Shown: positions 1 to 37,695 of the stretch, piece by piece
How the letters are laid out: each line of letters begins with the position of its first letter
How positions within the stretch are numbered: position 1 is the stretch's first letter
NCBI GenBank assembly: GCA_016288295.1
Contig: JAEEYV010000041.1
Coordinates: 1-37,695, forward strand
Source of the DNA: Alphaproteobacteria bacterium
GTDB taxonomy: Bacteria > Pseudomonadota > Alphaproteobacteria > RF32 > CAG-239
Length of the DNA: 37,695 nucleotides
Direction of reading: 5' to 3'
Notes under the pieces: generated by a model
Databases searched by the model: none
The model's input: the letters and a program-made list of their open reading frames with translations, nothing else
What the model was told of the DNA's origin: nothing
Made by a program: the position numbers and the translations under genes

Positions 1-119
1 AGCAGTGCAAAGCACTGAAGCCAAGATTCCTTGACGCACGGACGCGTCGCGCCATGCGAGGAATGACTTTTTAAATCCTAAAAACAACTGTCATCGCTCC
101 AAAAGCGTAAGTCTTTTGG
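1..119. repeat. Intergenic repeat, copy A (may continue left of the window)
   Basis: Ungapped match to 1324-1442 (agcagtgcaaagcactgaagccaagattccttgacgcac...gtcttttgg) with about 4 mismatches in 119 nt by eye. Confidence 0.95.
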
Positions 120-147
120 TCAAGCGATCTTCAAATTTTAAAAAGCT

Positions 148-179
148 AAACCCCTCGCTTTATACAAAGCGAGGGGTTT
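148..179 (-). terminator. Hairpin terminator downstream of the 187-600 gene
   Basis: aaaCCCCTCGCTTtatacAAAGCGAGGGGttt; same hairpin as 1485-1516. Confidence 0.75.
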
Positions 180-186
180 GGCAAGG

Positions 187-600
187 TCAGTAACTATATG
201 CATCTCGCACCCATATCGAACCGACATAACAAATCAGCACGACAAACAGCGGGATTGCAGCAACAATAACACAAATGTTAAGATTCCAACTCCAACAGTC
301 AACTCCGGAATATCCCAAACACCAGCAATACCCTATCGCTGCCATCATTGGAAGACAATACTTTTCAGCTCTTTCCTTGTCACAAATTGCCCAGAACAAA
401 GACAGAACTAGCACTGCTATGTCTATGTACAACACAACTTCCAAAGGCTTCGGCACTTGCATACCATTTGCCAATTGTTCAATCGGCACCATAAACATCA
501 TACATGCTAACAGTGCTCCAACAAACAGTGCGATACAATAAAGAATCACACCGACACACCGTACATCATTAATAAAAATCTCTAATTTACCCATAATCAT
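187..600 (-). CDS. Hypothetical multi-pass membrane protein (137 aa), Cys-rich
   Basis: ORF with several hydrophobic segments; consensus-like promoter upstream at 634-661 and a hairpin downstream. Confidence 0.7.
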   Translation of the reverse strand: MIMGKLEIFINDVRCVGVILYCIALFVGALLACMMFMVPIEQLANGMQVPKPLEVVLYIDIAVLVLSLFWAICDKERAEKYCLPMMAAIGYCWCLGYSGVDCWSWNLNICVIVAAIPLFVVLICYVGSIWVRDAYSY

Positions 601-633
601 TAATATTATAACGTTAATAATAAAATTTTTTGC

Positions 634-661
634 ACTATATCATCTTTTGACAAAATGTCAA
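634..661 (-). promoter_or_regulatory. Predicted sigma70-type promoter of the 187-600 gene
   Basis: Minus strand TTGACA-16 nt-TATAGT. The -35 lies in the palindrome TTGACAttttGTCAA (647-661). Confidence 0.6.
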
Positions 662-677
662 CATAGTTCCTCTAATA

Positions 678-717
678 CAGAAAGCACCTTGCCTCTTACA
701 AGACAAGGTGCTTTCTG
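678..717 (-). terminator. Strong hairpin downstream of the 723-1133 gene
   Basis: CAGAAAGCACCTTG / CAAGGTGCTTTCTG, 14-bp perfect stem; no clear T-tract, so terminator function is uncertain. Confidence 0.5.
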
Positions 718-722
718 CTACT

Positions 723-1133
723 TCATTTTCCGGCTCTCTTTTTCACTAATTCTTTATAGTAATACGATAAAATCAGGACAATCTCTGTAGTTGTAGCAAT
801 CAAAGATATATATGTACATACAATCTCCAGAATAGGTTCGTAACTGCACAACAATACCGATGAAAATGCTGTACAGGCGAGGATCAACAAAGGAACATTA
901 TAGTCCAAGAAAGGTAATTGCACATCTTCTTTACTATCATACATCCAACTCACCCCCAAGAATGCCAAGGCAATAATTCCTACCGGTCCTGCCACTATCT
1001 CACCAATTTGTAGTGCTAACGGCACATTGCGGGCATCGTGTAATGATGCAACAAACAATACAACAATTGCAATAACCAAGATAGTCCTGCCTACATTACG
1101 CAAATCGCGTTCAATAATTTTATACTCTTCCAT
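723..1133 (-). CDS. Hypothetical multi-pass membrane protein (136 aa from MEEYK), possible paralogue of the 187-600 product
   Basis: Start placed at the ATG at 1133, not 1193, because the longer ORF would run into the predicted promoter at 1165-1193. N-terminus resembles that of the neighbouring gene. Confidence 0.65.
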   Translation of the reverse strand: MEEYKIIERDLRNVGRTILVIAIVVLFVASLHDARNVPLALQIGEIVAGPVGIIALAFLGVSWMYDSKEDVQLPFLDYNVPLLILACTAFSSVLLCSYEPILEIVCTYISLIATTTEIVLILSYYYKELVKKRAGK

Positions 1134-1164
1134 AATAAGATATGTTAATAATAAATTTTGCTCT

Positions 1165-1193
1165 ACTCTATCACTTTTTGTCAAAAATGTCAA
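1165..1193 (-). promoter_or_regulatory. Predicted sigma70-type promoter of the 723-1133 gene
   Basis: Minus strand TTGACA-17 nt-TAGAGT; flanking sequence closely matches the promoter at 634-661. Confidence 0.6.
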
Positions 1194-1261
1194 TATTTAA
1201 TAACCACCCCTAACTTTTGTTCAAACCAATTGTAAACCTCGATTTTGCTAAAAAATAATTT

Positions 1262-1390
1262 GTCATCCCTCGATTTTGCCTGCAAAATCGTCCAGGGATC
1301 TACAAATTTTTTAAGAATATTGAAGCAGTGCAAAGCACTGAAGCCAAGATTCCTTGACGCACAGACGCACCGCGCCATGCGAGGAATGAC
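1262..1390. repeat. MITE/REP-like palindromic element with imperfect 11-bp terminal inverted repeats
   Basis: Starts GTCATCCCTCG and ends CGAGGAATGAC (one mismatch as inverted repeats). Internal hairpins CGATTTTGCCTGCAAAATCG and CAGTGCAAAGCACTG. Confidence 0.6.
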
Positions 1391-1442
1391 TTTTTAAATC
1401 CTAAAAACAACTGTCATCGCTCCAAAAGCATAAGTCTTTTGG
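1324..1442. repeat. Intergenic repeat, copy B (direct orientation)
   Basis: Near-identical to 1-119, same orientation. Confidence 0.95.
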
Positions 1443-1451
1443 AGCGATGAC
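1413..1451. repeat. Perfect 16-bp-arm inverted repeat
   Basis: GTCATCGCTCCAAAAG-cataagt-CTTTTGGAGCGATGAC; arms are exact reverse complements. Confidence 0.9.
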
Positions 1452-1484
1452 ATTTATTATTACCCAAACAATACTTTAAAAGCC

Positions 1485-1516
1485 AAACCCCTCGCTTTAT
1501 ACAAAGCGAGGGGTTT
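1485..1516 (-). terminator. Hairpin terminator downstream of nifJ
   Basis: aaacccctcgctttatacaaagcgaggggttt, followed by T-rich sequence. Confidence 0.75.
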
Positions 1517-1541
1517 ATTTGACCTTAGGTCAGGTTGCAGA

Positions 1542-4500
1542 CTACTCTGCAACCTCAACCTTATACTCAGCCATATGCTCTAACAGGTTACGCTTTTCTT
1601 TTGCACCTTCCTGAGCTTTATTAAGCAAGGTCTCATAACGTTCCGGATTTGCCTTATTAACAATCTGGAAACGAGTCTCATTGCCATAGTAGTCAGACAA
1701 CGGACGAGACGGAGCCTTAGAGTCGAGCATCAACGGAGCTTTACCTTCGGCAATATTGTCCGGATTATAACGATACAACGGCCAGCTTCCGCTCTCAACA
1801 GCGGCTTTTTGGTGATCCAAACCGTCGTTCAAGTTAAATCCTTGAGCAATACAGTGGCAATAAGCAATAATCAAAGACGGACCATCATAAGCCTCGGCCT
1901 CATTCATTGCCTTAATCAACTGCATGTCATTGGCACCGGCCGAAACTTGAGCCACATAAACATTACCGTAAGACATAGCAATCATGCCCAAATCTTTTTT
2001 CGGTAAAGCTTTACCTGCGGTTGCAAACTTGGCACTTGCCCCCATCGGAGTAGCCTTTGATTGCTGACCGCCGGTGTTAGAATATACACCTGTATCCATA
2101 ACCAAGATATTGATGTTCTTGCCTGAAGCAATAGCATGATCCAAACCGCCGAAGCCGATATCATAGGCCCAGCCGTCGCCGCCCAAAATCCACAAAGATT
2201 TCTTAATCAGGTAGTCAGCCAGTTTATCCAAATGTTTGGCTTCTTCAGTATCAATCTTAGCCAAAGCTGCACGCAACTCTTTAACATTGTCGCGTTGAGC
2301 ATCAATCTCAACATCATTAGACTGCGGGTTACTCAAAATCTTGTCAGCAACTGCTCCGACTTTGTCTTTCAAACCTTCCAACAAAGTTTTTGCAAAAGCT
2401 GTCTGCTGGTCGATAGAAAATCTCATGCCCAAACCGAACTCGGCATTATCTTCAAACAAAGAGTTTGACCACGCCGGACCATGACCTTTTTCGTCTTTGG
2501 CATAAGGAGTTGTCGGCAGGTTGCCGGAATAAATAGAAGAACAACCTGTAGCATTGGCAACAACCATTCTGTCACCGAATAACTGGGTCAACAACTTGAC
2601 ATAAGGTGTTTCACCGCAGCCGGCACAAGCACCCGAAAACTCAAACAAAGGTTGAATCATCTGAGTGGTCTTCGGCATATTTTTAACAACTTCGGTACGT
2701 TTTACATAAGGCAAAGTTTCAAAGAATTTCCAGTTTGCAACTTCGGCTTCAATATGGTTTTCAATATGATCCATATTGATAGCTTTCTTTGCCGGGTCTT
2801 CCTTATTCTTTGCCGGGCAAGCTGAAGTACAAATACCGCAACCGGTGCAGTCTTCTGCCGAAATCTGCAGAATAAACTTCTTGCCGGCAAATTCTTTACC
2901 CTTATATTCAGCGGTCTTCAAAGTTGCCGGAGCATTTTTCAACTGCTCATCATCAGCAACTTTCATTCTGATAACACCGTGCGGGCAAACCAAAGAGCAT
3001 TTACCGCATTGGATACAAACGCTCGGATCCCAAACCGGAATTTCGGTTGCAATACAACGTTTCTCATATTGAGTTGTTCCTGTCGGCCATGTTCCGTCAA
3101 CAACTTCTCCAAAAGCAGAAACTGGCAACTGATCACCACGGTCGGCAATCAACTCAGCAGTCAGCTTCTTTACGAATTCCGGAGCATTGGCCGGAACCGG
3201 AGCTTGGCGGTTGAATGTTGAAGTAACATGGTCAGGATATTTAACCTCATGCAAATGAGCCAGAGAAGCATCAACAGCGGCAAAGTTCTTTTGAACAATG
3301 GCATCGCCTTTTTTGCTGTAGGTCTTCTTAATTGCATTCTTAATTTGAGTAATAGCCTCATCTTTCGGCAAAATATTAGAAATTGCAAAGAAGCAGGCTT
3401 GCATAATGGTATTAATGCGTTGTCCCATACCGGTTTCGCGAGCAACTTCGACAGCATTAATGGTATAGAACTTGAGCTTCTTAGAAATAATTTGTTCCTG
3501 AACTTCTTTCGGCAAATGATTCCAAACTTCTTCAGCACTGTACGGTGCATTCAGCAAGAAAGTCGCGCCTTGCTTAGCAATTTTCAAAATATCCACTTTG
3601 TTCATAAACGGGAACTGGTGGCAAGCAACAAAATCAGCCTTATTAATCAAATATGCCGATTTGATCGGATTATCCGAAAAACGCAAGTGCGAAGTTGTCA
3701 TTGAACCTGATTTACGGCTATCATAAACAAAATATCCTTGCCCGTATTTTCCGGCATCTTCAGCAATAATCTTAATTGAGTTCTTGTTTGCGCCAACAGT
3801 TCCGTCCGCACCCAAACCGAAGAATACGGCACGAACAACATCTTTAGGCTCCGTATCAATACTGCTATCATCAAACGGCAAAGATGTTTTATTAACATCA
3901 TCGGTAATACCGACAGAAAAACCATTAATCGGCTTAGCCGCAAAACCGTTATCATAAACAGCTTTGACCATACCCGGAGTAAATTCTTTTGAAGACAACC
4001 CGTAACGGCCACCGACAATCTTCGGCATATTAGCAATTTTGCCGTTAGCAAAGGCCTGTGACAAAGTAGCCACAACATCCAAGTACAAAGGTTCACCGGT
4101 AGAACCCGATTCTTTAGTTCTATCAAGTACCGAAACAACTTTAACGCTTGCCGGCAATACTTTTAAGAACGATTCTTCCGGGAACGGACGATACAAATGA
4201 ACCTTCATAACGCCTAATTTTGCACCTTCAGCATTCAAATAATCAATGGTCTCTTCAACTGTCTCCGCTCCTGAACCCATAATTACAATAACTTGTTCGG
4301 CATCATTAGCACCATGATAGTCAACAACATGATATTGACGACCTGAAATTTTAGCAAACTTATCCATTTCTTCCTGAACAATGCCTTCAACCTTTTTATA
4401 ATAAGGGTTAGAAGCTTCTCTGCCTTGGAAGAACACATCCGGATTTTGAGCCGTACCGCGAACAACCGGAGCTTCCGGGCGCAGAGCATGCTTAGCGTTG

Positions 4501-5108
4501 AATGTATAATCAACACCTTTAAGCATAGCTCTCAAATCATCGTCAGAAAGCAATTTAATTTTTTTGATTTCGTGTGAGGTGCGGAAACCGTCAAAGAAGT
4601 GCATAAATGGAACACGCGCACGCAAAGTAGAAGTTTGAGCAATTGCAGCCATGTCATGAGCTTCTTGAACAGAATTAGAGGCAAGCATTGCAAAACCTGT
4701 TTGGCGGCAACCCATAACGTCTGTATGATCTCCGAAAATTGACAAAGCATGATAGGCCAGTGAACGAGCCGCGACATGCATAACAAACGGAGACAATTCA
4801 CCGGCAATCTTATACATATTCGGAATCATCAGCAACAAACCTTGCGAAGCAGTAAAGGTCGTGGTCAAAGCACCGGCTTGAATAGAACCATGACAAGCAC
4901 CGGCGGCACCGGCTTCAGACTGCATTTCCTGAACTTCAGGAACAACGCCCCAAATATTTTTTTGCTGAGCAGCAGACCATGCATCAGCCCATTCCCCCAT
5001 CGGAGAAGATGGAGTAATCGGGTAAATAACGCATACCTCATTCATACGATGGGCAACCGAAGCGGCCGCTTCGTTACCATCCATCATTTTCATTTTTACT
5101 TCTGACAT
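1542..5108 (-). CDS. nifJ: Pyruvate:ferredoxin (flavodoxin) oxidoreductase, single-chain PFOR
   Basis: 1188 aa; N-terminal YPITPSSPMGEWADAW; two [4Fe-4S] motifs CIQCGKCSLVCP and CTGCGICTSACP; TPP-domain GDGWAYDIGFGGLDH. Confidence 0.97.
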   Translation of the reverse strand: MSEVKMKMMDGNEAAASVAHRMNEVCVIYPITPSSPMGEWADAWSAAQQKNIWGVVPEVQEMQSEAGAAGACHGSIQAGALTTTFTASQGLLLMIPNMYKIAGELSPFVMHVAARSLAYHALSIFGDHTDVMGCRQTGFAMLASNSVQEAHDMAAIAQTSTLRARVPFMHFFDGFRTSHEIKKIKLLSDDDLRAMLKGVDYTFNAKHALRPEAPVVRGTAQNPDVFFQGREASNPYYKKVEGIVQEEMDKFAKISGRQYHVVDYHGANDAEQVIVIMGSGAETVEETIDYLNAEGAKLGVMKVHLYRPFPEESFLKVLPASVKVVSVLDRTKESGSTGEPLYLDVVATLSQAFANGKIANMPKIVGGRYGLSSKEFTPGMVKAVYDNGFAAKPINGFSVGITDDVNKTSLPFDDSSIDTEPKDVVRAVFFGLGADGTVGANKNSIKIIAEDAGKYGQGYFVYDSRKSGSMTTSHLRFSDNPIKSAYLINKADFVACHQFPFMNKVDILKIAKQGATFLLNAPYSAEEVWNHLPKEVQEQIISKKLKFYTINAVEVARETGMGQRINTIMQACFFAISNILPKDEAITQIKNAIKKTYSKKGDAIVQKNFAAVDASLAHLHEVKYPDHVTSTFNRQAPVPANAPEFVKKLTAELIADRGDQLPVSAFGEVVDGTWPTGTTQYEKRCIATEIPVWDPSVCIQCGKCSLVCPHGVIRMKVADDEQLKNAPATLKTAEYKGKEFAGKKFILQISAEDCTGCGICTSACPAKNKEDPAKKAINMDHIENHIEAEVANWKFFETLPYVKRTEVVKNMPKTTQMIQPLFEFSGACAGCGETPYVKLLTQLFGDRMVVANATGCSSIYSGNLPTTPYAKDEKGHGPAWSNSLFEDNAEFGLGMRFSIDQQTAFAKTLLEGLKDKVGAVADKILSNPQSNDVEIDAQRDNVKELRAALAKIDTEEAKHLDKLADYLIKKSLWILGGDGWAYDIGFGGLDHAIASGKNINILVMDTGVYSNTGGQQSKATPMGASAKFATAGKALPKKDLGMIAMSYGNVYVAQVSAGANDMQLIKAMNEAEAYDGPSLIIAYCHCIAQGFNLNDGLDHQKAAVESGSWPLYRYNPDNIAEGKAPLMLDSKAPSRPLSDYYGNETRFQIVNKANPERYETLLNKAQEGAKEKRNLLEHMAEYKVEVAE

Positions 5109-5274
5109 TTCATATCCTTAATTAAGTTATTCAACATAGAAAAAATTTTCTGCCCGCTATATACCACGGAGAGATTCAAAAATCCACCAAAAAAGTGTTT
5201 TTTTCCATTACATTCTGTTTAATCTAACTTTAATCTTTTATTTTTATAATATCCAAAAAACAAAGGAGAGAAAT

Positions 5275-5565
5275 ATGCTTAAAAAGATTACCATTACTAG
5301 CTTTGCCATAGCTTTGACCGCTTGTTCACTTTTTGGAAACGACGAAGGCAAAACCCCGCAAACCAAAATAGGACAACTTAACAGCTGTATGTTTAACAAG
5401 GTTTATGATATGAAAGCCGCCGGCACATTATTTCAATCAGGCACATGGACAACTTCTCGGTCAATTTTGACCGCTTGCGAAAAAGAACTTAATGTTCCCG
5501 GAAGTTCTATTAACGAAACTCAAAGCATGAACATTGTCGGTAGCCTTATTGAATCGCTCAAATAA
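5275..5565 (+). CDS. Small hypothetical lipoprotein (96 aa)
   Basis: Signal peptide with lipobox (IALTAC); strong SD aaaggagag upstream. Confidence 0.75.
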   Translation: MLKKITITSFAIALTACSLFGNDEGKTPQTKIGQLNSCMFNKVYDMKAAGTLFQSGTWTTSRSILTACEKELNVPGSSINETQSMNIVGSLIESLK

Positions 5566-5577
5566 GGATAGCTGCCC

Positions 5578-6306
5578 ATGCCGGAATATACTAATGATTA
5601 TCTGCTTGATAAACAGATAAAGATTTTTCAGCCGACAAACGGTTATCGAGCCTCAAGCGATGCTGTACTTTTGTCGTCTGCCGTACAAAAAATAAAATCC
5701 GGAGAACAAATTTTAGATCTTGGCTCTGGAACCGGAGCCATCTCTCTTTGTTTGGCACATCGTTTTCCCAATGCCATTATTAGCGGCTTTGAAATTCAGA
5801 CCGAACTTGTTAAACTATCCAACATGAGCGCAAAAGCCAATGGGTTTGACAATTTGAAATATATCAATTGCGACTTAAGAAAAGCTGACACATCGTGGTT
5901 TGGCAACTTTGATCATGTTATAACCAACCCACCCTATGCACTCGATGATATGCCTTCCCCCAATAAAAGCAAGGCCACGGCTCATAATTTTGAAAACTTT
6001 GATTTGACCGAATGGTTAAAACTTGCACTCAAGTGCTTACGCGCTCAGGGGCGAATTTATATCATTAATCGAGCTGAGGCAATTGATGAAATTTTATCAA
6101 CTCTTTACGGACATTGCGGTTCAATCACTATCGTTCCGCTCTGTTCTAAAAGTGGGCAAAATGCCAAGCGTGTACTGATAACTGCCCGTAAAGGAATACA
6201 CACCCCTACTCGCATTTTGCCACCGCTGATCATACATAAAGCCGACGGGACTTACACAGCAAAGGCTCAAAAAATTTTGCGTGGCGGGCAAAGTCTATTT
6301 GACTAG
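5578..6306 (+). CDS. SAM-dependent methyltransferase, TrmN6-like (tRNA1(Val) adenine-N6)
   Basis: LDLGSGTGAISLCLA SAM motif and NPPY catalytic motif. Confidence 0.85.
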   Translation: MPEYTNDYLLDKQIKIFQPTNGYRASSDAVLLSSAVQKIKSGEQILDLGSGTGAISLCLAHRFPNAIISGFEIQTELVKLSNMSAKANGFDNLKYINCDLRKADTSWFGNFDHVITNPPYALDDMPSPNKSKATAHNFENFDLTEWLKLALKCLRAQGRIYIINRAEAIDEILSTLYGHCGSITIVPLCSKSGQNAKRVLITARKGIHTPTRILPPLIIHKADGTYTAKAQKILRGGQSLFD

Positions 6307-6872
6307 TTACCACTATAAAACATTAAGTTATTTTCACCCTGTGATTGAGCTCTTTGCAAGGCAATAATTGCCTTTTCTACCAAACCTTTTGCTCTTATAT
6401 CCTCACCATCATAAATACTGGCTCCCATACTTGTTACCAGACGTTCATTGTTTTTAAGCGGGGTCCGAAAAATTGTACGTACCCGTGCCAATTCTAAGTT
6501 AATCTCTTCATTTGTATTGAGTCTTGGCATCATCAACCAAAAAGTATAGCGAATTCCTCTTGCTAGTGTATAATTAGACGGCAAATAAATTTTCATACGC
6601 ACTGCCACTTCACGAATAATATCATTTGGATTCTCAAAAAGATTAAGATTTTCGACATTAATCCCTAAAACCACAATTTTATCACGCTTGACACGTACAT
6701 CTTTATGACTTTCGTAGTTTATTGCCGTCTGTAAACGATCTTCAAACAAATAATAACTCACCAAACCGCTTGTATCATCATACATACATGCCGTATCCTC
6801 ATGTCTTGCCTTGCGAAGTTCGTTTGTAACTTCTCCTCTATGATTTAAGCCTGTTTTTTCCTCATCAGCCAT
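6303..6872 (-). CDS. Degenerate GGDEF-domain-like protein
   Basis: GLVSYYLFEDRL and ALQRAQSQGENNLMFYS resemble GGDEF start and end motifs; the active-site position reads ARGIRYTFWLMMP. Start at MADEEK preferred because of the ggagg SD. Confidence 0.65.
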   Translation of the reverse strand: MADEEKTGLNHRGEVTNELRKARHEDTACMYDDTSGLVSYYLFEDRLQTAINYESHKDVRVKRDKIVVLGINVENLNLFENPNDIIREVAVRMKIYLPSNYTLARGIRYTFWLMMPRLNTNEEINLELARVRTIFRTPLKNNERLVTSMGASIYDGEDIRAKGLVEKAIIALQRAQSQGENNLMFYSGN

Positions 6873-6933
6873 AACTGCCTCCATTATTGTTATGTCAATA
6901 ATATTGGCACTCATTTTTCAAAAACAACCTCAA

Positions 6934-7803
6934 CTATTGCATTATATTATTCCGAATTTTACGTATAGAATTGAGTTCAATCTGCCTTACACGTTCCTTT
7001 GAAATAGAATAATATTTACTCAAATCTTCCAAAGTTATTGCTTTTTCACACAATCTTCTCTTGAACAAAATATCTTTTTCTCTCGGATTAAGACATTTCC
7101 ACGCTTCATTAAACAAAATTTTGCGCTGACTCATAATTTCGTTACGACTTATAACCTCCTCTTGATTAGGCTTGCTATCAGCAATAAAATCCATCAATTC
7201 CCCACTACCATCAGATTCGCTATCAAGTTGTACATTAAGAGAACCGTCATGTGACTTAAGCCTTGTATTCATATCTGTCACGTCCTGCTCGCTTACATCT
7301 AAAGCTTTTGCTATTGTGTACAGTATTTCATGCGACATTTCTCTGTCATCTGTCAATTTAAGCTGATTTTTCATTTTACGTAAATTAAAAAACAATTTTT
7401 TTTGCGCCGCTGTAGTACCGATTTTAACCAACGACCATGAATTTAAAACATATTTTTGTACTGCAGCCCTAATCCACCACAAAGCGTAAGTTGAAAACCT
7501 AAACCCCTTATCCGGATCAAATTTATCAATTGCATACAACAACCCTATGTTCCCTTCAGATATCATTTCCGACATCGGCAATCCATATCCCTTAAACTTT
7601 GACACCACTTTAACCACCAACCTCAAATGCGAGGTTATTAACTTATACGAAACTCTTTTATCTTTTGTTTTAATATATTCTTTGGCCAAAGCATATTCTT
7701 CTTCCGGTGTTAAAATCGGAAAACGCCTGATGTTTTGCAAATATCTGGTTAAATTGACTTCTGGAGAAAAATCTTCCAATCCGCACAAAACATCTTCATC
7801 CAT
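6934..7803 (-). CDS. rpoH: RNA polymerase sigma-32 factor RpoH
   Basis: 289 aa; region 2 EMISEGNIGLLYAIDKFDPDKGFRFSTYALWWIRAAVQKYVLNSWSLVKIGTTAAQKKLFFNLRK; region 4 SKERVRQIELNSIRKIR. Confidence 0.95.
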   Translation of the reverse strand: MDEDVLCGLEDFSPEVNLTRYLQNIRRFPILTPEEEYALAKEYIKTKDKRVSYKLITSHLRLVVKVVSKFKGYGLPMSEMISEGNIGLLYAIDKFDPDKGFRFSTYALWWIRAAVQKYVLNSWSLVKIGTTAAQKKLFFNLRKMKNQLKLTDDREMSHEILYTIAKALDVSEQDVTDMNTRLKSHDGSLNVQLDSESDGSGELMDFIADSKPNQEEVISRNEIMSQRKILFNEAWKCLNPREKDILFKRRLCEKAITLEDLSKYYSISKERVRQIELNSIRKIRNNIMQ

Positions 7804-7860
7804 TTTAACACCTCCTGTTATTTTTTATGCAACAGAAAGGATATATAAAATGATTTTACT

Positions 7861-8856
7861 TTATTCGGTAGAAGGCATTTTCAGTTCACAACGATCCAAA
7901 ATTTCGACCATATCCCGCGGAAATCCGCACTCAAACTGCATCCATCGTCCATCTCGCGGATGCTCAAATCCGAGCGATGCAGCATGTAATGCCTGTCTTG
8001 GAAAAGCATTAACAAAACTTTTTACTTCCGCACTCAAACCCTTTATCTGCGTTTTGCCTGATTTTTCATAAACCTTATCACCCACCAAATTACACCCGAT
8101 AGATGACATATGTACTCTGATTTGATGAGTTCTTCCGGTTTCGAGGTTGCATTTTACCAAACTCACTGCCCCACTATTGGTACAAAGTGTTTTATAATGA
8201 GTAACAGCATGTTTACCACCGCTTGCAACTAATGCCATTTTTTTGCGATCAAAACGACTGCGTGCAATATTTCCTTCAATCATACCGCTCATTGGATTCG
8301 GACAACCATAGACTACCGCATAATATGTCCTTTCAATACTATGCTTAACAAATTGTTCTGACAATCCTTTATGAGCCATATCGTTTTTAGCCACAACCAA
8401 TAAACCGCTCGTTTCTTTATCGATTCGGTGAACTATTCCCGGTCTTTTTACTCCGCCGACACCGGATAAATTCCCTTTACAATGAAACAACAAAGCGTTG
8501 ACCAAAGTTCCGTTTCTTGCACCGGGAGCCGGATGCACGGTCATTCCCGCGGGTTTATTAATCACAATTAAATCATCATCTTCATATACAACATCAAGTT
8601 TTATATCTTCCGGCTGCGGTTCTGCCTCTTCCGCCTCGGGAACAAGCACACAAAAGCTATCACCGTACCTTACCTTAAAATCATTTTCGGTAATAATATT
8701 TTCATCCAGACTGACATTGCCGGCACCAATCAGTTTTTGCACCATAGAACGTGACAATTCAGGCATATTTTGGCTCAAAAACTTATCAAGCCTGCACCCT
8801 GCCTGCTCATTTTCAACTAATGGTGAAAAATATGTATTATTTACATCAATTTTCAT
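7861..8856 (-). CDS. rluD: 23S rRNA pseudouridine synthase, RluD family
   Basis: S4 domain, then VHRIDKETSGLLVVAKND and LETGRTHQIRVHMSSIG. Confidence 0.93.
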   Translation of the reverse strand: MKIDVNNTYFSPLVENEQAGCRLDKFLSQNMPELSRSMVQKLIGAGNVSLDENIITENDFKVRYGDSFCVLVPEAEEAEPQPEDIKLDVVYEDDDLIVINKPAGMTVHPAPGARNGTLVNALLFHCKGNLSGVGGVKRPGIVHRIDKETSGLLVVAKNDMAHKGLSEQFVKHSIERTYYAVVYGCPNPMSGMIEGNIARSRFDRKKMALVASGGKHAVTHYKTLCTNSGAVSLVKCNLETGRTHQIRVHMSSIGCNLVGDKVYEKSGKTQIKGLSAEVKSFVNAFPRQALHAASLGFEHPRDGRWMQFECGFPRDMVEILDRCELKMPSTE

Positions 8857-8934
8857 AAATTTTCATACTTTATAAATAAACTTATCTTACAATACCATAA
8901 AGATTAAAGTTTCAAATTGCAAGGAATTAAACCG

Positions 8935-9219
8935 ATGAACCAACTCCGCCTTATAAAAACAATTGTTTTTGTTTTTACATTTTTATTGATTCTCGGCAGC
9001 CTGACTTTAATCGGATTCTTCTATCATAAGACAATCCGACAGGATTCTCTTGCGCCATCAACAACCAATCTTCGACAATCCGCATCCTCTTCAATCAAAC
9101 AAATTGTAGCCGACAACGGATTGCTTTATATTTTGGTTACAAAAACTAACCAACCCGATAAAATTATTATATTCAACCCAAAGAAAAACAATATAGTTTC
9201 CAACCTTACTACATATTGA
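8935..9219 (+). CDS. Small membrane-anchored hypothetical protein
   Basis: N-terminal TM segment; aaggaa SD upstream of the ATG at 8935. Confidence 0.65.
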   Translation: MNQLRLIKTIVFVFTFLLILGSLTLIGFFYHKTIRQDSLAPSTTNLRQSASSSIKQIVADNGLLYILVTKTNQPDKIIIFNPKKNNIVSNLTTY

Positions 9220-9227
9220 GGATTGAA

Positions 9228-10115
9228 ATGAGCAAAAAAAACAATACCGTTAACGAAACACAAGGCACTAACCCAACTTCTTCTGAAGACGATTTCGACG
9301 CCTTGCTTGATCAGTTCATAAAAAACGAACTTTCTGATATAGAAGAAGAAAAAGAAAACACTCGTATTATGCTCAATGAGCCCGAACCGGCTCCTATCGA
9401 CAATGCTTCCGACGAAGAAGTTGCCGATCAGCTTGATATATCTGAACAAAAGCTCTATGCCGCCTATCGTAACTACGTTGATGCCATTAAAGCCATTGCT
9501 CAAACCCATGGCATTGAAACACCGGCCTTTCATATTAAAGCACAAGTTTTATATCCGAAATACACGCCTAGCCTGGGTAACCTCATAAGCATGGATGTTT
9601 TACAAGGTTGGGATGTCATGTTTGAGGCATTTCCAGAGGATATTGCCCAAATTCAGCCTAATGCTTCAGATGAAGATTTACTTGACTTTGCCGAACAACA
9701 TACTGATGAAAATTTGCAATTGAGTGTCGTTTCATATGTAGAAATCCTCTTTGAAATTGAAGGATGTGAAATCGAATATGAAAAAAGGATTCTTGACTTT
9801 GAGCGTCACAAAATCGAACAGGAAATTATGGAAGAACACAAACGCCGTGCCGAGCATGCTCGTCGCTATATTGAAGCCATCGAAAAAAAACATTTTCCTA
9901 TTAATGCAGAAAAACTTATCACCAACTATTTCAAAGTTGCAACCAAAGATCCTGAAGGCTCTTTTGAAGCTTTAACCACCAATCCGGCAATTTTTGCACC
10001 GATTGAAGTCGACAAAATAAAGCCTAAGTTCTTCGGCTTAATCAAGCCTTCTACCAATGCTGGAATGATGTATAATTATAAAATCGGTCAATTTTTGAAA
10101 AAATTGAAAGCATAA
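9228..10115 (+). CDS. Hypothetical acidic, largely helical soluble protein
   Basis: Long ORF; ATG at 9228 preferred over TTG at 9216; Glu/Asp-rich N-terminus, central charged coiled-coil-like stretch. Confidence 0.8.
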   Translation: MSKKNNTVNETQGTNPTSSEDDFDALLDQFIKNELSDIEEEKENTRIMLNEPEPAPIDNASDEEVADQLDISEQKLYAAYRNYVDAIKAIAQTHGIETPAFHIKAQVLYPKYTPSLGNLISMDVLQGWDVMFEAFPEDIAQIQPNASDEDLLDFAEQHTDENLQLSVVSYVEILFEIEGCEIEYEKRILDFERHKIEQEIMEEHKRRAEHARRYIEAIEKKHFPINAEKLITNYFKVATKDPEGSFEALTTNPAIFAPIEVDKIKPKFFGLIKPSTNAGMMYNYKIGQFLKKLKA

Positions 10116-10128
10116 GTTGCGAAAATTG

Positions 10129-10157
10129 TAGACAAAACCTTAAAATGATGCTATTAT
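10129..10157 (+). promoter_or_regulatory. Predicted sigma70-type promoter for the 10197-15832 operon
   Basis: TAGACA-17 nt-TATTAT, about 40 nt upstream of the ATG at 10197. Confidence 0.5.
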
Positions 10158-10196
10158 ACAAACAATAAATGAATTCTTACACATAGGGGAAAGAAA

Positions 10197-11771
10197 ATGG
10201 CAGAAAAAACAGAAACACTTTCAAAGAAAAAAGAGGATTATGTTACAAATGATCCTATGCCAAAGGATATATCATCACATGCAAAAGGTAATGCATCTGA
10301 CCCGTATGCCCACGAAACTGCACATGATCGTTCATCCTTCAAGGAAGATACTTCTACAATAACTGTTGAGCAATTTCACACGCCTGACGAACGCTTAAGA
10401 TATCTTGAAGTTGAACAAAGAAACCGCATGCTCACCCCTGGTGAGGCAGCAGAACTCAATGATCTTAAAAACAAAGCTCAAGGTTCATTAAAACAGAAAC
10501 CCGTAGGAGAAGCTTACAATAAAGATGATGATGAAACCAAACGTGAAAGCGGTAAAAACCTCATTGATTTTCTATATGAAAAATACTATGAAGCTTTCCT
10601 ATACAAATGTTGCGATTGGGGACGTGATATAGTCGCATGGGCAGGCGGAACACTAGGACACGGTATCTCTTCAGGTTACCGCTCAATTAGAGAACACCGA
10701 GGAGAAGTAAAAGCCAAAAATAAAAAAATCGCTGAAAGTAGAACCTTTGATAAGTGTTGCCAAGTCAGAAAAATACGTGATAAAAAAATAATGGATTTCT
10801 TTCAGCAACAAAGGGAGGAAATTCAAGCCTTTGCAACTCTTTGCAATGCAATCAGAAATGGCTCTCTACCTTCCAAAGACGAACTTATGGAGAAATTTAA
10901 AAACACCGTCATAGCCACCGGCAATCCTGAAGCAGATAAACAAATTGCACTAGTTGAAGTACTCTGTGAACAATATGCAAGTGGTGCTTCTAAAAAAGAA
11001 CGTTCATTCGCTAAAAAACAGTTGAAAGCCTTTGCTCATGATTTTTGCGAGCAACATGGTAAAAAGATGGAAAAAGAAAAGATGGCATTCTTAGCGGCAA
11101 ATGATCTCACTGCTGCCACAATTTTGAAACGTTTGGCTGAAAATACCGATTATGCTAACACTAGCGAAGATTTACAGCAGGCGTATAATAAACAATTGAA
11201 TACTGATAAAAGTGATATTTTTAATGCTGCCAGACACGAAATCAGTGGTATTTCTCCTCAAAAAACTATTTTAACAAAAATTTATGATCTTGCCGACAAA
11301 GCCTACAATTTCAGCCGTACAGAAGCAGAAGATGGGCGTTTTGTCGAACTCGGAGAAAAGGTCGTTAATAATCCTTACATACCGCGTTGCAATAAAGTAA
11401 TAAACAGTTTGATGGCAGATCCCAACAGTACAATCAAAACTAATCCTCAGGTTGATAATGAATACGCAAATAATGCAACTATATTTGAAAAAGACAAAAC
11501 ACAAAATCAGACACTAAGGGAAGCTGCACAAACCTATAGGGATTATGATGAATATATTGCTAATAAAGAGCAACGTCTTAATGAATATCGAGAGCAAAGA
11601 CTTCACCTACGACAGGAAGAACCAAATCGAAAACAAAAACTTCTGCGTAAAATCTCGCAGATAAGAAGTAATGTTCTTGCTAAAAAACAGCAGACCACGC
11701 CTCATACTAATCAGCAGGAATCTCCTACTGTTCAGTATGCCAAAGCAAAGGCAGTAGGTCATGGCTTATAA
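10197..11771 (+). CDS. Hypothetical charged protein (524 aa), first gene of the VirD4-like operon
   Basis: SD ggggaaag; Lys/Glu/Gln-rich; no family recognised; overlaps the next gene by 11 nt. Confidence 0.85.
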   Translation: MAEKTETLSKKKEDYVTNDPMPKDISSHAKGNASDPYAHETAHDRSSFKEDTSTITVEQFHTPDERLRYLEVEQRNRMLTPGEAAELNDLKNKAQGSLKQKPVGEAYNKDDDETKRESGKNLIDFLYEKYYEAFLYKCCDWGRDIVAWAGGTLGHGISSGYRSIREHRGEVKAKNKKIAESRTFDKCCQVRKIRDKKIMDFFQQQREEIQAFATLCNAIRNGSLPSKDELMEKFKNTVIATGNPEADKQIALVEVLCEQYASGASKKERSFAKKQLKAFAHDFCEQHGKKMEKEKMAFLAANDLTAATILKRLAENTDYANTSEDLQQAYNKQLNTDKSDIFNAARHEISGISPQKTILTKIYDLADKAYNFSRTEAEDGRFVELGEKVVNNPYIPRCNKVINSLMADPNSTIKTNPQVDNEYANNATIFEKDKTQNQTLREAAQTYRDYDEYIANKEQRLNEYREQRLHLRQEEPNRKQKLLRKISQIRSNVLAKKQQTTPHTNQQESPTVQYAKAKAVGHGL

Positions 11772-12282
11772 AAAGATTTTGCGCTTTATACGTTTTTGCT
11801 TTATCAGCGTTGTCTGGACAATACTGTATTTCAGTATTGTCCGCATTTTGTTAAAAAGCATCTGGAAATTTGATATTTTTAAGAAAGTATATTGGGAAAA
11901 AATTTCCGAATTTTGGGAAGAAGGCGGTGTCATCAATTCTTTTCAGGAATACACTTTTCTCGCCATGTTAATTGCCATCATTCCCTTATGGTTATGGGGG
12001 TGGAAAAAAGCTAATCAACTTTCAGTTGCCAAAATCATCTTTTTCCCAATCTTTTGGTACAACAGCTACCAAGAACGCAAGTATTCTAAGGCTCCTAAAA
12101 ATATTACCCTAAAGAATATGGGAGGAGGAACCGCCAAACGTTCTCCTCAACAGGTAATGGATGACTTGATTGCGAGTCGTATGCCCAAAGGAAAAGATAA
12201 AAAAGATTTGAATTCAAATAAAATTCGTAGTAACTTTGAAGAAAAGAGTCGGGACTTTCATCAAAAAGCCGACGAACAATAG
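11761..12282 (+). CDS. Membrane protein (173 aa), paralogue A in the VirD4-like operon
   Basis: About two TM segments; VRILLKSIWKFD and IPLWLWGW shared with the next gene. Confidence 0.8.
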   Translation: MAYKKILRFIRFCFISVVWTILYFSIVRILLKSIWKFDIFKKVYWEKISEFWEEGGVINSFQEYTFLAMLIAIIPLWLWGWKKANQLSVAKIIFFPIFWYNSYQERKYSKAPKNITLKNMGGGTAKRSPQQVMDDLIASRMPKGKDKKDLNSNKIRSNFEEKSRDFHQKADEQ

Positions 12283-12294
12283 TAGGAGAAGTGC

Positions 12295-13635
12295 TTGAAA
12301 CCCTTACTGATATTGGCCAGGATTGTTATTGTAGGGCTTATCTGGAGTGTTTTCTTTATGGAAAGCATCAGGGTTATTTTGCTACGCAATTGGCACTTTG
12401 ACATGTTAAACCCTGACCACTGGCGGTATGCATGGGATTTATGGTCTACATCATGGGTCATTTCCGAACCTAAAGAATGGGCCTTTGTCCTCATCATCAT
12501 ATCATTCATTCCGTTATGGCTCACTGGTTGGATTGCCTTAAGCCTTGTTTCTTGGGGAAAACTTCTTTGGTTTATCATTTCTCTACCGTGGAAATTGTTC
12601 CGAAACTTCTTCTACAAACCGGTTAAAATTATCACCACCAACACCGGTGTAACTCCTATCAAACGTAAGCAATCATACAAGGAAATTCGACCCCGCGCTT
12701 TACGCGGAACTCCACCTCCTGTTGAACAGACGACTTTGATTACTCCTCAGCCGACACTAAACTCTGCCCAGTCTGCTCAAATTATCCGTAGCCCGATTTT
12801 ATCATCGACTTCTGCGCCGGCACAACCATCCACCCCTACTCCATCATCTACCCCGGCAAAATTTGAGCATGCCTTGTTCAAATTTGACGATGATAGCGAT
12901 GATATAGATTTTGACATTGACTCATTTGACGTTAATCCAACGCCTAAACCGCAAAAAACTTATACATCTTCTCGCAAAACTTACGATGAAGATGACGAGC
13001 TTCCTTCCAGTAAAAATGAAAGAAGAGAACGCAACTCCCGCGATTATCAACGTACCGATAAGGACGAATTCCAAGTTTCACGTTCCTCCTCAAAGTCAAA
13101 AGATAACACCAACAACAATCAATCATCTAAATCACCTAGTGGTTCATGTATTGATATTATTCGCCAAAAAGGTTATGAAGTTATCAGCCGTGTTTCGGTT
13201 AAAAATACTATTATTGATTATGTCGCCGTTTCGGCCAACCGCATCTGTTTGTGCATGCTTGACCGCGAACCCGGAGATTGGTTAGCTGATGAAGAACGTT
13301 TCAATGATGAAGAGCCTTTATGGTTTTCTGAAAACTCACATCGCATTTCGCCGGTACGCAAGATTTCTTTAGCTCGTGAAACCGTTTCTGACGTTTTAGA
13401 TGCCGCTGATATGCATTTTGCGATTATACCGTTTGTTATTGTACAAATTGGCAACATCATTAATGCTGAAGACATGTTTGAAATTTGGGAAGAACAACAG
13501 GTTAATGTTACACGTATTGATCGTGGTACACCAAAAGAAATGCGATTGTTTGCCCGGGCTCTTCCTAATGCGGACAAGCCGATTGCCCCCGGCAAACTTG
13601 ACAAATTGATTAATATTCTTAACTCTATAAAGTAA
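12295..13635 (+). CDS. Membrane protein (446 aa), paralogue B, with low-complexity linker and C-terminal globular domain
   Basis: TTG start with taggagaa SD; IPLWLTGW motif; Pro/Ser/Thr and Asp-rich linker; C-terminal domain from about SCIDIIRQKGYEVI. Confidence 0.8.
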   Translation: MKPLLILARIVIVGLIWSVFFMESIRVILLRNWHFDMLNPDHWRYAWDLWSTSWVISEPKEWAFVLIIISFIPLWLTGWIALSLVSWGKLLWFIISLPWKLFRNFFYKPVKIITTNTGVTPIKRKQSYKEIRPRALRGTPPPVEQTTLITPQPTLNSAQSAQIIRSPILSSTSAPAQPSTPTPSSTPAKFEHALFKFDDDSDDIDFDIDSFDVNPTPKPQKTYTSSRKTYDEDDELPSSKNERRERNSRDYQRTDKDEFQVSRSSSKSKDNTNNNQSSKSPSGSCIDIIRQKGYEVISRVSVKNTIIDYVAVSANRICLCMLDREPGDWLADEERFNDEEPLWFSENSHRISPVRKISLARETVSDVLDAADMHFAIIPFVIVQIGNIINAEDMFEIWEEQQVNVTRIDRGTPKEMRLFARALPNADKPIAPGKLDKLINILNSIK

Positions 13636-13654
13636 ACAAAGGAAATTGAATAAT

Positions 13655-15832
13655 ATGAAAAAACGCGGAGAAGAATGGGAAGAATACGACCACGCTGTCC
13701 AATGGATGGCTTTGACCGTAATCATTACCCTTTTAGTTACGATTCTTTTAGCTGCTTTATCTTTGCCTCTTGGTTATCTTATTGGTAGTGGAGTATCAAA
13801 AGAATCCATGACCAATGTTGGCAAATTCTTAGCTACGATTGTTGGAAATCCTGCATATCTTTTCCACCAATATGGACGTTGGTTTCATCAAATTTCTAAC
13901 CATCAAGGCAATTTTAACGTCGGACTATGGTTACCGATATTACCAATACTAACCCTTCCGATAGGTTTGATTGTCGGAGCCATATCTAACCCATACCGTT
14001 TTCAGTCAAACATTCACGGTTCCGGTCGTATGGCTACTCTAAAAGATATTAAGGCAATGAAACTGCTGGACGGCTTTTGCATGGTTGTCGGCAAATATAA
14101 GGGCTACTACCTGAAACTGCCTGAAACTTTATCCACACTTTGTTGCGCACCTCCGGGAACTGGTAAAACCGCCGGTGTTGTAATTCCTACAATTTTTAAC
14201 TCCAAAGGAATGAGTTTAATTATTAACGACCCTAAACCGGAATTATGTTACAGCACTTCCGGCGCACGCGCAAAAGAAGGTCCGGTCTTTATTATCAACT
14301 GGGGTGCAGAAGATAAACCTGAAGAAGGCCTTTATTACCCGAGTTGGAATCCGTTGTCTCCATCATGTATCCCGATGGCAGGACCGGCTCGTGATATGTA
14401 CATCGACTCCATGTGCAACATTTTGGTTGAAGACCCTAAAGGCGGTGCCGATCCGCACTGGTCACAAACGGGGCGTGCAGCCTTAACCGGTTTTATTCAC
14501 TTTATCGCTTCTAAATGCGAAAAAGCTCGCGCTAATGACTATTTTATCAGCCGCATTTATGAAGGAAAGCTTGACGCAGAAGACCGCCACGTTCTTGAAG
14601 GATATTACGAAGATATCAAAATGCACAATCCGGCAGCCATAAGAGCTATAACCGATCTACGCAACAACAATTTAACAGTTGAAAATTATGTCCCGATTGG
14701 CACATGGGATTTATTACCTGAAAAATGGGTTGGACGTGAAGCTTGTATTGCTATGATTATGGAATGGCTAACCGAAGCTCAAATCAAACAAGGACAGGAA
14801 ATTCGTCGCCGTATGGATGAAGGTGATCAAATGGCCGCCATGGCCGACCCAATGCGCGATTTGCTAGAGGCCGCTATTGAAGAAGCCCGTAAATATGGAT
14901 ATACTCAACGTGCTTATACAGAGCTTTCGTCCTTAAGTAACATGCCGGACAAAGAACGTGGTTCCGTAATGTCAACCGCATTTGCCGGTATTAACGTGTT
15001 TAAAAACTCTGCCGTTGTTGCTCGTACCAGTTTTTCTGATATTCAATTCAAAGATTTACGTGGCATGAAAGACCCAATTACCGGCGCATGGAAACCTATT
15101 TCGGTTTATCTGTCGGTTAATCAGGTTGATGCCAGAGCATTAGGTGTTATTAACGGTATTTTTATTGAATTAATGTCCTCTTATCTTATTTCTAACCCAC
15201 CAAACTATGTCAATCCTTCTGATGGCAAAATGGGACCATTCCCAACAATGTTTGTTTTGGACGAGTTTCCGCAAATGCCTAAGCTAAAAGCCATTATTGA
15301 CGGACCGGCTGTCGGTCGTGGTCAAAAAGTAGCTTACTTGCTTATTGGACAAGATTTAGGACAAATCTCCGGTAAATATGGAAAAGATGATTTGGAAACT
15401 GTTATTTCTACAACTGCTTGTAAAGTCATATTATCACAAAACAACGAGCAAACTGCACAACGTTTTTCAAAAATGGTCGGCAACAAAACCGTTCAGACCA
15501 CATCTTTTTCAAAACAAGAAGGTTTTGCAGCTAAAGGAGCTAATCCTTTCGCTAAAAACACCACTTATTCTCTGCAGGGTGTCTCCGTTATTACGACCTC
15601 TCAATTGTTGAGTTTACCTCAACTTAAACAGGTGGTTTTGATGCAAAGTAATATTGATCACCCGATTATGGCTGATTCTCCCAGATGGTATCTTGACCCC
15701 AAAATGAAAGCTCTGGCCAAGATACCTCCGGCTCCAAATGTTCCGGAGTGGATTGTGGCGCAGCGTGAAGACATCAATGATAACATGTTAGAAAAACTCG
15801 GTCTTGCCGATTCTGAAAATACAGCATCTTAG
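13655..15832 (+). CDS. VirD4/TraG-like type IV secretion coupling ATPase
   Basis: Two N-terminal TM segments; GSGRMATLKDI; Walker A APPGTGKTAGVVIPT; NDPKPEL; Walker B TMFVLDEFPQMPKL. ATG at 13655 with SD aaagga. Confidence 0.9.
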   Translation: MKKRGEEWEEYDHAVQWMALTVIITLLVTILLAALSLPLGYLIGSGVSKESMTNVGKFLATIVGNPAYLFHQYGRWFHQISNHQGNFNVGLWLPILPILTLPIGLIVGAISNPYRFQSNIHGSGRMATLKDIKAMKLLDGFCMVVGKYKGYYLKLPETLSTLCCAPPGTGKTAGVVIPTIFNSKGMSLIINDPKPELCYSTSGARAKEGPVFIINWGAEDKPEEGLYYPSWNPLSPSCIPMAGPARDMYIDSMCNILVEDPKGGADPHWSQTGRAALTGFIHFIASKCEKARANDYFISRIYEGKLDAEDRHVLEGYYEDIKMHNPAAIRAITDLRNNNLTVENYVPIGTWDLLPEKWVGREACIAMIMEWLTEAQIKQGQEIRRRMDEGDQMAAMADPMRDLLEAAIEEARKYGYTQRAYTELSSLSNMPDKERGSVMSTAFAGINVFKNSAVVARTSFSDIQFKDLRGMKDPITGAWKPISVYLSVNQVDARALGVINGIFIELMSSYLISNPPNYVNPSDGKMGPFPTMFVLDEFPQMPKLKAIIDGPAVGRGQKVAYLLIGQDLGQISGKYGKDDLETVISTTACKVILSQNNEQTAQRFSKMVGNKTVQTTSFSKQEGFAAKGANPFAKNTTYSLQGVSVITTSQLLSLPQLKQVVLMQSNIDHPIMADSPRWYLDPKMKALAKIPPAPNVPEWIVAQREDINDNMLEKLGLADSENTAS

Positions 15833-16107
15833 TCGTATATTTCATCAATAAGATTGAGTATTTTATAGCACTTATCATCAACAAGAGAATAATATATTGA
15901 TTGAGCCGAGCGACGGGTTGAAACGATTCCCGTCGCTCTTAATATTGCTAAATGTTGCGACAATGCTGACTGGCTTATTTTCATAATTTTTTCCAACTCA
16001 CTCACTCTTTTTTCTTTTTTGCGTAAATTATAGACTATCTCAAGACGCTTACTGTTTCCCAAAGATTTCAAAATTTTAGCCCCCTGAACAATCTTTTTAA
16101 TTTTCAT
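15829..16107 (-). CDS. ArsR/SmtB-family winged-helix regulator
   Basis: 92 aa; VSELEKIMKISQSALSQHLAILRATGIVSTRR HTH; stop overlaps the virD4-like stop convergently. Confidence 0.85.
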   Translation of the reverse strand: MKIKKIVQGAKILKSLGNSKRLEIVYNLRKKEKRVSELEKIMKISQSALSQHLAILRATGIVSTRRSAQSIYYSLVDDKCYKILNLIDEIYD

Positions 16108-16164
16108 ATTTCTCTCCGTATTTTATTGATTAGGCATTTATAAAATATACATTGGTATTGAAAT

Positions 16165-16183
16165 TTAAAGATTATGACTTTAA
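16165..16183. promoter_or_regulatory. Candidate operator between arsR-like gene and xseB
   Basis: TTAAAG-7 nt-CTTTAA inverted repeat in a divergent intergenic region. Confidence 0.3.
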
Positions 16184-16212
16184 TATCATTATCAAATTAT
16201 GGGAGACAACTA

Positions 16213-16464
16213 ATGCCAGAAAAGAAAATATCTGATTTAAGTTTTGAAGAAGCCCTTACCAAGCTTGAAAATTTGGTAAGAGAACTTGAGGCCGGCAAAA
16301 TAAAACTTGATGACGCTGTATCATCATATGAACAAGCAGTTGCGCTCAAAAAACTATGCGAAAAAAAATTAAATGATGCCAAATTAAAAATTGAAAAAAT
16401 CGAAACCAAAAAAAACGGATCATCCGTTTTAACCCCTTTGGATAAGATGGATAATAATGACTGA
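16213..16464 (+). CDS. xseB: Exodeoxyribonuclease VII small subunit
   Basis: LSFEEALTKLENLVRELEAGKIKLDDAVSSYEQAVALKKLCEKKLNDAKLKIEKI. Confidence 0.95.
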   Translation: MPEKKISDLSFEEALTKLENLVRELEAGKIKLDDAVSSYEQAVALKKLCEKKLNDAKLKIEKIETKKNGSSVLTPLDKMDNND

Positions 16465-17359
16465 TTTTACAGAAACATTAAAAAACTTTTCGCAACGCTT
16501 CAATCAGGAAATTTCTCGCTTTTTTATTTTTCCGACGGGCGATGAAAAAAGAGTATGTGAAGCCATGCACTACTCCCTTAGTCGCGGAGGGAAAAGGCTA
16601 CGCCCGTTTCTGGTTTATGAAACCGCCAACCTTTTCGGCATACCTTTTGAACAATCAATTAACGTTGGCATGGCATTGGAAATGCTCCATACATACTCAC
16701 TTATCCATGATGATTTGCCCGCAATGGATAATGATGATTTGCGCCGTGGATTTCCGACCTGCCACAAACAATTTGATGAAGCAACGGCAATTATTGCCGG
16801 AGATGGTCTGCTCACTTATGCTTTTGAAATAATGAGTTATCCTCAAACCGCCACAGATCCTGCCACTCGCTGCCGCTTAATTGAAATGTTAGCACGAGCT
16901 GCCGGACCTTTCGATGGCATGGTTGCAGGACAAATGCTTGATCTTATTGCATCCACTTATAATCTGCAACATCAAGACTCTGAAAACATCATTAAACATA
17001 TTGAAGAGATGAAGACCGGACGCCTGCTCAGCTATGCTGTTGAAGCCGGCGCTGTACTGGGACAATCATCTGCTGAACAATTTGAAAACTTGACCAATTA
17101 TTCTCGCAAAATCGGTATTGCTTTCCAAATTATCGACGATATTCTCGATGCCACCGGCAACGAGCAACTTGTCGGCAAAACTTTACATAAAGACACAGAC
17201 CAAAACAAGCTCACCTTTGTTAATCTTTATGGATTGGATATGGCAAAACAAATTGCTACCGAATTAATCAACGGCGCAATTAAAGATTTATCATCTTTCA
17301 ATAACAAAGCCGATAACCTTTGCCGTTTGGCTTATTATATAATTGAGCGCAACCATTAA
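16457..17359 (+). CDS. ispA: Farnesyl/geranyl diphosphate synthase
   Basis: Motifs DDLPAMDNDDLRRG and IIDDILD; overlaps xseB. Confidence 0.95.
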   Translation: MTDFTETLKNFSQRFNQEISRFFIFPTGDEKRVCEAMHYSLSRGGKRLRPFLVYETANLFGIPFEQSINVGMALEMLHTYSLIHDDLPAMDNDDLRRGFPTCHKQFDEATAIIAGDGLLTYAFEIMSYPQTATDPATRCRLIEMLARAAGPFDGMVAGQMLDLIASTYNLQHQDSENIIKHIEEMKTGRLLSYAVEAGAVLGQSSAEQFENLTNYSRKIGIAFQIIDDILDATGNEQLVGKTLHKDTDQNKLTFVNLYGLDMAKQIATELINGAIKDLSSFNNKADNLCRLAYYIIERNH

Positions 17360-17370
17360 GGAGATTTTAT

Positions 17371-18219
17371 ATGAAAAAAATTTTTGCATTATCCGCATTT
17401 ATTGCCTTAAGTATCTTTTGTGCTCACCATGCCGTTTCACAGATTCGTGTTGAAAAAAATTATCATTTTACCAATGATACGTTATCGTTTGTCTCTTTCT
17501 TTGACTACTTTCCGTTTAGTGAAAAACAAAAATGTAGTGATGCCGGCCTATTTAAAGAATTGATTGATAATCTTCAAAAAACCGCAAATAAAGAAATTGA
17601 GGCCTATTGTGCCGAAACATATGAAAAAGCTGTCGATAAAGGAGCCAAAAAAGGAGCCGATATAATCCTTGGAATGTACGCAGATAACGATTTATACGAA
17701 GAATGGAAAATCATTTATCCTGCAATTATTGACAATCCGGTTCATTTAGTCATGACTCCAACTCTTATTTCTCAAGTAAAAGGAATTGATGATCTCAAAG
17801 AACTCAAAGGAGCCATAAACAGCCACGATCATTTCAGTGATTTTGTAAGAGAACAACTCAAAAAATTTGATATTGAAACGCTGGACAGTAGCGATGAAAT
17901 GTACCGCAAACTAATAACCGGAGAAATTGATTATATCTTCACTACATATTGGTACGGTATGGCAGAAGCCATAAAACTGGGAGTCAAAAACATGGTCAGT
18001 TTTTCAAAAAGAGGCATTTGGAATATGCCACTCTTTATTGGGGTTTCAAAGATGTCACCATCTCGTCGTTCTTTATCACACTATCTTACTGAATGGATTG
18101 GCCAGGAAGAATTACGGCAAAAAATAAAGGATACAGCTTTTGAAACACTTAAACAATTAGCGGAAGAAAGCACCGGCATCGTCCCTGAAGAGTATAATCT
18201 CAACAAGTCTAATATGTAA
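17371..18219 (+). CDS. Periplasmic solute-binding protein (type 2 PBP fold)
   Basis: Signal peptide; GADIILGMY and GEIDYIFTTYWYGMAEAIKLG-type SBP_bac_3 features. Confidence 0.7.
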   Translation: MKKIFALSAFIALSIFCAHHAVSQIRVEKNYHFTNDTLSFVSFFDYFPFSEKQKCSDAGLFKELIDNLQKTANKEIEAYCAETYEKAVDKGAKKGADIILGMYADNDLYEEWKIIYPAIIDNPVHLVMTPTLISQVKGIDDLKELKGAINSHDHFSDFVREQLKKFDIETLDSSDEMYRKLITGEIDYIFTTYWYGMAEAIKLGVKNMVSFSKRGIWNMPLFIGVSKMSPSRRSLSHYLTEWIGQEELRQKIKDTAFETLKQLAEESTGIVPEEYNLNKSNM

Positions 18220-18282
18220 CTTGACCAAAACATAACAAGTTGCTAAATTGATAATATCGATTATTTTCGCGGGGCAAAACAC

Positions 18283-18954
18283 ATGGGATTATTAATACAT
18301 CATCCAATTTCTCCTTTTTCAAGAAAAGTTCGCTTTCTTCTTAGTGAAAAGCGTGTTCTGTTTGTTTTGAAAGAGGAAGAACCATGGCATTTATCAGCTG
18401 AAGCTCTGCGCTTTAATCCTGCCGGAGAATTACCTATTTTCATTTATGATGGTAATGTCATATCCGGCAATAACGCTACGTGTGAGTTTTTGAATGAATT
18501 TTATCATCCCAAAGAGTTTCCTCTGATTAGCGGTGACTGTAAAAAACGTGCAGAAATACGCCGTCTTACTGAATGGTTTGATACCAAATTTTATCGTGAA
18601 GTATACAAAACCATTGTCAATGAAAAAGTATTCAAACGCTTTACTTCAGGCACTGCTCCTGATTCTCGCGTATTAAAGACGGGGTTGTATAATCTTAATT
18701 TTCACATGGAATACCTTGATTGGCTATGTGAAAATCGCAATTTTTTGGCTGGAGATAATTTTTCTCTCGCTGATATTAGTGCTGCAGCTCACTTATCAAT
18801 TATTGATTACTTGGGTGATGTTCCTTGGGAAGGCTACAAAAATGCTAAAGTTTGGTACTCAAAGGTAAAATCACGCCCTAGCTTCAAAGAAATATTAAAG
18901 GATAATATAAAAGGTATATTACCATCAAAACATTACAGTAATTTGGATTTTTAG
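18283..18954 (+). CDS. Glutathione S-transferase family protein
   Basis: SPFSRKVRFLLSEK N-terminus; FNPAGELPIFIYDG; C-terminal FLAGDNFSLADISAAAHLS. Confidence 0.9.
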   Translation: MGLLIHHPISPFSRKVRFLLSEKRVLFVLKEEEPWHLSAEALRFNPAGELPIFIYDGNVISGNNATCEFLNEFYHPKEFPLISGDCKKRAEIRRLTEWFDTKFYREVYKTIVNEKVFKRFTSGTAPDSRVLKTGLYNLNFHMEYLDWLCENRNFLAGDNFSLADISAAAHLSIIDYLGDVPWEGYKNAKVWYSKVKSRPSFKEILKDNIKGILPSKHYSNLDF

Positions 18955-18956
18955 TC

Positions 18957-19478
18957 ATGAAAAATAAACATTTCATACTCGTTGCCATACTTATTTTACT
19001 GAGTGCGTGTTCTCTTAATCCCTTCAGAAAAGACAAGGTTGTTCATGACAGACCAATATGGAACATACCTCCTTTTAACTGGGTCGGAGCTCATGGCAAC
19101 GGACAAGATATTTTTCATTGGCAACGTCCACACACTGGTGTTCAAAAATTTTCTACCGATCACAAATTTTGCATAGAGAAAGCCAAAACATTCAAGCTCT
19201 TCCCGGCTATAAAGAAGTTTTATAGCAAAGTATTCAGAACTGAAGAAAAACATTTTGAAATTCTTGCCGACTGGAACGGTAAAAGTGGCGTTTGGGCAAG
19301 CTTTATACCTTATGCCGGAGCTCAACCGATTATGGTTAATGTGCCTACCCGGGAAGAAGACGACGACATCAGCCCTCGAAAATATGTTAACTGCATGACC
19401 GATCGTGGCTACACCACTCGTAATTATGAAATTCCGGATGTAACCAATGTCTACTTACGCCGTCAGAACGATCAATAA
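18957..19478 (+). CDS. Hypothetical lipoprotein (173 aa)
   Basis: Lipobox LLSAC; ORF follows GST gene directly. Confidence 0.75.
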   Translation: MKNKHFILVAILILLSACSLNPFRKDKVVHDRPIWNIPPFNWVGAHGNGQDIFHWQRPHTGVQKFSTDHKFCIEKAKTFKLFPAIKKFYSKVFRTEEKHFEILADWNGKSGVWASFIPYAGAQPIMVNVPTREEDDDISPRKYVNCMTDRGYTTRNYEIPDVTNVYLRRQNDQ

Positions 19479-20854
19479 CCTCCGCCCACCGCCTTATGAA
19501 AAACCACAATGTTTTGGCATATATTGCCATTGCTGTTGATTAAATCATCTTGGGCTGAAAGCAAATTTCGTTCGCTTATCAATAAATCACTAAACTCAAT
19601 CAGTCCCTCATTATATTTAATTTTCATTGTTTTCAAAACATTTTTCATATCTGCTTCAGCCTTTTGCAGGGCTTCATTTTTTTCATACTCTTTTTCAACA
19701 GCATTAATTGCATTTTTAACTTCATTTATTGCATTAAGCAAAACCTCTTGGTACGTATATAAATACTCTTCCTTAATCTCCTTGCTTAGCTTAACTTCAT
19801 TTAGCAACTGCCCCCAATGTAAAAAGGGCATACTCACTTCAGGATTATAACCATAGGCAGCATTTTTAGCATAATTAAGGCTTTTTATACTATGACCTTG
19901 TCGTCCCAACGCTGCATTCAAACTTATATTAGGAAACATTGCCGCAATTGCTTTTCCTATATTAGCATTTTTTGATTTCAGCATTTCTTCTGCTTCCCTA
20001 ACATCTGGACGATTACGCAGAGCTTCTAGTGGAAACTCTCTTATTTTTTCAATATCAAACCTAAAAACAGACTTTATTGCTGACATATCCTTATTCAACA
20101 ACTTATCATCTGGCAATTTTCCCAACAAAACATTTATTGCATTTTTATAATTCTCTGCCGTTTTTTCCAGATCCGGAATTAAGGCTTTTGTATTCTGAAC
20201 TGCAAAATCGGCCTGATATAAATCTTCTTCTCCTACCAAACCTGACTTATACTTGTCTTTAACATTCTGTAAAATATCTTGCTGCAGACGTAAATTATTT
20301 CTGGCATTTTGTAAGCGACTTTGCTCGGTTTTGAGCATCACATAATCATTAATCACTTCAGAAGTTACGGTCACCAAAACATTTTCCATATTTGCTGATG
20401 TTGCTTTATATAAGGCAACAGAGCTTTCAGTAGTACGACGGCCTTTCCCCCAAATATCTATTTCCCAAGAAGCATCAAATCCTACATGAAAATAATCATT
20501 TTTATTGCCAAATTCCTGATATTTTTGAGCATAAGCATAATTATAATCACTTTCGACATCGACCATCGGAAAATAAGTAACTCTCGCAATATCAAGATTA
20601 TATCTTGCCTGACGCAACCTGCTTAATGCCACTTTAATATTTAAATTATTATTTTTTGCCTCAACCGCCAAATTATTTAATGTCTCATCGCCAAACATTT
20701 TATACCACTCTTTATCAAGGGCATAATTATTACTTTTCAAGTTTAGTGTTTTTTGCAATTCTTCATCTGCCCAAAATTGCGGACGTTCATAATCTGGTCC
20801 TACAGAACATGCTGTCAGCAATATAATTGGTAATATTTTATAAATTTTTTGCAT
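19472..20854 (-). CDS. Outer-membrane efflux lipoprotein, NodT/OprM family
   Basis: [14 protein letters not shown] lipobox and OMF start; third gene of the RND operon. Confidence 0.93.
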
Positions 20855-23800
20855 TCTTTTGCCTTTTTCCCACGTACTCTTTAATTGTTTCAAACAATGC
20901 AAAATAAGCCGGAATAAATATAATACCTACTCCCGTTGCCGCAATCATTCCCCAAAAAACGGCTGTTCCGATTGCTATCTGGCTGGCCGCACCGGCACCT
21001 TTTGCTACAACCATCGGAAAAACTCCCAAAATAAAAGTCATTGCTGTCATAAGCACCGCCCTAAAACGCTCTTCTGCTCCTTTCAACGAAGCATCTAAAA
21101 TCGATTCTCCTTTTTCTCGATAATCCTTGGTAAACTCTACAATCAAAATGGCATTCTTAGCCGCCAACCCAATCATCATCACCAACCCTAATTGAGCATA
21201 AATACTCAACGACTGCCCCATAATATGTAAACCGACTAAAGCCCCCAAAATTGCAAATATTGTTGAAAACATTACCGCAAAGGCCAACATCCAACTTTCA
21301 TAAAGTGCCACCAAAAACAAATAACAAAAAACCAGTGCCAACCCTATTAATATTAAAACCAGACCTGAAGCTTCAACCTCTTGCAAACTAAGGCCGGTCC
21401 ATGCAATCTGATAATCTTCCGGATTTAACAATTTTTGCGCCATTTGCTCAATCGATAATATTGCGCCCCCCGTACTCACACCATTAGCCGTTTGTGCCAC
21501 AATTGAAGCATCTTGATATTGATTGTAACGATTGATAATCTTAGGCAACATTGTAATTTTTATATCTGCAAAACTCTTAACCTTAATCATTGCTCCCTTA
21601 TTTGAGCGAACATACAAATCTTTTACATCTTTAATGCTACGTCTATAATCAAAATCGGCCTGAATAATTACCTTATTCACTAGTCCACTCAATGTAATAT
21701 TATTTACATACCTTGAACCTAAATTATTTTGTAAAGTCGAGAACAAAGAGCCGACCTCTATCCCATAAGCCTCAAGTTTTGTCCTGTCTATATCCAAATA
21801 AACGTGCGGTGCATCATCGCTATATACACTAAAAGCATATGCAAGTTTATTATTTTGATTTAGTTCACCCAAAAATTTTTGCAATTCCTCAAACATTTCC
21901 ATTGAAGACAAATCAGAATTGGAAGCCAGAAACTCCAAACTCAAACCATCACTGTTTCCAATTCCAGGAATAGACGGCGGAGCAAAAAAATTAATCTTGG
22001 CTTCACCAAAATCAGCAAACATCTCACTCAACTGTTGACTAATTTTTTCAATTGAAATTTTTTTTGCCTCTCGCTCTCCCCATGGTTTTAATCCCACAAC
22101 TCCAAGTGCAACATTTTCACCGGCACCACCTAACATACTATACCCGGCAACACTTATAAAATACTCCACTCCCTCAATTGGTTTGATTTTTTTTCCCATC
22201 TTTTGCAATACTGCCGTTGTTTGGTTTATGCCCATTTCATCATCAAGTTGCACATCGGCAAAAACAATACCCTGATCTTCTTCCGGCAAAAAAGAAGATG
22301 CCGTAAACATAAATCCCCCGACAATAGAAGCAATAACAACAATCGTAATAATAATTGTTAATTTTAAGTCCTTACAAAAAAGATTTACTGCCAATAAATA
22401 TTTATTTTTTAAATATTCAATCATTGCATCAAACATCTTGAAAAATCTCGACTTTTTATTTTCTGCCGTATTATTAAGCAGTACTGCACAAAGCGACGGA
22501 CTGAGAGTTAATGCATTAAAAGCTGAAAACACAATTGCTGTAGCAATTGTCATTGCAAATTGTTGATAGATTTTTCCGGTAATTCCGGCCATCAAACCTA
22601 CCGGTACAAAGATTGACAGCAAAACAAAAGTCGTTGCTACTACAGCACTCCCAATTTGTTCCATTGCCTTAACCGAAGCATCATGAGCTGGCATTTTATT
22701 ATAAAACATCAAATATTGCACTCTTTCGACCACAATAATAGCATCATCAACCACCAAACCAATTGCTAAAATCATTGCAAACAAGGTTAAAATATTGATA
22801 TCAAAACCGACCGCATACAAAACGGCAAATGTTGCGATCAATGAAACAGGTATTGTAATCAAAGGAATAAGCGTAGTAGTCACTTTTTGTAAAAAGACAT
22901 ATGTTACCAATACTACCAACAAAAAAGTAATAAATAATGTTTCAATAATGCTCTTTATTGATGCCTTCACATATTGAGTAGAATCATATGCCACTTCAAG
23001 TTCCATGTCTTCCGCAAACATTTTAGACAACTTAGTAATTTCTTTTCTGACATCATTCATAATATTCAGCGAGTTTGATCCCGGAGTTTGGCTCAAAGAC
23101 ATAATCACCGCCGGAGCATTATCATAACTTGCTTTCATTTTGTACGTATCAGCCCCAAGCTCTATTCTTGCGACATCTTCCAAACGCACAATTCCGCCAT
23201 TTTCTGAAGTTGCAACCACAATTTTTCTAAAATCTTCTACCGAATTGAGTAATCCTTTAGCCGCCAACGACAACACAATATTATTTTTTTCTTTTGACGG
23301 AGCCGCTCCTATACTGCCAATTGAAGCTTGAATATTCTGGGAGGCAATAATATTAACAATTTCATCACTATCCAAATTCAACGATGCTAATTTATCAGGA
23401 TTTAGCCATACCCTCATACTATATTGCGGACCAAAAATCTGTACATTACTCACTCCTTCAACACGCCCCAAAGGATTTTTTAGATTCGCATAAGCATAGT
23501 TACTTAAATATAAATCATCATACGTATTATTTGGTGATCTCAAAACCAACATTCCGAGCATATTGGCCATTTCTGTTGTAACTTCCACACCTTCTTGTTG
23601 CACAATTGCCGGAAGTTGTGACATTATTTGGTTCAGGCGATTCTGTACTTTTACCTGAGCAATATCCGGATTCGTTCCTACATTAAATGTAATTGTAAGT
23701 TTATATTCTCCGTTATCGTTTGACGAAGAACTCATGTACAGCATATTTTCGACACCATTAATTTGATTTTCGATCGGTACCGCTACTGTATCAACCACGA

Positions 23801-23969
23801 CTTGAGCACTTGCGCCTGGATAACTGGTACTAACCACAATTTGCGGCGGAGTAATTTGCGGATATTGCGAAACAGGCAAAACAACAATCGCCAATAATCC
23901 CAATAAAACCATTACAATTGAAATAACAGCTGCAAATCTCGGATGATCAATAAAATAACCTGAAAACAC
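20838..23969 (-). CDS. RND efflux permease, HAE1/AcrB family
   Basis: 1043 aa; [61 protein letters not shown]. Confidence 0.96.
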
Positions 23970-23971
23970 CC

Positions 23972-25087
23972 TTAATCTCCTTCTTTAAGTATTTTCATTT
24001 TTTGCTCGTCCTTATTGACCGTAACTTTATCAAGCACCAATAATAAATTTTTACCAAAATTATTTCGCAAAATATATTTATCTCCATATTCATTCAGAAT
24101 ACTGACTAGATAAGGTTTTACCACATTTCCATCTGCAACGTTGACTTCTGCTCCATCCGGCACAAGTTTAACCAAATCTTTTGGCACTACAACACCACTA
24201 TACTGCCGCTTAACAATAACCGTAACATAAGAATTATCTACCAACTTTCTATCAGGATTCGTAAAATCAGCATAGATCGCTATCGCATTTGTCGACTTAT
24301 CCATTGAATTATCTGCATACTTAAAATCTCCTTCATGCTCATATTCACTTCCGTCCGACAAACGCAAATTAATCTGCTCCCCTGCAAACATTTGACTCAA
24401 ATTTATTTCTTCTAAATAGTCTTTATCGCTGATTGAAAAAACAACTCTCGTAGGATCGGTCTGCACAATACTAAATAATTTATTTTGCGGAGTAATATAA
24501 TCTCCCACCGACAGCTCTACATTCCCAACCACACCGTCAATTGTCGCCGTAATCACTGTATATCCCAAATTAACTTCTGCCTTTTCAACTGCCGCTTTAG
24601 CTTGAGCCAATGCTCCTTTTGATGCCTCAAATTTAGCTTCTGCATTATCAATTTCCGTCTTAGAAACGGCTTTAACTCCTGCTTTTTTAATCCTTTCATA
24701 ATAATTTTGAGCATATACAAAATCAGCTTTTGCCTTCATCTCTGCTGCCTTTGCCTCTTCCAAAGTTGCTATATATTCTTCCGGCCTTATTTTAACCAAT
24801 TCATCTCCGACTTTAACATTTTGCCCTCCCTGCACCATAACTTCACTTACAAAACCATTGAGATACGGATAAACATCAACAGCATTAATCGGAGTTACAT
24901 AACCTATATATTCTTTTTCAACCGCAACTTTCTCCTCTTTTATACTGACAGCTCTAACTTCCGGTAATACCTCACTAACTGATTTTTGCCAAACATCGGT
25001 ATAATATTTTACTAAAAATACAATTGCCCCACCTACGACAATTGCCAACATAGCTCTCCAATAACGCCTTTTTCCACTAATCATCAT
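23972..25087 (-). CDS. RND efflux periplasmic adaptor (membrane fusion protein), AcrA-like
   Basis: Lipoyl/barrel-sandwich motifs ([29 protein letters not shown]); N-terminal TM anchor, no lipobox. Confidence 0.93.
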
Positions 25088-25221
25088 TTTTTACCGCTTT
25101 TGATTTAATCCAAAGTTTAAATAATTTGACTTATCTGCAATTCAAGGCACAATTTTAATCAATTTTTTAGACATTATCTGTTATGCTGACCCATAAATAT
25201 TAAATCAATAGGAATACTGTC

Positions 25222-26256
25222 ATGTTATACAATTATCTACCTCCTCTTGCCGGAAATTTTGCAGCTTTTTTTACCTCCCTCATTATCATGTTCGCCTGTG
25301 GCAAAAAATTCATTGCCATAATGCACTCTTGGCAACACGAAGGACAACCAATCCGTGAAGATGGTCCCAAAAGTCATTTGGCCACCAAAAAAGGAACCCC
25401 TACCATGGGAGGTCTGCTTATTCTGCTATCAATAATTATTTCGATTTTACTTTTTACCGACATCACCAACGGCATAAGTTTGGTATGTTTGGCTGTATTA
25501 CTTATTTTCGGATTAGCCGGCTTTTATGACGACTACATCAAAGTCAAAAAGCATACTCCAAATGCTATGACTGCAAAAATCAAACTCCTCATTCAATTTG
25601 CCACCGCTTTTGGTGTCGCAATGTTCGCTATTTCTCTCTACGATAATTCAAAATATATAACCATTATCCCTATAGTTGATTACCCTCTCAATCTTTGGTA
25701 TTTCTACATTCCTTTTGTTATGCTCGTCATTGCAGGCTCATCTAATGCCGTAAATCTGAGTGACGGTCTTGACGGCTTGGCTTCAGGATTGGTAATCCCG
25801 CCATTCTTGGTTTTAGGCATAGTTGCCGGCATGATTGGCTATAGCAGCTACTCACTTCCTCAAATGCAAAGCTTAAGCATTATCTGTTCAGCCGTAATCG
25901 GTGCTTGTTTAGGCTTTTTATGGTTTAACTGCTCCCCGGCTAAAATTTTTATGGGCGATACCGGCTCACTATCTCTCGGAGCCTTGCTGGGAACAGTGGC
26001 TGTTTTCAATAAAATGGAAATTTTGTTGGCATTCATCGGCATTGTTTTTGTTGCAGAAGCTTTATCCGTTATGATTCAAGTATTTTGGTACAAACGTACC
26101 AAAAAAAGAGTTTTTCTGATGGCTCCGATACATCATCATTTTGAACAGAAAGGATGGAAAGAAACCACCGTCGTTGCTCGTTTTGTAATTATTTCATGGA
26201 TTGCTTCAATGCTAGGTCTGTTAATGCTGATATCTTCATTTTGGAGAGCTGAATAA
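25222..26256 (+). CDS. mraY: Phospho-N-acetylmuramoyl-pentapeptide transferase
   Basis: GTPTMGGLLIL, FYDDYIKV, SNAVNLSDGLDGLASG, APIHHHFEQKGWKE. Confidence 0.98.
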   Translation: MLYNYLPPLAGNFAAFFTSLIIMFACGKKFIAIMHSWQHEGQPIREDGPKSHLATKKGTPTMGGLLILLSIIISILLFTDITNGISLVCLAVLLIFGLAGFYDDYIKVKKHTPNAMTAKIKLLIQFATAFGVAMFAISLYDNSKYITIIPIVDYPLNLWYFYIPFVMLVIAGSSNAVNLSDGLDGLASGLVIPPFLVLGIVAGMIGYSSYSLPQMQSLSIICSAVIGACLGFLWFNCSPAKIFMGDTGSLSLGALLGTVAVFNKMEILLAFIGIVFVAEALSVMIQVFWYKRTKKRVFLMAPIHHHFEQKGWKETTVVARFVIISWIASMLGLLMLISSFWRAE

Positions 26257-27383
26257 TGCTGTCAAAACACAGTACAAACAGCCGTTTTGCTAATTGGTGG
26301 TGGACTGTCGACAAACCTCTTTTGTTGTGTATTACTGCTTTGATGGTATTGGGCATTTTTCTGACTTTTTCAGCCAGTCCGGCAGTTGCCCTACGTATTG
26401 GTTATGGTAGCTATCACTTTATCCAAAGACATTTATTCTTTGCCCCTATTGCTTTTGGGGTCATGATTTTTCTATCCATGCAAAGGCTTAAGGTTATCCG
26501 CCGTGTTTCTTTGTTAGGCTATTTAATTGCCCTAATTCTGGTTATTATGACTTTTGTTACTGGCGAAGCCAACAAAGGGGCTTCTCGTTGGATTTCACTT
26601 TTTGGTTTTTCGCTTCAACCATCTGAATTTATAAAACCATTTTTTATTGTAACTGCAGCCTGGCTGTTTGATGGTCAACGCCAACATAGTGAATTTCCCG
26701 GTAACTGGCTTTCAATTGCGCTATTTTGCATAACTGCCGGTCTTATTATGTGCCAACCTGATATTGGTATGACTGCGGTTGTAACCTTGGTGTGGGGATT
26801 CCAGTTTTATTTAAGCGGTATGCCATTGATTCTCATCCCAATACTTGCAGTCCTCGGTATCAGCGGGCTAGTAGGAATCTATTTTATGTTTCCACACTTT
26901 CAGGCTCGTTTTCAGCAATTTTTTGCCTCTGGCGGAGAACTGAGCTTTCAGGTTAAGAAATCACTAGAAGCCTTCCAAAGTGGCAATTTGTTCGGACGCG
27001 GTCCGGGAGAAGGAATTGTTCGTTCTCATATTCCCGATGCACATACCGACTTCATTTATGCCGTTGCCGGTGAGGAATATGGCGTATTTTTATGCTTGGC
27101 GATTGTTGCAATTTATGCCACAATCGTAATACGTTCTTTACTTTTATCATGCAAAGACAATAATTTATTTATAATTTTATCAGCATCAGGATTGGCCATG
27201 TCATTCGGATTACAATCAATTATCAATATGGCTTCAACCTTGCATTTAATTCCTACCAAGGGTATGACACTCCCCTTCATTTCCTATGGCGGTTCTTCGA
27301 TCATTGCTACCGCAATCGGAATGGGAATGTTACTTGCTATTACTCGTAAAAACATTCATGCGGAGGACAAAGATGACCGATAG
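26256..27383 (+). CDS. ftsW: SEDS glycosyltransferase FtsW
   Basis: GASRWISLFGFSLQPSEFIKP; PDAHTDFIYAVAGEEYG; LPFISYGGSS. Confidence 0.97.
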   Translation: MLSKHSTNSRFANWWWTVDKPLLLCITALMVLGIFLTFSASPAVALRIGYGSYHFIQRHLFFAPIAFGVMIFLSMQRLKVIRRVSLLGYLIALILVIMTFVTGEANKGASRWISLFGFSLQPSEFIKPFFIVTAAWLFDGQRQHSEFPGNWLSIALFCITAGLIMCQPDIGMTAVVTLVWGFQFYLSGMPLILIPILAVLGISGLVGIYFMFPHFQARFQQFFASGGELSFQVKKSLEAFQSGNLFGRGPGEGIVRSHIPDAHTDFIYAVAGEEYGVFLCLAIVAIYATIVIRSLLLSCKDNNLFIILSASGLAMSFGLQSIINMASTLHLIPTKGMTLPFISYGGSSIIATAIGMGMLLAITRKNIHAEDKDDR

Positions 27384-28482
27384 TCCTAAAAACAAGCTCA
27401 TAATACTTACAGCCGGTGGCACCGGCGGACACGTGTATCCTGCAGAAGCCTTAGCACAAGAGTTGGCAGAACGAGGCTATCGTTTGATGTTGGTTACGGA
27501 CAAACGAGGCCAGAACAACTACCACGGTAAACTCGGAGAAATCGAAAATCGCGCCGTTTTGAGCGGTGCTTTTGTCGGCAAAGGAAAATTATTCAAAATC
27601 AAAAGTTTGATTAAAGTCTCTATCGGTATATTTCAATCTATGTGGATTATCATTCGTAATCGCCCTAGTTGTATTGTCGGGTTTGGCGGATATGCATCTT
27701 TTCCATGCTCCGTTGCTGCGATTCTCTTAGGCAAAAAACTTATCTTACATGAACAAAATTCTGTTATGAGTCGCACCAATCGTCTTCTCAGCAAATATGC
27801 AACCGTAATTGCTACAAGTTTTGCAAAGACCAAATATGCACCTTCTGGAACACGCACATCCAGAACAGGAATGCCTGTTCGTGCAAACATTTCCAATTTG
27901 TTTAAACAATCATACAATCCGTCAACAGGCACAGATATATTTAATTTACTTGTATTTGGAGGATCGCAAGGTGCCAAAGTCTTTGGAGATGTTATTCCTG
28001 AAGCAATAAAAATGCTTGATACTGCAACTCAAAAACGTCTTCATATCACACAGCAATGTCGCGCTGATGATATTGATAATATTCAAAAAGCTTACAGTAC
28101 TACTGTTTGCAAATGCAATATTTCTAACTTCTTCAATAATATGTCTGAATTATATTCGACAGGGCATCTTATTATCTCTCGAGCCGGAGCTTCAAGTGTC
28201 AGTGAGATTGCCGCCGCAGGTATTCCTTCCATTTTGATTCCTTTACCGACAGCTGCAGATGATCACCAAACATCAAATGCTACTGAATTTAAGGACAATC
28301 AAGGCGGATTAGTCATTGCTCAAAAAGAATTCACCGCTCAACATCTTTGTTCCATACTCTTACATCTTATAAACGCACCTGACGAATTATTAAAAATGTC
28401 AGAAAACACTAAAAAATTTGCCATTACAGATGCAGACAAACGTCTTGCTGATCTTGTTGAAAAGGTTGTAAAGAGAGGTTAG
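27373..28482 (+). CDS. murG: UDP-GlcNAc:undecaprenyl-PP-MurNAc-pentapeptide GlcNAc transferase
   Basis: TAGGTGGHVYPAEALAQEL; VGFGGYASFP; LHEQNSVMSRTNRLLS. Start at 27373 (MTDSPKNK), overlapping ftsW by 11 nt. Confidence 0.97.
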   Translation: MTDSPKNKLIILTAGGTGGHVYPAEALAQELAERGYRLMLVTDKRGQNNYHGKLGEIENRAVLSGAFVGKGKLFKIKSLIKVSIGIFQSMWIIIRNRPSCIVGFGGYASFPCSVAAILLGKKLILHEQNSVMSRTNRLLSKYATVIATSFAKTKYAPSGTRTSRTGMPVRANISNLFKQSYNPSTGTDIFNLLVFGGSQGAKVFGDVIPEAIKMLDTATQKRLHITQQCRADDIDNIQKAYSTTVCKCNISNFFNNMSELYSTGHLIISRAGASSVSEIAAAGIPSILIPLPTAADDHQTSNATEFKDNQGGLVIAQKEFTAQHLCSILLHLINAPDELLKMSENTKKFAITDADKRLADLVEKVVKRG

Positions 28483-28483
28483 C

Positions 28484-29404
28484 ATGTTCAACTTTTTTAA
28501 AAAAAACTCTCTTCTAAAATCTCTGCCTAAAGTAAAAGGTAAATATTTAACCAATGTCAATTTGAGTAAACATACATGGTTTGGTGTTGGCGGACCGGCC
28601 GAAGTCATGTACATTCCTCATGACAGCGAAGATTTAAGCTTTTTTATTCGTCATTGTCCTCAAAATACACCCATTTTTATCATTGGAGGCGGCTCCAACT
28701 TGCTCGTTCGTGATGGAGGCATTCCCGGTGTTGTCATAAAACTTGACTCTCCAGCATTCAAAAAGATTGAAATTGGTTTTAATGAAATAACTTGCGGTGC
28801 CGGATTAAAAAATATTGAACTTAAAAAAATCCTAATCAACAACCAAATCACCGGTTTGGAATTTTTATGTTCAATTCCCGGAGTTATTGGCGGCTCTGTT
28901 AAAACTAATGCCGGTTGCTTCGGACGTGAAGTCAAAGATGTAATTAAATCAGTACAAATCATCAACGGACTTGGTGAGATTAAAACTATCGGTGTTAATG
29001 ATTTGGAGCTCGGATATCGAACCAGTTGTTTTCCTGATGACTGGATTGTTTTATCCATAACTTTTACTACCTCTTCTGACAGCAAAGAAAATATTGAAAA
29101 AACTCTTAATCAACAAAAAGCCTATCGTCAAGCCCAACAACCTTATAATCAAAGAACAGCCGGTTCTACATTTAAAAATCCGCAAGGATTACGAGCCTGG
29201 GAACTAATCAAAAAATCCGGTTGCGATAACTTTTCGTTCGGAGGAGCTAAAGTTTCAGAAAAACATTGCAATTTTTTAATCAATACCGGCAATGCAACGG
29301 CTAAAGACATTGAAACTCTGGGAGAGATGATTATTAGCACTGTCAGGCAAAAGACATATATTACCTTAGAATGGGAAATCAAGCGAGTAGGAATAGATAA
29401 ATAA
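28484..29404 (+). CDS. murB: UDP-N-acetylenolpyruvoylglucosamine reductase
   Basis: HTWFGVGGPAE; IIGGGSNLLVRDGG; GSTFKNP. Confidence 0.97.
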   Translation: MFNFFKKNSLLKSLPKVKGKYLTNVNLSKHTWFGVGGPAEVMYIPHDSEDLSFFIRHCPQNTPIFIIGGGSNLLVRDGGIPGVVIKLDSPAFKKIEIGFNEITCGAGLKNIELKKILINNQITGLEFLCSIPGVIGGSVKTNAGCFGREVKDVIKSVQIINGLGEIKTIGVNDLELGYRTSCFPDDWIVLSITFTTSSDSKENIEKTLNQQKAYRQAQQPYNQRTAGSTFKNPQGLRAWELIKKSGCDNFSFGGAKVSEKHCNFLINTGNATAKDIETLGEMIISTVRQKTYITLEWEIKRVGIDK

Positions 29405-30291
29405 TGTTATGGTTCAAGAAAAAAAGCACAAAACCCGAAGTTCCTGCTCCTAAAACTGATGAGCGTTATCGCATATATTCGCCCAAATTATGGCCATATC
29501 GTTTTATTGGAAATCTTGTCCTATTATCAACGATTGCCGCTGCCACATTCGGCATTTTTGTAATAAAAACCAATCTTGTAGCTCAAAAACTTACTTCTTT
29601 TTCTGATTATTTTATTGAACTTACCACCAAAATGGGATTTACCGTAGATGACATTTTAGTTTATGGTCGCAAAAAAACTCCGCTTAATGAAATTAATAAT
29701 GTCATCAATCTTCACCGCGGCGACAACTTTTTCGATCCTGACATTCATCAGTTACGAACCGACTTAGAACAACTTCCTTGGGTAAAAACAGCTATTATAG
29801 AACGCCTATATTCCCCTAATGTTATTAAAATCAACTTAACCGAACGTGAAATTATTGCTATATGGCAAATCAAAAATCATTTTCACCCTGTAGATATTGA
29901 AGGCCGGGTAATTGATACCGAAAAGGTTCCACCTACCCCTCTTCTACTGATCATTGGTCACAAGGCTCCCGAACATTTACAAGAATTGATTGATGTCATC
30001 AAAACCGACGATGAATTATATTCTCGTATAAAAGCTGCAAATTTCATATCCGGACGCCGTTGGAACATTATTTTAGATAGCATTCAAGACGGCATAACCA
30101 TCAAACTTCCGGCAGAAGATCTCGATAAGGCGTGGAAGCGATTAATAAAATTAAATAAAACTCGTGGAATTCTTAAACGTAAATTAACCATCATTGATTT
30201 AAGATTCGAAAATAAGGTACTTGTAACCCCTAAAAAGGATTCTATAAAATCTAAACCTGAAGGGAATCAAGCGCAAGAACACGGAGTATAG
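29404..30291 (+). CDS. ftsQ: Cell division protein FtsQ (POTRA domain)
   Basis: TM segment plus POTRA/FtsQ region (LEQLPWVKTAIIERLYSPNVIKINLTEREIIAIW) between murB and ftsA. Confidence 0.9.
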   Translation: MLWFKKKSTKPEVPAPKTDERYRIYSPKLWPYRFIGNLVLLSTIAAATFGIFVIKTNLVAQKLTSFSDYFIELTTKMGFTVDDILVYGRKKTPLNEINNVINLHRGDNFFDPDIHQLRTDLEQLPWVKTAIIERLYSPNVIKINLTEREIIAIWQIKNHFHPVDIEGRVIDTEKVPPTPLLLIIGHKAPEHLQELIDVIKTDDELYSRIKAANFISGRRWNIILDSIQDGITIKLPAEDLDKAWKRLIKLNKTRGILKRKLTIIDLRFENKVLVTPKKDSIKSKPEGNQAQEHGV

Positions 30292-30305
30292 ATGGAGCTT
30301 TTAAA

Positions 30306-31568
30306 ATGAATTCTTTTAACCGACAAACCTTAATTGCAGCCTTGGACATCGGTTCATCCAAAGTATGTTGCATTATTGCCCGTGTCGGACGAGATCAAAA
30401 AATCACCATTGCCGGATACGGATACAATGCGTCAAAAGGCATAAAAAACGGCACAATCACTGACATCAAACAAGCAACTTTTTCAGTTTGTGATGCCGTC
30501 GAAGCAGCTGAACAGATGGCCAACGAACGTGTTGAACGCATAATTGTCAACATTTCCGGAAGCCGTGTTAAAAGTGCAACCAAACAAGCTACTATCAATC
30601 TCAACAAATCCAAACCGATTACAGAGCTTGAAATCAACAAAGTAATGGATAAAGGTATCAATAAAATCAATGTTGAAGACAATGAGTTGATTCACTGTCT
30701 ACAAACCGGATACAGACTTGATGGTGGCAAAGAAACTTCTGACCCTCGCAACTTGTTTGGCGAAACTTTATCTGTTGACGTACTTTTGGGAATGGTTCCT
30801 GAAATCATGTACCGCAATACCAAAACGGTTTTAGATAATTCTCACCTTGAAATTGCCGAAAAAGTTTTATCATCATACGCTTCAGGGCTTGCATGCCTGG
30901 TTGATGATGAAAAAGAACTCGGAGCCACTGTTATTGACATTGGTGGTGGCACAACAAGCATTGCCAGCTTCAATCACAAACACCCAGTATATTTTAGTTC
31001 CATCGGTGTCGGAGGCAACAATATAACTAATGATATTGCCTGGGGCTTAACCACATCTTTTGCTCATGCAGAACGTTTAAAAACTCTGCATGGATGTGCC
31101 TTCCTTACATCACAAGATCAAAACGAGACTATCAATGTTTATCCTGTTGGTGAAGAAGACGATAGCATGATCAAAAAAGTTCCAAAGTCTGAATTGATTG
31201 GCATTATTGCACCTCGTGTTGAAGAAATGTTCGAGCTCGTTGCTCAAAAACTGTCTGAAGTAAAAGATATTAATTCTCACCGCATCGTCCTTACTGGCGG
31301 TGGTAGCCAGCTGTTAGGTATTAGAGAAGTAGCTTCAATCATTCTTGATAAACAGGTTCGTCTCGGACGTCCCCGTAACATCGGCAATATTTTGGATATT
31401 TCTAACTATCCCGTCTTGCAATACCCTTCTTTCTCGACCGTAATCGGCTTATTGTTATTTGTGCTAAATTATACTGAGCGCAAACCGACAAAAATTATTT
31501 CTAAACCGATTAACACCGAGGGCGGGCGTTTTGCCAAAATTATGAATTGGTTAAAGCAAAATTTTTAA
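30306..31568 (+). CDS. ftsA: Cell division protein FtsA
   Basis: ALDIGSSKVCCIIA; TVIDIGGGTTSIASF; VLTGGGSQLLGI. Confidence 0.97.
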   Translation: MNSFNRQTLIAALDIGSSKVCCIIARVGRDQKITIAGYGYNASKGIKNGTITDIKQATFSVCDAVEAAEQMANERVERIIVNISGSRVKSATKQATINLNKSKPITELEINKVMDKGINKINVEDNELIHCLQTGYRLDGGKETSDPRNLFGETLSVDVLLGMVPEIMYRNTKTVLDNSHLEIAEKVLSSYASGLACLVDDEKELGATVIDIGGGTTSIASFNHKHPVYFSSIGVGGNNITNDIAWGLTTSFAHAERLKTLHGCAFLTSQDQNETINVYPVGEEDDSMIKKVPKSELIGIIAPRVEEMFELVAQKLSEVKDINSHRIVLTGGGSQLLGIREVASIILDKQVRLGRPRNIGNILDISNYPVLQYPSFSTVIGLLLFVLNYTERKPTKIISKPINTEGGRFAKIMNWLKQNF

Positions 31569-31646
31569 TTTTGGTAACTAAACCTTAAACACTTTTTCAT
31601 ATTATAACATCAATTGTTATCACTTTTATAAACGTGGAGTAAATCT

Positions 31647-33344
31647 ATGCCAGTTAAATTAGCTGTTCCGGAAACCAATATGATTACACTAAAACCCCGT
31701 ATTTCCGTAATCGGTGTCGGTGGTGGCGGTGGAAACGCCGTAAATAATATGATTGTTAAAAAACTTGAGGGCGTTGATTTTATCGTTGCCAATACTGATG
31801 CTCAAGCTTTGGAAAACTCAAAGTGTGACCGTCGAATCCAACTTGGTATTGAAACCACTCATGGTCTTGGTGCTGGTGCTTGTCCCGAAATTGGACGTGC
31901 TGCCGCTGAAGAAGCTCAGGCTGAAATTGAAAAAGAGCTTGAAGGCGCCAACATGGTATTTATCACTGCCGGTATGGGTGGCGGTACAGGATCTGGTGCG
32001 GCTCCGGTTGTTGCCCGTATAGCCAAACAAAAAGGTATTTTAACCATCGGCGTAATTACCAAACCGTTCCAATTTGAAGGCAAAAAACGTTCTGAAATAG
32101 CTGAAAAAGCCGTTGAAGAATTTATCTCAGCCGTTGATAGTATTATCATCATTCCTAACCAAAATCTTTTCCGTGTTGCCGATAAAACTACAACTTTGGC
32201 TGATGCTTTTATTCTGGCTGATAACGTTTTATACTCCGGCGTTCGTTCCATCACCGATTTAATGATGATGCCCGGTCTTATCAACCTTGATTTTGCTGAC
32301 ATCAAAAGCATCATGCAAGACAAAGGCAAAGCCATTATGGGTACAGGCGAAGCTGAGGGTGAAGGCCGAGCTTTGCAAGCTGCCGAACAGGCTCTATCGA
32401 ATCCATTACTTGACAACAGCAATATGACCGGTGCAAAAGGCGTCTTAATTAACATTACCGGTGGTAACGACTTAACCTTGTTCGAAATTGACGAAGCCGC
32501 AAACCGTATTAAAGAAGAAGTTGACGAAGATGCCAACATTATTTTTGGTTCAAGTTTTGACGATTCGCTTAACGGCAAAATCAGAGTATCAATTGTTGCA
32601 ACCGGTATTGACAACGCCCGTGTTGCCAAACTCAAACCGACAGCTCCTATTCATACCGACTACTTGGCTGAAAGTTATTCTGCTAGCGACAATACCCCCA
32701 ATACTCCTAGCGATGAGCTGGATTCAAACTTAGCCAAATTTGCTGCCAACATAACCCCGGAAAGCATTGTTAAAGAAGAGACTGTTGAAGAAGATAATTC
32801 TTACGCAGAACCTGTTATCGAAACAGCTCCGGAAGAAACTGTTGATGAGCAGCAAGCTCCTATTGCAATTATTGATGATCTTGCTGAATCATCCAACATA
32901 GAAAATGCAGACGACAACAATTCAACTGTCATTAATGAAATCCCGCAGGCTTCATCATTGTTTAGTGCCGTAATCAACAAAACTGAACATAATGATATCG
33001 ATTCGCAACTTGAAAGTGCACTATCCGCTCAAAATAACAGCTTTTCTTCCAAAAATGCTCCTAAATTCACTGAGGAAGAACCGGAATTGTTTGCCAACAA
33101 TCCACAAGTTTTCAACGCAGCTCCCAAAGTAGATGAGAGCGAAAAATTGATTGTAAACGAAACTAAAGAGTACACTCCGACTTTGATTGAGCGTTTCACC
33201 GGTTTTTCAATTGCCAAACGCAACCTCAAGAAAAAGATGGAACAAGAGCGCCACTACCAAGAACCGGTAACACCGGCTTTAGCAGGTAACGATGACGACG
33301 ATAACAATAATCTTGATATTCCGTCATTCTTAAGACGCAAATAA
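31647..33344 (+). CDS. ftsZ: Cell division GTPase FtsZ with long acidic C-terminal linker
   Basis: [13 protein letters not shown] tubulin signature; C-terminal peptide DIPSFLRRK. Confidence 0.98.
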
Positions 33345-33356
33345 GCTATAACACAC

Positions 33357-33386
33357 AAAAAAGCCGTTCTAACGAACGGCTTTTTT
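33357..33386. terminator. Bidirectional terminator between convergent ftsZ and tig
   Basis: AAAAAAGCCGTTCtaacGAACGGCTTTTTT. Confidence 0.9.
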
Positions 33387-33399
33387 CATAATCCAAGCA

Positions 33400-34722
33400 T
33401 TAGTCTTCAAACTTATAAAGTTCTTCAACCGAAACTTTTTTCTCACTTACTGAAGCCTGGCTCAAAACATGGTCGATTAACTTTTCCTCCATAACCGGAG
33501 CTTTCAAAGCCTCAACCGCTTTAGCATTTTTCATATAATAATCCAAAACAACTTTTTCTTGTCCCGGATATTTTTTTGCTTCATTCATAATTGCGGCATT
33601 CAAATCTTCTGGCATCAACTTAATTTTAGCAACTTCGCCGGCTTCCGAAAGCAACAAACCTAACTTGACACGACGAGTTGCAATCTTTTTATACTCATCC
33701 ATTAACTCTTTTTCAGGAGTATTTTTCTCGTGTTCATCAAGTTGATTATGCTTTTTAGCATGCTCATATTGTTCAGTAATAGCCTTAAACTCAGCTTCGA
33801 CCATACCGGCAGGAACATCAAAGCTATAAGCCTTATCCAACTCATCTAAGAGTTGACGTTTTAATTTTAATTTAGAAGCATGCTCGTAATCCTCAGAAAT
33901 ACGTTTTCTAATATTTTCTTTTAATGAAGCCAAATCTTTTTCACCGACAGATTTAGCAAACTCATCATTAATTTCGATTTCTTTTGGTTGGCGAATAGCC
34001 TTTACTTCAACAGCAAACACAGCATCTTTGCCGGCCAGATTTTTAGCATGATAATTTTCCGGGAATTTAACTTTTACATCAACTTTATCACCGGCTTTAG
34101 CACCTATCAGCTGATCTTCAAAGCCCGGAATAAATGCGCCTGATCCAAGCTCGAGAGGATATCCTTCGCCTTTTCCGCCTTGGAATTCTTCGCCGTCGAC
34201 CTTACCTACAAAGTCAATAACAACGCTATCGCCTTTCTTGGCAGCATATGCATTGTCCTCAACCTTAACGGTTTCTCTGCGAGAATGAACTATGTAGTCC
34301 AAAGCCTTTTTGATTTCGCTCTCTGGCACATCTGCGGTCAGCTTTTCAATTTTAACTTTAGAAAAGTCGCCAATCTTAATTTCCGGCATCAATTCTGCAG
34401 TCATTTCAAATTCAATATCTTTTCCATCTTCAAATTTATTGATTTTAACATTTGGTTGCATGGCCAAACGGAGCTTATTTTCCTTAATAACTGCATTTAC
34501 TGCATCACTTACGACCTCATCCAAAGCCTCGCCCAAAACAGATGCGCGATACTTTTGTTTCAACATATCTTTCGGCGCTTTACCAGGTCTAAAACCTGGG
34601 ATTTTGGTTGTTTTAGCAATATGATCCAATTTAGCGTCAACTTTTTTCTCAAATTCTGCATTTTCAATGGTTACATTATATTTCTTCTGTAAACCTTCAG
34701 CTTTTAATTCTTTAGTTTTCAT
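33400..34722 (-). CDS. tig: Trigger factor (ribosome-associated chaperone/PPIase)
   Basis: IPGFRPGKAPKDMLKQKYRASVLGEALDEV ribosome-binding region; FKBP-type domain. Start at MKTKELK. Confidence 0.96.
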   Translation of the reverse strand: MKTKELKAEGLQKKYNVTIENAEFEKKVDAKLDHIAKTTKIPGFRPGKAPKDMLKQKYRASVLGEALDEVVSDAVNAVIKENKLRLAMQPNVKINKFEDGKDIEFEMTAELMPEIKIGDFSKVKIEKLTADVPESEIKKALDYIVHSRRETVKVEDNAYAAKKGDSVVIDFVGKVDGEEFQGGKGEGYPLELGSGAFIPGFEDQLIGAKAGDKVDVKVKFPENYHAKNLAGKDAVFAVEVKAIRQPKEIEINDEFAKSVGEKDLASLKENIRKRISEDYEHASKLKLKRQLLDELDKAYSFDVPAGMVEAEFKAITEQYEHAKKHNQLDEHEKNTPEKELMDEYKKIATRRVKLGLLLSEAGEVAKIKLMPEDLNAAIMNEAKKYPGQEKVVLDYYMKNAKAVEALKAPVMEEKLIDHVLSQASVSEKKVSVEELYKFED

Positions 34723-34756
34723 TTTTTTATTCTCTTTCCTGTTGAAACACAAAGAT

Positions 34757-34841
34757 TGGTGCGGGCGAAGGGACTTGAACCCCCATGACTTTCGCCATCA
34801 GATCCTAAGTCTGACGTGTCTACCAATTTCACCACGCCCGC
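34757..34841 (-). tRNA. tRNA-Leu (anticodon UAG), CCA encoded
   Basis: Acceptor GCGGGCG/CGCCCGC; anticodon arm TCAGA-CTTAGGA-TCTGA; long variable arm; T arm GGGGGTTCAAGTCCC; 3' ACCA. Confidence 0.95.
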
Positions 34842-34898
34842 ACAAATGTACAGGCATAGTACTCATTTTTTGATATAAATCAAGCCCTAAAAATAAAA

Positions 34899-34931
34899 AA
34901 GTGGATTAAAGACTTAAATTTTAGTCCACTT
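34899..34931 (-). terminator. Predicted intrinsic terminator downstream of cstA
   Basis: Minus strand AAGTGGAcTAAA...TTTAaTCCACTT followed by TTTTATTTTT. Confidence 0.7.
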
Positions 34932-35062
34932 CGATTTGCAAATTTAACCTATAGTTCCATTCCAAAATCTATTTTGTTAGTCTTATTTTGAGATTGTTGC
35001 TGAAATTGTTCCTTTATGGAAGTTGATATTGTAGACTTGTTAAAAGAACAAAATTCTAATAT

Positions 35063-36466
35063 CTAGTAAGCTACTTTTCTGCATTTGAAGAAGTATAAAA
35101 CAACAATTATTGCTGTCAAAACCAAACCAAAACAAATTGATTGTTCAATCGGCAACCCAAGCAAAATCGGTGCATAGCCTAAATATGTCGCACAAACAGA
35201 AGTAATGAATATAGCAGGAATCATGGCAATCATCTCGTTCTTGTGATGCTCACGCAAATAAAATGCTCCAACCCAGAGCATAATGCTTGCCAAAAGCTGG
35301 TTCGCCCAACCGAAATACACCCAAATTTTATTCAAGTCGATAAAAGCCATCGCTGTGGCAACACCGAGAATTATTGCACTCAATAACAATCTGTTTTTAA
35401 GTTTTTTCTGGTCAGATTTTAAGAAGTCCGCACAAGAAAGCCTGGCCGAGCGCAGAGCCGTGTCGCCGGTTGTAATAGCCAGGAAAATAACCGATAAGAC
35501 GGCAAGCGATCCGCCCCATTGTCCTAAAAATCCTTTTGAAATTTCCGAAACAACAGCTCCCGCATTGCCTGTTGCCCCCAAAGCTTCGTTTAGGCCGGCA
35601 GTTCCGTTATAAAATGCAATCCCGAGTGTTGCCCAAATAAGCGCAATAAATCCCTCGGTTATCATAGCACCATAAAAAACCGGTCGAGCATATTTTTCGT
35701 TGGTAATGCATCTTGCCATCATCGGGGATTGCGTGGAGTGAAATCCGCTCAAAGCACCGCAGGCAATGGTGATAAACATTAGTGGAAATATGGGTTTCTC
35801 GCCGGGATTTTGGTTTATAACCGACAAGTCGTGATAAAAATCTATTCCTTTGCCAAACAAAACTATCAGCAGCAAAAAGGTAGAGATAATCAAACAAGCG
35901 CCAAAAATGGGATAAAAACGACCGATAATCTTGTCAATCGGCAATAATGTTGCCAAGAAATAATATCCGAAAATTATCCCGAGCCAAGCCACAAAAGGCA
36001 AACCGGTAGCACTTTCGAGCATATGTGCCGGAGTTTGCGCAAAAATAGAGCCTATTAAAACAAGCAGAAAAACCAATAAAAAAATGAAAAAATAGTGGAA
36101 TTTATCGCCCAAATATTTTTTTACAAACGCAACAATGGTAGAGCCTTTGTTCCGCATAGACAGTGTGCCTGAGAGCATATCATGCACGCCGCCGGCAAAA
36201 ATTGAGCCGAATACAATCCACAAAAGACATACAGGACCATATAATGCCCCCAAAATAGCCCCGAAAACAGGACCAAGTCCGGCAATGTTCAAAAATTGTA
36301 TCAAAAAGATTTTAGTCGGCTTTAGTGGAACAAAATCAATTCCGTCGGTCATTGTAACGGCAGGAGTTTTGTTTGCTGGGTTTATATCCAAAATTTTTTC
36401 TACTACGACGCCATAAATAAAATATCCGCCGATGAGCATTGCACTTGCTAACAAAAATAAAATCAT
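35063..36466 (-). CDS. cstA: CstA-family carbon starvation / pyruvate-peptide transporter (short form)
   Basis: 467 aa; FLNIAGLGPVFGAILGALYGPVCLLWIVFGSIFAGGVHDMLSG; GFHSTQSPMMARC. Confidence 0.92.
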   Translation of the reverse strand: MILFLLASAMLIGGYFIYGVVVEKILDINPANKTPAVTMTDGIDFVPLKPTKIFLIQFLNIAGLGPVFGAILGALYGPVCLLWIVFGSIFAGGVHDMLSGTLSMRNKGSTIVAFVKKYLGDKFHYFFIFLLVFLLVLIGSIFAQTPAHMLESATGLPFVAWLGIIFGYYFLATLLPIDKIIGRFYPIFGACLIISTFLLLIVLFGKGIDFYHDLSVINQNPGEKPIFPLMFITIACGALSGFHSTQSPMMARCITNEKYARPVFYGAMITEGFIALIWATLGIAFYNGTAGLNEALGATGNAGAVVSEISKGFLGQWGGSLAVLSVIFLAITTGDTALRSARLSCADFLKSDQKKLKNRLLLSAIILGVATAMAFIDLNKIWVYFGWANQLLASIMLWVGAFYLREHHKNEMIAMIPAIFITSVCATYLGYAPILLGLPIEQSICFGLVLTAIIVVLYFFKCRKVAY

Positions 36467-36598
36467 AATTCAATTCTCCTGCTTTTGAATGCTATATTTT
36501 TTTTGCTGTTTTTTCAACAGATAAATTTGCTTGCCAAATTGCAATAAATATGTTTTTATCCGCTTAAATTTTGCAATAAATACAAATTGGGTTTAGAT

Positions 36599-37695
36599 AT
36601 GGCTAATAAAATCAATCCTCGCAAAACTTTTGCGATTATTTCACACCCGGATGCCGGTAAAACCACTTTGACCGAAAAGCTCCTTCTTTTCGGCGGTGCT
36701 ATTCAACAAGCCGGTGCTGTCAAAGCCCGTGGCGAAAATCGACATGCCCGCTCCGACTGGATGAAAGTTGAGCAGGAACGCGGTATTTCCGTCGCCTCAT
36801 CAGTAATGAACTTTGAATATAAAGATATTACATTCAATCTTTTGGATACCCCCGGACACGAGGACTTTTCCGAAGACACCTACCGTGTCCTCACTGCTGT
36901 CGATTCGGCCGTTATGGTTATTGACTCTGCAAAAGGTATTGAAACCCAAACCAAAAAGCTTTTTGAAGTCTGTCGTTTGCGTAATGTTCCGATTATTACC
37001 TTCATCAACAAACTCGACCGCGAAGGCAGAGATCCGTTTGAACTGCTCGACGACATTGAAAAGACACTTGCTTTAGACGTTACCCCTGCCAGCTGGCCAA
37101 TCGGTATGGGCAAAGATTTTCTCGGTTGCTATGACTTGATAAACGACCAACTTATCTTGATGAACAAAACCGGCGATAAATCACAAATCAATGCCACTAT
37201 TGAAACCTGTAAAGGCTTAGACGACGAAAAACTGGATAAGCTGCTGCCTCAGCACGCCGTATCCAAATTGCGTGAAGACGTTGAGATGGTGCGTGAACTC
37301 TGTCCCTCCTTTGACAAACAGGCTTATCTTGACGGTGCATTAACGCCGGTATTTTTCGGTTCTGCCATCAACAACTTTGGTGTTAAAGAAGTGCTTGAAG
37401 GTTTGCACGAACTGGCGCCTCAGCCATTGCCCCGACCTGCGGTTGAACGTTCAGTCAACCCCGATGAAAACAAAGTTACCGGCTTTGTATTTAAGATTCA
37501 GGCCAATATGGACCCCAAACACCGTGACCGCATTGCCTTCATGCGTATATGCTCCGGACATTTCAAACGTGGCATGACCTTAACTCAGGTTCGTGACGGC
37601 AAACCGCTCAAAGTTGCCACTCCGGTCATGTTCTTGGCGCAAGAACGTGAATTGGCCGAAGACGCCTTTGCCGGCGACATTATCGACATTCCCAA
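36599..37695 (+). CDS. prfC: Peptide chain release factor 3, truncated by the window end
   Basis: [61 protein letters not shown]; open to the end of the window. Confidence 0.95.

Follow-up and report, generated by a model that had tools for sequence, protein, structure and literature searches.

Gene organization and promoter of the locus

The DNA analyzed here, referred to as the window, is a 37,695-nt stretch of the forward strand of contig JAEEYV010000041.1 (assembly GCA_016288295.1) from an Alphaproteobacteria bacterium with a 1.47-Mb genome. It carries five consecutive genes, designated X, A, B, C and D (Table 1). The initial annotation had described A to D as a four-gene unit, and the open reading frames and strands of these four genes agreed with that description. 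So did their spacing, with an 11-nt overlap between A and B, a 12-nt gap between B and C, and a 19-nt gap between C and D when D is read from the ATG at 13655 instead of the alternative TTG at 13646. However, in each of the 70 loci with a complete reading from X to D, X comes first, and the unit therefore comprises five genes. The order X-A-B-C-D was kept in every one of these loci, and synteny of the upstream genes with the ATPase is near-universal in relatives.

Table 1. Positions of the operon genes, the promoter and the preceding gene in the window
Feature	Position	Strand	Evidence or remark
DUF6476 gene, adjoins rluD	8917..9219	+	Pfam PF20082, 26.6 bits (cut-off 24)
X, 299 aa, soluble, all-helical	9216..10115	+	First operon gene in 70/70 loci; likely start ATG 9228
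Promoter TAGACA-17-TATTAT, sigma-70-type, in the X-A gap	10129..10157	+	Pattern in 69/70 loci
A, 524 aa, soluble, fast-evolving	10197..11771	+	ORF at this place in 70/70 full-operon loci
B, membrane protein of 173 aa, paralogous to C	11761..12282	+	C profile match, 2.4e-22
C, 446 aa, two TM helices and a cytosolic NERD/PD-(D/E)XK-like domain	12295..13635	+	AlphaFold2, Foldseek, Pfam NERD, alignment
D, VirD4/TraG-family coupling ATPase	13646..15832	+	PF02534, 4e-59; likely start ATG 13655

The last 4 nt of the upstream DUF6476 gene overlap X at its start. This gene is probably a chromosomal housekeeping gene outside the system, and X is probably transcribed together with it. At the other end, a small ArsR-like regulator gene (15829-16107) lies on the strand opposite to D and, in the window's genus, shares 4 nt with the end of D; it adjoins D in the closest relatives only.

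A single promoter had been predicted for A to D. Scanning the window stretch for promoters gave 18 hits compared to 19.8 in shuffled sequences, and the scan alone was thus at chance level. Yet 69 of 70 relatives carry the same -35/-10 pair ahead of A, as opposed to 0.3 expected in shuffles, with a 17-nt spacer in 67. This recurrence indicates that the promoter is real and, judging from sequence conservation, that A-B-C-D has its own conserved promoter; read-through from X into A is possible. The median dN/dS values were 0.08 for X, 0.13 for A, 0.08 for B, 0.05 for C and 0.016 for D, and by this measure purifying selection acts on each of the five genes.

Proteins encoded by the operon

D was proposed to be a VirD4/TraG-like ATPase with two transmembrane (TM) segments, and our searches agree. 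In addition to PF02534, D matched PF12696 (3e-22), and it has two N-terminal TM segments, a Walker A motif (APPGTGKT) at 168 and an LDEFP motif at 538, both motifs being present in all 70 aligned orthologs. Only 37 residues lie beyond position 691. VirD4 was found in 61 of the 64 genomes of the source family, including one 59% complete genome (G408) that may carry only a divergent second VirD4. Such a second VirD4, 27-36% identical to D, occurs in many genera of the source family, the window's genus not among them (for example at L178:9673-12018 on contig C4 of G406, and at L184:9797). In G406, its gene lies after that of a pentapeptide-repeat protein and before an apparent rarA and an rluC-type gene, and no VirB genes adjoin it. 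A sequence search of the PDB with profiles of D, C and X gave no useful match.

A, B and C had been assigned to no recognized family, and none of the three window proteins indeed had a Pfam or NCBIfam match above the cut-off. AlphaFold2 predicts for C two TM helices and, connected to them by a disordered linker, an alpha/beta domain (about 283-446) that is modeled with confidence. In Foldseek, this domain resembled PD-(D/E)XK folds, with probabilities of 0.99 for NucS and 0.96 for the MmcB-like structure 3fov, albeit with weak E-values (best 2e-3). Furthermore, 14 of 53 C members matched Pfam NERD (PF08378; best 3e-5). The E-x-K residues, however, are gone in every aligned member shown, distant families included, where they are replaced by C-M/L-L-D, and a loop, GDWLADEERFNDEEPLWFSE, is nearly invariant in the alignment. 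On this replacement, the domain is probably catalytically dead and serves as a binding domain.

The C profile recovered B over positions 2-158, which bears out the proposal that B and C are paralogous membrane proteins. B is truncated in 68 of 70 loci and lacks the C-terminal domain; it is full-length in L109 and L112 (377 and 385 aa). Across 385 alphaproteobacterial genomes, the C profile matched in 24. Among the distant loci examined, 11 have C adjoining VirD4, covering about ten alphaproteobacterial families, and extra C-like copies with no neighboring VirD4 were seen at L148, L159, L161 and L163.

X was modeled by AlphaFold2 as an all-helical protein (pLDDT 89). A Foldseek search with this model, PDB included, gave no match better than E 3 and no known fold, and Pfam searches with members of A and X returned chance matches only. 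X is present in 18 of the 385 alphaproteobacterial genomes, and 17 of these also hold C; in the single exception (G017), the contig ends inside A. The hypergeometric value for this co-occurrence is 3e-23, which is uncorrected for phylogeny and, since the sampled genomes are related, only descriptive. In G044, G092, G189, G273 and G315, X adjoins a VirB6 array outside the D operon. Such unlinked co-occurrences, with X beside VirB6 and C still in the genome, provide the strongest support for X, C and D acting together. From linkage and co-occurrence, X is a putative conserved accessory of the type IV secretion system (T4SS), an adaptor or a chaperone.

The ORF at the place of A ranges from 468 to 1069 aa, and the N-terminus of A looks disordered. 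In one relative, the identity to A is only 23% even though D is 94% identical. The idea that unrelated genes have taken the place of A within the source family was considered and rejected, because the identity of A falls smoothly with D distance. Positive selection as the source of this divergence was likewise unsupported gene-wide, with a dN/dS of about 0.13. Outside three families, A is too divergent for provable homology; X is followed in the distant families examined by a soluble, charged protein of 309-495 aa, the sequence of which is too distant to establish homology to A. The tail of A is basic or Gly-Arg, with an R among its four final residues in 52 of 70 loci, a suggestive feature only. 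A charge-based C-terminal secretion signal was weak as a candidate, because the tails of B and C are equally basic and the Gly-Arg ending alone is specific to A. A is a putative cognate substrate or substrate adaptor, and its rapid divergence and Gly-Arg ending lead us to lean toward a substrate.

VirB genes elsewhere in the genome

The window contains no VirB genes, as had been noted, but the ATPase is not an orphan receptor, since a full VirB system sits on another contig (C40) of the same genome. This contig encodes three VirB2-like proteins, a likely VirB3, VirB4, two copies of VirB8, VirB9, VirB10, a VirB11-type ATPase and four VirB6-like regions. The profile scores were 2e-25 for VirB8, 2e-11 for VirB9, 1e-32 for TrbI and 9e-20 for T2SSE, and the one VirB2-like protein tested of the three matched PF04956 at 7e-7. 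The VirB3 candidate is a 96-aa ORF overlapping virB4 at the expected place, with PF05101 under its cut-off. Two of the VirB6 copies were over the cut-off in the genome search and two below. VirB4 and VirB9 are single-copy.

VirB10 comprises a TrbI domain behind beta-flower repeats, with nine repeat stretches ahead of TrbI (L113:7760-16983, G000:C40); its 1636-aa neighbor has 15 plus 10. The repeats suggest a giant repeat-built periplasmic structure. Between virB4 and virB8 lie genes for four large proteins (1283, 417, 217 and 675 aa; L032:363-8157, G000:C40) with no clear Pfam family. Beside the VirB genes, divergent to virB2-virB4 (L032:14133-19099 and L114:113-4084), is an operon for a type IVb pilus (TcpQ, secretin, PilO, PilP, PilQ, PilR and pilin), which is also found in G406.

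In the near-complete genome G406, the VirB genes have the same order, and the X-A-B-C-D operon is again on a different contig. VirB4 was found in 58 of the 64 source-family genomes, and no genome lacks both VirB4 and VirD4. The missing copies therefore look like assembly gaps, as G017 illustrates with its contig end inside A. VirB and VirD4 are unlinked in the source family, a point against reading the operon as a coupling module. In other genomes they lie together: C and D immediately precede VirB8-VirB9-beta-flower in the same orientation in G054, and the closest outgroup D, one without C, comes after virB8-9-10-11 in G033 and G037. The genome has the VirD4 features of a P-type VirB/D4 T4SS (Walker A, LDEFP and two N-terminal TM segments) together with the channel components VirB4, VirB6, VirB8, VirB9, VirB10 and VirB11. 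The assignment of D as the VirD4 of this VirB system is well supported.

A possible coupling module and its relation to known systems

We consider it quite probable that X-A-B-C-D encodes the coupling module for a P-type VirB/D4 T4SS carried on the chromosome, with the channel genes at another place in the genome and with B, C and X as likely members of the coupling complex of D. The proposal of a dedicated coupling complex thus stands as the best reading, now with five genes instead of four and with a VirB system in the genome. Neither of the two findings named beforehand as counting against it, membership in a standard ICE or plasmid transfer region and lost synteny in relatives, was borne out. 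In the source family of uncultured gut alphaproteobacteria and in several other families, D is the hexameric VirD4 ATPase of the inner membrane, a role supported by its family, its motifs and orthologs encoded right behind virB8-B11. Both C and the shortened paralog B would sit in the membrane beside D, and the dead NERD-like domain of C may provide a cytosolic docking surface. X could be the cytosolic helical adaptor or chaperone of the machine, and A the protein handled by X and C/D, most likely an exported fast-evolving substrate and otherwise a substrate adaptor. The system would most likely deliver protein.

The main alternative is P-type conjugation or another form of DNA transfer, in which C and B would be DNA-binding pseudo-nuclease adaptors and A and X relaxosome proteins handing DNA to VirD4. 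NERD/PD-(D/E)XK folds usually bind DNA, and D resembles conjugative coupling proteins too. However, MobA/L (PF03432) and TrwC (PF08751) relaxases were over the cut-off in none of the 64 source-family genomes, and C had no match in a collection of 72,556 plasmids, so that the operon does not belong to an ICE or plasmid region of a known kind. The nearly universal vertical presence in source-family genomes also argues against DNA transfer, which we regard as unlikely. With these two relaxase families covered, protein secretion is more likely than conjugation.

It is more doubtful still that D is an ordinary VirD4 with which the unrelated small genes X, A, B and C are merely co-transcribed. Such an arrangement would fit the rapid fading of sequence similarity in A and its lack of a detectable function, as opposed to the constant gene order in all 70 full loci, the C-D adjacency in about ten families, and the X/C co-occurrence, which persists where X shifts to VirB6 clusters in other families and disfavors chance grouping. 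An anti-phage defense operon, built from a membrane nuclease and a TraG-like ATPase, is very improbable: the NERD-like domain with TM helices and a weak match of D to PADLOC mad8 (4.5e-4) would suit it, whereas the other four proteins had no PADLOC match, the nuclease residues are lost, D orthologs sit in virB arrays, and the operon is found in nearly all family members, unlike patchy defense loci.

P-type VirD4 is usually pictured as a lone receptor, and elaborate coupling platforms are known from Dot/Icm. The coupling module proposed here resembles a loading platform of a type not described earlier, and it suggests that one built on a repurposed nuclease fold has arisen among uncultured alphaproteobacteria from the guts of mammals and other hosts. 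A more specific picture, which we offer tentatively, is a multi-subunit coupling complex on a P-type VirB/D4 system, evolved independently of Dot/Icm, that comprises VirD4, a membrane-anchored pseudo-nuclease receptor pair, the dedicated chaperone X and the hypervariable, co-encoded substrate A in host-associated gut alphaproteobacteria. The analysis yields five concrete candidate proteins and a secretion system that has not been studied, although nearly every sampled member of one family has it; our literature search found no paper on a T4SS in this lineage.

Structural comparison places the C-terminal domain of C close to NERD (PF08378)/PD-(D/E)XK nuclease-like proteins in fold and Pfam similarity. 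C differs from them in its replaced E-x-K, its lineage-specific loop, its two TM helices, which are always present, and its position beside virD4 in most loci.

In Agrobacterium VirB/D4, substrates are paired with chaperones, such as VirE1-VirE2. A possible likeness is a chaperone (X) and a substrate (A) feeding VirD4, with the X-A pairing drawn from gene order only. The two systems differ in that no sequence relation was detected and no relaxase of the two families searched was found here.

The initial annotation had also compared the locus to the DotL-DotM-DotN subcomplex of Legionella Dot/Icm (DotL-DotM-DotN-IcmSW). As an analogy this stands: both have a coupling ATPase, a membrane-anchored partner with a cytosolic domain, and small soluble adaptors. 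As homology, with a type IVB subcomplex carried over from a T4BSS, it was rejected and is the least credible of the readings, because the domain of C is NERD-like alpha/beta whereas DotM is all-helical (PMC5802825), D has no long C-terminal tail like that of DotL, which docks DotN and IcmSW and runs from residue 572 to at least 783 (PMC7280309), DotH/IcmK (PF12293) had no match at E<=1 in the genome, and the channel genes are of the VirB8/9/10/11 type. X and A also contain no CxxC motif. In our comparison, the link to Dot/Icm is thus one of logic and not of descent.

The nearest known relative in style is the rvh T4SS of Rickettsiales with its RvhD4 (PMC2653234, PMC11077975). Both systems are chromosomal, scattered VirB/D4 systems with several VirB6 and VirB2 and a duplicated VirB8. 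The system described here differs in having single VirB4 and VirB9, two components whose duplication is a hallmark of rvh, and in the beta-flower repeats on VirB10 and its 1636-aa neighbor and the adjacent type IVb pilus operon. Furthermore, its virD4 lies apart from virB8-B11 and is joined to X, A, B and C.
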